Positions 1 through 64,000 of a stretch of DNA of 64,000 bases are shown here, piece after piece. The notes beneath the pieces are model-generated. The model saw nothing but the letters and a program-made list of their open reading frames with translations. It was not told the origin of the DNA and ran no database searches. The number at the start of each line of letters is the position of its first letter. The first letter of the stretch is position 1. The stretch lies in assembly GCA_018261935.1 (NCBI GenBank), contig JAGTRP010000006.1, positions 124,001 to 188,000 of the forward strand, written 5' to 3'. The translations under genes were made by a program, and so were the position numbers. The DNA is from Rhodocyclaceae bacterium. Its GTDB lineage: Bacteria > Pseudomonadota > Gammaproteobacteria > Burkholderiales > Rhodocyclaceae.

Positions 1-576
1 GGCGTCACCGCCCGGGTCAACGATGCGGGCACCGGCATCACCCTGCTCAACGCCAGCGGCGAGAATATCGCCGTCGGCAACGCCGCTTCCGGCTCCAACA
101 CCCTCTCGGTTGGCGGCATATCTGTGACCGCCAGCAACGGCACCATTGTGAATGGCCAGCTCACCCTCGATTCCGACAAGAGCTTCAGCTACGCCAACAC
201 CAAAGGCGCGACCACTTCTGCCTCCTACTTCAGTGGCACCAGCTCGGCAGCCCAACTGCAGAAGGCGAGCGATCTGGACGTCAGCTCCGTCGATGCGGCC
301 CAGCGCACCCTGGCCATCGTCGATGCCGCTCTCTCTTCCGTCAATGGCCAGCGCGCCAAGTTCGGCGCCCTGCAGTCCCGCTTCGAGACCACCATCGCCA
401 ACCTGCAGACCAGCACGGAAAACCTGTCGGCCTCCCGCTCCCGGATTCGCGATGCGGACTTCGCGGCGGAAACCGCCAACCTGACCCGGTCCCAGATCCT
501 GCAGCAGGCCGGTACGGCGATGCTGGCCCAGGCGAACAGCCTGCCGCAGAACGTGCTGAGCCTGCTCCGCGGTTAA
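1..576 (+). CDS. fliC: Flagellin, C-terminal part (5' end outside window)
   Basis: Filament subunit. Only the last 191 residues are visible; the reading frame is open from base 1. The start shows a Ser/Gly/Asn-rich stretch typical of the surface-exposed variable domain. The last ~100 residues are the conserved flagellin C-terminal helix: they include [11 protein letters not shown], then a glutamine-rich helix, and the chain ends LSLLRG. This helix packs in the filament core and is also the region read by the type III export gate and by TLR5. A strong hairpin follows the stop, and flaG-fliD-fliS come next, as in many polar flagellates. The promoter and N-terminal domain cannot be judged. Confidence 0.97.
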
Positions 577-603
577 TCCACAAGGTAGTTGAGGCATAAT
601 GGA

Positions 604-633
604 CGGCGCGGTAGCGGACAAGCTACCGCGCCG
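604..633 (+). terminator. Hairpin after fliC (terminator or attenuator)
   Basis: A perfect 12-bp stem (CGGCGCGGTAGC at 604-615 with its complement at 622-633) closes a 6-base loop. The following CTTCGCCTTG is not a proper T-run, so termination may be partial. It would make flagellin mRNA more abundant than the downstream flaG-fliD message, or stabilise its 3' end. Confidence 0.7.
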
Positions 634-661
634 CTTCGCCTTGTAAGCACAAGGAGGAACC

Positions 662-1045
662 ATGAGCATCCAATCCGTAGGCAGCCTTCAGGTCGGAACA
701 TCCGTGCCTGGCAGTGTCACCCCCATCGGCAAGAACGAGTCGCCCGCTGTTCCGCTGCAGTCCGGTATTGACCGGAGCGCCGCCAGCCCCGCCAAATCCA
801 ATCAGCAAGCACAGCCGGCCGGCCGGGAACAGGTGGAAGAAGCGGTCAGGCAAATCAAGGACTTCGTCCAACCCATCAACGACAGCATCCAGTTTTCCCT
901 GGACGAGGATACCGGCATCACCGTCGTCAAGGTCGTCGACCTGCAAACCAAGGAAGTGTTGCGCCAGATTCCATCCGAAGAGGCGATCAACATCGCCAAA
1001 ACTCTCGATAAGCTGAAGGGCTTGCTGATCCACAGCAAGGCATAA
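662..1045 (+). CDS. flaG: FlaG family protein
   Basis: A 127-residue protein of the FlaG family, which in Pseudomonas, Vibrio and Campylobacter affects filament length. The N-terminal ~60 residues are polar and low in complexity. The conserved C-terminal half (about 65-127) has the family pattern: a helix, then IQFSLDEDTGITVVKVVD, then a segment resembling VLRQIPSEEAI. It lies between fliC and fliD, the usual place. An AAGGAGG ribosome site 5-6 bases upstream supports this start. The exact role of FlaG is not settled even in model species. Confidence 0.92.
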   Translation: MSIQSVGSLQVGTSVPGSVTPIGKNESPAVPLQSGIDRSAASPAKSNQQAQPAGREQVEEAVRQIKDFVQPINDSIQFSLDEDTGITVVKVVDLQTKEVLRQIPSEEAINIAKTLDKLKGLLIHSKA

Positions 1046-1096
1046 GTCTTGCTTGCAGACAGCTGATCAAATGCAAGTTTCGGAAAGGAGATTGCC

Positions 1097-2527
1097 ATGA
1101 CCATTTCATCATTGGGAGCCGGCTCCGGCCTGGACCTCAGCGGCATCCTCAACAGCCTGATGCAGGTCGAGCAGCAACCCCTGGTCAACCTGCAGCGAAA
1201 GGAAGCATCCTACCAGGCCAGGATTTCCGCCCTGGGCTCCCTCAAGGGCGCGCTTTCCTCCTTGCAGTCAGCGGCCTCCGGACTGCTGCCCTCGACTGGC
1301 CAGACGGCGGCGCAAAAATACGCCTCCTTTTCAGCCGCCGTGGCCGACTCGACGATCGCTTCGGCATCGGCCTCCTCGTCGGCGGTTCCAGGCGTCTATT
1401 CACTGGAAGTCTCCTCCTTGGCGCAGAGCCAGCGCCTTGCCACCGCCACGCCAGGATCTCCGCCCGCCAGCCCTTACGCCAATGCCAGCGCCACGATCGA
1501 TCAAGGCATATTGACCATCGAACTCGGCAAGCTTGACGCCGGCACCTACACCGCCGATTCCGCCCGCAAATTGACCATCACCATCGATGCCACCAACAAC
1601 ACCCTGGGCGGCTTGCGGGATGCCATCAACGCGGCCAATGGCGGCGTCTCGGCAACGATTGTCAGCGGCACCGCAGGAGCCCAGCTGGTCCTGAGCAGCA
1701 AGGATTCGGGCACCAGCAATGTCATGAAGCTTTCCGGCCTGAACGGATTCACCTTCGACCCGACGACAGGGACAGGCGCTCTCACCCAGGATGCGGCCCA
1801 GGGCGGACGGGGAGCTCAGAACGCACAGTTCACCCTGAACGGCATTGCCGCGACCAGCAGCACCAACACGGTCACAGGAGTCCTCGACGGCGTGACGCTG
1901 ACCCTCGCCAAGACCAATGTGGGCAGCCCGACCAATGTCACCGTCAGCAAGGATTCCACCAGCGCCGCCAGCAAAGCCCTCAACGCGTTCATCAAGAGCT
2001 TCAACGAAGCCAACAAGATGGTTTCGGACCTGGGCGCATACAATGCAGAGACCAAGGTTGCCGGCCCGCTGCAGGGACAGGCTGTCGTTCGCTCTGCCGA
2101 AAACCAGTTACGCAGTCTCATATTCAATACGACTGCCGGTGGCGACTCCGCTTATCAGCGTCTTTCCGACATCGGCATCTCCCTCGACAAATCGGGCAAT
2201 CTATCCCTGGACAGTGGTAAGCTGAACAAGGCTCTGGCCGCCGACTACAACGGCGTCATCGGCCTCGTCGAGAAAGTCGGAACCGCATTCAAGACCGGCC
2301 TGGAATCCATGGTGGGATCTACGGGCACCATCACCGGCGTAACCGACAACGTCAACTCGATGATCAAGCGGCTGGGACAGCAACAGACCGTACTCACCCA
2401 AAGGCTGACGCGCATAGAAGAGCGTTACCGGCAACAATTTACAGCCCTCGATTCGGCAATTGCAGGCATGAAACAAACCAGTACCTACCTCACCCAGCAG
2501 CTCGCCAGTCTGCCGTCCGGAGGCTAA
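1097..2527 (+). CDS. fliD: Flagellar filament cap protein FliD (HAP2)
   Basis: Caps the growing filament tip and helps flagellin fold into place. The protein has 476 residues, the usual length. The N-terminal FliD domain starts SSLGAGSGLDLSGILNSLM and runs to about residue 105, with heptad-like helices. A Ser/Thr/Gly-rich exposed middle contains flagellin-IN-like repeats. The C-terminal coiled-coil domain (about 230-465) ends near IAGMKQTSTYLTQQLASL. A GGAAAGGAG ribosome site precedes the ATG. fliS follows after 6 bases, so the two are probably co-transcribed. I found no sigma-28 element directly upstream; transcription may read through from fliC or flaG. Confidence 0.96.
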   Translation: MTISSLGAGSGLDLSGILNSLMQVEQQPLVNLQRKEASYQARISALGSLKGALSSLQSAASGLLPSTGQTAAQKYASFSAAVADSTIASASASSSAVPGVYSLEVSSLAQSQRLATATPGSPPASPYANASATIDQGILTIELGKLDAGTYTADSARKLTITIDATNNTLGGLRDAINAANGGVSATIVSGTAGAQLVLSSKDSGTSNVMKLSGLNGFTFDPTTGTGALTQDAAQGGRGAQNAQFTLNGIAATSSTNTVTGVLDGVTLTLAKTNVGSPTNVTVSKDSTSAASKALNAFIKSFNEANKMVSDLGAYNAETKVAGPLQGQAVVRSAENQLRSLIFNTTAGGDSAYQRLSDIGISLDKSGNLSLDSGKLNKALAADYNGVIGLVEKVGTAFKTGLESMVGSTGTITGVTDNVNSMIKRLGQQQTVLTQRLTRIEERYRQQFTALDSAIAGMKQTSTYLTQQLASLPSGG

Positions 2528-2533
2528 ATAGCA

Positions 2534-2953
2534 ATGTTCACATCGATGCGGCGGCCCACCGCCGCCTATGAGCAGGTCAGCTTGAGCACCTCGATTGAAA
2601 GTGCGGATCCCCATCGTCTGATCCTGCTGCTTTTCGAAGGCGCGACCGCGGCCCTGAACAGCGCCAAATTCTCCATGCAGGACGGCAACATTCCCGCCAA
2701 GGGCACCGCGCTTTCCAAGGCCATCGACATCATCACCAATGGCCTGCAAGCAAGCCTGAACGCCGAACAGGGCGGCGAACTGGCCGAGCGCCTGGCTGCC
2801 CTTTATGAGTACATGAGCGCCCGGCTGCTGTGGGCCAACATGAAGAACGACATGGCTGCTGTCGATGAGGTTCTGGCACTTCTCGGCGAAATCCATGACG
2901 CCTGGCGACAAATAGCCCCCGACAAGCAGAAGCACGACGCCCCCCCCGCTTGA
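2534..2953 (+). CDS. fliS: Flagellin export chaperone FliS
   Basis: Cytoplasmic chaperone that binds the disordered C-terminus of flagellin and delivers it to the export gate. It has 139 residues, as usual for the family. The N-terminal YEQVSLSTSIESADPHRLILLLFEGA is the family signature (an exposed Tyr/Gln segment followed by PHRLI.LLFEGA), here at about 12-37. Four helices follow, and there is a short Lys/His/Pro tail. It starts 6 bases after fliD and is followed within 4 bases by fliT, giving a tight fliD-fliS-fliT block. Confidence 0.96.
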   Translation: MFTSMRRPTAAYEQVSLSTSIESADPHRLILLLFEGATAALNSAKFSMQDGNIPAKGTALSKAIDIITNGLQASLNAEQGGELAERLAALYEYMSARLLWANMKNDMAAVDEVLALLGEIHDAWRQIAPDKQKHDAPPA

Positions 2954-2957
2954 GGCC

Positions 2958-3221
2958 ATGATGCCATCCCCCGCGTACGAGGCCCTCCAGTCCCTTACCG
3001 TTCAACTCAAGTCGCTGTCGGAGGCCGGCGACTGGGACTCTGCCGCATCGTTGATTGCCGGGGTACGCCTGGAAAATCTACCCAGGGCGAAACCCGAAGA
3101 CAGGGCAGCCATCGAGGCCGCCCTGGAAAATATTGCCGCCATCACTGAGCGAGCCATTCCGCTTCGAGACGACATCGCCCGGATGCTGACCGCATTCGGC
3201 ATGCCCCCCTCCAATCCATAG
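2958..3221 (+). CDS. fliT: FliT-like export chaperone
   Basis: Small (87-residue), helical, Glu/Ala/Leu-rich protein placed immediately after fliS, where FliT normally lies. FliT proteins bind the FliD cap protein before export, and in enterics they also bind FlhDC. The sequence shows two or three amphipathic helices and ends RMLTAFGMPPSNP. Primary-sequence conservation in this family is weak, so the call leans on size, composition and position. Two adjacent ATGs (2958, 2961) are both possible starts. The stop is one base from the next gene's ATG. Confidence 0.72.
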   Translation: MMPSPAYEALQSLTVQLKSLSEAGDWDSAASLIAGVRLENLPRAKPEDRAAIEAALENIAAITERAIPLRDDIARMLTAFGMPPSNP

Positions 3222-3222
3222 C

Positions 3223-4341
3223 ATGATCCCCGCGGACGTCGCCAGCCGCCTCCGGCTCATCACCCCCGATCAGCCGGCCCCGGCGCAGCCGGCGCTGCCC
3301 GCCAAACAGCTCACCGACGTCCTTTCCGACCTCGTTCCCGGCCAGCGCATCATGGCCGAGATCCAGAGCCTTCTCCCCAACGGCACCTATCGAGCCATGG
3401 TCGCCCAGCGCGACGTGACCCTGGCGCTGCCCTTTTCAGCCAAGGCCGGGGACGCCCTGGAACTGGAAGTGGTCGAGAGCGACGGCAAGCTCACGCTGGC
3501 CTTTGTCACCAACCGCAGCCAGGGGGACCAGGCCCAGAAGGGGGCCGAGTCGGTCTCCGCCACCCTGAGCCAGACCGGCAAGCTGATCGGCCAATTGCTC
3601 GGCAATATCGATGACCGAGGCAAGGGATCGCAGGCCGCTCCCCTCAACGGCAACCAGCCCTTGCTGAGCGAAGTTCCCAAGGACGCAGCCCAGTTGGCGC
3701 CGGTGCTCAAGGAAGCCCTGGCCAAGAGCGGCATGTTCTACGAGGCCCATCAGGCCCGTTGGGCGGAAGGCAAACTGCCGACCGAAGCGCTGCTCCAGGA
3801 ACCCCAGGGGAAATATTCAGCCCCTCTGCATGCCCAGCCCATGCCAGGCTCCAGCGACGGCTCCGTCCTCGCCAGGGGAACCTCACCGGCCGATTCAGGC
3901 GCCGCCGCAGGAACGTCCCCGGCCACCAGCTCGGCCCAACCATCGTCAATGCAGGGCGCCATCCCTTCCGACCTGGCCCCCCTGGTCCGCCAGCAACTGG
4001 ACGCCCTGGCCACCCAGAATTACGCCTGGCAGGGACAGGTCTGGCCCGGACAGCAGATGTACTGGGAAATCGAAGAGGACGGAGGCAACCGGCAGGCCAC
4101 GGAAGACGACTCCGGCCAACAATGGCGCACCCGCCTGAAGCTGACCCTGCCGATTCTCGGCGGCATCGATGCGGTCATGCGCCTGCGGACCGGCGGAGCG
4201 GTCGATATCTCCCTGGTGACGGACAGCGACGAAAGCCGGCAGAAGCTGATTGCCGGCAGCGAAGCACTGCGCCGGCAACTGGCCGATGCCGGCCTGGACC
4301 TCACCGCCCTGGCTGTGCAGCATGGCGAAACGCCCCCCTGA
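3223..4341 (+). CDS. Second FliK-like protein (hook-length-control C-domain)
   Basis: A 372-residue protein distinct from the fliK at 13.9 kb. The N-terminal part (about 25-110) reads like a small beta domain (PGQRIMAEIQSLLPNGTYRA...LPFSAKAGD), often found in FliK-like proteins of Pseudomonas and relatives. The middle is a Pro/Ser/Ala-rich linker. The last ~120 residues resemble the FliK C-terminal substrate-switch domain (LKLTLPILGGIDAVMRL, then VDISLVTDSDESRQKLI and a helical end). It overlaps by 20 bases a gene for an isolated FlhB C-domain. Physical pairing of a FliK-like and an FlhB-C-like protein suggests that the two interact. True FliK is ruled out because a better candidate sits in the fliJ-fliL interval. 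Confidence 0.75.
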   Translation: MIPADVASRLRLITPDQPAPAQPALPAKQLTDVLSDLVPGQRIMAEIQSLLPNGTYRAMVAQRDVTLALPFSAKAGDALELEVVESDGKLTLAFVTNRSQGDQAQKGAESVSATLSQTGKLIGQLLGNIDDRGKGSQAAPLNGNQPLLSEVPKDAAQLAPVLKEALAKSGMFYEAHQARWAEGKLPTEALLQEPQGKYSAPLHAQPMPGSSDGSVLARGTSPADSGAAAGTSPATSSAQPSSMQGAIPSDLAPLVRQQLDALATQNYAWQGQVWPGQQMYWEIEEDGGNRQATEDDSGQQWRTRLKLTLPILGGIDAVMRLRTGGAVDISLVTDSDESRQKLIAGSEALRRQLADAGLDLTALAVQHGETPP

Positions 4342-4627
4342 CCCGTTGCGGGAAGCCGTCGCCCTCGCCTATCGGCAAACCGACGCGGCACCCCGCGTCG
4401 TTGCCAAGGGGCGCGGCTACGTCGCCGAGGAAATCATCGCCAAGGCCCGCGAACACGGCGTATACGTTCATGAATCGCCGGAACTGGTAGCCCTGCTCAC
4501 CCAGGTTGACATCGACGAGCACATCCCCCCGCAACTCTATGTCGCCGTGGCGGAACTCCTGGCCTGGCTCTATCGCCTGGAAAACGGCGAATCGACCGTA
4601 CTGCCGCCCCCGCCGCCCAACATCTGA
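4322..4627 (+). CDS. Stand-alone FlhB cytoplasmic-domain protein (FlhX-like)
   Basis: A 101-residue protein matching the C-terminal cytoplasmic part of the FlhB/YscU family, with no membrane domain. It begins where FlhB would continue after its NPTH cleavage site: LREAVALAYRQTD, then VVAKGRGYVAEEIIAKAREHG, VHESPELVALL and a LYVAVAELLAWLYRLE helix. Compare the same block in the full flhB at 38.9-40.1 kb (VVAKGMGEVARKIKELGAEHG). It has no NPTH, so it mimics the already cleaved FlhB-CC fragment. The ATG at 4322 lies inside the end of the preceding gene, so the two are translationally coupled. Homologues called FlhX can partly replace FlhB-CC in Helicobacter and Campylobacter. Confidence 0.85.
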   Translation: MAKRPPDPLREAVALAYRQTDAAPRVVAKGRGYVAEEIIAKAREHGVYVHESPELVALLTQVDIDEHIPPQLYVAVAELLAWLYRLENGESTVLPPPPPNI

Positions 4628-4652
4628 CAGCCCCGGACTCCGGCTTTTGCTT

Positions 4653-4680
4653 TAAACTTTACAGGTTAGGTAGCCCATCC
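4653..4680 (+). promoter_or_regulatory. Candidate sigma-28 promoter of ycgR
   Basis: TAAACTTT (7 of 8 to the FliA -35 consensus TAAAGTTT) is followed after 12 bases by GCCCATCC (5 of 8 to GCCGATAA). The spacer is one base longer than ideal and the -10 is weak. It sits just before ycgR, a known sigma-28-class gene in enterics. Confidence 0.4.
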
Positions 4681-4687
4681 AAAATCC

Positions 4688-5491
4688 ATGTCACCGAACG
4701 ACACGCCCCCGGAGCAAGGAACAGAAATAGCCGGTTTTGAACTGGAGCAATTCGATATCTACAGTAATTACATGCTGTCGACATCGGTGGAAATCCTTTT
4801 CGTCCTGCGCTCCCTGATCAAGCGCGGCTGCATGGCCACGGTGTATTTCGACCACGGCAAGTCTTTTTTCCTGACTTGGGTGCTGGCCCTCGGCAAGGAT
4901 GAAAAAAGCCTTGTCCTGGACATGGGCAGCGACGAGGCCGTCAACCGGAAGGCCCTCACGGCGAACCGCCTCATCGTAACCAGCAATCTCGACAACGTGA
5001 AAATCCAGTTCGCCCTCACGGGCCTGCAGGAGGCGTCGTTCGAGGGCAAGCCTGCTTTCCTGGCCGCATTGCCGCAAGCCCTGCTCCGCCTGCAACGGCG
5101 GGAATACTTCAGGCTGGAGACCCCCCTGACCACCCCGGTTCGGTGCGAAATTCCCGTTTCCGGGGAAGGCAGTGCTGCCACCACGCTGACCCTCGTCCTT
5201 CTCGATATCAGCGGTGGCGGGCTGAGCCTGATGGCGCCCACCGACGTCGCAAGCGCTTTCAAGACCGGCACGCTGTTCTCCAATTGCCGCCTGCAGATTC
5301 CCAATGAAAGCGTGATCGCGATCAATCTCTGCGTACGCAATGCCTTTCCCGTGATGAACAGGGGCGGCCAGGAGTACTACCGGGTGGGTTGCGAATACGT
5401 CAATTTATCGGGGGCGCGGCTGAACATGATTCAGCGCTATATCACCCAGGTCGAGCGACAGCGCAAGGCGAGAACGAACGGCTTGGATTAA
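4688..5491 (+). CDS. ycgR: Flagellar brake protein YcgR (c-di-GMP-binding, PilZ)
   Basis: Slows or biases the flagellar motor when cyclic di-GMP is high. It has 267 residues with the two-domain YcgR architecture: an N-terminal YcgR (PilZN) beta domain at about 20-130 and a PilZ domain at about 135-250. The c-di-GMP contacts are visible: the RxxxR arginines within RREYFR (137-142) and DxSxxG as DISGGG (173-178). It is transcribed away from the flagellin block and ends facing fliE. There is a candidate sigma-28 promoter just upstream. Confidence 0.93.
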   Translation: MSPNDTPPEQGTEIAGFELEQFDIYSNYMLSTSVEILFVLRSLIKRGCMATVYFDHGKSFFLTWVLALGKDEKSLVLDMGSDEAVNRKALTANRLIVTSNLDNVKIQFALTGLQEASFEGKPAFLAALPQALLRLQRREYFRLETPLTTPVRCEIPVSGEGSAATTLTLVLLDISGGGLSLMAPTDVASAFKTGTLFSNCRLQIPNESVIAINLCVRNAFPVMNRGGQEYYRVGCEYVNLSGARLNMIQRYITQVERQRKARTNGLD

Positions 5492-5494
5492 GGC

Positions 5495-5508
5495 CGGGCC
5501 GAGGCCCG
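5495..5508. terminator. Short inverted repeat between ycgR and fliE
   Basis: CGGGCC-GA-GGCCCG lies in the 36-base gap between the convergent stops of ycgR and fliE. It has no T-run on either strand, so it is at best a weak bidirectional pause or terminator. Confidence 0.25.
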
Positions 5509-5527
5509 AATCGAACTATCCGGGTCG

Positions 5528-5854
5528 TCAGACCTGGATATTCATGATGTCCTGGTAGGCATTCACCAGCTTGTTGCGCACCTGGACCATCTCCTGAAAA
5601 GAGACGCTGGCGGTCTGCAGGGCGATCATGACCTCATGCAGATTCTGATTGGTGTCGCCGGCGGCAATTTTTTCCGTCAACTGGTCGGCCGCCTGTTGCG
5701 TCTCGTTAACCTTGTCGATGGAATTCTTCAGCACCTGGGCAAAGTCGGGAGCGCCCACACCCGCCGCTGCCGGGGTCTCCGCCGGTTTGCCGGCGGCCTG
5801 GGCTGCGGTGCTGCGCAACACGCTCAACATTTGTTCGATGCCTTTGGTATCCAT
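5528..5854 (-). CDS. fliE: Flagellar hook-basal body protein FliE
   Basis: Joins the MS ring to the proximal rod and is the first rod-type export substrate. It has 108 residues, as is typical. The N-terminus is MDTKGIEQMLSVLRSTAAQAA. The C-terminal family signature follows: LHEVMIALQTASVSFQEMVQ, then RNKLVNAYQDIMNIQV, with VRNK/AYQ/IM at the usual places. In most flagellate gammaproteobacteria fliE precedes fliF on the same strand. Here it is on the opposite strand, downstream of flrC, with its own sigma-54 promoter. A GGAG ribosome site precedes the ATG. Confidence 0.97.
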   Translation of the reverse strand: MDTKGIEQMLSVLRSTAAQAAGKPAETPAAAGVGAPDFAQVLKNSIDKVNETQQAADQLTEKIAAGDTNQNLHEVMIALQTASVSFQEMVQVRNKLVNAYQDIMNIQV

Positions 5855-5886
5855 CTATCGCTCCAGCCAATCACTCACGCATCAAT

Positions 5887-5902
5887 AGCAATTATCGAGC
5901 CA
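5887..5902 (-). promoter_or_regulatory. Sigma-54 promoter of fliE
   Basis: On the minus strand TGGCTCGATAATTGCT matches the -24/-12 consensus TGGCACG-N4-TTGCW, with GG and GC exactly 12 bases apart. It lies two bases beyond the flrC stop codon and 33 bases before the fliE ATG. This gives fliE a start independent of flrBC and makes it a probable FlrC target. Confidence 0.85.
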
Positions 5903-5904
5903 GA

Positions 5905-7260
5905 TCAGTCCTTCAAATACCCTTCGTCCCGATACTGCTGCAACTTGTAGCGCAAGGTCCGTTCCGATATCCCCAGCCGCTCGATGGCCTGCTTCCGGGA
6001 CCCCCCGACTTCAGCCAGGGTGCGCAGGATATGATCCCGTTCCAGGTCCTTCATATTATCGACCTTTTTGTCGGACATCTGAAGGACTGTTTCATGCACC
6101 GGCGTTGCCGCCATACCAAAAGACAGCGGCCGCGGCGCCAAGTTCAGGTGCTCCGGTTCGATGGTATCCCCGGGCGCCAGGATAAGGGCTCGCTGCACCA
6201 CGTTTTCCAGTTCCCGTACATTGCCGGGCCAGGCGTGGGCAATCAACGCCCGATCGGCGGCAGCGGACAGGGATACGCCGGCCCGCCCCAGCCTGCCGCC
6301 GTGTTCGGCAATGAAGTGCCGGGCTAGCGGAACGATGTCGTCGGGCCGTTGCCGCAGGGCCGGGATGGCCACCGGGAAGACATTGAGGCGGTAATAGAGG
6401 TCCTCCCGGAAGGAACCCTTGGCCACCGCCTCGGCCATGTCCCGGTTGGAGGTGGCGATGATGCGGATATTGAGGGACACCGGCTTCTTGCCGCCAACCC
6501 GCTCCACCTCGCGCTCCTGCAGCACCCGGAGCAGCTTGGCCTGCAGCCCCATGGGCATTTCGGTGACTTCGTCGAGAAGCAGGGTGCCATCCTGGGCCTG
6601 TTCGAACTTGCCGGCCTGGGCCTGCTGGGCGCCGGTGAACGCACCTTTTTCATAGCCGAAAAGAGTGGCTTCCAAGAGAGAATCCGGAATCGCCGCGCAG
6701 TTGATGGCGACGAAGGGACCGTCCCGCCGGGCCGAACGCTGGTGGATGAAGCGGGCCACCACTTCCTTGCCGACCCCGGATTCGCCGGTGAGCAGCACGG
6801 TGGCATCGGTCTGCGCCACCCGTGCCGCCACGGTGAAGAGGTTGCGGCTGGCCTGGTCGATGGCCACCACCCCGGCCGTCTCGCCGGTTTCCGGCAATTC
6901 GTATTTCTCGATGATGGCAAGCAGCGCCTGGGGGTCGAAGGGCTTCAGCAGGAAGTCGCAGGCCCCCGAACGCATGGCATCCACGGCCTTGTCCACTTCG
7001 GCGTAGGCAGTCATCAGCACCACCGGCAGGTGGGGATGGCGCACCCGGATCTCCTTCAGGAGGGCGATGCCATCCATGGGCACCATGCGCACGTCGCTGA
7101 CCACGATGGAAAAGGGCTGCCTGTCCATCGCTTCGAGGGCCTGGGGTCCCCCTTCGACGGCCACCAGGGGCCGCCCCGCGAGTTCCAGGGTATCGCAAAT
7201 GGCCTCGCGCAGGCTCGGGTCGTCCTCGACCACCAGGATGGGCAATGAATTGACAGTCAT
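5905..7260 (-). CDS. flrC: Sigma-54-dependent flagellar response regulator FlrC/FleR
   Basis: Activates sigma-54 promoters of mid-level flagellar genes when phosphorylated by FlrB. It has 451 residues in the NtrC architecture. The receiver is at about 6-125, with acidic pocket E12/D13/D14 and phosphorylatable D56 (VVSDVRM). The AAA+ domain has Walker A GESGVGKE (159-166) and GAFTGA (206-211), the loop that contacts sigma-54. A Fis-type helix-turn-helix is at about 410-445 (SRKQAIERLGISERTLRYKL). It starts 3 bases after flrB, so the pair is an operon. Likely targets in this window are fliE, fliF, fliK, flgB and the cheR unit, from their -24/-12 elements. Confidence 0.95.
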   Translation of the reverse strand: MTVNSLPILVVEDDPSLREAICDTLELAGRPLVAVEGGPQALEAMDRQPFSIVVSDVRMVPMDGIALLKEIRVRHPHLPVVLMTAYAEVDKAVDAMRSGACDFLLKPFDPQALLAIIEKYELPETGETAGVVAIDQASRNLFTVAARVAQTDATVLLTGESGVGKEVVARFIHQRSARRDGPFVAINCAAIPDSLLEATLFGYEKGAFTGAQQAQAGKFEQAQDGTLLLDEVTEMPMGLQAKLLRVLQEREVERVGGKKPVSLNIRIIATSNRDMAEAVAKGSFREDLYYRLNVFPVAIPALRQRPDDIVPLARHFIAEHGGRLGRAGVSLSAAADRALIAHAWPGNVRELENVVQRALILAPGDTIEPEHLNLAPRPLSFGMAATPVHETVLQMSDKKVDNMKDLERDHILRTLAEVGGSRKQAIERLGISERTLRYKLQQYRDEGYLKD

Positions 7261-7263
7261 GGT

Positions 7264-8442
7264 TCAGTTGGTTGTATCGTTTGAGGCCAGCGGCAGGGTA
7301 ATCACGAATTCCGCCCCGGCCCCCGGTTCGGAATGGAGATCGATGCGGCCCCCGTGGGCCCGCACCACGCCCAGCGCAATCGCCAGGCCAAGGCCGGTGC
7401 CCTGGCCGCGGGTAGTGAAAAAGGGCTCGAAAATGCGCTCACTCAACTCGGGACCTATACCCGGTCCCGTATCGCGCACAGAAATTGCCAGCCAATCGTC
7501 CTGGCGCTTGCCCGTGAGGCAGATTTTGCCGCCTTCCGGCGTCGCCTGCATGGCATTCTCCAGCAAATTGACGATGGCGCCAAACAGGGCCTTGTGGCTG
7601 CCGACGATGACGGCATCGCCGCAGCGGTTGGCGAATTCGAAGTCGAGGCCGTGTTCCCGCATCAGGGGCTCCACCGTGTGAGCCGTTTCGAGCAGCAGTT
7701 CGGTCGCTGCCATGACGTCCCGCCCGATGCTTTCCCCCCGGGCGAACAGAAGGACATCCTGAATCAAGCGCTCCAGCCGGCGCAACTGGCTGGCCGCCTT
7801 GTCGGCAAACTTGGCGCGTGCCTCCTCGGGAAGGTTCGGCTTGCCCAGATTGGCGGCGTAAAGCAGCGCCGCCGCCAGGGGCGTGCGCAATTGGTGGGCC
7901 AGGCCCGCCGCCATCTCGCCCATGGCCGCCAGCCGCTGGTTGCGCTCCAGTTCCGCCTTCATCTGGTGGGCCGCCGTGGTGTCATGCACCAGCAGCAGCT
8001 TGCCGCCGGCGGCCGCCAGGGCGCTCTCGGCGACACTGACCCGGCGTTCGCCGAGCATCCACTCGCCGATGGTGAGGGTCGGTTCGAGATGGGCCCGGCT
8101 CACATCCCCCCAATGCTGTCCTTCCACATCGCCCCCGAACATTTCCCTGGCCACCGGGTTGGCCTGGGTCACCCGGGCGCTCCCGTCGAGAACCACCACC
8201 CCCGCCGGCAAGGCGTTGAGAAGCAGGGACAGACGCTCCGACAGTGCCTCCTTTTCCTCGTATTGCCGCCGCAGTTCGCCGTTGGCGATGGCCAATTCCT
8301 CCGTCAAGGACGCGACCCGGGCCTGCAGTGCGCCGTAGGCCTGGGTCAGTTCGGCGGAGACCTGGTTGAATACGTCGAAGGCGCGCTGCAGCTCGGCCGC
8401 TTTGCCTTTCGGGTCAACAACGGCGCTGGAAGCTTCGGACAT
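7264..8442 (-). CDS. flrB: Flagellar sensor histidine kinase FlrB/FleS
   Basis: Soluble kinase partner of FlrC. It has 392 residues and no membrane segment, as in FlrB/FleS. An N-terminal coiled coil (about 10-70) is followed by a PAS-like domain (about 70-155), the HisKA H-box LAHQLRTPL with His183, and an HATPase domain. The ATPase has an N-box NLLENAMQAT, G1 DTGPGIG, an F-box EPFFTT and G2 GQGTGLGLAIA. What it senses is unclear; in other polar flagellates early basal-body and export-gate assembly is the suspected input. It is transcribed divergently from fliF across a 109-base, AT-rich gap. Confidence 0.94.
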   Translation of the reverse strand: MSEASSAVVDPKGKAAELQRAFDVFNQVSAELTQAYGALQARVASLTEELAIANGELRRQYEEKEALSERLSLLLNALPAGVVVLDGSARVTQANPVAREMFGGDVEGQHWGDVSRAHLEPTLTIGEWMLGERRVSVAESALAAAGGKLLLVHDTTAAHQMKAELERNQRLAAMGEMAAGLAHQLRTPLAAALLYAANLGKPNLPEEARAKFADKAASQLRRLERLIQDVLLFARGESIGRDVMAATELLLETAHTVEPLMREHGLDFEFANRCGDAVIVGSHKALFGAIVNLLENAMQATPEGGKICLTGKRQDDWLAISVRDTGPGIGPELSERIFEPFFTTRGQGTGLGLAIALGVVRAHGGRIDLHSEPGAGAEFVITLPLASNDTTN

Positions 8443-8498
8443 CGAAAAAAGTAAGGTTCATTGGGCTCGGGTAATAGTAGAATATTTCTAGGAAAAAT

Positions 8499-8514
8499 TG
8501 GCTTCTGGCTTGAT
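8499..8514 (+). promoter_or_regulatory. Candidate sigma-54 promoter of fliF
   Basis: TGGCTTCTGGCTTGAT keeps TGGC at -24 and TTG at -12 with correct spacing, but has GA in place of the invariant GC. It is weaker than the fliE, fliK and flgB elements. It lies ~37 bases before the fliF ATG in the flrB-fliF divergent gap. Confidence 0.35.
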
Positions 8515-8551
8515 TATTCTTCCGTTTTATATGGATTAGCCCCGCGCATTG

Positions 8552-10273
8552 ATGGCAGTAACCGCAGCAAACCCTGACACAACGGCTGATATGACATTGG
8601 CCGCCAACCCCCTGAATCGCCTGCGCGAGGCTTTCGAACGTCTGAACAACCAGCAGAAGATGATCCTGCTGGTCACCCTGGCGGCCATTATCGCCCTGAT
8701 CGTCGGGGCCATCCTGTGGAGCCGGCAACCCGATTACAAGGTGCTCTTCTCCAATCTCGGGGAAAAGGACGGCGGCAACATCGTCACTGCCCTCGAGCAA
8801 CAGAACATCCCCCACCGGATGTCCGACAGCGGCGCCATCCTGGTGCCCGCCGAACGGGTCCACGAGGTGCGCCTGAAGCTCGCCTCCCAGGGGCTGCCCC
8901 GGGGCGGCTCGGTCGGCTTCGAATTGATGGAGAACCAGAAGTTCGGCATCAGCCAGTTCGCCGAACAAGTGAATTACCAGCGCGGACTGGAAGGCGAGCT
9001 GGCCCGCACCATCCAGTCCATCGGCGCCGTCCAGTCGGCCCGCATCCACCTGGCCATCCCGAAGCCCTCGGTGTTCGTCCGGGAGGAGCAAAAGCCCACC
9101 GCCTCGGTACTGCTCAACCTCTACCCCGGCCGCGCCCTCGACGCCGGCCAGATCGCCGGCATCACCCATCTGGTGGCCGCCAGCGTGCCCCAACTGCCCA
9201 TTGCCAACGTCACCGTCATCGACCAGAACGGCAGCCTGCTCTCCCAGCTGAAGAGCAAGCTCACCGAAGCCGGCCTCGACCCGGCCCAGATCAAGTACGT
9301 GCGGGAAGTCGAGGACAGCATCATCAAGCGCATCGAGGAAATCCTCAAGCCCGTGCTGGGCCCAGAGAATTACAAGGTGCAGGTGGCGGCGGACGTGGAT
9401 TTCTCCCAGACCGAACAGACCGCCGAAAGCTACAAGCCCAACAACAGCCCGGCCAGCACCAGCATCCGCAGCCAGCAGAATGCCGAAACCGCCAACGTCA
9501 ATCAGGCCGTCGGCGGCGTCCCCGGGGCCCTGACCAACCAGCCGCCCGTGCCGGCCACCGCGCCGCTGACCGCGCCCCCCGTCGGCGGCGTCCCCGGCCA
9601 ACCGGGCAAGCCGGGCGAACCCGGCAAGCTGGAAGCGGCCGGCATCACGGCACCGTTGCAGGCCGCCGGCCAGCCGGTCAGCACCTCCAAGAACGCCACC
9701 ATCAACTACGAAGTGGACAAGACGGTGCGCTACACCAAGCAGGCCATGGGCAGCATCCGCCGCCTGTCCGCAGCCGTGGTGGTCAATTACCGAAAGGAAG
9801 CCGGCAAGGACGGCAAGCCGGTAGCCAAGGCCCTGCCGGAAGCCGAAATGAAGCTGATCAACGATCTTGTGCGGGAAGCCATGGGCTTCAGCAAGGATCG
9901 GGGGGACACCCTGTCCATCGCCAATTCCTCCTTCACCGCCGCCGAAAAGATCGAAACCGCCGTGGCAATCTGGAAGGATCCCGAAAACATCGCCTTCGCC
10001 AAGGACCTGGTCAAATACCTGCTGATTGCGGCCATCGTCGCCTACCTGCTCATCAAGGTGGTGCAGCCGCTGCTGAAGACCATGTTCCCGCCCCCCGAAA
10101 CCGCCGGGGCCGAAGAGACTGCCGCCCTGGCCGGCGAACCGGGCCTCCTGGAAGAGGAAAACGTGGAGCTCAACCACTACGAGGCCAAGGTGCAGAAGGC
10201 GCGGGACATCGCCCAGAATGATCCGAAGGTCGTGGCCAACATCATCAAGGACTGGATGACTCCCAATGGCTAG
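8552..10273 (+). CDS. fliF: Flagellar MS-ring protein FliF
   Basis: Forms the membrane ring on which the motor is built. It has 573 residues from the ATG at 8552; a TTG directly in front is a less likely start. The first membrane segment (about 32-52, MILLVTLAAIIALIVGAILW) is followed by the YscJ/FliF ring-building domains (about 55-230), with GFELMENQKFGISQFAEQVNYQR. A Pro/Gly-rich, collagen-like linker lies near 345-365. The second membrane segment is near 490-510. The acidic cytoplasmic tail (VELNHYEAKVQKARDIA) is the FliG-binding part. It overlaps fliG by 8 bases. Confidence 0.97.
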   Translation: MAVTAANPDTTADMTLAANPLNRLREAFERLNNQQKMILLVTLAAIIALIVGAILWSRQPDYKVLFSNLGEKDGGNIVTALEQQNIPHRMSDSGAILVPAERVHEVRLKLASQGLPRGGSVGFELMENQKFGISQFAEQVNYQRGLEGELARTIQSIGAVQSARIHLAIPKPSVFVREEQKPTASVLLNLYPGRALDAGQIAGITHLVAASVPQLPIANVTVIDQNGSLLSQLKSKLTEAGLDPAQIKYVREVEDSIIKRIEEILKPVLGPENYKVQVAADVDFSQTEQTAESYKPNNSPASTSIRSQQNAETANVNQAVGGVPGALTNQPPVPATAPLTAPPVGGVPGQPGKPGEPGKLEAAGITAPLQAAGQPVSTSKNATINYEVDKTVRYTKQAMGSIRRLSAAVVVNYRKEAGKDGKPVAKALPEAEMKLINDLVREAMGFSKDRGDTLSIANSSFTAAEKIETAVAIWKDPENIAFAKDLVKYLLIAAIVAYLLIKVVQPLLKTMFPPPETAGAEETAALAGEPGLLEEENVELNHYEAKVQKARDIAQNDPKVVANIIKDWMTPNG

Positions 10274-11264
10274 CGACGACGGCCTGGAAAAAAGCGCCAC
10301 CCTGCTCATCACCCTCGGCGAGGACCATGCGGCCGAAGTCCTGAAGCGCCTGGGGCCGCGGGAAGTGCAAAAGCTCGGCCACGCCATGGCGAGCCTGAAG
10401 TCGGTGCCCCGCACCAAGGTCGAGGCCGTCCTCGACGAGTTCCACAAGACGGTCGGCGAACAGGCGGCGGTGCACGTGGACACGGATAACTACATCCGTT
10501 CGGTCCTGACCAAGGCCCTGGGAGACGACAAGGCTTCCAACCTCATTTCCCGCATCCTGCAGGGCGGCGAAACCGCCGGCATCGAAGGGCTGAAATGGAT
10601 GGATGCCGGCACCGTCGCCGACCTTATCCGCAACGAGCACCCGCAAATCATCGCCACCATCCTGGTGCATCTGGAACACGACCACGCCAGCGAAATCCTC
10701 AACCATTTCACCGAGCGCCTCAGGAACGACGTGGTGCTGCGCATCGCCACCCTGGAGGGCATCCAGCCGGCCGCCCTGCGGGAACTGAACGAAGCGATGA
10801 TGCGCATCCTGGCCGGTTCGTCCACCATGAAGAAAACCGCCATGGGCGGCGTGCGTGCCGTGGCCGAAATCCTCAATTTCATCGGCACCGCCAACGAGAC
10901 CTCGGTGGTGGACGCCATCCGCGAATACGACCCCGATCTGGCCCAGAGGATCCTGGACGAAATGTTCGTCTTCGAGAATCTCCTGGATATCGACGACCGC
11001 TCCATCCAGCTCATCCTGCGGGAAGTGCAGTCCGACTCCCTGATCATGGCCCTCAAGGGCGCCAGCGAGGCGCTGCGGGAGAAGATTTTCAAGAACATGT
11101 CCCAGCGGGCTGCCGAAATGCTCCGGGAAGACCTGGAAGCCAAGGGCCCGGTGCGGGTTTCCGAGGTGGAGGCCGAGCAAAAGGAAATCCTCAAGATCGT
11201 CCGCCGCCTGGCCGACGAAGGCCAGATCGTCCTCGGCGGCGCCGGTGGCGAGCAGATGATCTAA
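10266..11264 (+). CDS. fliG: Flagellar motor switch protein FliG
   Basis: Rotor protein that contacts MotA and transmits torque and switching. It has 332 residues, the normal length. The N-terminal domain binds FliF (KSATLLITLGEDHAAEVLKRL). The middle domain contains LIRNEHPQIIATILVHLE with the conserved EHPQ. The C-terminal torque helix region (about 230-330) has the alternating charged residues DDRSIQLILREVQ and KNMSQRAAEMLREDLE. It starts inside the end of fliF, so it is coupled to it. The fliFGHIJ order is canonical. Confidence 0.97.
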   Translation: MASDDGLEKSATLLITLGEDHAAEVLKRLGPREVQKLGHAMASLKSVPRTKVEAVLDEFHKTVGEQAAVHVDTDNYIRSVLTKALGDDKASNLISRILQGGETAGIEGLKWMDAGTVADLIRNEHPQIIATILVHLEHDHASEILNHFTERLRNDVVLRIATLEGIQPAALRELNEAMMRILAGSSTMKKTAMGGVRAVAEILNFIGTANETSVVDAIREYDPDLAQRILDEMFVFENLLDIDDRSIQLILREVQSDSLIMALKGASEALREKIFKNMSQRAAEMLREDLEAKGPVRVSEVEAEQKEILKIVRRLADEGQIVLGGAGGEQMI

Positions 11265-11279
11265 TCTCGTCGCCGTCCC

Positions 11280-11981
11280 ATGCCCGGCTACATCCCCAAG
11301 GAACACCTCGACGCCTACCGGCGATGGCAGGCGGAAGACTTCGACGCGCCGGCCCAGCAAATCGTCGAGCCGCCTCCGCCGGCCGTCCCCGAGCCTACCG
11401 ACGACACTTCCGAACTGGTGGTGGCCGATATCGGCCTGCCGACGGCGGAAGACATCGAGCGTATCCATGACGAGGCCCAACAGGCCGGCTACGAGATCGG
11501 CCTCCAGGAGGGTCGCGAGGAGGGTTATCGGGCCGGCCTTGAATCCGCCCAGGCCGAAGCCCGGCGCATTGCCGCCCTGGCCGACAACCTGGAGGCTTCC
11601 CTGGCCGCCATCGACCAGGCCGTCGCCGACGAAGTCCTCGCCCTGGCCCTGGAAGTAGCCCACCAAGTGGTGCGGGGCATCATCGCCGCCCGGCCGGAGG
11701 GCCTCCTGCCGGTGATCCGCGAGGCTCTGGCCGCCCTGCCCCTGCACCACGGCCATCTCTCCCTGCACATCAACCCCGAGGAAGCGGAAAAGGTGCGTCA
11801 GCACCTGGGCGAGCAGTTCCTGCATGCCGGCTGGCGCATCGTCGAGGATCGGGAAGTGCACGCCGGCGGATGCTTCATCCGGGCCGGCACCAGCGAAGTG
11901 GACGCCACCGTGGACACCCGCTGGAAACGCGTCCTCGAAGCCATCGGCGCCAACCCCGAAGCCTGGCTGACGCCGCCATGA
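11280..11981 (+). CDS. fliH: Flagellar export regulator FliH
   Basis: Cytoplasmic stator-like partner of the export ATPase FliI. It has 233 residues. The Pro/Glu-rich N-terminus is followed by glycine-spaced helix repeats ([22 protein letters not shown], about 70-90), the GxxxG-type pattern of FliH and of V-ATPase stalk subunits. The C-terminal ~100-residue domain is V-ATPase-E-like. The last 4 bases overlap fliI (ATGA). Confidence 0.94.
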
Positions 11982-13378
11982 GGCCGCTGCCGGACCACGC
12001 CGGGCGCTGGCGCAACTTCCTCGGCAATTGCCAGACCGCCGCCGCAAACGCCCAACCCCTGTGGTCGGTGGGCCGCCTCACCCGCATCAATGGCCTGGTC
12101 ATGGAGGCCGCCGGCCTCAAGCTGCCCCTGGGCAGTTCCTGCCGCATCCTGCCTACCGGCGGTACGCCGGTCGAGGCTGAAGTAGTCGGTTTCGCCGGCG
12201 AGAAGCTTTATCTCATGCCCTGCGACGACATTTACGGCCTTTCCCCGGGCGCCCAGGTGGTCGCCTTCGAAACCCCGACCCCGCCCCCCCAGATCGGCGG
12301 CTCGCCGCCCCTGCGGCGGCGAGCGACGGACCGGGCCAAGCAGATGCCGGTGGGGGACAACCTCCTTGGCCGAGTCCTGGACGGTATGGGGCGCCCCCTG
12401 GACGGCAAGGGCCCGCTGGTCGCCAGCCACCTGCGCCCGCTCCACAGCCGGCCGGTCAATCCCATGGCCCGGGCCGCTATCCATCAGCCCCTGGACGTCG
12501 GCGTGCGCGCCATCAACGCCCTGCTGGCCGTCGGCCGCGGGCAGCGCATGGGGCTTTTCGCCGGCTCCGGCGTCGGCAAGTCGGTGCTGCTGGGGATGAT
12601 GGCCCGCTACACCGAGGCCGAAGTCATCGTCGTGGGGCTCATCGGCGAGCGGGGCCGGGAAGTGAAGGAATTCATTGAGCAGATTCTCGCCGAGGAAGGC
12701 TTGCAGCGGGCGGTGGTCGTGGCCGCCCCGGCCGACACCGGCCCCCTCATGCGCCTGCAGGGCGCCGCCTACGCCACCACCATCGCTGAATATTTCCGGG
12801 ACCAGGGCAAGCAGGTCCTGCTCATCATGGATTCCCTCACCCGCTACGCCATGGCCCAGCGGGAAATCGCCCTCGCCATCGGCGAACCGCCGGCGACCCG
12901 GGGCTACCCGCCCTCGGTCTTCGCCCGCCTGCCCCAGTTGGTGGAGCGGGCCGGCAACGGCCCCGAGGGAGGCGGTTCCATCACCGCCTTCTACACGGTC
13001 CTGGCCGAAGGCGACGACCAGCAGGACCCCATCGCCGACTCTGCCCGGGCCATCCTTGACGGCCACATCGTCCTTTCCCGCGCCCTGGCGGATGCCGGCC
13101 ACTATCCGGCCATCGACATCGAGCAGTCCATCAGCCGGGCCATGGTGAACCTCATCACCCCGCAGCACATGGATTTCATCCGCCGCTTCAAGGTCCTTTT
13201 CGCCCGCTACCAGCGCTCTCGGGACCTCATTTCAGTAGGCGCCTACGCGGCCGGCTCCGACCCGGTGCTGGACCAGGCCATCGCCCTCTATCCGCGCATG
13301 GAGGCCTTCCTGCAACAGAATCTCGGTGACCGCTCGGATTTTGGTACCAGCCTCAGCCAGCTCCAGGGGCTGATCTGA
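11978..13378 (+). CDS. fliI: Flagellum-specific ATPase FliI
   Basis: Hexameric ATPase of the type III export apparatus, related to F1-beta. It has 466 residues from the ATG at 11978. This start overlaps the fliH stop as ATGA and begins [11 protein letters not shown]; longer forms would read into fliH out of frame. Walker A is [16 protein letters not shown], Walker B is [12 protein letters not shown], and the GFPPS-like loop reads [18 protein letters not shown]. All catalytic elements look intact. Confidence 0.97.
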
Positions 13379-13395
13379 TCTTGTCTTTGTAGTCC

Positions 13396-13854
13396 ATGGC
13401 AAAGCCCTTCAACCTGCAACCCCTGCTCGACCTCATGCAGACCCGGGCCGACGAAAAAACCCGCCAGCTGGGCCAGCTGATTGCCGCCGAACAGAGCGCA
13501 AAGAGCCGCCTGCAACTGCTGGAGCAGTACCGGGAGGAATATTCCCAGAAACTGCGGGAGGCGATCGGGCAGGGACTGACCCCCATGGCCCTGCGCAATT
13601 ACCAGGACTTCATCGCCCGCATCGACGAAGCCATCGAGCAACAGCGCCTGGCGGTGGCCCGCTCGGAGCAGAACACCAGCGCCGGCCAGGCCGAATGGCA
13701 GGAGCAGAACCGGCGCCTGAAAGCCATCGACACCCTGTCCCAGCGCCACGACGCCCGGGAGCGCTACCGTGAAGGCCGGCAGGACCAGAAGCAGATGGAT
13801 GAATTCACTGCCCGCAAGTACGCCGGCAAAGCAGACCAGGAAACTGACGAGTAA
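13396..13854 (+). CDS. fliJ: Flagellar export chaperone/stalk FliJ
   Basis: A 152-residue, almost wholly coiled-coil protein rich in Gln, Glu, Arg and Leu, directly after fliI. FliJ sits as a gamma-like stalk in the FliI ring and escorts chaperones to FlhA. The N-terminal FNLQPLLDLMQTRADEKTRQLGQ and the long helices are typical. Family sequence identity is low, so length, composition and position carry the call. Confidence 0.92.
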   Translation: MAKPFNLQPLLDLMQTRADEKTRQLGQLIAAEQSAKSRLQLLEQYREEYSQKLREAIGQGLTPMALRNYQDFIARIDEAIEQQRLAVARSEQNTSAGQAEWQEQNRRLKAIDTLSQRHDARERYREGRQDQKQMDEFTARKYAGKADQETDE

Positions 13855-13859
13855 CCGAC

Positions 13860-13875
13860 AGGCATAGGCCTTGCT
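13860..13875 (+). promoter_or_regulatory. Sigma-54 promoter of the fliK-fliR operon
   Basis: AGGCATAGGCCTTGCT fits -24/-12 (TGGCACG-N4-TTGCW) with GG and GC exactly 12 bases apart and a perfect TTGCT at -12. It lies 5 bases after the fliJ stop and ~38 before the fliK ATG. It starts a second transcription unit, fliKLMNOPQR, inside the fli block. Confidence 0.8.
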
Positions 13876-13913
13876 TATCTTGAAGCAAACCAACGTCTAC
13901 CAAGGTAATCTTC

Positions 13914-14948
13914 ATGGGCATTTCGGTCCTTCCAACTGCCACCCTGAATGCACCGGGGGGAAAAGACGCGGGCTCCCAGCTGCCGGCCAACGGCGGCGGC
14001 GGCACTGATTTCGCTTCCCTTCTCAGCCTGCAGCTTGCCAGTCCGCAACTCTCTGGCCTGCAATTGCAGATAGCGGGCGACGCCGGCATCGGGGCGGCCC
14101 TGAAAGACCTGCCAGCGGATTCCGAAAGAACGGCTGCCGGCCTGGATGCCGGAGCGCTGCTGGCGGCGGCCGGCTTGCTGCCGGCCTTCATGGCGGCCGC
14201 CAAGCCAGCGCAGGAAGCCACGGATGCCTCCTTGCTCGCCGGCCAGGGTTCCGAACCGGGAGCCATGACCGGGCTCCTGGGACGGCCGGATGGGAAAGAC
14301 AACGAAGGCTCACTCATGGGGATGCTCAATGGCACTGCCAAGGGCGACCTGGCCACATTCCTCACCGGCAAGCTGGCCGGCGGCGATTCGGCAAATATTG
14401 CCGCCGATCTCCAGCCGGCATCCGGCGGCGGACAGAATTTTGCCGCCACCCTGGCAGCCCAAACGGGCCTGGCCCAAGGACTCCACGCCCCAGGCGACAG
14501 CCCTGCCGCCACCGTTGCCACGCCCATCGGCAACAGCCGCTGGGGCCAGGATTTCGGCCAGCAGGTCGTCTGGCTGGCCAAGAATGACCAGCAGGTTGCC
14601 CAGCTCAATATCAATCCGCCCCAGCTGGGGCCCATGCATATCACCCTCAACCTGAGCGGCGACCAGGCTTCCGCAATGTTCGTCTCGCCCCATGCCGAGG
14701 TTCGCCAGGCCATCCAGGATGCCATGCCCCAGTTGCGGGAAATGCTGGCCGGCGCCGGCATCAATCTCGGCCAAGCCAATGTGGGCGCCCATTTGCCGCA
14801 GCAGAACGGGGGGGCTCAGCCCCAGTTTTCGGCGCCATCCCGCTTGGCGGACGATAACGCTATACTTCGCGCCGACAATGGGCAGGGAACCGCCGTGCCG
14901 TTGCCCGCCGTGCGTGGCGGCCGCGGCATGGTCGATCTCTTCGCTTAA
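13914..14948 (+). CDS. fliK: Hook-length control protein FliK
   Basis: Secreted ruler that measures the hook and switches FlhB from rod/hook to filament export. It has 344 residues, with a Gly/Ala/Pro-rich N-terminal ruler region. A conserved C-terminal Flg_hook domain (about 195-290) contains QLNINPPQLGPMHITLNLSG and AEVRQAIQDAMPQLREML followed by an AGINLGQANV-type end. Placement between fliJ and fliL is canonical. A separate FliK-like gene occurs at 3.2 kb. Confidence 0.94.
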   Translation: MGISVLPTATLNAPGGKDAGSQLPANGGGGTDFASLLSLQLASPQLSGLQLQIAGDAGIGAALKDLPADSERTAAGLDAGALLAAAGLLPAFMAAAKPAQEATDASLLAGQGSEPGAMTGLLGRPDGKDNEGSLMGMLNGTAKGDLATFLTGKLAGGDSANIAADLQPASGGGQNFAATLAAQTGLAQGLHAPGDSPAATVATPIGNSRWGQDFGQQVVWLAKNDQQVAQLNINPPQLGPMHITLNLSGDQASAMFVSPHAEVRQAIQDAMPQLREMLAGAGINLGQANVGAHLPQQNGGAQPQFSAPSRLADDNAILRADNGQGTAVPLPAVRGGRGMVDLFA

Positions 14949-14999
14949 GGGAGTTCCTTGGCGGAAGACCAATAGAATTATTCATATAGGGACGGGGAA

Positions 15000-15569
15000 A
15001 TGGCAAAGGATGCAAAAGCCGCAGCAGAGAGCGCCGAACAGGCAGTAAAGCCCAAGAAGAGCAAGAAACTGCTGATCATCACCCTGGCCGCCGTGCTCCT
15101 GCTGGTGCTCGCCGGCGGCGGAGCAACCCTTCTTCTGTTGAAGAAGGGCGACGACACCGCCGACGAGGAGGATGCCGCCGAGACCACCCAGCCCAAGAAA
15201 AAGACCAAGGATGGCAAGGAAGCCCATCCCGTTTTCGTCAACCTGGAGCCTTTCACCGTCAACCTGGTGCCGGAAACCGGCGATCAATACCTGCAGGTGA
15301 CCCTGTCGGTGGAGTTCGACGAGCCCACCGGGGAGCAGCTGGTCAAGGTGCATATGCCCAAGATCCGCAACAACGTCACCCTCCTCCTTTCCAGCAAGAA
15401 ACCTTCGGAGGTCCTGACCATGGAAGGGAAGGAAAAACTGGCCGGCGAACTCAAGAAAACCATCAACGACGTACTGGCCCCGGCCAGAAAAAACAAGGCG
15501 GGGGAAGTGGTAAACTCGGAGAATGGACCTGCTAAGGAAGTGCTGTTCACTTCCTTCATCGTCCAGTAA
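15000..15569 (+). CDS. fliL: Flagellar basal body-associated protein FliL
   Basis: Single-pass inner-membrane protein around the motor that supports stator function. It has 189 residues. A Lys-rich cytoplasmic N-terminus leads into a membrane helix at about 23-47 (LLIITLAAVLLLVLAGGG). An acidic linker follows, then the periplasmic stomatin-like FliL domain: VNLEPFTVNLVPETGDQYLQ and later LAGELKKTINDVL. It ends VLFTSFIVQ, the family C-terminus. A GGGGAAATG context gives the start. fliM follows after 6 bases. Confidence 0.96.
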   Translation: MAKDAKAAAESAEQAVKPKKSKKLLIITLAAVLLLVLAGGGATLLLLKKGDDTADEEDAAETTQPKKKTKDGKEAHPVFVNLEPFTVNLVPETGDQYLQVTLSVEFDEPTGEQLVKVHMPKIRNNVTLLLSSKKPSEVLTMEGKEKLAGELKKTINDVLAPARKNKAGEVVNSENGPAKEVLFTSFIVQ

Positions 15570-15575
15570 GGGGCC

Positions 15576-16592
15576 ATGGCGGGCGACTTTCTATCCCAGG
15601 ACGAGGTTGATGCCCTACTGAAGGGCGTCACCGGCGAGTCTGACGAACCTGAAGAGGCTCAGGAGAGCGGCGGCAGCGTCCGCAACTACAACCTGGGCAC
15701 CCAGGAGCGCATCGTCCGTGGGCGCATGCCCACCCTGGAATTGATCAACGAGCGCTTCGCCCGCTATCTGCGCATCGGCCTGTTCAATTACATGCACCGG
15801 AATGCCGAGATTTCCGTCGGCCCCATCCGCGTCCAGAAATACAGCGAGTTCATCCGCAACCTGGTGGTCCCCACCAACCTCAACCTGGTCCTGGCCAAGC
15901 CCTTGCGGGGCACCGCCCTCTTCGTCTTCGATCCCAATTTGGTTTTCCTGGTGGTGGACAACATGTTCGGCGGCGACGGCCGCTTCCACACCCGGGTCGA
16001 AGGCCGCGACTTCACGCCCACCGAGCAGCGCATCATCCAGGGGCTTCTGAACGTCGCTTTCACCGAATATTCGAAATCCTGGAAACCGGTCTATTCCCTG
16101 ACTTTCGAGTATGTGCGATCGGAAATGAACTCCCAGTTCGCCAATATCGCCACGCCTTCGGAAATCGTGGTCTCCACCACCTTTACCCTGGAGTTCGGCG
16201 GCGCCACCGCGGACATGCATATCTGCTTCCCCTATTCCATGATGGAACCCATCCGCGATCTGCTCTACAGCACCATGCAGAGCGATCAGCTGTCCACCGA
16301 CAAGCGCTGGATCGGGACCTTGCGCCGGCAGCTGCAGGGGGCGGAGGTGGAAATCGTGGCTCACCTGGGAACCGCCCGGATTTCACTGGGCCAGATATTG
16401 AAACTCAAGGCCGGTGATGTCATACCCATGAACATTCCCGAACAAATCACCGCCTGCATTGACAACATTCCCTTGATGGAATGCCGCTATGGCCAGCAGA
16501 ACGGCCAGTACGCCTTGAAGATCGAACGCTTCGTCACCGGCGCTGCCAGCGATAAGGCAGCCGAACCGGTCATGGGAGAACAAAATGGCTGA
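15576..16592 (+). CDS. fliM: Flagellar motor switch protein FliM
   Basis: C-ring protein that binds phosphorylated CheY. It has 338 residues. The N-terminal CheY-binding peptide is intact (FLSQDEVDALLKGV, 4-17, matching the LSQ.EID.LL family motif). The middle CheC-like domain contains the GGxG motif MFGGDGRFHTRVEGRDFT. The C-terminal SpoA domain binds FliN. It overlaps fliN by 8 bases. Confidence 0.97.
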   Translation: MAGDFLSQDEVDALLKGVTGESDEPEEAQESGGSVRNYNLGTQERIVRGRMPTLELINERFARYLRIGLFNYMHRNAEISVGPIRVQKYSEFIRNLVVPTNLNLVLAKPLRGTALFVFDPNLVFLVVDNMFGGDGRFHTRVEGRDFTPTEQRIIQGLLNVAFTEYSKSWKPVYSLTFEYVRSEMNSQFANIATPSEIVVSTTFTLEFGGATADMHICFPYSMMEPIRDLLYSTMQSDQLSTDKRWIGTLRRQLQGAEVEIVAHLGTARISLGQILKLKAGDVIPMNIPEQITACIDNIPLMECRYGQQNGQYALKIERFVTGAASDKAAEPVMGEQNG

Positions 16593-17031
16593 CGAGATGG
16601 AAAACCTAGAGAACACCAACGTGGAGGACGACGGCCTGATCAGCGAAGACGATTGGGCCGCGGCGATGGCCGAGCAGTCCACCACGGAAGCCAGTTCCGC
16701 CGCCCCGGCGGCACCGGCCGCCGACATCTTCCCAGCCTTCGGTGGCACCAGCCCGGCCGGCGGCATGATGAACGAACTCGACATGATCCTGGACATCCCC
16801 GTCCAGATCACCGTCGAACTGGGGCGCACCAAGATCACCATCAAAAACCTGCTGCAACTGGCCCACGGGTCGGTGGTGGAACTGGATGCCATGGCCGGCG
16901 AGCCCATGGACGTGCTGGTCAATGGCACCCTCATCGCCCAGGGGGAAGTGGTGGTAGTCAATGACAAGTTCGGCATTCGCCTCACCGACATCATCACCCC
17001 CACCGAGCGCATGCGCAAACTCAACCGCTGA
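16585..17031 (+). CDS. fliN: Flagellar motor switch protein FliN
   Basis: Lower C-ring subunit and docking site for FliH. It has 148 residues. The acidic, Ala-rich N-terminal extension precedes the SpoA domain (about 58-148), with LDIPVQITVELGRTKITI, VVELDAMAGEPMDVLVNG and the end VVVVNDKFGIRLTDI. The start lies within fliM. After it comes an 86-base gap, the largest within this operon. Confidence 0.97.
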   Translation: MADEMENLENTNVEDDGLISEDDWAAAMAEQSTTEASSAAPAAPAADIFPAFGGTSPAGGMMNELDMILDIPVQITVELGRTKITIKNLLQLAHGSVVELDAMAGEPMDVLVNGTLIAQGEVVVVNDKFGIRLTDIITPTERMRKLNR

Positions 17032-17076
17032 AGCGCATCCTTCCAGGGACGACCGCTGCTTTGCGTTGAGCGGACA

Positions 17077-17096
17077 GGGGCCTTACACGCGGCCCC
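17077..17096 (+). repeat. Inverted repeat in the fliN-fliO gap
   Basis: GGGGCC (17077-17082) pairs with GGCCCC (17091-17096) across an 8-base loop, without a T-run. It lies in the only sizeable gap of the fliK-fliR operon. It may be an mRNA processing or attenuation site that lowers expression of the export-gate genes; no function is shown by sequence alone. Confidence 0.35.
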
Positions 17097-17117
17097 AATC
17101 TGCTCTAAGATAGCGAG

Positions 17118-17564
17118 TTGAACACTCATTCACTCGCTGCACCACCTGCCTTGCGTTCATTCCTCATCGCATCAGCCATGGCCCTGCCGCTGGCGGCCAT
17201 GGCTGAAACCGCCCCGGCCCCCGGGGTTTCCACCGGCAGCTACATACAGGCCCTACTGGCCCTGGGAGTCATTGTCGCCCTCCTGGCCGGGACTGCCTGG
17301 CTCGCCCGCAAAGTCACCGGCGGCAAGGGCTTCGGCCAGGGCGGGGTCAAGGTGGTGGGAGGCGTCGCCCTGGGTCCCCGGGAGCGCATCGTCCTCGTGG
17401 AAGCCGGCAATACCTGGCTGGTGATCGGCATAGTGCCCGGGCAGATCCGTACCCTGCACACCATGCCCAAGGGCGAAGCCTTGCCGGCTGATCTTGCCGC
17501 TGCGGTGGACAAGCCCTTCGCCCAGTGGCTGAAGCAAATGATGGAGAAACGCGGCGGTGGCTAG
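17118..17564 (+). CDS. fliO: Flagellar biosynthesis protein FliO
   Basis: Assembly factor for the FliP ring of the export gate. It has 148 residues from a TTG codon; an in-frame stop lies four codons upstream, so no longer form exists. The TTG form supplies a signal peptide ([17 protein letters not shown], about 13-29), which supports it over the internal ATGs. A membrane helix follows ([20 protein letters not shown]), and then the cytoplasmic domain with [20 protein letters not shown]. It overlaps fliP by 8 bases. Confidence 0.88.
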
Positions 17565-18294
17565 AAAGATCGCCCTCGCAGCCGCCCTGCTCCTGCCTGC
17601 ATCGCTAGCTCTGGCCCAGGCCCTGCCGGCCCTGACCAGCGCCCCGGGCCCCGGCGGCAGCACGACCTACTCCCTGACCATCCAGACCCTGGTGCTGATG
17701 ACGGCCCTGACCTTCATCCCGGCCGCGGTCCTGATGATGACCGGCTTCACCCGCATCATCATCGTCATGTCCCTCCTGCGCCACGCCCTGGGCATCCAGA
17801 CTTCCCCGCCCAACCAGGTGCTGATCGGGCTCTCCCTCTTCCTCACCTTCTTCGTCATGGCGCCGGTGGCCGACCGGATCTACACCGAAGCCTACGTCCC
17901 CCTTTCCGAGAACCGCATCAACGTCGTGCAGGCGGCGGAACGGGCGGCGGTGCCGCTGCGCGGCTTCATGCTGAAGCAGACCCGGGAAGCGGACTTGGCC
18001 ATGTTCGCCAACGTGGCCCGGGTGGAAAAGATCGCCAGCCCCGAGGAAATACCCATGCGCATCCTCATTCCCGCCTTCGTGGTGAGTGAATTGAAGACCG
18101 CCTTCCAGATCGGCTTCGTCATCTTCATCCCCTTCCTGGTCATCGACATGGTGGTGGCCAGCCTCCTCATGTCCATGGGCATGATGATGATGTCCCCGGT
18201 GATGGTGGCCCTGCCCTTCAAGCTCATGCTCTTCGTCCTGGTGGACGGGTGGCATCTGGTGATCGGCTCCCTGGTTCAGAGCTTCGGCACATGA
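17557..18294 (+). CDS. fliP: Flagellar export gate protein FliP
   Basis: Core of the helical type III export gate. It has 245 residues from a GTG start that overlaps the fliO stop. An N-terminal signal sequence ([16 protein letters not shown]-like) is followed by family motifs [42 protein letters not shown] and the C-terminal [20 protein letters not shown] with the methionine plug region. Coupled by ATGA to fliQ. Confidence 0.97.
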
Positions 18295-18560
18295 CCCCGG
18301 GCACCGTCATGGAAATCGGCCGCCAGGCCATCGAGGTGACCCTCGTCGTTTCCGCCCCCATGCTGCTCGCAGCCCTCGTAGTCGGACTCGTCGTGAGCAT
18401 CTTCCAGGCGGCGACCCAATTGAACGAGGCGACCCTGCAGTTCGTTCCCAAGCTGGTGACCATGTTCCTGATCCTCATCCTGGCGGGCCCCTGGATGCTG
18501 CAGTACATGACGGACTACATCCAGCGGCTGTTCCAAAGCATCCCCCAGATCATCGGCTAG
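18291..18560 (+). CDS. fliQ: Flagellar export gate protein FliQ
   Basis: Small two-helix membrane subunit of the export gate. It has 89 residues from the ATG at 18291, which overlaps the fliP stop as ATGA. It reads [19 protein letters not shown], then [19 protein letters not shown] with the conserved FQAATQ(L/I)NE, and a second helix at about 50-75. Length and motifs are normal. Confidence 0.97.
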
Positions 18561-18566
18561 GCCGCC

Positions 18567-19343
18567 ATGATCAGCCTCACGTCGGCCCAGCTCGACGCCT
18601 GGATTGCCGCCTTCATCTTCCCCCTCACCCGCATCCTGGCCGTCATCGCCACCGCTCCGTTCTGGAGCAGCACCGCCATTCCGAGGCGAATGCGGCTGGT
18701 GCTCGGCCTCGCCATTGCCGTCGGTCTCGCCCCGATGCTGCCCGCCATGCCCGCCGTCAGCCCATTTTCAAGCCAGGGAGTGTGGATCCTGGTGCAGCAG
18801 TTGCTGATCGGCATCGGCATGGGCTTCGCGATGCGCATCGTCTACTCGGCCGTGGACATGGCCGGGGAGTTCATCGGCCTGCAGATGGGGCTGGGTTTCG
18901 CCACCTTCTACGACCCGACCAACAGTTCCCAAACGCCGGTGGTTGCGGAATTCATGAATCTGCTGGCCCTGCTGCTCTTTCTCGCCATCAACGGCCATCT
19001 CTTCTATGTCGCCACCCTGGCCCAGAGCTTCACCGCCATCCCGGTCAGCACCACGCCGCTGGGCAATGGCAGCTGGCTGACCCTGGCGGAACTCGGCTCG
19101 CGCATGTTCGCCGCCGGATTGCTTCTGGCCCTGCCGGTCATCGTGGCTCTCATGATCACCAACCTGGCCCTCGCCGTCCTCTCCCGAGCCGCCCCGCAAC
19201 TCAACATTTTTGCCATCGGCTTCCCGCTTACCCTGATCGGCGGCTTCATCGTCCTGGCCATGAGCCTGGATTATCTGGCCACGCCCCTGCAGGCCCTCTT
19301 CGAAGAGGGGCTGAGCGCCATGCTGGGCTTTGCCAGGCCTTAG
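18567..19343 (+). CDS. fliR: Flagellar export gate protein FliR
   Basis: Seals the tip of the FliP-FliQ gate; multi-pass membrane protein. It has 258 residues, as usual, with four to six hydrophobic helices. Signature segments are PFWSSTAIPRRMRLVLGLAIA, GEFIGLQMGLGFATFYDP and a C-terminal FAIGFPLTLIGGFIVLAMSL. It is the last gene of the fliK-R operon. It overlaps by 4 bases a convergent lipoprotein gene. Confidence 0.96.
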   Translation: MISLTSAQLDAWIAAFIFPLTRILAVIATAPFWSSTAIPRRMRLVLGLAIAVGLAPMLPAMPAVSPFSSQGVWILVQQLLIGIGMGFAMRIVYSAVDMAGEFIGLQMGLGFATFYDPTNSSQTPVVAEFMNLLALLLFLAINGHLFYVATLAQSFTAIPVSTTPLGNGSWLTLAELGSRMFAAGLLLALPVIVALMITNLALAVLSRAAPQLNIFAIGFPLTLIGGFIVLAMSLDYLATPLQALFEEGLSAMLGFARP

Positions 19344-19792
19344 TTCTGGAGGAAGGAGTCGGCAGCCGGCCGGCCCACCAGCCGGATCATCCCTTCGGCC
19401 ACCCGGCGGGCGCCCAGAGTCTGGGAATCGATGCCTTCGCTGTATTCCATGAGCTGGTAGCCGCCGTAGCCCAGTTCCCGCTGCAACTGCTCGGCCCGCC
19501 GTCTGACGACCTGCATGGATTCCCCCGCACCGCCGGTGTGGTAGCGCTTCATCCGCAGGGATAGGCGGAAGGTGTCTTCGGCAAGGCGGGATTCGTCGAT
19601 TTCCCAGTTGGGAGCGAGGGGGTCGTACACAACGTAGATGGCCCCCAGGGCCAGAACACCCGACAGCGGCACCTTGAGGGTCGAAGTCAGATTGATGCTC
19701 TTGTCTGGGATGAGCAGCTTCGGTTTTCCCCCGGGTGAGCTGCACCCCGCCAGAATGGCCGCAGCCGCGAGCAGCGCCGCACCCCGCATCAT
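19340..19792 (-). CDS. Putative lipoprotein coupled to flgL
   Basis: A 150-residue protein I do not recognise. It starts MMRGAALLAAAAILAGC, a clear lipoprotein signal peptide with lipobox LAGC and Cys17. A short hydrophobic stretch near 44-56 (SGVLALGAIYVVYDPLAPNW) may sit on the membrane. The rest is polar with two helical parts (ESMQVVRRRAEQLQRELGYGGY). Its ATG overlaps the flgL stop as ATGA, so it is translated with the filament-junction genes. This suggests a late envelope or flagellum-associated role, but none is shown by sequence. Confidence 0.8.
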   Translation of the reverse strand: MMRGAALLAAAAILAGCSSPGGKPKLLIPDKSINLTSTLKVPLSGVLALGAIYVVYDPLAPNWEIDESRLAEDTFRLSLRMKRYHTGGAGESMQVVRRRAEQLQRELGYGGYQLMEYSEGIDSQTLGARRVAEGMIRLVGRPAADSFLQN

Positions 19793-21027
19793 AGGATGTT
19801 GAACAAGGACAGCTCGCTGGTCTTCTTGAAGGAGATCTGGGCCGCTTCCAGAGTCATTTGCTGGCGAGACATGTCCGTGATCGCCTTGGCGTAGTCCAGA
19901 TCCTGAAGTTGCGACAAATTGGACTTGTACTGGAGATCCACCTCCTGCCCGACGGTGGTCATGGAATCGAGGGCCAGCATCCTGGCGCCGATATCGGTCC
20001 GCACCCGCAGGACATTCTCCAATGCTTGATCCATGCTGTCGCCAATACGGACCAACTGGTTGCGGAAGCTTGTCTGCAGGGCAGGATTGCCTTGGGAAGG
20101 CGTTTCCAGCGCCTTGATGAACTGGTCGATGGTGGAAAAGAGGTCCTGGTTGGTGGTGGGCGCAACGCTGAAGGTGTCGCCAGCCGACGGAGCGCCCTCG
20201 ATGGATACCTGGAATTGCTGCGCTGGCGGCCCGGAGGGTCCCAGGACGATGGCCGAGCCGCTGGTATAAGGAAACCCCGGGGTCGTGGTCGCCGGCCCGC
20301 CGCCCGGCGGCGTCACCGTCAAGTCATAGGTGGTGGCACTGGTGAAGGTCAGGGCATAGGTGCTGCCATCGAAGCCGCTGATCACCGACCCGGTGGAAAT
20401 GATGCCCGTGCCCTGGTTGGCCGCACCGGGAGACGACATGAAGATGCCATTGCCCTGCCTGATCCCCATGAAGAGGTCGCTGCCGGGATGGGATACCGAC
20501 ATCTGGCGCCCGTTCTCGACCTGCAGCAGGCGCTGTCCATCGTCGCCGTTATAGGTGACCGTCCGGCTCCCCGGGGTCCCTGCCACGGCGATGGGGGGCG
20601 TTGCGCCGCGATAACCGGAAAACAGGTATTGGCCGTCGCCATCCGTACTGTTGGCCAAGCTCACCGCCTCGTCGTAACGCTGGCGTATTTCCGCGGCAAT
20701 GGCACGGCGGTCCCCATCGGTCAGCGTACCGCCGCCCGCTTCAACCAGCCGGGCTCTCACACTCTGAATCAGGTCTGTCACGCCGCCCAGGCGATCCTCC
20801 ACCAGGGCCAGCTGATTGGCGGCATTGCCCTGGTTATCGAGGAGCTGGGCGTTCATCGAAATCGACTGGGAGACGTTGAGCGCCTCGGATGCGCCGATGG
20901 GATCGTCCTCTGGAGCCAGGATGCGGCGCCCTGTCGACAGCTGGTTCTGCAGCTTGAACAGACTGCTCTGGTTGCGCTGTATTGACAGCGTGCCGCTATC
21001 GAATATCTGGGAAGTACTGACTCGCAT
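19789..21027 (-). CDS. flgL: Hook-filament junction protein FlgL (HAP3)
   Basis: Joins hook and filament. It has 412 residues, about 95 more than the E. coli protein. The N-terminal flagellin-like helix is typical (MRVSTSQIFDSGTLSIQRNQ, then LSTGRRILAPEDDPIGASEAL). The C-terminal helix ends SRQQMTLEAAQISFKKTSELSLFNIL. The extra length is in the middle (about 205-295): a Gly/Thr/Pro-rich beta region with YALTFTSATTYDLTVTPPGG and later PSAGDTFSVAP. That module resembles one in the neighbouring FlgK. Located 11 bases after flgK. Confidence 0.96.
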   Translation of the reverse strand: MRVSTSQIFDSGTLSIQRNQSSLFKLQNQLSTGRRILAPEDDPIGASEALNVSQSISMNAQLLDNQGNAANQLALVEDRLGGVTDLIQSVRARLVEAGGGTLTDGDRRAIAAEIRQRYDEAVSLANSTDGDGQYLFSGYRGATPPIAVAGTPGSRTVTYNGDDGQRLLQVENGRQMSVSHPGSDLFMGIRQGNGIFMSSPGAANQGTGIISTGSVISGFDGSTYALTFTSATTYDLTVTPPGGGPATTTPGFPYTSGSAIVLGPSGPPAQQFQVSIEGAPSAGDTFSVAPTTNQDLFSTIDQFIKALETPSQGNPALQTSFRNQLVRIGDSMDQALENVLRVRTDIGARMLALDSMTTVGQEVDLQYKSNLSQLQDLDYAKAITDMSRQQMTLEAAQISFKKTSELSLFNIL

Positions 21028-21038
21028 GATGATGCTCC

Positions 21039-23246
21039 TTAGGACCGTATGGCCAGGACGGAATCGAACAGCTTGGTGCCGATGTCGATCATCTTCGCCG
21101 CCGCCTGGTAGACCTGCTGGTAGCGCAGGAGATTGGCCGCTTCCTCATCGAGATTCACCCCCGACAGCGCTTCGCGGGCGCTCTGGGCCTGGGTCAGCAG
21201 GGCTTGCTGCGCCTGATTGGCGATCTGGGTTTCCCTGGTCTTGTTGCCGGTATTGTTCACGAATTGGGCGTAGGCCCTTTGATAATTGGCGGTCCCGCCA
21301 GCCACCGTGCTCTGGACCTGGAGTTTGCCCAGGGCGAGGGCATTCCGCCCGTCGGAAACGCCAGCGGCATTGGGGGCAACGGAAAAGATATCGCCATTGG
21401 CCGGTGTCCCCGAAATATCGAAGGCGACCCCGGCAAACTCGATCTTGGCACCGGAAACATAGGGAATCGTCGGCCCCGTATAGACCGTGGCCGTGCCTCC
21501 CGGCGTGGTCACCGACAGATTGGCATTGGCCGGCAGTCCGGCGAAGGTCAGATTGCCGCCACTGTAGGTCACCGTGACCCCAGTCGCCGGGACAGAGCCG
21601 GAACCGTAACCCGGCAGCGCCTGCCCATTGGAGATCGATCCGCTGCCGGTATTGCTGATAGCCGCACGGGTCTGGAAGGGAAAAGCCGCCGCGATCAGAC
21701 GAGGATCGGCGGCGATGTTCACATTCAGGGCGATATTGCGGGCAGCGCCGCGGGTCGGCTCGATCAGGAAGTTGTCGTTGATGCCCATGGCGCCCGAGGC
21801 CACATTGAGCGTAAAGCCTTCGCTCGCCGACACCGTTGTGGACAAGGCGGCGACGCTGGCATTGGTCCACTGCTTTTTGTCGCTCAGGCGGGTCAGGGTG
21901 TAGTTGGTGCCGTCATAGGCCAGGCGGTAGTCGCTGGTGGTCAGGTTGGTATAGAAGTTGGACGTCGCCGCCGAGGCCGAGTAGACGCTGGAGGACGCGC
22001 CGGCGGCGACGGTGGCGCCGGTCACGTCGATGCCTTCGGCAGCCGGTACGGCCGCCTGCAGGGCCAGCAAGCTGGCCGCCGACCAACTCTGCCCGTCCGA
22101 TTGGCGGGTCAGGGTGTAGGTGCCGGCATTGTTGGCCAGCGTATAGACCCCGGAGATGGGTGGCGGGGACACCAGGGTTGCCATAACCACGGCATTCCCC
22201 TGGTTATTGGCGTTCTGGATCACGCCCGGCTGCATGTTCTGCATGTTGAAGAAGTCCGGCATGAAGCCGGCACTTCCCGACGATTGCCCGAGGAGATCCT
22301 GGCCGAGGCTGTGCTGCGCATTGAAGGTCAGGGCCATGGAAGCCGCCACCCGACCCATTTCGTTGAAGGCCCGGTCCAGGCTTTCGGTCCGGAACCGCAC
22401 CAGCCCGCCCAGTTGTCCGCCGGTGACCAGGTATTCCGGCAGTTCCTGGTTTCTGCCGCTGGTCTGCAGGCCGACGACGATACGGGAAGGGTCGGAGACC
22501 GACGCGTTGGCGGTCATGGTCGTCGCATTGACGCCGACCACCAGTTGCTGGCCGGTGCCGATGAAGACGTTGTAGCTGCCGTCGCTGTTGGTGGAGGTGG
22601 TGACCTTGATCACCTTGTTGAGTTCGGCAACCAGCTGATCCCGCTGGTCGATCAGGTCGTTGGGCGGCTGGTTGACGGCGGACTGGGCGACGACGATGCG
22701 CTCGTTGAGGTCGGCGATCTGCCTGGCGTAGGCATTCACCGAAGCGACGGCGGAAGTGATCTGGCTATTGACCCCTTCGGCGATCTGGCTCAGCCGGTCA
22801 TCGATACCGCGGAAGCGGGAAACCAGGGAGTCCGCGGAAGAGACCATCGACTGCCGGGTGGACAGGGAAGAGGGATCGGCTGCGACCTGCTGGACGCCGC
22901 GGAAGAAATCCTGCAGCGCGGGCGACAGGCCCGAGCTGGTGTCGGCCAGCATATTGTCGATCTGCGTGATTTCGGCGTAGTAGTTGTCCAACTCGCTGAT
23001 GTTGGTCTGGGAGGTATTCAACTGCCCGGCCAGGAAATCGCTGTACATGCGCTCGACGGTGGCCACATGGGTGCCCTGCCCGATCGCACCCGCCCCAGAC
23101 ATGATCGGCAGGTTGGCGGCCTGGATCGTTCTCTGCCGGGTATAGCCGGGCGTGTTCGCATTGGTGATGTTGTGCTCGGAGGTCAGCAAACCCAATTGGG
23201 CTGCCTGCAGCCCCGTGACGCCGATACCGATGATTCCTGTGCTCAT
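21039..23246 (-). CDS. flgK: Hook-associated protein FlgK (HAP1), enlarged
   Basis: First junction protein on the hook. It has 735 residues from the ATG at 23246 (MSTGIIGIGVTGLQAAQ), preceded by TGGAGG; E. coli FlgK has ~547. The N-terminal rod-type motif includes HNITNANTPGYTRQR. The C-terminus is canonical (GVNLDEEAANLLRYQQVYQA). The extra ~190 residues lie at about 355-625. They contain two related repeats, TYTLTRQSDGQSW (376-388) and NYTLTRLSDKKQW (448-460), and a later block ending ISGTPANGDIFSVAP. These probably form surface-exposed domains. Confidence 0.96.
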   Translation of the reverse strand: MSTGIIGIGVTGLQAAQLGLLTSEHNITNANTPGYTRQRTIQAANLPIMSGAGAIGQGTHVATVERMYSDFLAGQLNTSQTNISELDNYYAEITQIDNMLADTSSGLSPALQDFFRGVQQVAADPSSLSTRQSMVSSADSLVSRFRGIDDRLSQIAEGVNSQITSAVASVNAYARQIADLNERIVVAQSAVNQPPNDLIDQRDQLVAELNKVIKVTTSTNSDGSYNVFIGTGQQLVVGVNATTMTANASVSDPSRIVVGLQTSGRNQELPEYLVTGGQLGGLVRFRTESLDRAFNEMGRVAASMALTFNAQHSLGQDLLGQSSGSAGFMPDFFNMQNMQPGVIQNANNQGNAVVMATLVSPPPISGVYTLANNAGTYTLTRQSDGQSWSAASLLALQAAVPAAEGIDVTGATVAAGASSSVYSASAATSNFYTNLTTSDYRLAYDGTNYTLTRLSDKKQWTNASVAALSTTVSASEGFTLNVASGAMGINDNFLIEPTRGAARNIALNVNIAADPRLIAAAFPFQTRAAISNTGSGSISNGQALPGYGSGSVPATGVTVTYSGGNLTFAGLPANANLSVTTPGGTATVYTGPTIPYVSGAKIEFAGVAFDISGTPANGDIFSVAPNAAGVSDGRNALALGKLQVQSTVAGGTANYQRAYAQFVNNTGNKTRETQIANQAQQALLTQAQSAREALSGVNLDEEAANLLRYQQVYQAAAKMIDIGTKLFDSVLAIRS

Positions 23247-23265
23247 GAACAACCTCCACTGAGGT

Positions 23266-23292
23266 TTAACGGCCAAATTGTTGGACTATTGA
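23266..23292 (-). promoter_or_regulatory. Candidate sigma-28 promoter of flgK-flgL
   Basis: On the minus strand GCCGTTAA (23273-23266) matches the FliA -10 GCCGATAA at 7 of 8 positions. Eleven bases upstream is TCAATAGT, only 4 of 8 to TAAAGTTT. flgKL are sigma-28-class genes in enterics, so the position makes sense, but the -35 is poor. Confidence 0.45.
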
Positions 23293-23300
23293 GGGGCCGA

Positions 23301-24287
23301 TCAACCGATCAAAGCTTGACGCAGGGTCGGTCCGTTGATGATCCGGGCCAGCTTGTCGGCATAGGCCGGATCGGTGGCGTAGCCTGCCTGCTGCAGACGT
23401 TTTGCAAACTCCGTGCCATCCTGGGATCCGACCACATTGCCGTACCTCGGATTGGAGCGCAGGAGATTGGCGTAGTCGCGGAAGGCCTCGGCATAGGAGC
23501 CATAGGAGCGGAATTTCTCGCTGACCCGCTGGGGCTGGCCATCCACATATTCGGTGGTCGGCGTCTCGATGCTGTCGCCGTTCCAGCTCTTGCCCGCCTT
23601 GATGCCGAAGAGATTGAAGGTGGATGTGCCGTCGGCCCGCCGAATCTCGCCCTTTCCCCAGCCGCTCTCCAGGGCGGCATGGGCCACCAGGAACTGGGGC
23701 GGAATGCCGGTGGAACGGCTGGCTTCCACGGCATGAGGCCAGACCTTGTTCACGAAGTCCTTGGCCGAGGGCGAAGCGGATTCGCCGGCGCCATAGGCTG
23801 CCAGGGCGGCCGTCGCCCGGCTGCTCACGCCAACCCCGTTGGCGGTGTCCGCCTGGGAGGCTGCCGGCTGCAGATGCCGCCCATCGGGCGCCGACAGCGG
23901 CAAGGCATTGCCGGCACGATTTGCCGGCGGCATGGCGGCGGCCGGGACGATGCCGGCGTCGGCTCCGTCACTCGCCTGCATGGCGCGGCCGAGCTGCTGC
24001 TCGATCAGGCGGGCGAACCCGACGCCCTGCCCGCTGGCCATGTTCTGGGCCAGCTGCTGGTCCAGCATCGAGGTGTAGAAGCGGGACTGGTCGCTGTTCA
24101 GCAAGCCGTCCTGGGGCGTGGCGTCGCGCATGCTCTTCAGCACCATCTGCAGGAACATGGACTCGAACTGCTGGGCCGCCGCCTGCAGCCCGGCCTTCGG
24201 ATCCTTCTGGAATTTCTCCCGCAGATCCTGGGTGCCCTTGATATCCGCCGCCAGGCGATTCGGGGTATTTTGAACCTTGATGGCCAT
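23301..24287 (-). CDS. flgJ: Rod cap protein and peptidoglycan hydrolase FlgJ
   Basis: Two-domain protein of 328 residues. The N-terminal rod-cap domain (about 1-100) contains FESMFLQMVLKSMRDATP, and a Pro/Ala-rich linker follows. The C-terminal glucosaminidase-type domain (about 173-325) opens the cell wall for the rod: AHAALESGWG carries the likely catalytic Glu207, with NLFGIKAGKSWNG and RSYGSYAEAFRDYANLL downstream. The two-domain form is the beta/gammaproteobacterial type. It follows flgI by 9 bases. Confidence 0.97.
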   Translation of the reverse strand: MAIKVQNTPNRLAADIKGTQDLREKFQKDPKAGLQAAAQQFESMFLQMVLKSMRDATPQDGLLNSDQSRFYTSMLDQQLAQNMASGQGVGFARLIEQQLGRAMQASDGADAGIVPAAAMPPANRAGNALPLSAPDGRHLQPAASQADTANGVGVSSRATAALAAYGAGESASPSAKDFVNKVWPHAVEASRSTGIPPQFLVAHAALESGWGKGEIRRADGTSTFNLFGIKAGKSWNGDSIETPTTEYVDGQPQRVSEKFRSYGSYAEAFRDYANLLRSNPRYGNVVGSQDGTEFAKRLQQAGYATDPAYADKLARIINGPTLRQALIG

Positions 24288-24296
24288 GGCGCGCCC

Positions 24297-25388
24297 TCAG
24301 ATGATCTCGAGGTCGGCCCGCAGGGCCCCCGCCGCCTTCATGGCCTGAAGGATGGCCAGAAGGTCCATGGGATTGGCCCCCAGAGCATTGAGGGCTTTCA
24401 CCACATCGGCCAGGTTGGCACCGGCCTTGACGTTCATCAGGCTGCCGCTGTCCTGCTTGACCTGGATATCGGTTCCGGGCTGGTAAAGGGGCTGCTCGCC
24501 GACCACCACCGACAGATTGCCGTGGGCGACGGCGCAAGCATCCAGGGTGACCCGCTGGTTCATGACCACCGAGCCGGTGCGGGGATTGACGATGACCTTG
24601 GCCACGCTGGCCGCCGGCCTCACCTCCAGGTTTTCCAGGCGGCCCATGAAGCCGACCCGGGCATCCGGGTCTTCCGGCGCCCGCACCCGGATCTGCCGCC
24701 CGTCCACCGCCTGGGCCGTCCCCGGCCCCATGGTCCCGTTGATGGCATCCACGATATTCTTGGCCGTGCCGAAATCGGTGTCTCCAAGTTCGTAATAAAC
24801 GAAGGCTCCCTGCCCCACCGGGGTCGGCACAGCCCGCTCGACGGTGGCGCCGGCGGGGATGCGCCCCGCCGAGAGATGATTCACCACGACCCTGGAACCG
24901 CCCGAGGAGGCCCCGGCGCCCCCCACCAGGACGTTGCCCTGGGCCATGGCATACACCTGGCCGTCGGCGCCCTTCAGGGGTGTCATCAGGAGGGTGCCGC
25001 CGCGCAGGCTCTTGGCATTGCCCATGGACGACACGGTGACATCGATAGGCTGGCCCGGCCGGGCGAAGGCCGGCAGATTGGCGGTGACCATGACGGCGGC
25101 CACATTCTTGAGCTGCAGCTTGGCGGCCTGGTCAGTGGACAGGTTGACCCCCATCTGGGACAGCATGTTGGCGATGGCCTGGGTGGTGAAAGGCGTCTGG
25201 GTGGTCTGGTCGCCGCTGTTGTCGAGGCCGACGACAATGCCGTAGCCGATCAGCTGGTTATTGCGCACGCCCTGGACACTGGCCAGATCCTTGATGCGCT
25301 CCGCCAGGGCCGGCTGGCTCCAGAGCGGCAACAGACAACCGGCCACAATTGCCGCCTGCCGGAACCATTTGCCGCAAAACTGCTTCAT
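24297..25388 (-). CDS. flgI: Flagellar P-ring protein FlgI
   Basis: Periplasmic ring protein around the rod. It has 363 residues. The signal peptide ends near LWSQPALA (about residue 29). Mature sequence begins [26 protein letters not shown], the family signature, followed by [17 protein letters not shown]. The C-terminal part contains [26 protein letters not shown]. Length and motifs are standard. It overlaps nothing and lies between flgH and flgJ. Confidence 0.97.
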
Positions 25389-25412
25389 GAAGCGCCTCCG
25401 CCGAAAAATCTC

Positions 25413-26078
25413 CTAGAACGGCATGACACTAAGGAAGAACCGTGCCAGCCAGCCCATGACTTGGGCATCGCTGATCTGGCCGGCCGATTTGTACTCGATC
25501 CGGGCATCGGCAATCTTGGAGGAGGGAATGGTGTTGGTGGAATCCACCCAGCTCGGATTGACCACGCCGGAGACCCGGACATATTCCTGCTCATGGCCGA
25601 TGGCCACCTGCTTCTCGCCGGAGACCAGCAGGTTGCCGTTGGGCAGCACCTCGATCACCGTGGCGGTCATGGTGCCGGTAAACACGTTGTTGTTGGCCGC
25701 CTCGCCCTTGCCGCTGAAATTATTGGCGTTCTTGGCCCCCAGGGACATGCCTTCGAAGGTATTGCCCAGCACGCCCCGCATGGGGGTATCCACCGATGCG
25801 CTGATGCTGCCCGAGCGGTCCAGCTTGTTGTTGGACTTGGTGGAGGCCGAGGTGCTTTCGGTGATGGCGATGGTCAGGGTGTCGCCGACATAGCGGGCGC
25901 GGCGATCCTCGAAGAGGGGCCGGCTGAAGGCCCCCTGGTAGATCGAGCCATTGCCGGCCACCTGTTCCGGGCGGGGCGCCGGCCGCGTGGTCATGGGCTG
26001 GTGCACATTGGTCGGCGGCACCGTCTGGCAAGCCGCCAAGCCCGCCAGCAGGACCGGAATCAGGACAGCGCGTTTCAT
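25413..26078 (-). CDS. flgH: Flagellar L-ring lipoprotein FlgH
   Basis: Outer-membrane ring protein. It has 221 residues. The lipoprotein signal is MKRAVLIPVLLAGLAAC, with lipobox LAAC and Cys17. The family signatures are present: GSIYQGAFSRPLFEDRRARYVGDT, then LTIAITESTSASTKS, and a C-terminal VNPSWVDSTNTIPSSKIADARIEY ending in WLARFFLSVMPF. Confidence 0.97.
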   Translation of the reverse strand: MKRAVLIPVLLAGLAACQTVPPTNVHQPMTTRPAPRPEQVAGNGSIYQGAFSRPLFEDRRARYVGDTLTIAITESTSASTKSNNKLDRSGSISASVDTPMRGVLGNTFEGMSLGAKNANNFSGKGEAANNNVFTGTMTATVIEVLPNGNLLVSGEKQVAIGHEQEYVRVSGVVNPSWVDSTNTIPSSKIADARIEYKSAGQISDAQVMGWLARFFLSVMPF

Positions 26079-26087
26079 GACCTCACC

Positions 26088-26870
26088 TCACAGCTGGGTC
26101 AGGCGGCCCAGCATCTGGTCGGACGTGGACACCACCTTGGAATTGAGCTCGTAGGCGCGCTGGGTCTGGATCATGGTCACCAGCTCTTCCGCCACATTGA
26201 CGTTGGAGGTCTCGACGTAGGCCTGGTTGACCGAGCCGGCGCCGTTGGTGCCCGGGGTGTTGGGGGTCGGGGTGCCGCTCGCCGCGGTCTCGAGGAACAG
26301 GTTCTGGCCGATGCTCTGCAGCCCCGCCGGATTGACGAAGGTCGCCAGCTGGATGCTGCCGATCTGGGTCGGCGCCGCATTGCCCGGCTGGGTGACGGTC
26401 ACCGTGCCGTCCTGGCCGATGGTCAGGGACTGGGCATTGGCCGGAATGGTGATGTTGGGCTGCACCGGAAAGCCGTCGGCAGTGACGATCTGGCCCTGGT
26501 TGTCCTTCTGGAAGGAGCCGTCCCGGGTATAGGCGGTGGTGCCGTCCGGCAGCAGCACCTGGAAGAAGCCGTTGCCGTTGATGGCGACATCCAGGGCATT
26601 GTCGGTCTTCTGCAGGTTGCCCTGGGTGAAGACGCGGGCCGTGGCCACCGGCTTGGCGCCGGTGCCGAGCTGGAGGCCGGTAGGCACCTGGGTCTGCTGG
26701 GACGATTGGGCGCCAGGCTGGCGGATGGTCTGGTAGAGCAGATCCTCGAACACCGCCCGCCCCCGCTTGAAGCCGTTGGTGCTGACGTTGGCGAGGTTGT
26801 TGGCGATGACGTCGAGCTGGGTTTGCTGGGCATCCAGGCCGGTACGGGCAATCCAGAGGGAGCGGATCAT
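26088..26870 (-). CDS. flgG: Distal rod protein FlgG
   Basis: Forms the distal rod. It has 260 residues, exactly the usual length. The N-terminal rod motif reads [33 protein letters not shown]-like, including [12 protein letters not shown]. The FlgG-specific region ([22 protein letters not shown]) distinguishes it from FlgF. The C-terminal helix is [24 protein letters not shown]. Confidence 0.97.
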
Positions 26871-26882
26871 GATCTATTCCTG

Positions 26883-27626
26883 TCAGCCGTTGAGCGAGAG
26901 CACTTTGTCGGCAATTTGGGCATTGGTGTCGGCCGTCTGCAGCATCTTGATCTGCATTTCGAACTGCCGGGAAAGGCTGATGAGATTCACCATCGCGTCC
27001 ACCACGTTCACGTTGCTTCCCTCCAGGGTGCCGGGGGAAAGCTTCACATTCTGGTCGGCATCGGCCGGCTGGCCGCTTCTCAGCCGGAACAGCCCGTCCT
27101 CGCCGCGCACCAGCTCAGCCTCGGGCGGATTGACCAGCTTGATGCGGCCGACGGCGTTGGCGTTGTTGGGGGTGCCGAAGGTGGGAACCACCGACACCGT
27201 GCCATCCGGCGCGATCTCGATGTTGTTGTCGGGCGGGATGTTGAGGGGACCGCCGTCCCCCGCCACCGTCTGGCCGCCCTTGGTCTGCAGGAGGCCATTG
27301 ACATTCACGTCGAGGCTGCCGGCCCGGGTGTAGGCCTCGCTGCCGTCGGGCATCTGCAGGGCAATCCAGCCTCGGCCCTCGACGGCCACATCCAGGGAGC
27401 GCCCCGTGTACATGACGGGACCGGTCTCGAAATTGTCCGCCACCGACGCATCCACCACGAAGGCCCGGGTCGGCATGCCGTCCCCCTGCACCGGCACGGC
27501 CCGGAAGCGGTGCTCCTGGGCCTTGAAGCCGATGGTGCTGGCGTTGGCCAGGTTGTTGGCATTGCCGGCCTGCTGCATGAAGACATGCTTGGCGCCGGTC
27601 ATGGCGGTGTAGATGAGGCGATCCAT
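26883..27626 (-). CDS. flgF: Proximal rod protein FlgF
   Basis: Proximal rod subunit of 247 residues. It starts MDRLIYTAMTGAKHVFMQQAGNANNLANAST, the FlgF form in which the glutamine-rich segment before NNLANAST differs from FlgG. It has the shared GRGWIALQMPDG(S/T)EAYTRAGSLDVN segment. The C-terminal helix (VVDAMVNLISLSRQFEMQIKML) is typical. It sits 12 bases upstream of flgG. Confidence 0.97.
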   Translation of the reverse strand: MDRLIYTAMTGAKHVFMQQAGNANNLANASTIGFKAQEHRFRAVPVQGDGMPTRAFVVDASVADNFETGPVMYTGRSLDVAVEGRGWIALQMPDGSEAYTRAGSLDVNVNGLLQTKGGQTVAGDGGPLNIPPDNNIEIAPDGTVSVVPTFGTPNNANAVGRIKLVNPPEAELVRGEDGLFRLRSGQPADADQNVKLSPGTLEGSNVNVVDAMVNLISLSRQFEMQIKMLQTADTNAQIADKVLSLNG

Positions 27627-27650
27627 GGCGGTAGCTCAGTCCGTTGGCGA

Positions 27651-28994
27651 TCAGCGCAGATTCACCAGGGTCTGCATGATCTGGTCCTGGGTCTTGATGG
27701 ACTGGGCACTGGCCTGGTAATTGCGCTGCTGGGTGATCATGGTCACCAACTGGGCCGTCAGGTCCACGTTGGACTCCTCCACCGAGGCCGACTGCAGGAC
27801 GCCTAGGCTGGAAGTGTTCGGTGCTCCCACCGTCGGCACGCCGGAAACCGATGTTTCGACCCACTGGTTGTTGCCGATGGACTGCAAGCCATTGGCGTTG
27901 GTGAAATTGGCGAGCACGATCTGGCCCTGGGCACGGGTCTGGCCATTGCTGTAACGGCCCTGGACGACGCCATCGGAACCGACCGTGAGGCCGGTAAGGC
28001 GGCCGGAAGAATAGCCGTCCTGCTCCAGCTTGTTGTTGTCGAAGGAGCCGGCATATTGCGTGCTGCCGGTGAAGTCCACCTTGAAACTCAGGGGCGAAAC
28101 GGCGTTGTTCGGCTTGCCGACGTCGGCCAGGACGCCGTTCAGGTTGATATTCACGTTGGTGGCGGCTGATGCCGCCGTCAGCTGCCCGTAGGCATCGAAC
28201 TGAAGCTGGGCGACCGGCCCGGCAATCGGGTTGCCGGCGCCATCGAGCATGCGCTGATTGCTGGTGCCATCCACGTTGGCATAGACGTTCCACTGGCCGC
28301 TGACTGGCGTCTTGGCAAAGTAATAGGTCAGGGTATGGGGATTGCCCAGGGTGTCGTACACCGCGAGGGCCGTCGAATAATTGTAGGTGGAAGGATCGGG
28401 GGTCCACTGGGCGGCGACGCCGGTCACCGGATTCGGAGCGGGTCCGTTGCTCCAGGCGGAAGTCGGCTGCGCCGCCCGGGAGTCGAGATTGACCTCGGCC
28501 CGGACGCCCTGGAAGCCGCTGCCGACACTGGCGCCGGTAGCCACCGGGGAAAGGTTGGCGGCGGAGACCTGGATAGCCGTCGGGGTTGACGGCACGATGA
28601 CGCCGTTGGTATCCGCCGCATAGCCGGTCAGTTTCAGCGACTGGTCGTTGATGATGTAGCCGCTCTTGTCCAGGTGAAACTGGCCGTTGCGGGAGTAGCT
28701 GATGGCTCCGTTCTGGTCGAGGCGGTAGAAGCCGTTGCCATTGATGGAGATATCCAGGGGATTGTTGGTGGTGGTGATGTTGCCCTGGGTGAATTCCTGC
28801 TGCACCGCCGCCAGGGTCGTGCCGATACCGATCTGCTGGGCGCCCCCCCCGGACAGGGAAGCCGCGTAGACGTCGGCGAAGTGGGCCGCCGCGGATTTGA
28901 ACCCCACCGTGCTGGCATTGGCGATGTTGTTGCTGACGACGTCGATCGCCTTGGAGGAAGTATTGAGACCGCTCAGTCCTTGTTGGAATGCCAT
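27651..28994 (-). CDS. flgE: Flagellar hook protein FlgE
   Basis: Hook subunit of 447 residues. The N-terminal motif reads MAFQQGLSGLNTSSKAIDVVSNNIANASTVGFKS. The conserved tail ends with an AQLVTMITQQRNYQASAQ helix and IKTQDQIMQTLVNLR. The middle domain is Gly/Ser/Thr/Asn-rich and longer than in E. coli (402 residues), as is common in betaproteobacteria. It lies 15 bases after flgD. Confidence 0.97.
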   Translation of the reverse strand: MAFQQGLSGLNTSSKAIDVVSNNIANASTVGFKSAAAHFADVYAASLSGGGAQQIGIGTTLAAVQQEFTQGNITTTNNPLDISINGNGFYRLDQNGAISYSRNGQFHLDKSGYIINDQSLKLTGYAADTNGVIVPSTPTAIQVSAANLSPVATGASVGSGFQGVRAEVNLDSRAAQPTSAWSNGPAPNPVTGVAAQWTPDPSTYNYSTALAVYDTLGNPHTLTYYFAKTPVSGQWNVYANVDGTSNQRMLDGAGNPIAGPVAQLQFDAYGQLTAASAATNVNINLNGVLADVGKPNNAVSPLSFKVDFTGSTQYAGSFDNNKLEQDGYSSGRLTGLTVGSDGVVQGRYSNGQTRAQGQIVLANFTNANGLQSIGNNQWVETSVSGVPTVGAPNTSSLGVLQSASVEESNVDLTAQLVTMITQQRNYQASAQSIKTQDQIMQTLVNLR

Positions 28995-29009
28995 TTTTTT
29001 CTCCCGCGC

Positions 29010-29699
29010 TTAGAGGATCTGCTGCACGTCATCGAATCCGACCAGCCCGGCGTCGCCGAGATCGAGTTGGAATCCGGTCTTTCCCCTGACTAGAGCAGAA
29101 ACCATGCCAATCTGCAGCGCCGAGGCCTTGACCTCTTTGTCGCCCTTACTGGCTTCGACGGTGAACTTGTAGTTGCCGGCGGCCACGGCCTTGCCGTCCG
29201 CATCCTTGCCATCCCAGGTGAAGACGAAGCTGCCGGCAGCTTTCTCCCCCAGGTTCTCGGTCTGAATGACCTTGCCCGATTTGTCGGTGATTTTCACCAC
29301 CACCTTGTCGGCCGCCGCATCCAGGTTTACGCCGCCGATGGCGCCGCTGGCGGTGGCCACCAGGTTGCTCCCCGGAACCAGCACGGTCTTGCCGATCATG
29401 CCGGCGGCCTGCATGGATTTGCTGTCGTCGTAGGCGGAGAGGAGCTTGCCAAGGGTGGCATTGAGTTTCTCGATGCCGTTGACGGTGTTGATCTGGGCCA
29501 GTTGGCTGGTGACCTGGGCGTTGTCCAGGGGATTGAGAGGATCCTGGTTTTTCAGCTGGGTGGTCAGCAGGGTGAGAAACCGGTTTTCCATGTCTCCGGT
29601 GGCACTTGTTGCCGTAGCCGACGAAGTCTTGCCGTTGATACTGGCAAAAATGTCCGCTGCCGAAGTGGTGGAGTTCGAGGTATTGCTTACGGTTGCCAT
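29010..29699 (-). CDS. flgD: Hook cap / scaffolding protein FlgD
   Basis: Temporary cap for hook growth. It has 229 residues. The N-terminal conserved region contains FLTLLTTQLKNQDPLNPLDNAQVTSQLAQINTVNGIEKLN (about 46-85), diagnostic for FlgD. A Tudor-like/FlgD-Ig beta domain follows (about 105-195), with AGSFVFTWDGKDADGKAVAAG. The C-terminus ends in the usual short beta strand. Confidence 0.96.
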   Translation of the reverse strand: MATVSNTSNSTTSAADIFASINGKTSSATATSATGDMENRFLTLLTTQLKNQDPLNPLDNAQVTSQLAQINTVNGIEKLNATLGKLLSAYDDSKSMQAAGMIGKTVLVPGSNLVATASGAIGGVNLDAAADKVVVKITDKSGKVIQTENLGEKAAGSFVFTWDGKDADGKAVAAGNYKFTVEASKGDKEVKASALQIGMVSALVRGKTGFQLDLGDAGLVGFDDVQQIL

Positions 29700-29711
29700 G
29701 GCGCTCTCCTA

Positions 29712-30125
29712 TCAGCCCTGACCGATCTGCAGAGTGTGCATGATCATGGTCTTGGCGGTATTCATGACTTCGACATTGGTCTGGTACGAGCGGGAAGCCG
29801 AGATCATGTTGGTCATTTCCTCCACCACATTGACGTTGGGAAAGGCAACGTAGCCCTTCTCGTCGGCAGCCGGATTCTTGGGGTCGTACACCATGCGCGG
29901 CGGCGCGGCGTCTTCCACCACCTGCCGCACCCGAACGCCCCGGGAAGCTTCGCCGGCGGCGCCGACGGGGGTTGCCTCGAAAACCACCTGCTTGGCGCGG
30001 TAAGGCTTGCCGTCGGAGGAAACGATGCTGTCGGCGTTGGCAAGATTGGAAGCCACCGCATTGAGGCGCATGGACTGCGCCGTCATGGCGCTGGAAGAAA
30101 CCTGGAAGACGTTGAACAGGCTCAT
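29712..30125 (-). CDS. flgC: Proximal rod protein FlgC
   Basis: Rod subunit of 137 residues. It has the motif [41 protein letters not shown] near the N-terminus and [42 protein letters not shown] at the C-terminus, both diagnostic for FlgC. It follows flgB by 10 bases. Confidence 0.97.
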
Positions 30126-30135
30126 TTATCGCTCC

Positions 30136-30546
30136 TTAGCCCTGAGTGCCTGCCAAAGCAGCACGCATGCCGCTGAATTTGTCGGTGATCAGGCGGGTGA
30201 GAATCTCGTACTGGATGGAGTTATCGGAAATCTGGGCGCGCTCGACGTCCATGTCCACCGTATTCCCATCGACGGCCGACTGGGTCTCCGCCCGATATTG
30301 CAGCCCCGGCATCCCGGCGCCGCTGCCGCCGCCGATGTGGCCTGCGGAAGTGGTCGCCAGGGCCAGTCCACCGCTTTCCGCCTGGCCCGAAGTGGCTTTT
30401 TGCAGCGCCGACCTGAAATCGAAATCCCTCGCCTTATAGTTGGGCGTATCGGCGTTGGCGATATTGGACGCCAGCACCTGATGGCGGTAGGCCCTCAGAT
30501 CGATGGCCTTGGCCAAATTCCCAACCTCCTGAGTCATCGCATTCAT
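30136..30546 (-). CDS. flgB: Proximal rod protein FlgB
   Basis: First gene of the flgBCDEFGHIJ operon; rod subunit of 136 residues. The N-terminal motif is RAYRHQVLASNIANADTPNYKARDFDF. The C-terminal helix is MDVERAQISDNSIQYEILTRLI, in keeping with FlgB. A sigma-54 promoter lies 32-47 bases upstream and an AAAGGAG ribosome site precedes the ATG. Confidence 0.97.
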   Translation of the reverse strand: MNAMTQEVGNLAKAIDLRAYRHQVLASNIANADTPNYKARDFDFRSALQKATSGQAESGGLALATTSAGHIGGGSGAGMPGLQYRAETQSAVDGNTVDMDVERAQISDNSIQYEILTRLITDKFSGMRAALAGTQG

Positions 30547-30577
30547 TACCGGCTCCTTTGTGACTTGCCGATACCAT

Positions 30578-30593
30578 TGCAGGATTCATGCCA
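30578..30593 (-). promoter_or_regulatory. Sigma-54 promoter of the flgB operon
   Basis: On the minus strand TGGCATGAATCCTGCA fits TGGCACG-N4-TTGCA at nearly every position, with GG and GC 12 bases apart. It drives the nine-gene flgB-J operon. Its end shares TGCA with a weaker plus-strand match (TGCCGATACCATTGCA, 30566-30581) that could serve flgA. Confidence 0.85.
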
Positions 30594-30634
30594 CTCGTAA
30601 GTGCAGGTGTTTTCAGGGGGCCGGTTTTCCAGGT

Positions 30635-30649
30635 CGGCAAATCTTGCCG
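30635..30649. repeat. Perfect short palindrome upstream of flgA
   Basis: CGGCAA-ATC-TTGCCG is a perfect 6-bp inverted repeat with a 3-base centre, about 50 bases before flgA in the divergent flgB/flgA gap. It could bind a dimeric regulator or form a small mRNA hairpin. No known operator is matched with confidence. Confidence 0.35.
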
Positions 30650-30697
30650 GCACTCGGGTATTCCCCCTTGCCGCCAGCTTGGGCACAATGGCGTTCC

Positions 30698-31372
30698 ATG
30701 ACCCGCTTCATTCTTCTACTGTGCCTCGCCGTCCTCGGACGCCTGGTATCCGCCGCCACGGACCCAGCGGTGGACGTGGCCGAACGCTATGCCCGCCTGC
30801 AGACCCAGGGCCTGCCGGGAAAGGTGACGATCCATGTCGGCAGCCTGGATACCCGGACCCAGCTCCCGCCCTGCTCCGCCCACGAAGCCTTCACGCCGCC
30901 TGGGGCTCGACTCTGGGGCAAGACCCATATCGGCGTCCGCTGCCTGGGACCGAATGTCTGGAGCGTCCTGATTCCTGTCCAGATCACCGTGACCGGCCAA
31001 TATGTGACGACGACCCGTCCCCTTCCCGCCGGAAAGCTGATCGAACCCGGTGACCTGGCGACCCTGTCGGGGGATCTCGCCGCCCTGCCGGCGGGAGTGG
31101 TTGCCGATCCCGCCGCCGCCATCGGCAAAACCCTCAAGAACCCCCTCGCTGCCGGCCAATCCGTGCGCTCCGATCAATTGCTGGCACCATTGGTCATCCG
31201 GCAGGGTCAAACCGTACGACTGGTTTCGAGAGGCCCGGGATTCTCCGTTAGCGGCGAGGGCAAGGCGATCAACAATGCGGCCGAAGGGCAAGTGGTTCAG
31301 GTCCGCATGCCCTCCGGGCAGGTGGTCAGCGGCATCGCCAAAGGCGACGGTTCGGCGGAAATCGCAAATTAG
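30698..31372 (+). CDS. flgA: P-ring assembly chaperone FlgA
   Basis: Periplasmic helper for FlgI assembly. It has 224 residues from the ATG at 30698, which places a signal peptide at the start (MTRFILLLCLAVLGRLVSA). The C-terminal SAF-type domain (about 100-220) contains TTRPLPAGKLIEPGDLATLSGDLAALPAGV and a final PSGQVVSGIAKGDGSAEI. The genes flgA-flgM-flgN run divergently from flgB, a common gammaproteobacterial arrangement. Confidence 0.95.
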   Translation: MTRFILLLCLAVLGRLVSAATDPAVDVAERYARLQTQGLPGKVTIHVGSLDTRTQLPPCSAHEAFTPPGARLWGKTHIGVRCLGPNVWSVLIPVQITVTGQYVTTTRPLPAGKLIEPGDLATLSGDLAALPAGVVADPAAAIGKTLKNPLAAGQSVRSDQLLAPLVIRQGQTVRLVSRGPGFSVSGEGKAINNAAEGQVVQVRMPSGQVVSGIAKGDGSAEIAN

Positions 31373-31375
31373 TGT

Positions 31376-31402
31376 TCAAGTTTCTCTCGAAGCCGCCGAT
31401 AA
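31376..31402 (+). promoter_or_regulatory. Sigma-28 (FliA) promoter of flgM
   Basis: TCAAGTTT (31376-31383), an exact 11-base spacer, then GCCGATAA (31395-31402). This is 7 of 8 at -35 and 8 of 8 at -10 to TAAAGTTT-N11-GCCGATAA. It starts 4 bases after the flgA stop and ~35 before flgM, giving the anti-sigma gene FliA-dependent feedback. Confidence 0.92.
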
Positions 31403-31436
31403 TGAACTTGAATGAAAGAGTTCTGCAGGTGACATC

Positions 31437-31727
31437 GTGAAAATCGACAATTCCCTCCTACCGACCGGCGCCGTCCAGGGCAACCGGAGCAAGCCGCAGC
31501 AGCGCGTCGATACCGCCGGCGCCTCCGTCGCAGCCGACGAAGTCAAGCTGAGCCCTCTGGCCGGCGAACTCCAGGCCAGCGACAGCCAGCCGCCGGTCAA
31601 CAGCGCCCGGGTCGATGAAATCAAGCGCGCCATCGCTGAGGGGCGTTTCTCCATCAACGCCGGCGCCATTGCCGATCGGCTCATCGATACCGCGCGCGAA
31701 CTCGTCAATTCCCAGCGCACGGCCTGA
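31437..31727 (+). CDS. flgM: Anti-sigma-28 factor FlgM
   Basis: Binds FliA until the hook is finished, then is exported. It has 96 residues from a GTG start. The N-terminus MKIDNSLLPTGAVQ resembles the FlgM opening. The C-terminal half carries the FliA-binding helices: VDEIKRAIAEGRFSINAGAIADRLIDTARELV, with the family pattern K..IA.G.F.I....IAD.L. Its stop overlaps the flgN ATG (TGATG). Confidence 0.94.
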   Translation: MKIDNSLLPTGAVQGNRSKPQQRVDTAGASVAADEVKLSPLAGELQASDSQPPVNSARVDEIKRAIAEGRFSINAGAIADRLIDTARELVNSQRTA

Positions 31728-32191
31728 TGCCTGCACTGGCTGATCTACTGGCCCAGGAACTGGATCTTGTCCGGGCCTTCATCGCCGAGCTCAACAGCGA
31801 ACAGGATGCCCTGAAGAGCGGCGACACCGACTCGCTGGCCCCCATTACCCAAAGGAAGTCCCAACTCGTCGAGCAGTTGAACGCTGCTGAAAACGACCGC
31901 AACCTCTTTCTACAGCGCGCCGGCCACACCGGCGATCGTAGCGGTATGCAGGCTTGGCTTGCGAAAAACCCGGGCGACCGGGCGGCTGCCACCCAATGGG
32001 CCGAGTTGATGAAGCTGGCATCCATGGCGCGCCAGATCAATGATTTCAATGGCCGCCTGATTGCCATGCGGCTGCAGGCGACCAGCCAGGCACTGGCGAT
32101 CCTCACCCAGCAATCCCAACGCCCCACCCTTTACGGCGCGAACGGGCTCACCGCCGCCGGGACCGGTAGCCGACTGATCGACGCCGCCTGA
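31727..32191 (+). CDS. flgN: FlgN-type chaperone for FlgK/FlgL
   Basis: Cytoplasmic chaperone for the hook-associated proteins. It has 154 residues, mostly helical, with an N-terminal LLAQELDLVRAFIAELNSEQDAL and a KSQLVEQLNAAE segment typical of FlgN. It is coupled to flgM by TGATG. The C-terminus (about 130-154, AGTGSRLIDAA) resembles the short tail that holds FlgK/FlgL and ends like other FlgN proteins. It ends 2 bases from the convergent motD. Confidence 0.88.
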   Translation: MPALADLLAQELDLVRAFIAELNSEQDALKSGDTDSLAPITQRKSQLVEQLNAAENDRNLFLQRAGHTGDRSGMQAWLAKNPGDRAAATQWAELMKLASMARQINDFNGRLIAMRLQATSQALAILTQQSQRPTLYGANGLTAAGTGSRLIDAA

Positions 32192-32192
32192 A

Positions 32193-33041
32193 TTATTGGC
32201 CGGCCGGATTGGGAACGGCCACCTGGGAAACGGCTCCCTGCGCGTTCCCGGGCAGCTGGTCCGAAGACTTGTGGTCTTTCAGCTCGGTCGGCTCTTCGGG
32301 ACGATTTGAATCGATCAGGATACTCACCCGCCGATTGCGCGCCCGGCCGTCCGGTGTCGTATTGGTTTCCAGCGGCCGGGTGTCACCATAGCCGATGGCG
32401 GTCAGGCGCTCCGCCCCGACGCCGCCGTCGTTGAAAAGCCGCAGGACCGTCGTGGCCCGCAGAGCCGACAATTCCCAATTGGAAGGGAATTGCTGGGTAC
32501 TGATGGGCAGATTGTCGGTGTGGCCTTCGATGGTGATGGGAAAATCCGCCCGGGCCAGGACATCGGCGATGGCCCGCAGGGCGCTCATGGAGGCTGGCTC
32601 CAGCTTCGCCTGGCCAGCGGCGAACAGCACGCTGTCGTTGATCTCGATGGTGACTCCCCGGCTGGTTTCCAGAAGGCGGACCTTGCCCTGGGCGACGAGG
32701 GGCTGCAAGGCATCCATGATGTCCTTGGCGACACTCTTCATTTTCTGGCGCTGCTCGCTCTTCTTCTGTTCCAGCAGCCGGTCGGGGTTTCCCAACGGCT
32801 TCGGACTGAGGGGCGGCGCCCCCTGGATCACGACGACGGGTTGGCCGCCGGGAGCGCCCGCAACGCTGCGGAAGGCACTGGTCAGGGAATCCGAGAGCAC
32901 TTTGTACTTGCCTTCGTTGACCGACGAGATGGCATACATCACCACGAAAAAGGCGAACAGCAGGGTGATGAAATCGGCATAGGAGACCAGCCAGCGCTCG
33001 TGGTTCGGATGCTCCTCTTCGCTGCGCCGCCGACGGGCCAT
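32193..33041 (-). CDS. motD: Flagellar motor stator protein MotD (MotB family)
   Basis: Peptidoglycan-anchored stator subunit, second copy in the window. It has 282 residues. The membrane helix contains the proton-binding aspartate (WLVSYADFITLLFAFFVVMY, Asp23). The OmpA-like domain (about 140-245) has ITIEGHTDNLPI, NWELSALRATTVLRLF and RAYGDTRP-like ERLTAIGYGDTRPL. The position after motC in the flhB-fliA operon matches Pseudomonas motCD rather than motAB. The tail is polar. Confidence 0.93.
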   Translation of the reverse strand: MARRRRSEEEHPNHERWLVSYADFITLLFAFFVVMYAISSVNEGKYKVLSDSLTSAFRSVAGAPGGQPVVVIQGAPPLSPKPLGNPDRLLEQKKSEQRQKMKSVAKDIMDALQPLVAQGKVRLLETSRGVTIEINDSVLFAAGQAKLEPASMSALRAIADVLARADFPITIEGHTDNLPISTQQFPSNWELSALRATTVLRLFNDGGVGAERLTAIGYGDTRPLETNTTPDGRARNRRVSILIDSNRPEEPTELKDHKSSDQLPGNAQGAVSQVAVPNPAGQ

Positions 33042-33784
33042 TAGAGAAAATAGCCCTTCAGACGCCCCTCGATGATGCGGGGGTTGTCTCCGACCGCAAT
33101 GCCCACGAGTCCGTCCACCAGCATCTCCCGGAGGGTCACCATGCGCCCGATGTGGTATTTGAGCTTGCCAGCGATGGGCAGATACACCAGGTTGGCCAGC
33201 CCGACGCCGTAGATGGTGGCGACAAAGGCGGTAGCGATCCCGGCGCCGAGCTTGGAGGGATCGGTCAGGTTCTCCATGACCTGGATGAGCCCCATGACCG
33301 CCCCCAGGATGCCGATGGTCGGCGAGTATCCTCCCGCAGCCTCCCAGATCCTGGCGGATTGCTTCATCTCGTCCTCGAAAGTACCGATTTCCACTTCCAG
33401 AAGCTCCCGCAAGCGCTCCGGATCGGCTCCGTCCACCAGCATCTGCAGACCTTTCCGGGCGAACGGATCCTTCAGCTGGCCGATAAAATTATCCAGGGCG
33501 AGGAGTCCTTCCCGCCGGGAGACCTGACTCCAGGCGTTGATCTGGTCGACCAGTCGCTTGTGCTCGATCATCGGCGGCACCCAGACCCACTGGACCATCT
33601 GGATGCCCCGTTTGAAGACGTGGAACGGGCTCTGCAGCATCACCGCCCCCAGGGTGCCGCCCCCGACGATGACCAGGGCCGTGGGCTGCAGCAGGGAGGC
33701 CAGGTGGCCCCCTTCCAGAACCTGTCCCCCGATGATGGCGACCAGCCCGATCACCAGGCCGGCGATGCTGATCTTATCCAACAT
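33041..33784 (-). CDS. motC: Flagellar motor stator protein MotC (MotA family)
   Basis: Ring-forming stator subunit paired with MotD. It has 247 residues and four membrane helices. It starts MLDKISIAGLVIGLVAIIGG with the GG(H/S)xxSLLQPTALVIVGGGTLGA segment. The cytoplasmic charged region includes the FliG-contact area. GGYSPTIGILGAVMGLIQVM and ATIYGVGLANLVYLPIAGKL are the pore helices, including the conserved proline. It overlaps fliA upstream by 11 bases and motD downstream by 1 base. Confidence 0.94.
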   Translation of the reverse strand: MLDKISIAGLVIGLVAIIGGQVLEGGHLASLLQPTALVIVGGGTLGAVMLQSPFHVFKRGIQMVQWVWVPPMIEHKRLVDQINAWSQVSRREGLLALDNFIGQLKDPFARKGLQMLVDGADPERLRELLEVEIGTFEDEMKQSARIWEAAGGYSPTIGILGAVMGLIQVMENLTDPSKLGAGIATAFVATIYGVGLANLVYLPIAGKLKYHIGRMVTLREMLVDGLVGIAVGDNPRIIEGRLKGYFL

Positions 33785-34529
33785 CCGAGTCCTTCCGCTT
33801 CCTGCCCCGCTTGGCCTTCACCTCTCCGAGCACCTGGGCGCGCAAACGGAGGATGGCCTGGCTGTGAAGCTGGCAGACCCGGGATTCCGTCACCCCGAGG
33901 ACCTCCCCGATTTCCCGCAGATTGAGTTCCTGCTCATAGTACAGGGCCATCACCATCTTCTCGCGCTCGGGCAACTGTTCGATGGCCGCTGCCAGGCCTT
34001 GCCTGAGACTCTGGTCTTCGAGGATGCGGGCGGGATCGGAGGCATCATCGGTCAAGTGGCGCTCGAGGAAGCCTTCCTCGCCATCCTCGGCGAAATCCTC
34101 GAAATAGAGCAGCTGATGCCCCCGGGCCTCCTGCAAGGTCTTCTGGTACTCCGCCAGGGGCATGCCCAGAAATTCGGCCAGTTCCTTTTCGGAGGGCATG
34201 CGGCCGTAATTGTGCTCGAGCTGGGTCAGGGCCGCCTCGATACGTCGCAATTCCCGGCGCAGCTGCCGGGGCAGCCAGTCGTTCTCCCGCAGCCCGTCCA
34301 GCATGGCACCGCGGATGCGCTGGGTGGCGTAGGTCTCGAACTGGGCGCCGAAGCCTTCCTGATAACGGCCAATGGCATCCAGAAGGCCGAGCATGCCGTT
34401 CTGGACGAGGTCGTCGAATTGGACACTGGATGGCAAACGCGCCATCAGATGATAGGCGATGCGTTTGACCAGCGGCACGAAACGCTGAACCAGCTGTTCC
34501 TTGTCGTGCTGACCAGCAGCGGTGTACAT
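33774..34529 (-). CDS. fliA: Flagellar sigma factor FliA (sigma-28)
   Basis: Directs RNA polymerase to late flagellar and chemotaxis genes. It has 251 residues. Region 2 contains YHLMARLPSSVQFDDLVQNGMLGLLDA and FETYATQRIRGAMLDGLRENDW. Region 3 contains YGRMPSEKELAEFLGMPLAEY. Region 4 has the helix-turn-helix LNLREIGEVLGVTESRVCQL. It overlaps the flhG stop (TGATG). Likely targets here: flgM, the cheV operon, and probably flgK and ycgR. Confidence 0.97.
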   Translation of the reverse strand: MYTAAGQHDKEQLVQRFVPLVKRIAYHLMARLPSSVQFDDLVQNGMLGLLDAIGRYQEGFGAQFETYATQRIRGAMLDGLRENDWLPRQLRRELRRIEAALTQLEHNYGRMPSEKELAEFLGMPLAEYQKTLQEARGHQLLYFEDFAEDGEEGFLERHLTDDASDPARILEDQSLRQGLAAAIEQLPEREKMVMALYYEQELNLREIGEVLGVTESRVCQLHSQAILRLRAQVLGEVKAKRGRKRKDSDVG

Positions 34530-35416
34530 CAGGCTCGTATAACGTTCGGTGTAATGCGTTGGCTCAAGTGTAGCAGTTGCTGCAGGAATTGCTGGACTCC
34601 GCCAACATCGTTGGTGCCCCGCGGCCAGTACAGCATGTCGGCGGCGATGTCGCGATAGGCCTGCGCCGCAGCCGAGTCGGGGGCATGCATGACGACCGGC
34701 CGGCAGAGCTGCATGGACTGCCGCAGCGATTCATCGACGGGGATGGCCCCGACGTATTCGAGACGGGCGACGCCCCGTTGGGCGGCCACTTGGGCGATAT
34801 TTTCGAAAATGGACCGGGCATCCGGAACGCTACGCACCTTATTCACCAGAATGCGGAAATATTTGCGGGCGTAGGCATGGCTGACCTTCTTGATCAGCGA
34901 ATAAGCCTCGGTGATCGAAGCACTGTTGCCGGAAAGCATGATGACCGTCTCCTGGGCCGCCAGCCCAAGGGGCGAGAAGCCCTGCGGATGATTGCTGCTG
35001 GCGTCCACCAGAATGACGTCGATGGGACGCTCCAGGCCGGACATGGCGTTGAGAAAGACCTGCTGTTGCCGGGCCGTGAGTTTCCCGAGCTTTTTGACCG
35101 CCCGGGCAGCCGGCAGGATATGCAGACCGGGAACCGGCTGCACCAGCACGTCGGCCAGCCGGCGCTCCTGCTGCATGACCTCCAGCAGGTCGTGGCGGGC
35201 GACCAGGCCAAAGGAGGCGGCGATGTCGTCGGTGGAGGAATGCTCGTCCACGATCAGGACATCCTTTCCCAATCGCGCCAGGGCAACGCCGATGTTGGCT
35301 ACCGAAACGCTACGGCCGACTCCCTCGCAACCGGCGGCGAAGGCCACCACCTGCAACTGCCCTCCCCCCATCAGGCGGCGCAGGCCTGCTGCCTGGTCGA
35401 CACGAAAGTCAGCCAC
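34529..35416 (-). CDS. flhG: Flagellar number regulator FlhG/FleN with degenerate P-loop
   Basis: MinD-like protein that limits flagellar number and works with FlhF. It has 295 residues. The N-terminal DQAAGLR (7-13) matches the DQAxxLR motif that stimulates FlhF. The ATP-binding loop is odd: canonical GKGGVGKT reads GCEGVGRS (29-36), so both lysines are replaced (Cys30, Arg35). The following strand VLIVDEHSS keeps an acidic residue. The C-terminal half (LVNKVRSVPDARSIFENIAQ) is normal for FlhG. It overlaps flhF by 8 bases and fliA by 1. Confidence 0.92.
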   Translation of the reverse strand: MADFRVDQAAGLRRLMGGGQLQVVAFAAGCEGVGRSVSVANIGVALARLGKDVLIVDEHSSTDDIAASFGLVARHDLLEVMQQERRLADVLVQPVPGLHILPAARAVKKLGKLTARQQQVFLNAMSGLERPIDVILVDASSNHPQGFSPLGLAAQETVIMLSGNSASITEAYSLIKKVSHAYARKYFRILVNKVRSVPDARSIFENIAQVAAQRGVARLEYVGAIPVDESLRQSMQLCRPVVMHAPDSAAAQAYRDIAADMLYWPRGTNDVGGVQQFLQQLLHLSQRITPNVIRA

Positions 35417-36833
35417 GATGCTGCCCGCCCACCGCCATCACGCCGGCGTTGGCCATCATCAATGCCGGTTCCATGCCATCGAACTTGTGGGGCGAGTTTT
35501 CCGGCAGATCCTTGAAGGCGCGGTGCAGCAAATAGGAGCGGTTGGGCAGGTGCAGGTCTTCCGGCACCCGCTGGCCGTTGGAAACGTAATGCAACCTCAG
35601 GCGGTGACGCATGATCACGTCGAGGGCCGTGGCAAGGCTCGCCGCCTCGTCCACCTTGGTGAGGATGCAGCCCACCAAGGCGTCGCCCTGATAGGCCCTC
35701 ACCACGTCGTCCAGGGTATCTCCCCGGGAGGTCGAGGACAGGAGAAGGAGACGGCGCACGTCGCAATCGGCCAGCATTCCGGTCAGTTCCGGCACCAGCT
35801 TGTCCTTCTGGCTCATGCCCATGGTGTCGATGAGAACCAGGTGCTTGTTTTGAAGCTCGGAAAGGGTCTGCCGCAGTTCCACGGCATCCTTCACCAGATA
35901 CACCGACACCCCGAGAATGCGGCCGTAAATCCGCAGCTGCTCGTGGGCGCCGATCCGGTAACCGTCGGTGGTGATCAGCGCCACCCTGCTGGGTCCATGC
36001 TTGAGGACGCAACGGGCGGCCAGCTTGGCGGTGGTGGTCGTTTTCCCGACCCCGGTCGGGCCCACCAGGGCGTAGATACCCCCCTGGTCCACGATGTCGG
36101 CTTCGGCGCCGAGGGTGAACAGGGAGCGGTCCGCCGCACCCTTGACCCAGGCCATCGCCTGGGAAGCATCCATTTCCGCCGGCAGCTCCGCCAGCAGCTC
36201 CCGGGCAAATTGCGGGGAGAAGCCGGAATCGAGCATCTGCCGCAACACCTCGGTCTTGGCTGGCGCGCTGCGGGTGGCTTCGCCCCAGGCGAAGCCGGCC
36301 AGGTGCTGTTCGACAATCTTGCGCAGGGAGCGGATTTCTTCCATCACCACCGCCGGGATCACTTCGGCTTCGTTGCGCTTGGCTGGGCGCTCCGGCGCGG
36401 CTTCGACCCGAGGGGGCGGCGGCGGAACGGCGGCTGCCGGCTGGCGCGGGAGATCGAGATTCCGCAGCCCTCCGGTCCTGGGGATCGCTGCATTGACCGT
36501 CCGTGACTGCTCCATGGGCTGGACAGGGCGTTGAGGCGTCGGCTGCGGCGCGACGGGTCTGGCCACGGGTGCCGGATTGGCACGGGCACTGGAGAGATTG
36601 ACCCGGTAGTCGTCGTCCGCCTCGGTAGCCGGGGCAGGACGTCGAGCCGGGACAGCCTGTTCGCCGGAAGAGGCTGGCACGATCATGGCCATATCCCGGG
36701 CGGCGACTGCCATGATTTCCACCCCACCCGGCACGCTGCGGTTGGAGAGGATGATGGCGTCGGTGCCGAGTGTCTCCTTGACTTTCCTCAAGGCGTCACG
36801 GGCATTGGCGGCAATGAATTTTCGGACGTTCAT
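35409..36833 (-). CDS. flhF: Flagellar placement GTPase FlhF
   Basis: SRP-type GTPase that selects the pole for flagellar assembly. It has 474 residues: the FlhF N-terminus (MNVRKFIAANARDALRKVKE), a long Pro/Arg-rich linker (about 55-150), an N-domain, and the NG GTPase. G1 is GPTGVGKT (258-265), G2/G3 are TTDGYRIGAHEQL (288-300) and IDTMG (335-339), and G4 is TKVDE (392-396). FlhF and FlhG together imply polar flagellation. It overlaps flhA by 4 bases. Confidence 0.96.
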   Translation of the reverse strand: MNVRKFIAANARDALRKVKETLGTDAIILSNRSVPGGVEIMAVAARDMAMIVPASSGEQAVPARRPAPATEADDDYRVNLSSARANPAPVARPVAPQPTPQRPVQPMEQSRTVNAAIPRTGGLRNLDLPRQPAAAVPPPPPRVEAAPERPAKRNEAEVIPAVVMEEIRSLRKIVEQHLAGFAWGEATRSAPAKTEVLRQMLDSGFSPQFARELLAELPAEMDASQAMAWVKGAADRSLFTLGAEADIVDQGGIYALVGPTGVGKTTTTAKLAARCVLKHGPSRVALITTDGYRIGAHEQLRIYGRILGVSVYLVKDAVELRQTLSELQNKHLVLIDTMGMSQKDKLVPELTGMLADCDVRRLLLLSSTSRGDTLDDVVRAYQGDALVGCILTKVDEAASLATALDVIMRHRLRLHYVSNGQRVPEDLHLPNRSYLLHRAFKDLPENSPHKFDGMEPALMMANAGVMAVGGQHRG

Positions 36834-38914
36834 GTTCTACCCCCGATGATCGAGGTCACTTTAATGATTCGGGTCTCCGGCACTTCGCTATGGGCCAGGA
36901 CCTTGAGTTGTGGGACGGATCGCCGCAGGAAGCGCGACAGCAGGATACGCAGGCTGGCCGGAACCAGAAGCACCGCCGGCAGACCTAGTTGCTCCTGGCG
37001 CTGGGCCGCCGCAGCGGCCTCCCGAACCAGGGTATCGGCCAGGCCCGGTTCGAAGCTGGCATTCTCGCTGCCGCCGGCGACGGCTTGAGCGAGGAGGCGC
37101 TCAAGGCTGGGATCGAGGGACATGACCTGCATTTCCCCGGTTCCTGGGAAAAGCTGCTGGACGATAGCCCGCCCCAGGGCGATCCGCACCTGGGTGGCGA
37201 GATCGTCGGCGCCTTGGGTCCGGATGGCATGGTCGGCCACGGTTTCGATAATGGTCCGCATGTCGCGGATATGCACTCCCTCCTCCAGGAGGTTCTGGAG
37301 CACCTTCTGGAGCGTGCCGAGTGGCAGAATCTTGGGCACCAGGTCCTCGACCAGCTTGGGCATTTCCTTGCCGAGGTGGTCCAGGAGCTGCTGCACCTCC
37401 TGGCGGCCGAGAAGTTCGCCGGCATGGCTCAGAATGATATGGTTGAGGTGGGTTGCCACCACGGTGGAGGCGTCGACCACGGTATACCCGTAGGCCTGGG
37501 CCTGCTCGCGGATGGAAGCATCGATCCACGTGGCCGGCAGGCCGAAGGCCGGATCCTTGGTGACGGTGCCGGGCAGGGTGCCGGCGACCCGGCCCGGATT
37601 AATGGCCAGATATTGGCCGGAGTAAGCCTCGCCCTGGCCGACTTCCACCCCCTTGAGAAGAATCCGGTACGCGTTGGGCTTGAGCTCCAGGTTGTCGCGG
37701 ATGTGGACCGGCGACACCAGGAAGCCCACTTCCTGGGCGAACTTCTTGCGGATCCCCCGGATGCGGCGCAGAAGCTCGCCATCCTGGGACTTGTCCACCA
37801 ACGGGATGAGGCGATAGCCGACTTCGAGCCCGAGGACATCGAGGGGCGCCACATCACTCCAGCTGGCCTCCTGAGCTTCCTGCACGGGCGCCGGCGCCAC
37901 CGGCACGGGGGCTGCGACGACCCGCTTCTCAGCCTCCATCATTTTCCAGGCCAGCCAGCCGAGGGCCCCCGCCAACATCAGGAAAACCAGATTGGGCATC
38001 CCCGGGATCAAGCCCAGGAAGCCGACAATGCCGGCCGTGGTGGCAAGGACGCGCCAGTTGCGGAACATCTGGGCCATGGCCTGCTGGCCGATGTCGCGCT
38101 CGTCAGATACCCGGGTGACCACCATACCGGCGGCGATGGAAATGATCAGCCCCGGCACCTGGGCCACCAAGCCGTCGCCGATGGTGAGCAGGGTGTAGTT
38201 CTTGGCCGCCAGGGCGAAATCCATGTTGTGCTGGAAAACGCCGACGATGAGGCCGCCCACGACGTTGATGAGCATGATGACGATGCCGGCCACGGCGTCG
38301 CCCCGGACGAACTTGGAAGCACCGTCCATGGAACCATAGAACTCGGCTTCCCGGGCAATCTCGGAACGCCGCTGCCGGGCGTCCTCCTCGCCGATGAGGC
38401 CGGCGTTGAGGTCGGCGTCGATGGCCATCTGCTTGCCCGGCATGGCATCCAGGGTGAAGCGGGCCGACACTTCGGCCACCCGGCCGGCGCCCTTGGTGAT
38501 GACCGTGAAATTGATGACGACCAGGATCAGGAACACCACGATGCCGACGGCGAAATTACCGCCCACCAGGAAATGTCCGAAGGATTCGATCACCTTGCCG
38601 GCAGCATCGGGGCCGGTATGCCCCTGCAGCATGACGATCCGGGTGGATGCCACGTTGAGGGAGAGCCGCAGCAGCGTAGTCACCAGGAGCACCGTCGGGA
38701 AGACCGAGAAATCCAGGGTCTTCTGGGTATTCACGGCCACCATCAGAACCAGCACCGAGAGGGCGATGTTGAAGGTAAAAAGGATATCCAGGGCGAAGGC
38801 TGGCAGCGGCAGCACCATCATCGCCAGGATCATCAGGATGAGCACCGGCGCAGCCAGCTGAGTAATGTTCAGGCGGCCGAAGAGATTCTGGAGGGTGAGG
38901 GTGGCGCCAGCCAT
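36830..38914 (-). CDS. flhA: Flagellar export gate protein FlhA
   Basis: Large export-gate subunit. It has 694 residues. The membrane half (about 20-330) contains NIALSVLVLMVAVNTQ, FPTVLLVTTLLRLSLNVAST (the FHIPEP family signature) and a conserved cytoplasmic loop GAGRVAEVSARFTLDAMPGKQMAIDADLNAGLI. The C-terminal cytoplasmic half binds chaperone-substrate complexes. All family motifs look intact. It starts 3 bases after flhB. Confidence 0.97.
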   Translation of the reverse strand: MAGATLTLQNLFGRLNITQLAAPVLILMILAMMVLPLPAFALDILFTFNIALSVLVLMVAVNTQKTLDFSVFPTVLLVTTLLRLSLNVASTRIVMLQGHTGPDAAGKVIESFGHFLVGGNFAVGIVVFLILVVINFTVITKGAGRVAEVSARFTLDAMPGKQMAIDADLNAGLIGEEDARQRRSEIAREAEFYGSMDGASKFVRGDAVAGIVIMLINVVGGLIVGVFQHNMDFALAAKNYTLLTIGDGLVAQVPGLIISIAAGMVVTRVSDERDIGQQAMAQMFRNWRVLATTAGIVGFLGLIPGMPNLVFLMLAGALGWLAWKMMEAEKRVVAAPVPVAPAPVQEAQEASWSDVAPLDVLGLEVGYRLIPLVDKSQDGELLRRIRGIRKKFAQEVGFLVSPVHIRDNLELKPNAYRILLKGVEVGQGEAYSGQYLAINPGRVAGTLPGTVTKDPAFGLPATWIDASIREQAQAYGYTVVDASTVVATHLNHIILSHAGELLGRQEVQQLLDHLGKEMPKLVEDLVPKILPLGTLQKVLQNLLEEGVHIRDMRTIIETVADHAIRTQGADDLATQVRIALGRAIVQQLFPGTGEMQVMSLDPSLERLLAQAVAGGSENASFEPGLADTLVREAAAAAQRQEQLGLPAVLLVPASLRILLSRFLRRSVPQLKVLAHSEVPETRIIKVTSIIGGRT

Positions 38915-38917
38915 TTG

Positions 38918-40051
38918 TTACGCGGCCTCCGGAACGAGTTCGGGAGGCACGGGCAGGTCCTTGGGCGGATTGGGATAAGCACCGCCGCCGGAACGCCAAT
39001 TGGCCAGCTGATAAACATAGGCGAGAACTTCCGCCACCGCCGTATAGAGGGCCGACGGAATCTCGGCATCGAGCCCGGCGTGCCGATAAAGCGCCCGCGC
39101 CAGAGGGGGCGCTTCCAGCAGGGGAACACCGTGCTCGGCCCCCAGTTCCTTGATTTTCCGAGCCACTTCGCCCATGCCTTTGGCCACCACCTTGGGCGCC
39201 ACCATACCGGCCTTGTAGGAAAGGGCGACGGCAAAGTGGGTCGGGTTGGTCACAATCACGTCCGCCTTCGGCACGGCCGCCATCATGCGCTTCTTGGCAG
39301 CCTGCATCTGGAGACTGCGGATGCGTCCCTTGACCTGCGGATCGCCCTCCATCTCCTTCATTTCCTGCTTGACCTCTTCCTTGGTCATCTTGAGCTTGTC
39401 GAAGTACTGCCAGAGCTGGAAGGGAACGTCCGCCGCCACCACCAGGGCCAGAGCGGCCACCAGCAGGAGGAAGGAGTAAACGATCAGATGGCCGGCATGG
39501 GCCAGCCCGTTTTCCAGCGGTTGAGCCAGAAGCCCGAGTATTTCGTCGTGCTCCCGCCACAGGAGGAGCGCCCCGACCCCGCCGACCAGCAGCGCCTTGA
39601 GGGCCGCCTTGGCAAGTTCCATCAGACTGTTCCAGGAAAACATCCGGCCGAATCCGGCAAGGGGGTTGATGCGGCTCAGGTCTGGAACGAAAGCCTTGGG
39701 AGCGAAAACCCAGGCATTCAGGAAGAACGGGGGGAGAATTGCAGCGAGCAGAAGCAGGCCAAACAGGGGAGCGAACACCAGGGCCGTATCGGTTGAAAGA
39801 TCCGACAGTCGGACCAGCATCTGCGCCGGCTCCCTCAGGGTTTGCGGCTCGATGGCAAAACCCTTGCGGGCGATGGCCATGGAACGCTCCACGAACCAGC
39901 CGCCCATCATCCAGAGGCCGCTGGCAGCGACGATCAGCACCAGGAAGGAACCCAACTCGCGGGAATGGGGCACCTGTCCCTTTTCGCGGGCCTGCGAGAG
40001 TCGCCTACCTGTAGGCTCCTCTGTCCTTTCGAGATCGCTGTCTTCAGCCAT
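38918..40051 (-). CDS. flhB: Flagellar export switch protein FlhB
   Basis: Membrane protein that changes export specificity after self-cleavage. It has 377 residues. The N-terminus (SDLERTEEPTGRRLSQAREKGQVPHSREL) is diagnostic. Four membrane helices follow, and then the cytoplasmic domain with NPTH at 269-272, the same position as in E. coli. A short Pro-rich tail ends the chain. It is the first gene of flhBAFG-fliA-motCD. A second, membrane-less copy of the C-domain exists at 4.3 kb. Confidence 0.97.
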   Translation of the reverse strand: MAEDSDLERTEEPTGRRLSQAREKGQVPHSRELGSFLVLIVAASGLWMMGGWFVERSMAIARKGFAIEPQTLREPAQMLVRLSDLSTDTALVFAPLFGLLLLAAILPPFFLNAWVFAPKAFVPDLSRINPLAGFGRMFSWNSLMELAKAALKALLVGGVGALLLWREHDEILGLLAQPLENGLAHAGHLIVYSFLLLVAALALVVAADVPFQLWQYFDKLKMTKEEVKQEMKEMEGDPQVKGRIRSLQMQAAKKRMMAAVPKADVIVTNPTHFAVALSYKAGMVAPKVVAKGMGEVARKIKELGAEHGVPLLEAPPLARALYRHAGLDAEIPSALYTAVAEVLAYVYQLANWRSGGGAYPNPPKDLPVPPELVPEAA

Positions 40052-40077
40052 GTCCGCAATCAGTGATAGCTGCGGCT

Positions 40078-40105
40078 ATTATAAAAAAAATGCAGAAAAA
40101 TTAAA
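40078..40105 (-). promoter_or_regulatory. Candidate sigma-70 promoter of the flhB operon
   Basis: On the minus strand TATAAT (40083-40078) is a perfect -10, preceded after 16 bases by TTTAAT (3 of 6 to TTGACA), in an AT-rich stretch unusual for this genome. It lies ~27 bases before the flhB ATG. No sigma-54 or sigma-28 element is visible here, which suits an early or constitutive start. Confidence 0.45.
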
Positions 40106-40175
40106 TAGGTAGATGATCTTTTTTACGGTGTTTCTTAGCTACCGCCCAAGGTCATATGTCCCCCCAAAAGGCAGC

Positions 40176-40207
40176 CCAAAAAAGAAAAGAGGGGGCGAAC
40201 CCCCTCT
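40176..40207 (-). terminator. Rho-independent terminator of the cheV-cheA operon
   Basis: On the minus strand AGAGGGGG-TTCG-CCCCCTCT (stem 40207-40188) is followed by TTTCTTTTTT. It has an 8-bp GC-rich stem, a stable UUCG tetraloop and a T-run: a textbook intrinsic terminator 32 bases after the cheA stop. Confidence 0.93.
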
Positions 40208-40239
40208 TAACCGGTTGACTGCAAAGGACTTTGGGATTT

Positions 40240-42126
40240 CTAGGCGAAAGCCGCCAGGGCGCGCATGCCGCGATCCACATCCAGGTGCTGGCTGACGTCG
40301 GACAGCAATTCCTTCATATCCAGGATGAGCACAATTTGGCCATTGGACAGGGTGGTGACGCCGGCCACGCCCCGGGGACGGAAATCCTCCAGGGACTTGA
40401 TGACGGCATCGTCCCGGCCCGCGAAGCTATCCACGCCGAGGATGAAGCTGCGCTCCGCCGTCTGCATGAAGACGCCATACTCCGGATGGCGCTCCAGAGG
40501 CCAGCCGAGGAGCCTAGCCAGGGAGATGACCGGCAGGACCTCGCCGCGGACCACCAGGGTCTCCTTGCCTCCCACCTCCTGTATCTTGTCGTGCTCGATG
40601 GGAAGAATCTCCCGCACCAGGGACAGCGGCAGGGCAAAGGGCTGGTCGCCCAGCAATACCAGCAGCACCGGCAGGATGGCCAAGGTGAGGGGCAGGTAGA
40701 TGATGAAGACCGAACCCTTGCCCGGTTCCGAACGGATGTCGATGGAACCGTTCAGTTTCTGAATGTTGGTCTTGACCACGTCCATGCCCACGCCGCGGCC
40801 GGACACATCCGAGATCTGGGTCTTGGTCGAGAAACCGGGCAGGAAGATGAGGTTGAGACTCTGGCGCTCGTCCAGGGTATTGGCCTCCTCCTCGCTGATC
40901 AGCCCCTTTTCCACCGCCTTGGCGCGAATGCGCTCGGCACTCATGCCGCGTCCGTCGTCGGCGATGATGAGGACGATATGGTCGCCCTCCTGCCGAGCCT
41001 CCAGGCGCACCAGGCTCTTTTCCGGCTTGCCGCCGGCGCGGCGCTCCGCCGGCATTTCGACGCCGTGGTCTACGGCATTGCGAATAAGGTGGATGAGGGG
41101 ATCGGCCAGATCCTCGATCATGGTCTTGTCCACCTCGGTCTCCTCACCCGCGAGGACGAGCTCCACATCTTTGCCCAGTTGGCGCGCCAAATCGCGGGCA
41201 ATGCGCGGATACTTCTGGAACAGGCGACCGATGGGCTGCATGCGGGTCTTCATGACCGAGTTCTGCAGATCGGACACCAGCAGATCGAGCTGGCTGACCG
41301 CCTGGTCGAGGGCATGCAGGGTTTCCGAATCCCGTTTGCCTGCCAAGATATCGGCCCGCAGGCTGGTAAGGCGGTTCTTGGTCAGGCCGATTTCACCCGA
41401 CAGGTTCAAGACCTGGTCCAGGCGCGAGGTATCCACCCGAATGGTATTTTCCCGGGCCCGCTCTTCGACCCGGCGGCCTACCGGTGCGGCACCGCCCCCC
41501 GGCTTGTCGGCGGTCCGGCGGCCATAGACGGAAGGCGAGACCTCGGGAGACTGGGCCACCACCTCTGCCTTGGTGATCACTTCACCCTGGGCGGCCGGGA
41601 CGGCTGCCACCGGCTGCCCGGTGACCGCGGCATGCAGGGCATTCCAGTCGGGTTCCCCCGGTTTGCCTTGGGCTGTGGCTGCTGCCGGCTGCTGGCTCGG
41701 GACGACCGCCGGAGCCGGGGCAGCAACCGGTGCCTCGCCACTCAGGGCCCCCTTCAGATTGGCAATGACTTGCGTATCGGCCGGATGGGGCTGCACGCCT
41801 TGGGCCAGTTCCCCGAACATGTCGCGCACCCCCTTGGTGGCGGCCATGATGGTGTCCATCAATTCCGGCGTCAGACCCAGTTCGGCATTGCGCAGGCGAT
41901 CGAAGAGGTTCTCGGTCAGATGGCAGAGGGTCACCAGTTCCGTGGCGTTGAGAAAGCCCGCCCCACCCTTGATGGTATGGAAGCCCCGGAAGATGTCATT
42001 AAGAAGCCCGCGGTCGTCGGGTGTCTTTTCCAAGTCGACCAGTTTATTGTCGACATCCGAAAGCAGATCGCTGGCCTCCTGCAGAAAGTCCTGCAGAAGA
42101 TCCTCCATTCCGGCGAAATCGCTCAT
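40240..42126 (-). CDS. cheA: Chemotaxis histidine kinase CheA
   Basis: Central kinase of the chemotaxis pathway. It has 628 residues from the ATG at 42126 (MSDFAGMEDLLQDF). The Hpt domain has His50 in RGFHTIKGGAGF. A Pro/Ala-rich linker of ~130 residues follows, with no recognisable P2 (CheY-binding) domain. The P3 dimerisation helix contains RLDQVLNLSGEIGLTKNRL. P4 has HLIRNAVDHGVE, IADDGRGM and GRGVGMDVVKTNI. The P5 CheW-like domain is C-terminal. It is last in the operon, 13 bases after cheZ, and followed by a strong terminator. Confidence 0.96.
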   Translation of the reverse strand: MSDFAGMEDLLQDFLQEASDLLSDVDNKLVDLEKTPDDRGLLNDIFRGFHTIKGGAGFLNATELVTLCHLTENLFDRLRNAELGLTPELMDTIMAATKGVRDMFGELAQGVQPHPADTQVIANLKGALSGEAPVAAPAPAVVPSQQPAAATAQGKPGEPDWNALHAAVTGQPVAAVPAAQGEVITKAEVVAQSPEVSPSVYGRRTADKPGGGAAPVGRRVEERARENTIRVDTSRLDQVLNLSGEIGLTKNRLTSLRADILAGKRDSETLHALDQAVSQLDLLVSDLQNSVMKTRMQPIGRLFQKYPRIARDLARQLGKDVELVLAGEETEVDKTMIEDLADPLIHLIRNAVDHGVEMPAERRAGGKPEKSLVRLEARQEGDHIVLIIADDGRGMSAERIRAKAVEKGLISEEEANTLDERQSLNLIFLPGFSTKTQISDVSGRGVGMDVVKTNIQKLNGSIDIRSEPGKGSVFIIYLPLTLAILPVLLVLLGDQPFALPLSLVREILPIEHDKIQEVGGKETLVVRGEVLPVISLARLLGWPLERHPEYGVFMQTAERSFILGVDSFAGRDDAVIKSLEDFRPRGVAGVTTLSNGQIVLILDMKELLSDVSQHLDVDRGMRALAAFA

Positions 42127-42139
42127 ATTCTGCCTCCTC

Positions 42140-42991
42140 TCAGAATCCGAGACTGTCCAGCAGGTCATCCACCTGCTGTTGGTTGACCACCACGTCGTTA
42201 CGGCCTTCGGCGTTGATTACCGGTCCGTTCATCAGGCTGTTCACTTCATCGGTACGACGCGTGTCCGGAAGCACCTCGATCAACACACCCATCAAGCCGC
42301 TTTCTAGATTCTGGGCCAGGGCGACGATCTTCTTGATGACTTGTCCGGTGAGATCCTGAAAATCCTGCGCCATCATGATCTCGGTAAGCTGCGCATGGGT
42401 CGCCCGGGTTTTCTGGGGTAGCTGGTCCTTCAGAAAAGCCCTGGTCTCTCCCGCCAACTGCTTGAATTCCTCGACACTCAGTTCGTTGGCGAACAGCTTG
42501 TCCCAACGGTCACCCAGGGCCGCCGCCCCACTTTCCATTTCCTCGACGAGGGGATTGGCGATATCCGTCGCATTCAATACCCGGCAGGCGGCCTGCTCGG
42601 TCAGGTTGGCGATATAGGCCAGGCGATCCTGCGCATCCGGCAGCGCCGAGACCGTCTGCTCGAGAAGCTTGTCATAGCCCAGTTCGCGCAAGTTGTCATG
42701 GAGCTCCCGGGCCATATGGCCTATGCGGTTGAAAACCGACTCCTGGCCCGGCCACGACTCGACCGCTTCGCCTGCCGCCGGGGCCGCGGCTGCAGGAACG
42801 GTTTCAGGGGGCGCAGCCGCATATCCCGAAGCGACGCTGTCGAACAGGTCCTGCAATTCTTGGTCATCTCCGGACTTGTCGACGGCCGGAGCCGGAGTCA
42901 CCGGCTTGGGGGCCGGGGTCGCCGGCTTCGCATCGGCAGCGATGCTGTCGAAGAGTGCTTCCAGTTCGGAGGAATCGTTATTCGCGGTCAT
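42140..42991 (-). CDS. cheZ: CheY-P phosphatase CheZ
   Basis: Dephosphorylates CheY-P. It has 283 residues from the ATG at 42991; an upstream in-frame ATG would read into cheY. An acidic, Pro/Ala-rich N-terminal extension (about 1-75) precedes the helical core. The catalytic segment IMMAQDFQDLTGQVIKKI contains the active-site glutamine. The C-terminus QQQVDDLLDSLGF is the CheY-anchoring helix. It sits directly after cheY. Confidence 0.95.
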   Translation of the reverse strand: MTANNDSSELEALFDSIAADAKPATPAPKPVTPAPAVDKSGDDQELQDLFDSVASGYAAAPPETVPAAAAPAAGEAVESWPGQESVFNRIGHMARELHDNLRELGYDKLLEQTVSALPDAQDRLAYIANLTEQAACRVLNATDIANPLVEEMESGAAALGDRWDKLFANELSVEEFKQLAGETRAFLKDQLPQKTRATHAQLTEIMMAQDFQDLTGQVIKKIVALAQNLESGLMGVLIEVLPDTRRTDEVNSLMNGPVINAEGRNDVVVNQQQVDDLLDSLGF

Positions 42992-43004
42992 GGCAGCTTT
43001 TCCT

Positions 43005-43400
43005 TCACCCCTGCGCCATTTTTTCAAAAATCTTGTTGAGCTTTTCGGACAGCGTACTGGCGGTAAACGGCTTGACGATATATCCGCTGGCACCCGCTTG
43101 GGCGGCGGCGATGATGTTTTCCTTCTTGGCCTCGGCGGTAATCATGAGCACCGGCAGGTGCTTCAGACTAGGCGTCGCCCGAATGGATTGCAGCAGGGTC
43201 AGGCCATCCATATTGGGCATATTCCAGTCGGTCACGACGAATTCGAACCCACCGCCTTGCAGCTTCTGGAGGGCAATAGCCCCATCCTCAGCCTCGTCCA
43301 CATTCGTAAAACCCAACTCCTTGAGCAAATTGCGCACGATACGGCGCATGGTGGAGAAATCGTCCACCACGAGAAATCTCATTTTCGGATCAGCTGCCAT
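43005..43400 (-). CDS. cheY: Chemotaxis response regulator CheY (intact copy)
   Basis: Single-domain receiver that binds FliM when phosphorylated. It has 131 residues. The acidic pocket is Asp13/Asp14 ([21 protein letters not shown]), the phosphorylation site is Asp58 ([12 protein letters not shown]), the switch Thr lies in LMITAEA, and the lysine in YIVKPF. It resembles enteric CheY closely. A truncated second cheY lies at 47.4 kb. It is placed between cheV and cheZ. Confidence 0.97.
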
Positions 43401-43418
43401 GCAGGACTCCAGATGTTG

Positions 43419-44357
43419 TTATCTTTCGAGCAGGGGACGCAGGGTGTCTGCCAGCGCCTCCGCGTCGAACTTGGCGACATAGGCGTCAACCCCTACCGCT
43501 TTCCCCATGGCCCGGTTGGCCTCCGACGACAGGGACGAGTGCATAACCACCGGCACGCCTTCAAAACGTGAATCCGCCTTGATATTCCTGGTCAGCACGT
43601 AGCCATCCATTTCCGGCATTTCGGCGTCCACCAGGATCAGGCGAATTTCGTCCCGCAGGCTCTTGCCGCTCTGCTGAATATGGGCCGCGATGCCCTGCAG
43701 CCGGGTCCACGCTTCCGCCCCGTTGGTCGCGTGCTTGTGCTTGACGCCAAGCTTGTCCAGAACCTCGGTAATCTTTCGTCTCGCCACGATCGAATCGTCG
43801 CAAAAGAACACGCTGGTATCGGCATCCACCCGGGCCGGATGGATGTCCACGATGATGGCATCGCCGAAGGCGTTGGCCAGAATCTGTTCGACGTCCAGAA
43901 TGGACACGAGGCTGCCGTTTGCCAGCTCGATAACTGCCGTGATCAGCCCCTGGTTGGCCGACAGCACGCTTTCCGGTGCTTTCACCCGTTCCCAGTCGAC
44001 CCGGATGATGCGATCCACCTCGTGAACCAGGAAACCAAGGGTGCGCTTGGAATACTCGGCCACCATCATGGTCTTGCCCAACCCAGGGGGCGTCCCTTCC
44101 AGCTGCATGAAGGGAGCCAGGGACAGCACCGGTATAACGTTGCCCCGCAGGGATATCAAACCCTCGACACCCCGGGGCATGTTAGGGGTCTTGGTGATAT
44201 GGGGCGTACGCCCGACCTCCCGCACCTTGAAGACGTTGATTCCGAATGTCTCGCGGGTCCCGAGCGAAAACAGGAGGATCTCCATCTTGTTCGAGCCGGC
44301 CAGCTGCGTGCGCGCATCGACACTTTCCAGCAGATTCTTGTTTTCCACCAAATTCAT
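43419..44357 (-). CDS. cheV: Chemotaxis coupling protein CheV (second of a tandem pair)
   Basis: CheW-like adaptor fused to a receiver. It has 312 residues. The CheW domain (about 20-165) begins LAGSNKMEILLFSLGTRETFGINVFKVREV and contains MVAEYSKRTLGFLVHEVDRI. The receiver (about 180-312) has the acidic pair in FFCDDSIVARR and the phosphorylation site in ILVDAEMPEMDG. It is homologous to the gene directly upstream, so the pair arose by duplication or joint acquisition. No cheW is present in the window, so these proteins may couple receptors to CheA. Confidence 0.94.
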   Translation of the reverse strand: MNLVENKNLLESVDARTQLAGSNKMEILLFSLGTRETFGINVFKVREVGRTPHITKTPNMPRGVEGLISLRGNVIPVLSLAPFMQLEGTPPGLGKTMMVAEYSKRTLGFLVHEVDRIIRVDWERVKAPESVLSANQGLITAVIELANGSLVSILDVEQILANAFGDAIIVDIHPARVDADTSVFFCDDSIVARRKITEVLDKLGVKHKHATNGAEAWTRLQGIAAHIQQSGKSLRDEIRLILVDAEMPEMDGYVLTRNIKADSRFEGVPVVMHSSLSSEANRAMGKAVGVDAYVAKFDAEALADTLRPLLER

Positions 44358-44375
44358 GAGGCTCTCCCTACCCCC

Positions 44376-45341
44376 TTAGGCCGCCTTGGCGGGCAACTGC
44401 CCTGCCAGACGGCGGGCCAGCGTCTCGGCCAGGCGTTGCGGTTCGAATTTCGGTACATATTCGTCTACGCCAACCGACTGGCCGAGCTTTTGATTCGACA
44501 TCCCCGACAAGGAGGAATGCATGATGACCGGGACGCCCGCAAAGCGCGGGTCCGACTTGATAGTCTTCGTTAGGATGTAGCCGTCCATTTCCGGCATTTC
44601 GATGTCGGTCAGGACGAGGCTCACCAACTCGGACACGGGCTTGCCAATGACTTGGGCGTAGCCGGCGATTTTCTCAAGTTCTATCCACAACTGGCGACCA
44701 TTGACCGCTCCGACGGATTTGACCCCCATGGCATCCAGAGTCCGCCCGATCTGCCGGCGGGCAACGGTCGAATCGTCGCAATAGAACACCGTGCAATCAG
44801 GATGGTCCACCTGGGCCACGCCTCGATACATGGCCTCGTCGTCATAGTTGGTGGTCTCGGAAAGAATCTTCTCCACATCCATCATCATGACCAGGCGGCC
44901 GTCCTCCAACTCGGTCACTGCCGTCACCAACCCACCAGTCTGCGCCAGGAGCATCTCCGGCGGCACCCGCATCTTGCTCCAATCCAGGCGCAGGATGGTA
45001 TCCACGCCTTCGACCAGGAAGCCCTGGGTATGGCCGGCGTACTCGGTGACGATCATGATGTCCCGAGGCGTGTCCGCTGCAATGCCCGTATACTTGGCCA
45101 GATCGATGACCGGCACCAAGGCGCCTCGCAGGCTGACCATACCTTCCACTGAAGCCGGCATATCGGGCGCCGCCGTGATCGGCGGCGTGCGCATCACCTC
45201 GCGCACTTTGAAAACGTTGATGCCATAGGTCTCACGCCGGCCGGTACGCTGATCAACCCCAAGGAAGAAAAGAAGTATTTCCAGCTTATTGGTGCCCGCA
45301 AGCTTGGTCCGCGCATCAATGTTCTTGAGCAGCTCCGACAT
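44376..45341 (-). CDS. cheV: Chemotaxis coupling protein CheV (first of a tandem pair)
   Basis: A 321-residue CheW-receiver fusion. The CheW domain contains LAGTNKLEILLFFLGVDQ, TYGINVFKVREVMRTPPIT and MIVTEYAGHTQGFLVEGVD. The receiver has FYCDDSTVARRQIGRTLD and the phospho-acceptor in LVLTDIEMPEMDG. It differs from its neighbour mainly by a short DQRTGRRE insertion near residue 31 and by the receiver face. A sigma-28 promoter lies ~160 bases upstream, leaving a long untranslated leader. Confidence 0.94.
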   Translation of the reverse strand: MSELLKNIDARTKLAGTNKLEILLFFLGVDQRTGRRETYGINVFKVREVMRTPPITAAPDMPASVEGMVSLRGALVPVIDLAKYTGIAADTPRDIMIVTEYAGHTQGFLVEGVDTILRLDWSKMRVPPEMLLAQTGGLVTAVTELEDGRLVMMMDVEKILSETTNYDDEAMYRGVAQVDHPDCTVFYCDDSTVARRQIGRTLDAMGVKSVGAVNGRQLWIELEKIAGYAQVIGKPVSELVSLVLTDIEMPEMDGYILTKTIKSDPRFAGVPVIMHSSLSGMSNQKLGQSVGVDEYVPKFEPQRLAETLARRLAGQLPAKAA

Positions 45342-45499
45342 TCTTTCCCCTTAAGTTTCAACGTCCAGCCGATACCAGACAGCCATCCCGACATGGCAAG
45401 CATACACATATTCGGCCTTACTTAAAACCGGCATCTCGGTCTCGCAACCGGTCTGGAAGCCGCTCCGATGCTTCCCCTAGACATTGGTCGGCCACCGGA

Positions 45500-45526
45500 T
45501 TATCGACCGCCTCGGGGAAAGCTTTA
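45500..45526 (-). promoter_or_regulatory. Sigma-28 (FliA) promoter of cheV-cheV-cheY-cheZ-cheA
   Basis: On the minus strand TAAAGCTT (45526-45519), an exact 11-base spacer, then GTCGATAA (45507-45500): 7 of 8 at both elements. The first TAA of the -35 is the stop codon of the STAS gene. This places the cheV-cheA operon under FliA, separately from the cheR-cheB-STAS unit. The leader to the cheV ATG is ~150 bases and contains only weak hairpins. Confidence 0.88.
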
Positions 45527-45829
45527 GCTGATCTTGAAAAGCTTGCCGAAATTGGCAATATCGAGTACCTGCTTGACGCTTCCCTTGACGTTCTCGAGGG
45601 CCACTTCCTTGCCAACGCTATTCAGCTTGTCCCGGAGCATGAGAAGCATGCCGAGGGCGGAACTGTCGAGGTAATCGACCCCGGCGAAATCGACGGCAAC
45701 CCCCTGAACGCCGACGTCGGCGATCAGCGGCTCGTAGGTGGAACGGAATTCCCGATGGGTGTTGAAGTCGAAACGTCCGGAAAGCTTGATGACGGCCCTG
45801 CCCCCCTCTGCACTGACAGCTGTTTGCAT
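45524..45829 (-). CDS. STAS-domain protein (anti-sigma-factor antagonist type)
   Basis: A 101-residue single-domain protein of the SpoIIAA/STAS fold. It opens with GGRAVIKLSGRFDFNTHREF. The phosphorylatable serine region reads DYLDSSALGMLLMLRDKL, with two adjacent serines at the usual place, and VKQVLDIANFGKLFKI ends the fold. Such proteins normally cycle with a serine kinase/anti-sigma factor and a phosphatase; neither is in the window. Stand-alone STAS genes near che loci are common in betaproteobacteria, role mostly unknown. It follows cheB by 74 bases. Confidence 0.9.
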   Translation of the reverse strand: MQTAVSAEGGRAVIKLSGRFDFNTHREFRSTYEPLIADVGVQGVAVDFAGVDYLDSSALGMLLMLRDKLNSVGKEVALENVKGSVKQVLDIANFGKLFKIS

Positions 45830-45903
45830 ACTGACTCCTGGCCTTTCTGATGACCGCTAGTCTATACCGTTGACTCCTCAGGGTAGCCCCGAAAGGCTGC
45901 CTT

Positions 45904-46476
45904 TCAACGATTCAGCGTCAATAGAATCCGACGCGCCATGTCGTCCAGACTGCATTGCTCCTCGACGGCCCCTATCAGGAAGGCTTCCCGAGGCATGCCA
46001 TAGACCACGCAGCTGGCTTCATCCTGGCCAAAGGTACGTCCCCCCGCTTGGCGCATGCGCAAGAGCCCCTGGGCACCATCCTTTCCCATGCCGGTCAGGA
46101 TGACGCCAATCGCTTGCCGGCCCACCACTTGAGCAGCGGAGTCGAACAACACATCGACCGCCGGCCTATGCCGGTTGACCGGCGGTGTAGTCAGCAACTC
46201 AGTGACATACCCCGCCCCCCCTCGGCGGACGCGCAGATGGGAGTGTCCCGGCGCGATATGGACGGTACCGTTCTCCAGCTGCTCATTGCCCTGGGCCTCG
46301 ATAACCTTGGGCGCACACAGACTGTCCAGTCGGCGTGCAAAGGAGGGTGTAAACGACTCGGGCATATGCTGAACCACAAGAATGGGCGGACAGTTCGCCG
46401 GCATACCGAGGAGAAAATGCTTGATTGCTTCCGTGCCGCCGGTGGAGGCACCGACGAAAATGATTTTGTTCACCAT
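45904..46476 (-). CDS. cheB: CheB methylesterase domain without receiver
   Basis: Removes methyl groups from (and deamidates) chemoreceptors. It has only 190 residues; full CheB has ~350 with an N-terminal receiver. The whole chain is the catalytic domain with an intact Ser-His-Asp triad: Ser11 in FVGASTGG, His37 in VVQHMPE and Asp133 in TGMGKDG. The ATG at 46476 is 44 bases after cheR, and no receiver-like sequence lies between. Activity would therefore not be gated by CheA phosphorylation in the usual way. Confidence 0.9.
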
Positions 46477-46520
46477 GCCTGACCGTGGGTAAGCGTGTTC
46501 CAGCGCTGCCTTCCTGCCCC

Positions 46521-47438
46521 TCAGTTCTCGCCGCGACCGCCCCGAGCCGGCACATATACCGTCTTGCCGAGAGAGCGAAAGATGTCCGCCGCATGGAGAA
46601 AGCTTTCCGAGTGGCCGGCGAACAGCAGCCCATCATCCTGCAGCAGTGGAGCAAAGCGCGACAAGATCTTGTACTGGGTCGGCTTGTCGAAGTAGATCAT
46701 GACATTGCGGCAAAAGATCACATCCAGAGGACCCCGGATGGGCCAGTTGGAGTCGAGCAGATTGATGCGTTGAAAGTCGATCATGCGCCGCAGTTCGGGG
46801 CGCACCGACACCATGCCATCCTGCCCGCCCGTTCCCTTGAGGAAAAACTTCCGCAGGCGCTCGGGCTCCATTTTCTCCACCCGTTCCATTGGATACACCC
46901 CCTGCTGGGCGGTGGCGAGGACGTTGGTATCAAGGTCGGAAGCCAGGATCGACACTTGGGAAGCGCCACTGCCGAGGGCTTCAAGCACCGTGATGGCCAG
47001 GGAATAGGGCTCCTCGCCAGTGGACGAAGCGCAGCACCAGATACGGATTGGGCGCCGGGTGCCGATCTTCTTGAGACGTTCGGCAAAGATCGGAAAGTGG
47101 TGGGGCTCCCGGAAAAACGAGGTCAGATTGGTCGTCAGGGAATTGACGAAGCGCTCCCATTCCTCGGCATTGCCATGCTCCAGGCCGTCAAGATATTCGC
47201 TGAACGACTTCTTGCCGGTAGCGCGCAGACGCCGCGCCAGGCGGGAGTAGACCATGTCTTGCTTGATCGGCGAGAGGGAAATGCCCGCGTGGTGATAGAT
47301 GAGCTGGCGGACACGCTCGAAATCGACCGTGGAGAAGGCAAATTCCCGCTCCATGGCCTCCCTGGCGGGAACGACAATGCGGGGTGCAGCGGGGAAAGGC
47401 ACCGGGCGGCCGCCCCCTGTCTTGGGCAAATCACTCAT
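46521..47438 (-). CDS. cheR: Chemoreceptor methyltransferase CheR
   Basis: Adds methyl groups from SAM to chemoreceptor glutamates. It has 305 residues. After a Pro/Arg-rich start, the N-terminal helical domain contains [36 protein letters not shown]. The SAM-binding motif is [17 protein letters not shown], and [22 protein letters not shown] follows. Its ATG overlaps (ATGA) the stop of a short open frame that is a cheY remnant, so its translation is coupled to that remnant. Confidence 0.96.
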
Positions 47439-47557
47439 GATGATCTAGAACCCTGCCCACTCGTCGCTCCAAGACTCGCCGGCAGGAATTTTGAGTGTAC
47501 AGCGCACCATCCGACGGACGATGTCGAATCATCGACTGCAAGAATAGTCTTTGCCAT
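47435..47557 (-). pseudogene. Remnant of a second cheY, truncated and frameshifted
   Basis: From the ATG at 47557 the frame reads MAKTILAVDDSTS, the exact opening of a canonical CheY with its Asp-Asp pocket, after an AAGGGG ribosome site. One base is then missing in codon 14. In the shifted frame the family continues as VRRMVRCTLK, matching CheY helix 1 (IRQMVSFTLK in many CheY). Similarity stops after ~25 codons; about 100 codons, including the phosphorylation site, are gone. The original frame stays open for 40 residues and ends ATGA over the cheR start, so it may now act as a leader peptide. Confidence 0.85.
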
Positions 47558-47599
47558 GATCCCCTTGTGCGGTTCAACACACTTCAACTTCGCCCCAGG

Positions 47600-47615
47600 T
47601 GCAATGTGCTTGCCG
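47600..47615 (-). promoter_or_regulatory. Sigma-54 promoter of the cheY-remnant/cheR/cheB unit
   Basis: On the minus strand CGGCAAGCACATTGCA matches TGGCACG-N4-TTGCA at all but two positions, with GG and GC 12 bases apart. It lies 43 bases before the cheY-remnant ATG and after the motB stop. The decayed cheY therefore kept its promoter, which now serves cheR, cheB and probably the STAS gene. Confidence 0.82.
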
Positions 47616-47649
47616 AACCGGATTGCCGCGCCGTGCCGTCGATTGATTG

Positions 47650-48600
47650 CTATCCGGCGTTTGGCTTACTGCCGACCGGCAGCTTGAGGCTTTCCGGCGT
47701 CGCCTCGCCCTGCGTTCCGACTTCGGTTTCCGGCCCCTCCTCCTGGAGGACTGCGATTTCCGTCTTCTTGTTCATCACGATGATGCTGATGCGGCGATTG
47801 ACGGGGTTGAGGGGATCATTCTTGTCGAACAGGACTGCCGAGGCAAGCCCGACCACACGCAGAACTTTGGCATCTTCCATGCCGCCTGTGATGAGCTCGC
47901 GGCGGGAGGCGTTGGCGCGATTGGCCGACAGCTCCCAGTTTGAAAAGCCCCGGTCGCCGGCCGAGAACTGGGCAGCATCCGTATGCCCGGCGAGGCTGAT
48001 GCGATTCGGCACCGCATTGAGGGTCTTGCCGATTTGCCGGAGGATTTCCTTGGTATAGGGCTTCAGTTCGGCGCTGCTGAGGTCGAACATGGGGCGGTTC
48101 TGCTCGTCGACGATCTGGATGCGCAAGCCTTCGGCCGTAATGTCCAGGAGAATCTGGTTCTTGAACAGGGCGAGCTGCGGGTTTTCGGCGATGGCCCGCT
48201 CGATCCTGGCCTTCAGATTTTCCAGGGCTTCCTGCTCCTTGCGCTGGTACTCGAGGGACGTCTCCTTCATGACGAATTTCTTGGTTTCACTCTCGATTTC
48301 GCCCCGTTTGACGTGCCCTGCCTGCCGGGTCAAATCCTTGCCGCCGCCCTTGATGACGCTGGAAGAATCGCCGGAGCCAGCCCCCCCCTGCAGAGCCACC
48401 TTGAGCGGCGTCTTGAAATACTCGGAGATACCCTCGAAATCCCCCTTGGCAGTGGATCCCAGCAGCCACATCAGGAGGAAGAAGGCCATCATCGCCGTCA
48501 TGAAATCGGCGTAGGCAAGCTTCCAGACGCCACCATGGGCGCCGTGCCCCCCCTTCTTGATCTTCTTGACGATTATGGGGCGCTGGGAGTCGTCAGTCAT
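47650..48600 (-). CDS. motB: Flagellar motor stator protein MotB
   Basis: Peptidoglycan-bound proton-channel subunit. It has 316 residues. A Lys/His/Gly-rich N-terminus precedes the membrane helix with Asp32 (KLAYADFMTAMMAFFLLMWLLG), the same position as in E. coli. The plug and linker follow, then the OmpA-like domain with RISLAGHTDAAQ, NWELSANRANASRREL and NRRISIIVMN. This is the MotB type; the motD at 32.2 kb is shorter and different. It follows motA by 32 bases. Confidence 0.96.
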   Translation of the reverse strand: MTDDSQRPIIVKKIKKGGHGAHGGVWKLAYADFMTAMMAFFLLMWLLGSTAKGDFEGISEYFKTPLKVALQGGAGSGDSSSVIKGGGKDLTRQAGHVKRGEIESETKKFVMKETSLEYQRKEQEALENLKARIERAIAENPQLALFKNQILLDITAEGLRIQIVDEQNRPMFDLSSAELKPYTKEILRQIGKTLNAVPNRISLAGHTDAAQFSAGDRGFSNWELSANRANASRRELITGGMEDAKVLRVVGLASAVLFDKNDPLNPVNRRISIIVMNKKTEIAVLQEEGPETEVGTQGEATPESLKLPVGSKPNAG

Positions 48601-48632
48601 GGCGGCTCATCCGATAACGGGCCTGAGCCCGG

Positions 48633-49493
48633 TCACTTGCCCTTGCGAGCCTTGAGGTCGTCCTCAAGCTCGATAAAGGTCGGACGATCATGGGAATACA
48701 GCACCTTGCGGCCGAACTCCACCGCCACCTGCGGCGCATAGCCGGACATGGAGGCGAGCAGGACGGCTTTCATGCACAGGTACATCTTGGCCTCTTCGTC
48801 GGCCTTCTGCTCCAGCAAGTTGCCGATGGGCCCGATGAAGCCGTAACACAGCAGAATACCAAGGAAGGTGCCCACGAGAGCGGCGGCAATCAGCTTGCCA
48901 AGCTCCGACGGCGGGATACCCACCGACTCCATGGTATGCACCACCCCCATCACCGCGGCGACGATACCGAAGGCCGGCAGGCCGTCGGCCACGCGGCCGA
49001 TAGACATTACCGGCACATGGCTCTGCTGGTGATGAGTTTCGATTTCTGAATCCATCAGATTCTCGATCTCGAAGGCATTCAGGTTGCCACCCACCATCAT
49101 GCGCAGATAATCGGTCAAAAACTCGACCGCATGGTGATCGGCGGTAACGCTGGGGTACTTGCCGAAAATCGGGCTCGATTCCGGGTTCTCGACGTCGCCT
49201 TCGATGGACATGAGCCCTTCCTTGCGGACCTTGCTCAGGATCTCGTACATGAGCGCCAGCAGGTCCATATAGAGGGCCTTGTTGAAGCGGGATGCTTTGA
49301 GGGCGCTGGGGATGGCCTTGAAGGTAGCCTTGATGCCGGCCGGCGTATTGCCGATGAAAAAGGCGCCGCCAGCGGAACCCGCGATGATGATGAGCTCAAC
49401 GGGCTGAAGGAGCGCTCCCAGATGGCCGCCGGCCAGTGTGAAGCCCCCGAGCACCGCGCCCAGGACGACTACATACCCGACGATGACGAACAT
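48633..49493 (-). CDS. motA: Flagellar motor stator protein MotA
   Basis: Ring subunit that pushes FliG. It has 286 residues from the ATG at 49493, chosen because MFVIVGYVVVLGAVLGGFTLAGG aligns with the start of E. coli MotA and an AGGGGG site lies upstream; in-frame ATGs at 49535 and 49598 would add an unrelated leader. Other family parts: LLQPVELIIIAGSAGGAFFIGN, the FliG-contact loop with charged residues, VADGLPAFGIVAAVMGVVHTM with the conserved proline, and AALVGTFLGILLCYGF. Confidence 0.95.
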   Translation of the reverse strand: MFVIVGYVVVLGAVLGGFTLAGGHLGALLQPVELIIIAGSAGGAFFIGNTPAGIKATFKAIPSALKASRFNKALYMDLLALMYEILSKVRKEGLMSIEGDVENPESSPIFGKYPSVTADHHAVEFLTDYLRMMVGGNLNAFEIENLMDSEIETHHQQSHVPVMSIGRVADGLPAFGIVAAVMGVVHTMESVGIPPSELGKLIAAALVGTFLGILLCYGFIGPIGNLLEQKADEEAKMYLCMKAVLLASMSGYAPQVAVEFGRKVLYSHDRPTFIELEDDLKARKGK

Positions 49494-49510
49494 CCAATAC
49501 CCCCTACACG

Positions 49511-49531
49511 GCACCGCTGGCTTAGCGGTGC
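49511..49531 (-). promoter_or_regulatory. Hairpin in the motA leader
   Basis: GCACCGCT (49511-49518) pairs perfectly with AGCGGTGC (49524-49531) around a 5-base loop, 18 bases upstream of the motA ATG. There is no T-run on either strand, so it is not a terminator. Placed this close to the ribosome site it could tune translation or mark a protein- or RNA-binding site. A weak -10 (TACAAT, minus strand 49560-49555) lies just upstream; no sigma-28 element is visible. Confidence 0.4.
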
Positions 49532-49675
49532 TCATCTCATTGTTTGCTTCCTCTATTGTAGCCAGGGTCATCCGGGAGGCGCAAAGGATATCGCGCAAGT
49601 TTGGCTCTCCTGCCCGATCCGAAGCAACGTCAGGGTGCTACACTGAGATTCCGCCCATCGATCCGACTCCTTTAC

Positions 49676-50212
49676 GTGATCAAGTTCTGTACCCAGTGCG
49701 CATCAACGGTTAGCCTGCGGGTTCCGGCCGGCGACACGCTACCGAGGCATGTGTGCGACCGTTGTGGCCATATCCATTACGAGAATCCACGCCTTGTGGT
49801 GGGTTGCGTAGCGACTTGGGAAAACCGGATTTTGCTTTGCCAACGCGGCATCGAGCCCCGCCGCGGTTTCTGGACACTGCCGGCCGGATTTATGGAAAAC
49901 GGCGAGACCACTGCCGAAGCGGCAGCCCGGGAGACGCTGGAGGAAGCTTGCGCGGAAGTGGTCGTCAACGATCTCTTCACCATGGTCAATGTTGCCCATA
50001 TCAACCAGGTTCACCTGTTTTACCGGGGCCACTTGCGGGAGCCTGCATTCGGCGCCGGGGAAGAGAGCCTGGAAACCGCCCTCTTCGCCGAAGACGACAT
50101 TCCTTGGGATGACTTGGCTTTCCGCAGTGTCACCCTCTGCCTAAGACATTATTTCGAGGATCGCGCCAAAGGCAGCTTCACTTTGCATACGGCCGACCTG
50201 CCTCCACTTTAG
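49676..50212 (+). CDS. Nudix hydrolase with N-terminal zinc ribbon
   Basis: Probable nucleotide-diphosphate hydrolase, substrate unknown. It has 178 residues from a GTG at 49676, chosen because the zinc ribbon starts there (FCTQC at 4-8, then CDRC at 27-30). The Nudix box runs from Gly71 (GFMENGETTAEAAARETLEE) and keeps the metal-binding Glu residues (Glu86, Glu89, Glu90) but has Cys in place of the final Gly. The domain order resembles NudC-type zinc-ribbon Nudix proteins without the N-terminal domain. It stands alone, transcribed away from motA. Confidence 0.88.
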   Translation: MIKFCTQCASTVSLRVPAGDTLPRHVCDRCGHIHYENPRLVVGCVATWENRILLCQRGIEPRRGFWTLPAGFMENGETTAEAAARETLEEACAEVVVNDLFTMVNVAHINQVHLFYRGHLREPAFGAGEESLETALFAEDDIPWDDLAFRSVTLCLRHYFEDRAKGSFTLHTADLPPL

Positions 50213-50269
50213 GCTATTTCGGCCGGCGGATATCTAGCGGGTCTTCCTGGACGCCAAGCACGCCCCCCA

Positions 50270-50310
50270 ATAAAAGCATAAACCCCCGCCGGCAGAGCCG
50301 GACGGGGGTT
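50270..50310 (-). terminator. Rho-independent terminator of the ccoG-ccoH-DUF3149 unit
   Basis: On the minus strand AACCCCCG(T)CCGGC-TCT-GCCGGCGGGGGTT (13-bp stem, one bulged base) is followed by TATGCTTTTATT. A second perfect small hairpin (ACCGGCT-G-AGCCGGT, about 50324-50338) lies between the DUF3149 stop and this stem. Confidence 0.85.
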
Positions 50311-50358
50311 GGGAAGAGCAGCGACCGGCTGAGCCGGTGCCGCATCGAAGCCTAAAGC

Positions 50359-50496
50359 CTACTGCTGCTTTCGGGCGTCCTCGTCCATCTTCCCGCTAAA
50401 ATATTTGCCAAAAAAGACGCCCATTACGAGCACGAATCCGATCGTAAAAACGCTCAACAAGCCGATATCGGTACTGAACAGTTCTTTCCAAGCCAT
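50359..50496 (-). CDS. DUF3149 membrane microprotein
   Basis: A 45-residue protein: MAWKELFSTDIGLLSVFTIG, then a continuing membrane helix (FVLVMGVFFGKYF) and a charged tail ending DEDARKQQ. The WKELF(S/T)TD(I/V)G opening, one helix and KMDEDA-type end match DUF3149, a family of tiny betaproteobacterial membrane proteins of unknown function. A strong GGGAGGTGAT ribosome site at the very end of ccoH precedes the ATG, and the gap to ccoH is only 3 bases. It is therefore the last gene of the ccoGH unit, and may be a small accessory subunit or assembly factor of the oxidase; that role is inference. Confidence 0.88.
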   Translation of the reverse strand: MAWKELFSTDIGLLSVFTIGFVLVMGVFFGKYFSGKMDEDARKQQ

Positions 50497-50499
50497 GGA

Positions 50500-51057
50500 T
50501 CACCTCCCGGTAACGTTACGATTAATTGTTGATGCTGCATCCCCAGAAAGCAGCCGAAACGACTCCTCGGCATCCGCCTGCCAATCCCCGACGAGCCGCC
50601 ATTGACCAGACTGATCCTCGAGGACAACATGCCAGCGCCCGGAAATCTCGGTTTCCAGCTTGCCACTGAACATTCCCGCCCCGGCAGCAACCAGCGTGAC
50701 ATGCTGGTCCATCCCCGCACGGGTCGGATGAGTGATACGCAGGGTGAGTTTCTCCGGCCATGCCGCTTGCCCGGGGCCTGCGCTCAACATCACGCGCAAC
50801 TGCTCCCCGGAGCGCATGACATCCCCCTGCAATCCAAGGTCGCCTGCCTTCTGCTCCCGCTGTAACTGCTGGTTAATGGCCAGCCCCTGCTTGTAATAGT
50901 CGTCCATCACCAAACCGTCGTTGCTGAGGATTGCCAACCATGCGGTGGTGAAGCCGGCGATGACGACCACCATGGGACCCGCCATCAGAATCCACGGCCA
51001 GGGCTCCTTGTACCACGGACGGTTGTCGGAAGACTGTAAACGCATTGCGATTCTCAT
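50500..51057 (-). CDS. ccoH: Cytochrome cbb3 oxidase assembly protein CcoH (FixH)
   Basis: Needed for stable assembly of cbb3 oxidase. It has 185 residues. One membrane helix lies near 23-45 (WILMAGPMVVVIAGFTTAWLAI), preceded by RPWYKEPWPW. The family motif DDYYKQGLAINQ follows, and then a periplasmic beta domain of the FixH type (LRITHPTRAGMDQHVTL, GRWHVVLED). It starts one base after the ccoG stop. A second ATG at codon 5 is a possible start. Confidence 0.92.
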   Translation of the reverse strand: MRIAMRLQSSDNRPWYKEPWPWILMAGPMVVVIAGFTTAWLAILSNDGLVMDDYYKQGLAINQQLQREQKAGDLGLQGDVMRSGEQLRVMLSAGPGQAAWPEKLTLRITHPTRAGMDQHVTLVAAGAGMFSGKLETEISGRWHVVLEDQSGQWRLVGDWQADAEESFRLLSGDAASTINRNVTGR

Positions 51058-51058
51058 A

Positions 51059-52471
51059 TTACGGGATCAGGAAAGAGGCTTTTTCGTGCACCGCGACGCT
51101 GCTGCTATCTTGGGCCTGGATGTCAAAATAGATGGTATTGGCGCCCTGCTTGCCGGACTCGGCGGGAACGAGGACGCTGAGTGTCACTTCATGGTTCTCG
51201 GCGGCATCCGCTTCGACCGTCCGCTCGCCCACGAGCTCGGCTCCGGGAAGGCCGCTGACGGAGAGAGTGAAGCGCCGGGGTTGCTCCGAGGTATTCATGA
51301 CTTTCACGTTGAATACATTCTCGATCCGGCCATCCTCCGCCTCCCGAGCCAGGATGGAGCGATCCCGGATGATGTCCACCTTGAGGGGAACGCGGGTTGC
51401 CAGGGACCATCCGGACGCCCCCACTATGGCCAGCAGAACCACGGTGTAGAGGAGGATACGGGGACGAAGGACATGGCGGGCGATATCCTTGGTCGAGTAG
51501 TGCCCTGCCAAGGCATTTTCCGTCGAATAGCGGATGAGCCCCTTGGGCAATCCGACTTTCCCCATGACGTCGTCGCAAGCGTCGATACAGGCCGCACAGC
51601 CGATACATTCATATTGCAGGCCGTTGCGGATGTCGATGCCGGTGGGGCAAGCCTGGACACAGATGCCGCAATCGACGCAGTCCCCCGCTCCGCTCGCCTT
51701 GGCATCGCCCCCCTTCCGGCGGGCGCCCCGGGGCTCGCCCCGTTGCGGATCATAGGTGATGATCAGGGTATCCGGGTCGAACATGACCCCCTGGAAGCGG
51801 GCATACGGACACATGTACTTGCACACCTGCTCCCGCAGGAAGCCGGCCTGCATGTAGCAGAAGCCGCCGTAGAAGAAGGTCCAGAAGAGTTCCCATCCGC
51901 TCAGGTGGAAGGGCAGCTCCCGGAGAAGTTCGGACATGGGCGTGAAATAGCCCACCAAGGTGAAGCCCGTCCAGATCGACAGCGCGATCCAGGCCCCATG
52001 CTTCAACGTCTTGATACGGACCTTGCGGGCGGTCCAAGGCGCCTTGTCGAGCTTGAGCCGGGCCGGCCGGTCGCCTTCGATGCGGTTCTCTATCCACATG
52101 AAGATTTCCGTATATACGGTCTGGGGACAGGCATAACCACAGAACAGCCGCCCGGCGACGGCAGTAAACAGGAACAGGGCGTAGGCCGAAATGATCAGCA
52201 GCACCGCCAGATAGAAAACATCCTGGGGCCACAGCACCAGCCCGAAAAGATAGAACTTGCGTTCGACCAGATGGAAAAGCACCGCCTGACGCCCATTCCA
52301 CTCCAGCCAGGGCAAGCCGTAGAAAAGCAGCTGCGTGAACCAGACCATGGTCCACCGCCAGTTGGCCCACCACCCGCTTACCTCCCGGGCATAGATGATC
52401 TTGTGCTTCTCGTAGAGGGAAACGCCCTTGGGCGTCTCCGAGACGCTGGTGCCGCTTTCGCTTTGACTCAT
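51059..52471 (-). CDS. ccoG: Cytochrome c oxidase accessory protein CcoG (FixG/RdxA)
   Basis: Membrane iron-sulfur protein proposed to reduce copper for cbb3 assembly. It has 470 residues. Several N-terminal membrane helices include GYACPQTVYTEIFMWIENRIEG. The two [4Fe-4S] motifs are CVDCGICVQACP and CIGCAACIDAC. The C-terminal periplasmic Ig-like domain (about 345-470) contains NVFNVKVMNTSEQPRRFTL. It has its own FNR box upstream and is separated from ccoP by a strong terminator. Confidence 0.96.
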   Translation of the reverse strand: MSQSESGTSVSETPKGVSLYEKHKIIYAREVSGWWANWRWTMVWFTQLLFYGLPWLEWNGRQAVLFHLVERKFYLFGLVLWPQDVFYLAVLLIISAYALFLFTAVAGRLFCGYACPQTVYTEIFMWIENRIEGDRPARLKLDKAPWTARKVRIKTLKHGAWIALSIWTGFTLVGYFTPMSELLRELPFHLSGWELFWTFFYGGFCYMQAGFLREQVCKYMCPYARFQGVMFDPDTLIITYDPQRGEPRGARRKGGDAKASGAGDCVDCGICVQACPTGIDIRNGLQYECIGCAACIDACDDVMGKVGLPKGLIRYSTENALAGHYSTKDIARHVLRPRILLYTVVLLAIVGASGWSLATRVPLKVDIIRDRSILAREAEDGRIENVFNVKVMNTSEQPRRFTLSVSGLPGAELVGERTVEADAAENHEVTLSVLVPAESGKQGANTIYFDIQAQDSSSVAVHEKASFLIP

Positions 52472-52532
52472 TTTCTCTATATCCGTATCGAAATCACACA
52501 GGCTTGCCGCCTCTGGACGGCCCTATGGGATT

Positions 52533-52546
52533 TTGATACAAATCAG
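52533..52546 (-). promoter_or_regulatory. FNR/ANR box upstream of ccoG
   Basis: TTGAT-ACAA-ATCAG matches the palindrome TTGAT-N4-ATCAA in 9 of 10 positions. Its centre is ~68 bases before the ccoG ATG, fitting an oxygen-responsive start for ccoGH-DUF3149. No clear -10 hexamer is visible at the expected distance. Confidence 0.8.
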
Positions 52547-52567
52547 TGCTTACTAATATTTCCGGTC

Positions 52568-52597
52568 AAGCAAAACGGGGCGGTTGCCCGCCCCGTT
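52568..52597 (-). terminator. Rho-independent terminator of ccoNOQP
   Basis: On the minus strand AACGGGGCGG-GCAA-CCGCCCCGTT (10-bp stem, 52597-52574) is followed by TTGCTTG. It starts ~8 bases after the ccoP stop and separates the structural genes from ccoGH. Confidence 0.88.
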
Positions 52598-52604
52598 CCA
52601 GGTA

Positions 52605-53504
52605 TTACTTCGCGCCTTGGCCGAGGCTATAGACGTAGGCCGCGAGCACGTGCACCTTGCCATCGCCGAGGAATTCCTTCCAGGCCGGCATCTGGTTCTG
52701 ACGGCCCTTGGTAACGGTCTCGATGATGGTGTTTTCGGACGAGCCGTACAGCCAGGTCTTGTCGGTCAGGTTCGGAGCGCCAACCGCTTGCAGGCCGGTA
52801 CCTTCCGGACCATGGCAACCGATACAGCCGGCGGAGGTGAAGGTCTCCTTGCCCTTGGCAGCACGGACGGAGTCATGAGCCAAACCGGACAGGGAGCGGA
52901 CGAAGTTGGCCACATCCTTGATGGTATCCGCACCCAGCTGGGCATGGGGAGGCATGACGCCCATGCGGCCGCCGGCAATGGTTTCCTCGATCTTCTCGGG
53001 TTCGCCGCCGTACAGCCAGTCGTTGTCGGTCAGGTTCGGGAAGCCCTTGGAACCGCGGGCATCCGCACCGTGGCACTGCATGCAGTAGGTCATGTAAAGG
53101 CGCTTGCCCATTTCCATGGCCTGCTTGTCAGCAGCCACTGCCTTCACGTCCATCTTCATGTACTTGTCGAACAGCGGCTTGACTTGGGCGTCGGCCTTGG
53201 CCACTTCAGCCTGGTGCTGCCCGGCGGACGACCAGCCCAGGATGCCCTGGAACTTGCCCAACCCCGGATAGAGAACCAGGTAGACCAGGGCGAAGATCAC
53301 GGTGATGTAGAACATCCAGCTCCACCACTTCGGCAGGGCGTTGTTGTACTCCTCCAGGGTCTCGTCCCAGACGTGGCCCATGGTCTTGCCCTGCGTAAAG
53401 GTGGCCTTGCTCTGGATGAAGAGCAGCGCCGCGCAGGCGAGAATACTCACCAGCACGATGACCACTACGTACAAGTTCCAAAATTCGCTAACGAAATCGC
53501 TCAT
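52605..53504 (-). CDS. ccoP: Cytochrome cbb3 oxidase subunit III, diheme CcoP
   Basis: Membrane-bound diheme cytochrome c that passes electrons to CcoO/CcoN. It has 299 residues. Two N-terminal membrane helices (about 10-30 and 62-82) flank HVWDETLEEYNNALPKWW, the family signature. Two heme c sites follow: CMQCH at 141-145 and CIGCH at 227-231, each with a distal methionine region (MGVMPPH, QNQMPAW). It is the last gene of the operon, 14 bases after ccoQ. Confidence 0.97.
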   Translation of the reverse strand: MSDFVSEFWNLYVVVIVLVSILACAALLFIQSKATFTQGKTMGHVWDETLEEYNNALPKWWSWMFYITVIFALVYLVLYPGLGKFQGILGWSSAGQHQAEVAKADAQVKPLFDKYMKMDVKAVAADKQAMEMGKRLYMTYCMQCHGADARGSKGFPNLTDNDWLYGGEPEKIEETIAGGRMGVMPPHAQLGADTIKDVANFVRSLSGLAHDSVRAAKGKETFTSAGCIGCHGPEGTGLQAVGAPNLTDKTWLYGSSENTIIETVTKGRQNQMPAWKEFLGDGKVHVLAAYVYSLGQGAK

Positions 53505-53518
53505 TTGCTTTCCTCTTT

Positions 53519-53695
53519 TCAGCGCGGGTGCGACGTGCTGGACGCCGCCCCCTCATCATCATGCTCTGCGAATGGCAGGTTGGCCGCTTCTTCGAAGCGC
53601 CCCTTGTTGCCCCTGCTGTAGGCCCACCAGGCGATCCCGAGAAAGGTCAGCATCGAGAGCACCGTGGTGATGGAACGCAGATCGTTGATGTCCAT
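53519..53695 (-). CDS. ccoQ: Cytochrome cbb3 oxidase subunit CcoQ (FixQ)
   Basis: Small membrane subunit that stabilises CcoP in the complex. It has 58 residues: MDINDLRSITTVLSMLTFLG, then IAWWAYSRGNKGRFEEAANL, with the CcoQ pattern W.(A/V)Y(S/R)....KRFEEAANLPF. One helix at about 8-26 is followed by an acidic, His-containing tail. It lies between ccoO (4-base gap) and ccoP. Confidence 0.94.
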   Translation of the reverse strand: MDINDLRSITTVLSMLTFLGIAWWAYSRGNKGRFEEAANLPFAEHDDEGAASSTSHPR

Positions 53696-53699
53696 GGCT

Positions 53700-54320
53700 T
53701 TACTTGGTGTTCTTCAGCGCCGTACCCAGGCCCTGCAGGTAGGCAATCAGAACATCCATCTCGGTTTTGTCGCCGATAGCGGCCTTGGCACCCTTGATGT
53801 CATCAGCGGTGTAAGGAACGCCCAGCTTCACCATGGCTTGCATCTTCGCGTCGATGTCGGAACCGACGGTATCCTTGGCCTTGGCGCCGGCCAGGAAGGC
53901 AAACGCCGGCATGTTGGACTCGGGCACCACGTCGCGCGGATTCATGAGGTGAGCGCGCTGCCATTCGTCGGAATAGCGACCGCCGACCCGGTGTAGGTCC
54001 GGACCCGTACGCTTGGAGCCCCACTGGAAGGGGTGATCATAGACGTACTCGCCGGCCACCGAATAGTGGCCATAACGCTCGGTCTCGGCGCGGAACGGAC
54101 GGACCATCTGCGAATGGCAGTTATAGCAGCCTTCCCGGATATACACGTCACGGCCGGCCAGGCGAACGGCGTCGTAGGGCTTGACCCCCTCGATCGGGGT
54201 GGTCGTGGACTTCTGGAAGAAGAGCGGCAGAATTTCCAGCAGGCCGCCCCAGATCACGACGCCCAGGGTCAGGACAATGAGAAGACCTACGTTCTTCTCG
54301 ATTTGCTCGTGCTTGATCAT
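53700..54320 (-). CDS. ccoO: Cytochrome cbb3 oxidase subunit II, monoheme CcoO
   Basis: Membrane-anchored cytochrome c of the oxidase core. It has 206 residues. An N-terminal helix (about 11-33) is followed by the heme site CYNCH at 65-69 in [18 protein letters not shown], the family signature. A distal methionine lies in [10 protein letters not shown]. The order ccoN-O-Q-P and 16-base gap to ccoN show one operon. Confidence 0.97.
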
Positions 54321-54336
54321 TACTTTTCCTCCCTAA

Positions 54337-55764
54337 TCAGGCGTGATGAGCGGCCGCAGCGACAACCGGCACATCCTGCGTGTTGCCACCGGCAATGGTC
54401 TTGAACATGTTGTAAGCCATGATCAGCATGCCACCCAGGAACAACACACCACCCAGAACACGGATCGCCCAGAAGGGATAAGAACCCTTCACGGCTTCGA
54501 CGAAGCTGTAGGCCAGGGTGCCGTCAGCGTTGACCGCACGCCACATCAGGCCCTGCATGACGCCAGCAACCCACATGGAAGCGATGTAGAGCACGACGCC
54601 GATGGTAGCGACCCAGAAGTGCACCGTGATCAGCTTGGTGCTGTACATCTCTTGCTTGCCGAACAGGCGGGGCAGCAGGTAGTAGACGGAGCCGATGGAC
54701 ACCATGGCCACCCAGCCCAGAGCGCCGGAGTGCACGTGGCCGACCGTCCAGTCGGTGTAGTGGGACAGGGCGTTCACGGTCTTCACGGACATCATCGGGC
54801 CTTCAAAGGTAGACATACCGTAGAAGGACAGGGAAGTGATGAGGAACTTCAGGATCGGATCATCGCGCAGCTTGTTCCAGGCACCGGACAGGGTCATGAT
54901 GCCGTTGATCATGCCGCCCCAGGACGGAGCCAGCAGAATCAGAGAGAAGATCATGCCGACGGACTGGGTCCAGTCAGGCAGCGCGGTGTAGTGCAGGTGG
55001 TGCGGGCCGGCCCACATGTAGGTGAAGATCAGGGCCCAGAAGTGCACCACGGACAGCCGATAGGAATAAACCGGACGGCCAGCCTGCTTAGGCACGAAGT
55101 AGTACATCATGCCCAGGAAGCCGGCAGTCAGGAAGAAGCCCACGGCGTTGTGGCCGTACCACCACTGCACCATGGCGTCTTGGGCGCCGGCGTAGCAGGA
55201 GTAGGACTTCACGAAGCTGACCGGAATCTCGCAGCTGTTGCCTAGGTGCAGCAGGGCGACCGCGATGATCATGGCGCCGAAGAACCAGTTGGCCACGTAG
55301 ATGTGAGAGACCGTGCGCTTGGCGATGGTGCCGAAGAACACGATGGCATAGGAAACCCAGACCACGGTGACCAGGATGTCGATCGGCCACTCGAGTTCGG
55401 CGTATTCCTTGCCGGTGGTCAGACCGAGCGGCAGGGTGACGGCGGCGAGCACGATGATGATTTGCCAACCCCAGAAAGTCAGCGGAATCAATGGACCGCC
55501 CCAGAGGCGGGTATGGCAGGTGCGCTGAACACACCAATAGGACGTTGCGAACAACGCGCAACCACCAAACGCAAAGATAACCGCGTTGGTGTGCAGCGGG
55601 CGCAGGCGCCCAAAGTGCAGCCAGGGGCCGAAGTTAAGCTCCGGCCAGACCAACTGGGCGGCAATGATGACACCGACCAGCATGCCAACAATGCCCCAGA
55701 TGACGGTCATGACGGTAAATTGCCGTACGACCTTGTAGTTGTATGTGGTTTGCGTTTCCGACAT
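54337..55764 (-). CDS. ccoN: Cytochrome cbb3 oxidase catalytic subunit CcoN
   Basis: Heme-copper subunit that reduces oxygen at very low concentration and pumps protons. It has 475 residues and about 12 helices. Heme ligand His58 lies in [14 protein letters not shown]. CuB ligands are in [13 protein letters not shown] and [14 protein letters not shown]. The later [12 protein letters not shown] carries the remaining heme ligands and is characteristic of C-type oxidases. It ends with a short Ala/His tail. A GAGAGGTGGG ribosome site precedes the ATG, and an FNR box lies ~100 bases upstream. Confidence 0.98.
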
Positions 55765-55863
55765 GGACCCACCTCTCGTTTGAAAAAAAACTGTATGCCA
55801 CCCCTCCCTGAATCGTAGGCGGCATCTTGGAAGCGGATGGTATTCCAGCCCGAAGCCCCCCCT

Positions 55864-55877
55864 TTGACCTAGATCAA
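55864..55877 (-). promoter_or_regulatory. FNR/ANR box and class II promoter of ccoNOQP
   Basis: TTGAC-CTAG-ATCAA matches TTGAT-N4-ATCAA in 9 of 10 positions. On the minus strand a -10-like GAATAC lies near 55840, so a start near 55829 would put the box centre at about -41.5, the class II position. This predicts induction of the oxidase at low oxygen. The leader to ccoN is ~65 bases. Confidence 0.85.
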
Positions 55878-55938
55878 CCCGATGGGCATCTGTATCAAAA
55901 ACTGTCCGGAGGGATTACGCCTAATGGCTGGCCGGGGC

Positions 55939-55967
55939 AAAAAAAAGGGTGCGTCGCAACGCACCCC
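55939..55967 (-). terminator. Rho-independent terminator of ccoI-ccoS
   Basis: On the minus strand GGGTGCGT-TGCG-ACGCACCC (8-bp stem, 55966-55947) is followed by TTTTTTTT. It insulates the ccoN promoter from the upstream ccoI-ccoS unit. Confidence 0.92.
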
Positions 55968-56056
55968 AACCCCAACAGAGAAATGATGTGGAGAACAGTG
56001 CTCCCCACCTAAAAGCGGATGTTGCCAGCGTTGACAAAAATCCGGGTTGACGCAAG

Positions 56057-56251
56057 TCAAACTTTTCTTGGTTTTTCCCCGACCTCTGGGATTTGGCCCG
56101 CAGCCTTCGGTCGATCGTCATCCATCAAGATGCGAAAGCCTGGCCCTTCCAAGTCATCGAACTGGCCGCTTTTCACGGACCACCAGAAGGCGGCCGCGAT
56201 GCCGAAGACGAGCAGCACCGAGACCGGTACGAGGAGGTACATTATTTCCAT
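56057..56251 (-). CDS. ccoS: Cytochrome cbb3 oxidase maturation protein CcoS
   Basis: Small membrane protein needed for cofactor insertion into cbb3 oxidase. It has 64 residues from the ATG at 56251. One helix (MEIMYLLVPVSVLLVFGIAAAFWW) is followed by VKSGQFDDLEGPGFRILMDDD, the highly conserved CcoS signature, and a charged tail. Its ATG shares one base with the ccoI stop (TGATG), so the two are coupled. Confidence 0.96.
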   Translation of the reverse strand: MEIMYLLVPVSVLLVFGIAAAFWWSVKSGQFDDLEGPGFRILMDDDRPKAAGQIPEVGEKPRKV

Positions 56252-58695
56252 CAATCATTCTCCACGCGCTGTATGCGCAGGGAATTGAGCACCACGAGCA
56301 GCGAACTGGCCGACATGCCGATACCTGCCAGCCAGGGAGTTACATAACCGGCGATGGCAAGGGGGAGAGCCACGAAATTATAAGCAAAGGACCACAAGAG
56401 ATTTTGCTTGATGACCTTCAGCGTCAAACCCGCCTTTTTCAAGCCGTGGCGCAGATGATCGAGATTTTCCGACAGCAGGATCAGATCGGCCTGGGTTCGC
56501 GCCAACTGGGCGCCGCCGCCCATGGCGACCGACACCTGGGCCTGGGCCAGCACCGGCGCGTCGTTCACGCCGTCGCCTACCATGGCCACTATTCCGCCGG
56601 CCGCCTGGAGGCCGGTGACCGCATCGTATTTGCCCTGGGGGGTCACCCCCGCCCGCACGTCCTCGATCCCGAGTTGCGCCGCCACCCGCGCCGCGACGCC
56701 CGGCGCGTCGCCGGTGAGCAGCACCACCCGCCGGCCCGAGGACTTCAATTCCTCGACCACGGCCTTCGCTTCAGGCCTGACCTCATCCCCCAGGCGGAAC
56801 AGTGCAAGGCAACGCCCGTTCTCGCCCAGGGCGACTACGGTATCCCCCCCGGCCAGCCAGTCCGCCGCCTGGGGCGACAAGTCGCCGGCAGCGGCCGACA
56901 GCACGAAGTCCGGCCGGCCGATACGATAGGAGACGCCTTCGATGACGCCTTCGACGCCCTGCCCCGGTTCGCTGCGCACCGCCTCGGCCACAGGCAATTC
57001 GGCATCGCTGGCGGCCAAGCGCAAAGCTGTACCGAGGGGATGCTCCGAGGCCTGTTCCAGCGCCGCCGCCAAGGCCAGACAACGCTCCCGGGACATTTTT
57101 TCGAAAAGCATCACATCCAGCAGGCGCATGCGCCCGGTAGTGAGCGTACCGGTCTTGTCGAAAACGAAATGGGTCGCCCGCGCCAGGGTTTCGATGGCAT
57201 GCCCCCTGGTCACCAAGAGCCCCTCCCGGGCCAGAGCGCCTGCCGCTACGGTGAGGGCGATGGGGGTCGCCAGGGAGAGCGCACAGGGGCAGGTCACTAC
57301 CAGGACCGATACGGTAATCCACAGGGCCCGGGCCGGATCGAACCAATACCACCCCGCCGCCACCAGCACCGCAACCAACAAGAGAGCGCCCACGAAGCGG
57401 CTGGCAATGCGGTCGGCCAACTCGACGATACGGGGCTTTTCGGCCGCCGCCCGTTCCATCAAGTGGATGATGGCGGAAAGGCGCGTCCCCTCGCCCACCT
57501 GTTCCACCCGCATAATCAACGGGCTCTCGGCGTTGATGGCGCCGCCGGTGACGGCATCGCCCGGTGCCTTGGGCACCGGACGGCTCTCGCCGGTCAGCAA
57601 GGCCTCGTTGGCGCAACTGATGCCCTCGACCACCCGGCCATCAGCCGGAATGGTATCTCCCGGCCGCACCAGAACCGCATCCCCGGCCCTTAGATCGGCC
57701 ACCACCACCTGTTCCGGGGTGCGGTCGGCGGGGAAACCGGGCAAGCGCTGGGCGAAGGCCGGCAGCAGCTTGGCCAGGGCCTCGGTGACGCTCACAGCCT
57801 TCTGGCGGGCCGTCATTTCCAGATAGCGCCCACCCAGGAGGAAGAAGACAAACATAGCGACCGAATCGAAGTACACCTCCCCTGAATGCACCAGGGTTGC
57901 CCAAACGCTGGCCGCAAAGGCGGCGCCAACCCCCAAAGCCACCGGGACATCCATCCCGACGCGGCGCAGCTTGAGATCCCGCCAGGCATGGCGAAAAAAG
58001 GGCGCTGAGGAGTAGATCACCACTGGCAGGGTAAGCACGAGGCTGGCCCAGCGCAGCAGGCTTTCGATATCCGCCGACATGTCGCCTTCCCCGGCCAGGT
58101 AGACCGGGATGGCGTACATCATCACCTGCATCATGCCGAAGCCGGCGACCCACAGACGCCAGATGGCGTCCCGTCGCTCTTTCTTGGAAATTTCCTCGTT
58201 CTTGGCGGCGTCGTAGGGATAGGCCCGGTAGCCGATGGCGGCGATGGCGGCGAGGATGTCCGACAGCTTCACCCGGGTCTCGTCCCAACGCACCCGGGCT
58301 CGCCGGGTAGCGTAATTGATATCCACCGCACTCACCCCGGGCAGCTTGGAGAGATGTTGTTCGTTCAGCCAGATGCAGGCGGCGCAGGTGATCCCCTCCA
58401 GCAGTAACGACGCCTCCCGCTCGGTTTCCCCCAGCGCCTTGACGAAGCTCTTCTGGAAATCGGCGTGGTCGAACAGGGACAGCTGGTCCAGGATGGTGGG
58501 CACGGCCTCCCGAGGCGACTCCGGCAGGGCATCGCGGCTCCGGTAGTAGTCCTCCAGCCCGTTATCGACGATGGCCTGAGCGACGGCGTGGCAACCATGG
58601 CAGCACATGGCGCGAGGTTGCCCGCCCACCGTCACGGCCAATTGGATATCGTTGGGAATGGGCTGGCCGCAGTGGTAGCAGGGTGCTTGAGACAT
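56251..58695 (-). CDS. ccoI: Copper-translocating P-type ATPase CcoI (FixI)
   Basis: Exports copper to the periplasmic side for CuB assembly of cbb3 oxidase. It has 814 residues. The N-terminal Cys-rich zinc-finger-like part contains CYHCGQPI (6-13) and MCCHGCH. The heavy-metal domain has CAAC at 104-107. The transport motif is CPC (469-471) in VVTCPCALSLATP. The phosphorylated aspartate is Asp513 in DKTGTLTTG, and MVGDGVNDAP is the hinge. Membrane helices lie near 178-300 and 435-470 and at the C-terminus. The N-terminal extension is typical of the CcoI/FixI subgroup rather than CopA. Confidence 0.97.
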   Translation of the reverse strand: MSQAPCYHCGQPIPNDIQLAVTVGGQPRAMCCHGCHAVAQAIVDNGLEDYYRSRDALPESPREAVPTILDQLSLFDHADFQKSFVKALGETEREASLLLEGITCAACIWLNEQHLSKLPGVSAVDINYATRRARVRWDETRVKLSDILAAIAAIGYRAYPYDAAKNEEISKKERRDAIWRLWVAGFGMMQVMMYAIPVYLAGEGDMSADIESLLRWASLVLTLPVVIYSSAPFFRHAWRDLKLRRVGMDVPVALGVGAAFAASVWATLVHSGEVYFDSVAMFVFFLLGGRYLEMTARQKAVSVTEALAKLLPAFAQRLPGFPADRTPEQVVVADLRAGDAVLVRPGDTIPADGRVVEGISCANEALLTGESRPVPKAPGDAVTGGAINAESPLIMRVEQVGEGTRLSAIIHLMERAAAEKPRIVELADRIASRFVGALLLVAVLVAAGWYWFDPARALWITVSVLVVTCPCALSLATPIALTVAAGALAREGLLVTRGHAIETLARATHFVFDKTGTLTTGRMRLLDVMLFEKMSRERCLALAAALEQASEHPLGTALRLAASDAELPVAEAVRSEPGQGVEGVIEGVSYRIGRPDFVLSAAAGDLSPQAADWLAGGDTVVALGENGRCLALFRLGDEVRPEAKAVVEELKSSGRRVVLLTGDAPGVAARVAAQLGIEDVRAGVTPQGKYDAVTGLQAAGGIVAMVGDGVNDAPVLAQAQVSVAMGGGAQLARTQADLILLSENLDHLRHGLKKAGLTLKVIKQNLLWSFAYNFVALPLAIAGYVTPWLAGIGMSASSLLVVLNSLRIQRVEND

Positions 58696-58703
58696 GGAAA
58701 ATG

Positions 58704-58726
58704 AAAAAGGCGCCGACAGCGCCTTT
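58704..58726 (-). terminator. Rho-independent terminator of the SDR gene
   Basis: On the minus strand AAAGGCGC-TGTCG-GCGCCTTT (58726-58706) runs into TTTCATTTT. It lies between the SDR stop and the ccoI ATG at 58695, so it ends SDR transcription just before ccoI. The ccoI promoter must overlap it or lie within the SDR gene. Confidence 0.85.
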
Positions 58727-58754
58727 GGGGAACTCAGCAGAGCCGCAGTATAGT

Positions 58755-59522
58755 TTATTTGACGCCCATCCGGATCGCGCCATCCAGGCGAATGACCTCG
58801 CCGTTGAGATAGGAATTTTCGGCAATATGCTTGACGAGTGCCGCATACTCCGCCGGTTTGCCCATGCGCTGAGGGAAGGGCACCATCTTGCCGAGGGATT
58901 CCTGAACTTCCGGCGGCATGCCGAGGAGCATGGGCGTTTCCATGATGCCCGGGGCGATGGTGACCACGCGGATACCGCTCCTGGACAGCTCCCGGGCCAC
59001 GGGCAGCGTCAGGGCAACGATGCCGCCCTTGGAGGCGGCATAGGCCGCCTGCCCGAGTTGCCCCTCGAATGCCGCCACCGAGGCAGTATTGACGATGACG
59101 CCGCGCTCGCCGCCGGCATCGGGTTCGCCCCTCATCATGGCCTCCGCCGCCAGGCGGATCATGTTGAAGGTGCCCACCAGGTTGATGTTGATGACTTTGG
59201 CAAAGCTCTCCAGCCTGTGGGGTCCGTCACGGCCCACCACCTTTTCGGCCGGCGCCACCCCGGCGCAGTTCACCAGACCGTGAAGGCCGCCAAAACAGGA
59301 TACCGCCGCCTGCACAGCATTGACGGCGCTGGCCTCACTAGCCACATCGGTCTCGACAAAGCGTGCATTGCCTCCCAGTTCGGTGGCGAGCTTTTCGCCG
59401 GCCTCGCGGTTAAGGTCGGCCAGTACCACCTTGGCACCCGCCTCTGCCACCATGCGGGCGGTGGCCGCACCGAGCCCGGAACCCGCCCCGGTGATCAGAA
59501 AAATTTTGTTGTCGATCTGCAT
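58755..59522 (-). CDS. SDR dehydrogenase, 3-hydroxyacyl-CoA (HSD17B10-like) type
   Basis: Probable NAD-dependent 3-hydroxyacyl-CoA or 3-hydroxy-2-methylbutyryl-CoA dehydrogenase of fatty-acid or branched-chain catabolism. It has 255 residues. The nucleotide-binding TGAGSGLG is at 11-18, followed by Asp in VVLADLNR, which favours NAD over NADP. The catalytic set is Ser148, Tyr161, Lys165 (TASVAAF, YAASK). The end [17 protein letters not shown] and the segment [19 protein letters not shown] are typical of the HSD10 subgroup. It is single, divergent from the hydrolase at 59.65 kb. Confidence 0.88.
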
Positions 59523-59651
59523 GCTTGTCCTCCAGCAAGGGTTGTCCGGACTTCGGTTACAAACGGTAGCGTATGGATGTTGTCATATTACGCCGTGCGC
59601 ATTGAAAACGACACCCGCCAACCAGCCGGATAATCCGAATTGAGCGAGGCC

Positions 59652-60287
59652 ATGACCGACAATGCCGAAGCCGTCATCCTGATCCACGGGTTGTGGATGC
59701 ACGGCGTGGTTTTTCTCCCGCACCACCTCTGGCTCGAGGCAGAGGGATTCACTGTCCACCGCTTCTCCTACCCCTCCTGGAGCCAGGACCTTGAAAGCAA
59801 CGCCGATCGGCTCGCCACCGTCGTCGGCCAGACGCCGGGCACCAGGATCCACCTGGTCGGCCACAGCCTAGGCGGACTGCTTGCCTTGGCCATGCTGGAA
59901 AAGCACAAGGCCCCACGGATCGGACGGATCGTCCTGATGGGCAGCCCCTGCGCAGGCTGCCATTGCGGCAGCTATCTAGCCGACCGATGGGCCCTGTCGC
60001 CGTTCCTGGGGAGCAGCATGAAGGACTGGCTTGCCCGCCCCCGGCCAACCCAACCGGAATCGCTCGACGTCGGCATCATCGCCGGCACCCGGCGCTGGGG
60101 TCTGGGCCGTGTCATTCCCGGTTTGCCGCGCCCCAACGACGGCGTGGTGGCGGCGGAGGAAACCTGCCTGCCGGGCGCCAGGGACCGCATTCTCCTCCCC
60201 GTCAGCCACTCGGGCATGCTCATTTCTCCGGCCTGCGCCCGGCAGGTGGCAAGCTTCCTCAGAACAGGACATTTCATTCATGCTTAA
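59652..60287 (+). CDS. Alpha/beta hydrolase (lipase-like)
   Basis: Small serine hydrolase of 211 residues from the ATG at 59652; a TTG 12 bases upstream is an alternative. The oxyanion segment is LIHGLWMHG (10-18), the nucleophile Ser72 lies in LVGHSLGG, and the probable acid and histidine are in RPNDGVV and PVSHSGML. There is no signal peptide, so it is cytoplasmic. CGCxC-like residues (SPCAGCHCG) are a local oddity. It overlaps by 8 bases the lipoprotein aminopeptidase gene, so the two are co-translated. Substrate unknown; membership near PGAP1/lipase-type hydrolases is likely. Confidence 0.85.
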   Translation: MTDNAEAVILIHGLWMHGVVFLPHHLWLEAEGFTVHRFSYPSWSQDLESNADRLATVVGQTPGTRIHLVGHSLGGLLALAMLEKHKAPRIGRIVLMGSPCAGCHCGSYLADRWALSPFLGSSMKDWLARPRPTQPESLDVGIIAGTRRWGLGRVIPGLPRPNDGVVAAEETCLPGARDRILLPVSHSGMLISPACARQVASFLRTGHFIHA

Positions 60288-61380
60288 GTCGGTACTGGCC
60301 GTGACCCTCGCATTTCTTCTGGAGAGTTGCGCCAATGTGGCCTACTACACCCAGGCAGTGGGCGGCCACCTTCGCGTCATGCAGGCCGCGGAACCCATTC
60401 CCCGCATCATCCATGATCCATCCACTGCCCCCAGCCTCCGGAAAAAGCTGGAAAAGACTGCCGAGATCCGGGAGTTTGCCAGCCGCGAGCTCGCCCTGCC
60501 AGAGAACGGCAGCTACCGCAGCTACGCCGACCTGGGCCGCCCTTACGTCGTCTGGAACGTATTCGCAGCCAAGGAGTTATCCATGGACCTGGAAGAGTGG
60601 TGCCTTCTCTTCGTTGGCTGCGTCAATTACCGAGGTTACTACGACCGGGCGGCTGCCGAGGACTTCGCCCGAGGATTGCGGGCGCGGGGCCTGGAAACCT
60701 ATGTAGCGAACATACCTGCCTATTCCACCCTGGGGTTTTTCGACGACCCCGTGCTGAATACCTTCCTGCGCTTCGGCGAAGAGGAGGTCGCCCGCACGGT
60801 ATTTCACGAGTTGGCTCACCAGGTGGTGTTCGTGCGAGGGGACTCCTCCTTCAACGAATCTTTCGCCACCACGGTGGAAACCGAAGGGATGCGCCGCTGG
60901 CTGGCCCACCAGGCCGACCCGGCCCGCTTCCGGGAGTTCGAAGCCCGACAGCAGCGCAAAGCCCGGTTCAAGGAATTGGTGACGGAATACAGCGACAGGT
61001 TGCGGGAAATCTACTCGTGCCCCTGGCCGGAGGAAGAAAAACGGCGAGCCAAGCAGGAAACCCTGGACAGCCTGCGGCTGGCCTATGCCCGCCTCAAGTC
61101 CTCCTGGGGCGGCGCCAGCGGCTACGATGCCTTTTTCGACGCCGGCCTGAACAACGCGAGACTGGGCTCCGTCGGCCTATACACCAAGCTGGTTCCGGCC
61201 TTTGAGGCTTTGCTGGAACAGGTCGGCCACGACCTGCCGGCCTTCTATCGACGGGTGGAGGATCTCGCCCACCTCGACAAGGAAGAGCGCCGGGCCGCCC
61301 TGGATCTTCTCCTGGACGCCCCCAGGCTCAATTTTCCACGCCAGACATCCTCCGTCGTGGGCCAAGGAAACTACCCGTGA
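60280..61380 (+). CDS. Predicted lipoprotein aminopeptidase (zinc)
   Basis: Member of the 'predicted aminopeptidase' family (PF10023-like). It has 366 residues from the ATG at 60280. The N-terminal signal ends LLESC with Cys17 followed by ANVAYYTQAVGGHL, the conserved opening of the family; Glu at -2 of the lipobox is unusual. The zinc site is HELAH (176-180) with a third ligand likely Glu193 in FNESFATTVE. The C-terminal half is helical. It overlaps the hydrolase gene. The enzyme is probably anchored in the envelope; the substrate is unknown. Confidence 0.9.
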   Translation: MLKSVLAVTLAFLLESCANVAYYTQAVGGHLRVMQAAEPIPRIIHDPSTAPSLRKKLEKTAEIREFASRELALPENGSYRSYADLGRPYVVWNVFAAKELSMDLEEWCLLFVGCVNYRGYYDRAAAEDFARGLRARGLETYVANIPAYSTLGFFDDPVLNTFLRFGEEEVARTVFHELAHQVVFVRGDSSFNESFATTVETEGMRRWLAHQADPARFREFEARQQRKARFKELVTEYSDRLREIYSCPWPEEEKRRAKQETLDSLRLAYARLKSSWGGASGYDAFFDAGLNNARLGSVGLYTKLVPAFEALLEQVGHDLPAFYRRVEDLAHLDKEERRAALDLLLDAPRLNFPRQTSSVVGQGNYP

Positions 61381-61498
61381 CCGCTCATGCCGGCCCGGCT
61401 TGGCTCTACGGGCTGCAGCCATCACCTCCAGGTAGAGCTGCTTGTCATCGCATTTCTTGGCGACAGGATGCCTTATTGCCGGCGGCACCCCCTCCCGG

Positions 61499-62578
61499 TC
61501 AAAGCGAGGGAGAGCCCTGAGCCGGCTTCCCTGCCGTCCGCTGCAACTCGCTGATGCGTTGCTTATACACATCGGCCAGGCAGGAGGACGTGGCGCATTT
61601 GTTGCGGACCTGCCGCAACCAGTCCATCTGCTGGCTCTTCAGCGTATTGCTGTTTTCGGCCTGGCTCAGTGATTGTCTGTAAAGCACGCTGAGTTCGCCA
61701 TCCAGCCTGGCGAGGCCGGCATCGGCGCAGATCATCTTTTCCACCGGCGAGGTGGCCTTGCTGCAGTCGAAGCTCGCGGATTGGGCTGGCGGCACCCCGG
61801 CGCCGGGCTCTTGCCGGGAGCCGAGCGGCACACCCCGGATGTCGCCGGTATTCAGTTTGACCGTCATCTTGAGCGAATGCGGCTTGGGCGGGCGACCGCA
61901 CATCATGATGCCGGACAGGCCGATCTGGTCGTTCCCCTGCCATTCCAGGCTGTCCAGATCGATGGCGTATTCTTCGTCGCCGGGCCTGCAATTCAACGGA
62001 CGCGCTGCCGCCTGGACGGCATCCTGGAAATAGACGTCGCGACTCTCGCCTTTCCTGATATCCAGCACCGAGAGCCATTGGTCTCCTTCCCCACTTACGG
62101 GGATGACGGCAAATGAATCATCCTTGGCCCACCAGACCTGCGCCGGCACCGGGTACTTCGCCCAGGACATGTCGCGAATCCCGCCGTTCCTGACATCCAC
62201 CAGATATTGGAACCAGCACATCCTGGATTGGGACCCGGCGGGCTCGCAAGCGAGCAGCAGGGCCAGATTGCCGGAAAGGCTAAGAGGAGAGATTTTCACT
62301 TCGGAGGGATTGTTGCTGGCCTTTCCAGCGCCATCCAATACCTTGACCCGCGGCTGGAGCGTTTTTCCGTGATAGGACAGGACGCCGTCACGGGAGAGCC
62401 CAAAGCCCGCTGGGTGCTGTTGGCCCGGCTTGAGGGAAACCCAGGGGACGTCCAATTTCTTGTCGTTGCTTTCGACCACCGCAGCCACGGATTGGCCTGG
62501 CTTCGCCACCGCATTGCCAGCCAAGAGCAATCCCATGGCCAACAGGGTTGTGAGAACCGGGAAACTGATTGAATTCAT
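61499..62578 (-). CDS. Secreted protein with C-terminal LprI-like domain
   Basis: A 359-residue exported protein. The ATG at 62578 gives a clear signal peptide ([20 protein letters not shown] ending AVA at ~25). The large N-terminal part (about 30-250) is rich in beta strands and Trp/Gly, with four or more cysteines ([12 protein letters not shown]); I do not recognise it. The C-terminal ~75 residues match LprI/DUF1311: [24 protein letters not shown], then [16 protein letters not shown] and [13 protein letters not shown]. LprI-type domains can inhibit lysozyme. It is single, convergent with the aminopeptidase gene across 118 featureless bases. Confidence 0.82.
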
Positions 62579-62833
62579 TGGAAACAATCCCTCATGTCGG
62601 CATGGGTAGCGGAAAGATTGGTTAGCCTCGTCCCCGAGACCATGGCACCCTGCGGGCGACAAGTCAAAGGCTGGATCATCCCGATTCAACCAGCCGCCTT
62701 CGGCCGGCTGAAAGCACCGCTTTTCGGACACTACCGAAGCCGGCCTCCCCAAGCTCAGTCCGGGACGAATTCCTGCTCCTTCAGGTATCCTCGCCGCCAG
62801 GATCATTCTTTGGCGATTTCTGTCGCTATCGGC

Positions 62834-63934
62834 ATGGAAGCTGTAGATGCGGTGGTGATTGGGGCGGGCGTAGTCGGGTTGGCGTGTGCCCGAGCCTTGG
62901 CGATGCGCGGATGCGAAACCGTGGTGCTCGAACGTCACGATGCCTTCGGGACGGAGACCAGCGCCCGCAACAGCGAGGTGATCCATGCCGGACTGTATTA
63001 CCCCTGCGGCTCGCTGAAAGCCAGATTGTGCGTCGAGGGAAACGGACTCCTCTACGCCTTCTGCGCGACCCATGGCATTGAGCATCGGCGCTGTGGCAAG
63101 CTGATCGTCGCCACCTCGGCGGCCCATGAAGCGAAGTTGCAGGAATTGCGCACTCAGGGAGAGTCAAACGGCGTCTCAGGATTGGAGTTGCTTTCCGCCG
63201 GGCAGGTACGGGCCCTGGAGCCGGAACTTCGATGCACAGCCGCCCTGCTTTCGGCGACCACCGGAATTATCGACAGCCATGGCCTGATGCTCGCGATATG
63301 CGGTGATGCGGAGCGCCACGGCGCCGTCCTTGCACTCCAGAGTCCCTTCCTACGAGGAAGTGTTGGCGGCAAAGAAATCTTGCTGGAAGCCGGCTCCACG
63401 GAAACCATGCAGCTGAGGTCCTCGATTGTCGTCAATGCAGCCGGACTCGACGCTCAGCGGGTTGCCTCCCTGCTTGACGGCTTCCCTGCGCAGCACGTTC
63501 CTCCGCGTTTCCTGGCCAAGGGAAACTACTACGCCCACGCAGCCCGGGTCCCGTTTTCCCATTTGATCTACCCTGTGCCCGAACCAGGCGGCTTGGGCGT
63601 GCATCTCACTCTCGACCTGGGGGGACAAGCTCGTTTTGGTCCCGATGTTGAGTGGATCACGGAAGCCGACTACGCTGTCGCCCCGGATCGAGCAGAGCGC
63701 TTCTACTCGGAGGTTCGGCGCTATTGGCCAGCACTGCGCGACGGCGGGTTGGCACCGGCATTTTGCGGCATCCGCCCCAAAATATCCGGCCCCGACGATG
63801 CTGCTACCGATTTCATGATTCAAGGCCCCGAAACCCATGGAAAGCCCGGACTGGTCAATCTGTTCGGCATCGAGTCGCCAGGACTTACTTCATGCCTTTC
63901 TATTGCGGAACACGTCGCCTCTCTGGTCTTGTAG
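62834..63934 (+). CDS. FAD-dependent oxidoreductase (L-2-hydroxyglutarate dehydrogenase-like)
   Basis: Flavoprotein of the DAO/LhgO group. It has 366 residues from the ATG at 62834. The dinucleotide fold is [16 protein letters not shown] (GxGxxG at 10-15), then VVLERHD. The segments [16 protein letters not shown] and the C-terminal [17 protein letters not shown] and [20 protein letters not shown] are characteristic of LhgO-like proteins. It probably oxidises a 2-hydroxyacid; the exact substrate is not fixed. The 255-base gap upstream holds only an imperfect hairpin (62691-62710) and no clear gene. Confidence 0.88.
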
Positions 63935-64000
63935 TTTCCTGACAGGATGGCGGTTGCATTTGAGGCGACCGCAAAAGAAAACGGCCCTCCGGATGGAGAG

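Follow-up and report, generated by a model that had tools for sequence, protein, structure and literature searches.

A dual chemotaxis cluster, probably reduced by two deletions, with a receiver-less CheB in a Rhodocyclaceae bacterium

A CheB protein without a receiver domain is reported together with CheV in Campylobacter jejuni (PMC3879368), and receiver-less CheB is presented as a marker of the F3 chemotaxis class of Campylobacterota (PMC9321776). In Escherichia coli equipped with CheBc, precise adaptation was described as possible with no phosphorylation feedback, accompanied by higher cell-to-cell variability (PMC5809149). Translational coupling between neighbouring che genes has been described in E. 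coli as well (PMC2716512), and the pentapeptide that tethers CheR has a published consensus with W at position 2 and F at position 5 (PMC7390727). Nearer to the present locus stands the intact dual che cluster of its relatives. The first-pass annotation of this DNA had given the order in related bacteria as motA-motB-cheY-cheA-cheW-(mcp)-cheR-cheD-cheB, and this is matched by the intact loci L005 (with L180) and L025, which read motA-motB-(MCPx)-cheY1-cheA1-cheW-mcp-mcp-cheR-cheD-cheB. The closest relative found, L005 (Azonexaceae bacterium XMAS_Bin21), retains the whole cluster: on its contig motA, motB, MCPx, cheY1 and cheA1 lie upstream (L180), followed by cheW, two mcps, cheR, cheD, cheB and a STAS gene, and downstream of the latter stand cheV, cheV, cheY2, cheZ and cheA2.

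In the window, the stretch of 64,000 nucleotides analysed here, the minus strand carries in order motA, motB, a frame of 40 codons, cheR, cheB, a STAS gene, cheV, cheV, cheY, cheZ and cheA (Table 1). The likeness to the intact dual clusters of L005 and L010 (Dechloromonas agitata is5) extends to the gene order on both sides, to CheR proteins that are 76-79% identical, and to the place of the cheR start and of the mcp end that precedes it; unlike the window, these relatives retain cheY1, cheA1, cheW, two mcps, cheD and a two-domain CheB (350-355 aa). In our reading (probability about 0.9), a dual chemotaxis cluster has been reduced here and two deletions have left their scars; the Azonexaceae-like host would thereby have been deprived of most of one signalling system. 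The two genes on the left border are taken to be motA and motB, and the same genes were matched in relatives; the frame listed as cheZ is presumed to be that gene, and similar genes of relatives hold the same place. A second motA-motB-like pair occurs in the window at 32193-33784, apart from the one at 47650-49598.

Table 1. Genes and gene relics of the chemotaxis locus, in window coordinates.
Feature	Position	Strand	Evidence or remark
Present-day 40-codon open frame	47435..47557	-	TGA overlaps cheR ATG (47438) as ATGA
cheY1 relic, codons 1-23, one base missing near codon 13-14	47490..47557	-	CheY1 PSSM; one-gap alignment
mcp (chemoreceptor) 3' relic IPAGESWSDEWAGF	47448..47489	-	PSSM of mcp C-termini; two-template alignment
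Best-supported part of mcp relic, SWSDEWAGF	47474-47448	-	
EWAGF, position of CheR-tether pentapeptide	47448..47462	-	relatives mostly EWEEF
mcp-frame stop TAG	47445..47447	-	6 bases ahead of cheR ATG
cheR, intact, CheR_N + CheR domains	46521..47438	-	Pfam PF03705, PF01739; 79% identity to L005
cheD relic CTG GAA CAC GCT TAC (L/E/H/A/Y)	46489..46503	-	profile of cheD starts
AGGAAGG ribosome site before cheD relic, strong	46515-46509	-	-7.4 kcal/mol
cheB, methylesterase domain alone	45904..46476	-	start = ATG 46476 or CTG 46503
STAS-domain gene, retained from ancestral cluster	45524..45829	-	Pfam + relatives' gene order
cheV, first copy	44376..45341	-	CheW + Response_reg domains
cheV, second copy	43419..44357	-	CheW + Response_reg domains
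cheY of retained system	43005..43400	-	Response_reg domain
cheZ (presumed), open frame as listed; true start may be further downstream	42140..43093	-	relatives' similar genes, same place
cheA of retained system	40240..42168	-	Hpt, H-kinase_dim, HATPase_c, CheW domains
motB + motA (presumed), left border	47650..49598	-	matched to same genes in relatives

The left edge of the first scar lies in the 40-codon frame, which opens with MAKTILAVDDSTS, the canonical start of CheY1. It had been claimed that this frame begins with 13 residues of CheY and that, after the loss of one base, CheY continues in another frame, and both points were borne out. Against a profile built from 32 CheY1 starts of relatives, those that begin with MAK, residues 1-13 scored 48.3 bits, while the runner-up among the 101,331 stop-free 13-codon stretches of the window reached 7.0. 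Residues 14-24 were scored apart; the shifted frame (VRRMVRCTLKI) ranked first of 104,809 at the expected place with 11.4 bits, a result that is weak by itself because the runner-up scored 9.7. Allowing a single gap raised the identity with cheY1 of L005 from 38 to 52 of 69 bases, and across all eight relatives compared it rose from 35-40 to 47-52 of 69, the gap falling at base 37 or 39 in each. Resemblance to CheY then extends to about codon 23 (RRMVRCTLK here, RQMVSFTLK in L005). A comparison with L005 by eye gives one amino acid change and six silent codons for codons 1-13, and three amino acid changes (Q to R, S to R, F to C) with three silent codons for codons 15-23; this contrast, too small for statistics, would fit CheY-like constraint until fairly recently and decay afterwards. 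Pfam assigned the 40-aa frame to no family at E<=1, and of the complete Response_reg domain that CheY requires about the first 23 codons remain. Annotators should be warned that the frame is not a CheY gene; its N-terminal sequence and its position behind motB, orthologous to that of cheY1 in relatives, mark it as a deletion remnant of cheY1.

The right edge is found in the third frame of the same 123-base stretch, which ends in SWSDEWAGF-stop; the form seen ahead of cheR in intact relatives is SLDDEWEEF-stop. The gene ahead of cheR in relatives is an mcp, mostly ending in ...DDEWEEF-stop, and the mcp-like end of the window, IPAGESWSDEWAGF-TAG, stands six bases from the cheR ATG, compared with 1-5 bases between mcp stop and cheR ATG in 13 relatives (those of the 18 examined in which the first ATG after the mcp stop, at most 7 bases off, is in frame with cheR). 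When the last 14 codons up to the TAG were scored against a profile of 34 mcp C-termini (38 were listed, and four without this type of end were dropped), they ranked first among the 1,581 frame ends of the window, with 6.9 bits against -5.8 for the next; the tail is nevertheless clearly diverged, since the 34 genuine ends all score at least 20.7 bits. An alignment to two templates, a cheY start followed by an mcp end, outscored every one of 100 tail shuffles when the templates came from 12 of 14 relatives, but not when they came from the other two (L020, L030). In the four printed alignments, cheY gives way to mcp between bases 73 and 91, the exact junction varying with the template. TGCCGGC, found in the window as in the mcp tails of L009 and L022, was considered as a microhomology at the junction and is not claimed, because the switch point moves between templates. 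EWAGF-TAG has the tether form xWxxF before a stop, with W2 and F5 as in the published consensus (PMC7390727), while the receptor itself is absent.

To judge by the sequence, these 123 bases contain both edges of one deletion; an insertion in place of a deletion is ruled out by the pieces of both outer genes, which lie in place. Comparison with related motB-cheY-cheR loci likewise supports a deletion from cheY to cheR. The first-pass annotation had gone further in stating that everything from mid-cheY to cheR is gone: the block is indeed deleted relative to relatives, but some mcp sequence, its last ~9-13 codons, is still present.

The first deletion appears to have spared the initiation region of cheR, located in relatives within the final codons of the mcp. 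The likely cheR ribosome site in the 13 comparable relatives is GGGAAGAG in ten, GGGAGGAG in two and GGGAAGAA in one, and the window carries GGGCAGGG at this position. Its energy of -3.3 kcal/mol compares with -4.2 in ten, -10.2 in two and -3.3 in one of these relatives, and the site is thus slightly weaker than in 12 of the 13; its distance from the ATG also exceeds that in L006, L009 and L010 by 4 bases. The remnant, as had been noted from the letters alone, has a ribosome site of its own (AAGGGG, -6.4 kcal/mol, fair at about the best 5% of 1,000 random 15-mers) and overlaps cheR as ATGA at 47438. The 40-codon frame may have been kept as a translational leader, with a start at 47557, a stop at the ATGA and re-initiation on cheR that sets the level of CheR; che genes of E. 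coli show such coupling, and a stop/start overlap is named as its usual setting (PMC2716512). We regard this as possible, though less likely than not. Against it stand the non-synonymous changes of the remnant relative to L005 CheY1 (the three of codons 15-23 given above) and the position of the mcp stop, which in the 13 relatives already precedes cheR by 1-5 bases, so that any coupling would be old and not specific to the scar. The remnant frame is most likely a passive relic of the deletion; it may couple translation into cheR, with which the site energies are compatible and no more.

Beyond what the first-pass annotation described, a second deletion after cheR appears to have removed cheD and the receiver domain of CheB. 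Downstream of the cheR stop come AGGAAGG, the codons CTG GAA CAC GCT TAC and then, in frame, the CheB methylesterase. In relatives cheD starts at the corresponding place, most often with GTG CAA/CAG CAC GCC TAC (8 of the 20 starts used); L006, L009, L011 and L013, for example, have GTG CAA CAC GCC TAC against the window's CTG GAA CAC GCT TAC. Scored against the 20 cheD starts, which were picked from 43 listed by the pattern GTG-NNN-CAY, a pattern that favours the window's third codon, the five codons ranked first among 127,970 window positions, with 0.0003 such matches expected in the spacer. This five-codon, start-like relic is all of CheD at the locus, and the two CheD matches of the genome lie on contigs C7 and C26, not at this cheR. 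The CheB of the window matches PF01339 alone (residues 6-184, E 7.5e-63), a methylesterase domain without the N-terminal receiver, whereas CheB of L010 consists of PF00072 and PF01339; residue 4 of the former aligns to residue 164 of the latter, and the two are 81% identical. The break appears to fall in the CheB linker, which reads GGVINKIIFVG in L005, so that VINKIIFVG there corresponds to MVNKIIFVG in the window. Since the ribosome site of CTG 46503 (-7.4 kcal/mol) is better than that of ATG 46476 (-2.4), CheB may start at the CTG as a five-codon CheD-CheB fusion, a guess in view of the rarity of CTG starts.

The genes of the missing block were not found elsewhere. No CheY1 orthologue was found in the rest of the genome, where the best match to L005 CheY1 reaches 53%, against 73-94% for the CheY1 of other relatives (34 of 34, leaving out two matches of 30-34% that are other receivers); by this comparison CheY1 is gone and was not relocated. 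The best match to CheA1 in the genome is 51% and covers only 404 of 775 residues, compared with 63-73% for full-length CheA1 in 21 near relatives; more distant full-length CheA1 proteins reach only 51-58%, so this comparison is weaker than that for CheY1, and CheA1 was very likely lost likewise. An artefact, be it a block that exists in the cell and dropped out during assembly or a spurious one-base gap, is very improbable. The genus is represented by a single genome, known as an assembly, in which an error at the gap is possible; against an artefact stand the position of the site inside contig C4 (of which the window is 124001-188000), at least 16 kb from either end, an assembly that is 100% complete with 0.83% contamination, the lack of a close CheY1 match on any other contig (CheA1 being less decisive), the presence of two separate scars with partial genes at both, and a gap that lies outside homopolymer runs.

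The distribution of the block was followed in a sample of 80 CheR loci of relatives and the window; a locus counted as carrying it when cheA1 or an mcp lay immediately upstream of cheR. A quick tree was built from CheR, CheV1, CheV2 and CheA2 with 46 rows (SH-aLRT was the only support computed, as in all trees). In it L005 is the nearest row to the window (87% over 1,532 columns), and the two fall inside a 23-row clade (95% SH-aLRT) in which the block is kept in 20 rows and absent from the window and L071, L007 being without a clear state. Block state requires at least 4 changes on 39 rows, after removal of L007, L039, L042 and L056, which have no clear state, and of the long rows L045, L068 and L082. 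As such a count cannot tell gain from loss, it is the relics, both edges of one scar together with a second scar, that give the direction of change in the lineage of the window, namely loss. That the short motB-cheR order is ancestral, with the cheY-cheA-cheW-mcp block inserted in relatives and the cheY resemblance something else, is scarcely credible: although 19 loci have motB called directly before cheR, and the two profiles detect no cheY or mcp relic in 18 other such reduced spacers or in that of L082, the window has pieces of both outer block genes, ordered and correctly placed, and nests among relatives that carry the block. A single loss shared by the window and eight Propionivibrio-type reduced loci was rejected (p-AU 1.6e-6), the group having been named after the tree was seen. 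No weight is given to an AU test with 18 reduced rows (p 3e-40), whose rejection is trivial because L042 and L056, which were placed among the others, are very likely reduced themselves.

The state of CheB was recorded at 76 loci (the 80 and the window, minus five in which cheR was not called): 59 have a full CheB and 12 a receiver-less one, while in 4 it was not seen and in 1 it is not clear. The twelve receiver-less proteins are those of the window, of L057 and of ten reduced loci, one of them L042, at which no motB was called; receiver loss requires at least 3 changes on 44 rows. Among the 19 loci with motB directly upstream of cheR, none has cheD after cheR and 9 keep a full CheB, which makes block loss and receiver loss separable. 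The same separation is seen in L071, a betaproteobacterial MAG nested among Azonexus, which has lost the block and cheD and has kept a two-domain CheB. At L082 (Uliginosibacterium sp. 31-16), a 135-aa frame with an Hpt domain, resembling the start of CheA1, lies between motB and cheR at 9454-9861; it represents either an independent partial loss with a different scar or a freed Hpt protein.

The events at the locus of the window may be pictured as follows. A first deletion would have joined codon ~23 of cheY to the last codons of an mcp, removing the rest of cheY1, cheA1, cheW and at least one mcp, and a one-base loss, before or after it, would have broken the short fusion frame. A second deletion would have joined codon ~5 of cheD to the CheB linker. 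CheR and the unregulated catalytic domain of CheB would presumably now serve the adjacent cheV-cheV-cheY-cheZ-cheA system, as the gene order suggests, with adaptation by methylation proceeding without phosphorylation feedback on CheB; CheV, which has a receiver, could supply feedback in its place. Elsewhere the genome has three further cheR and three further cheB genes, and it gives 35 receptor-domain hits, so that cross-service is conceivable. Receptor ends were read at 30 loci of these 35 hits; none has WxxF, and four are tether-like with FxxF. These four (DFEKF, DFERF, QFERF and DFVQF) lie on contigs C26, C7 and C40 (L136, L137, L140, L141); those on C26 and C7 adjoin a cheW, near a cheR, and C40 has CheW and CheA matches too.

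Deletion relics are ordinary, and what distinguishes this locus is that both edges and a second scar are visible. It is an instance of gene decay of an instructive, not unheard-of kind, to which the natural receiver-less CheB and the recurrence of the reduced arrangement add interest. Tentatively, and with rather less than even confidence, we suggest that Rhodocyclales repeatedly collapse the double cluster: cheY-cheA-cheW-mcp and cheD would be deleted, CheR kept, and CheB reduced to its catalytic half in several lines, while methylation-based adaptation would pass to the CheA/CheZ system, with the two CheV proteins, not CheB phosphorylation, giving feedback. If this is true, the window represents one such lineage with its scars still fresh. 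Whether or not it is, the relics make datable and testable a reduction of two chemotaxis systems that recurs in several related lines, and they show a natural route to a CheB without a phosphorylation switch. Among the titles and beginnings of abstracts returned by a literature search, none names this reduction in Rhodocyclales.

Reduced motA-motB-cheR-cheB-cheV-cheA loci occur in Propionivibrio, Accumulibacter, Rhodocyclus and similar MAGs (L036, L040-L042, L044, L047, L048, L051, L059). Like the window, they show neither the block nor cheD, and their CheB is receiver-less (204-230 aa as called); unlike the window, they belong to a different part of the tree, and in eight of the nine spacers (all but that of L042) the two profiles detect no cheY or mcp relic. 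The F3 systems of Campylobacterota, as described for C. jejuni and for the class, share with the window a receiver-less CheB found together with CheV (PMC3879368, PMC9321776), but are also defined by the operon cheVAW and by a CheA that includes a receiver; in the window the genes run cheV-cheV-cheY-cheZ-cheA, and CheA gives no Response_reg match in Pfam. The CheBc of E. coli has the same domain content as the CheB of the window; it is an engineered catalytic domain, while the truncation in the window is natural and accompanied by two CheV proteins.
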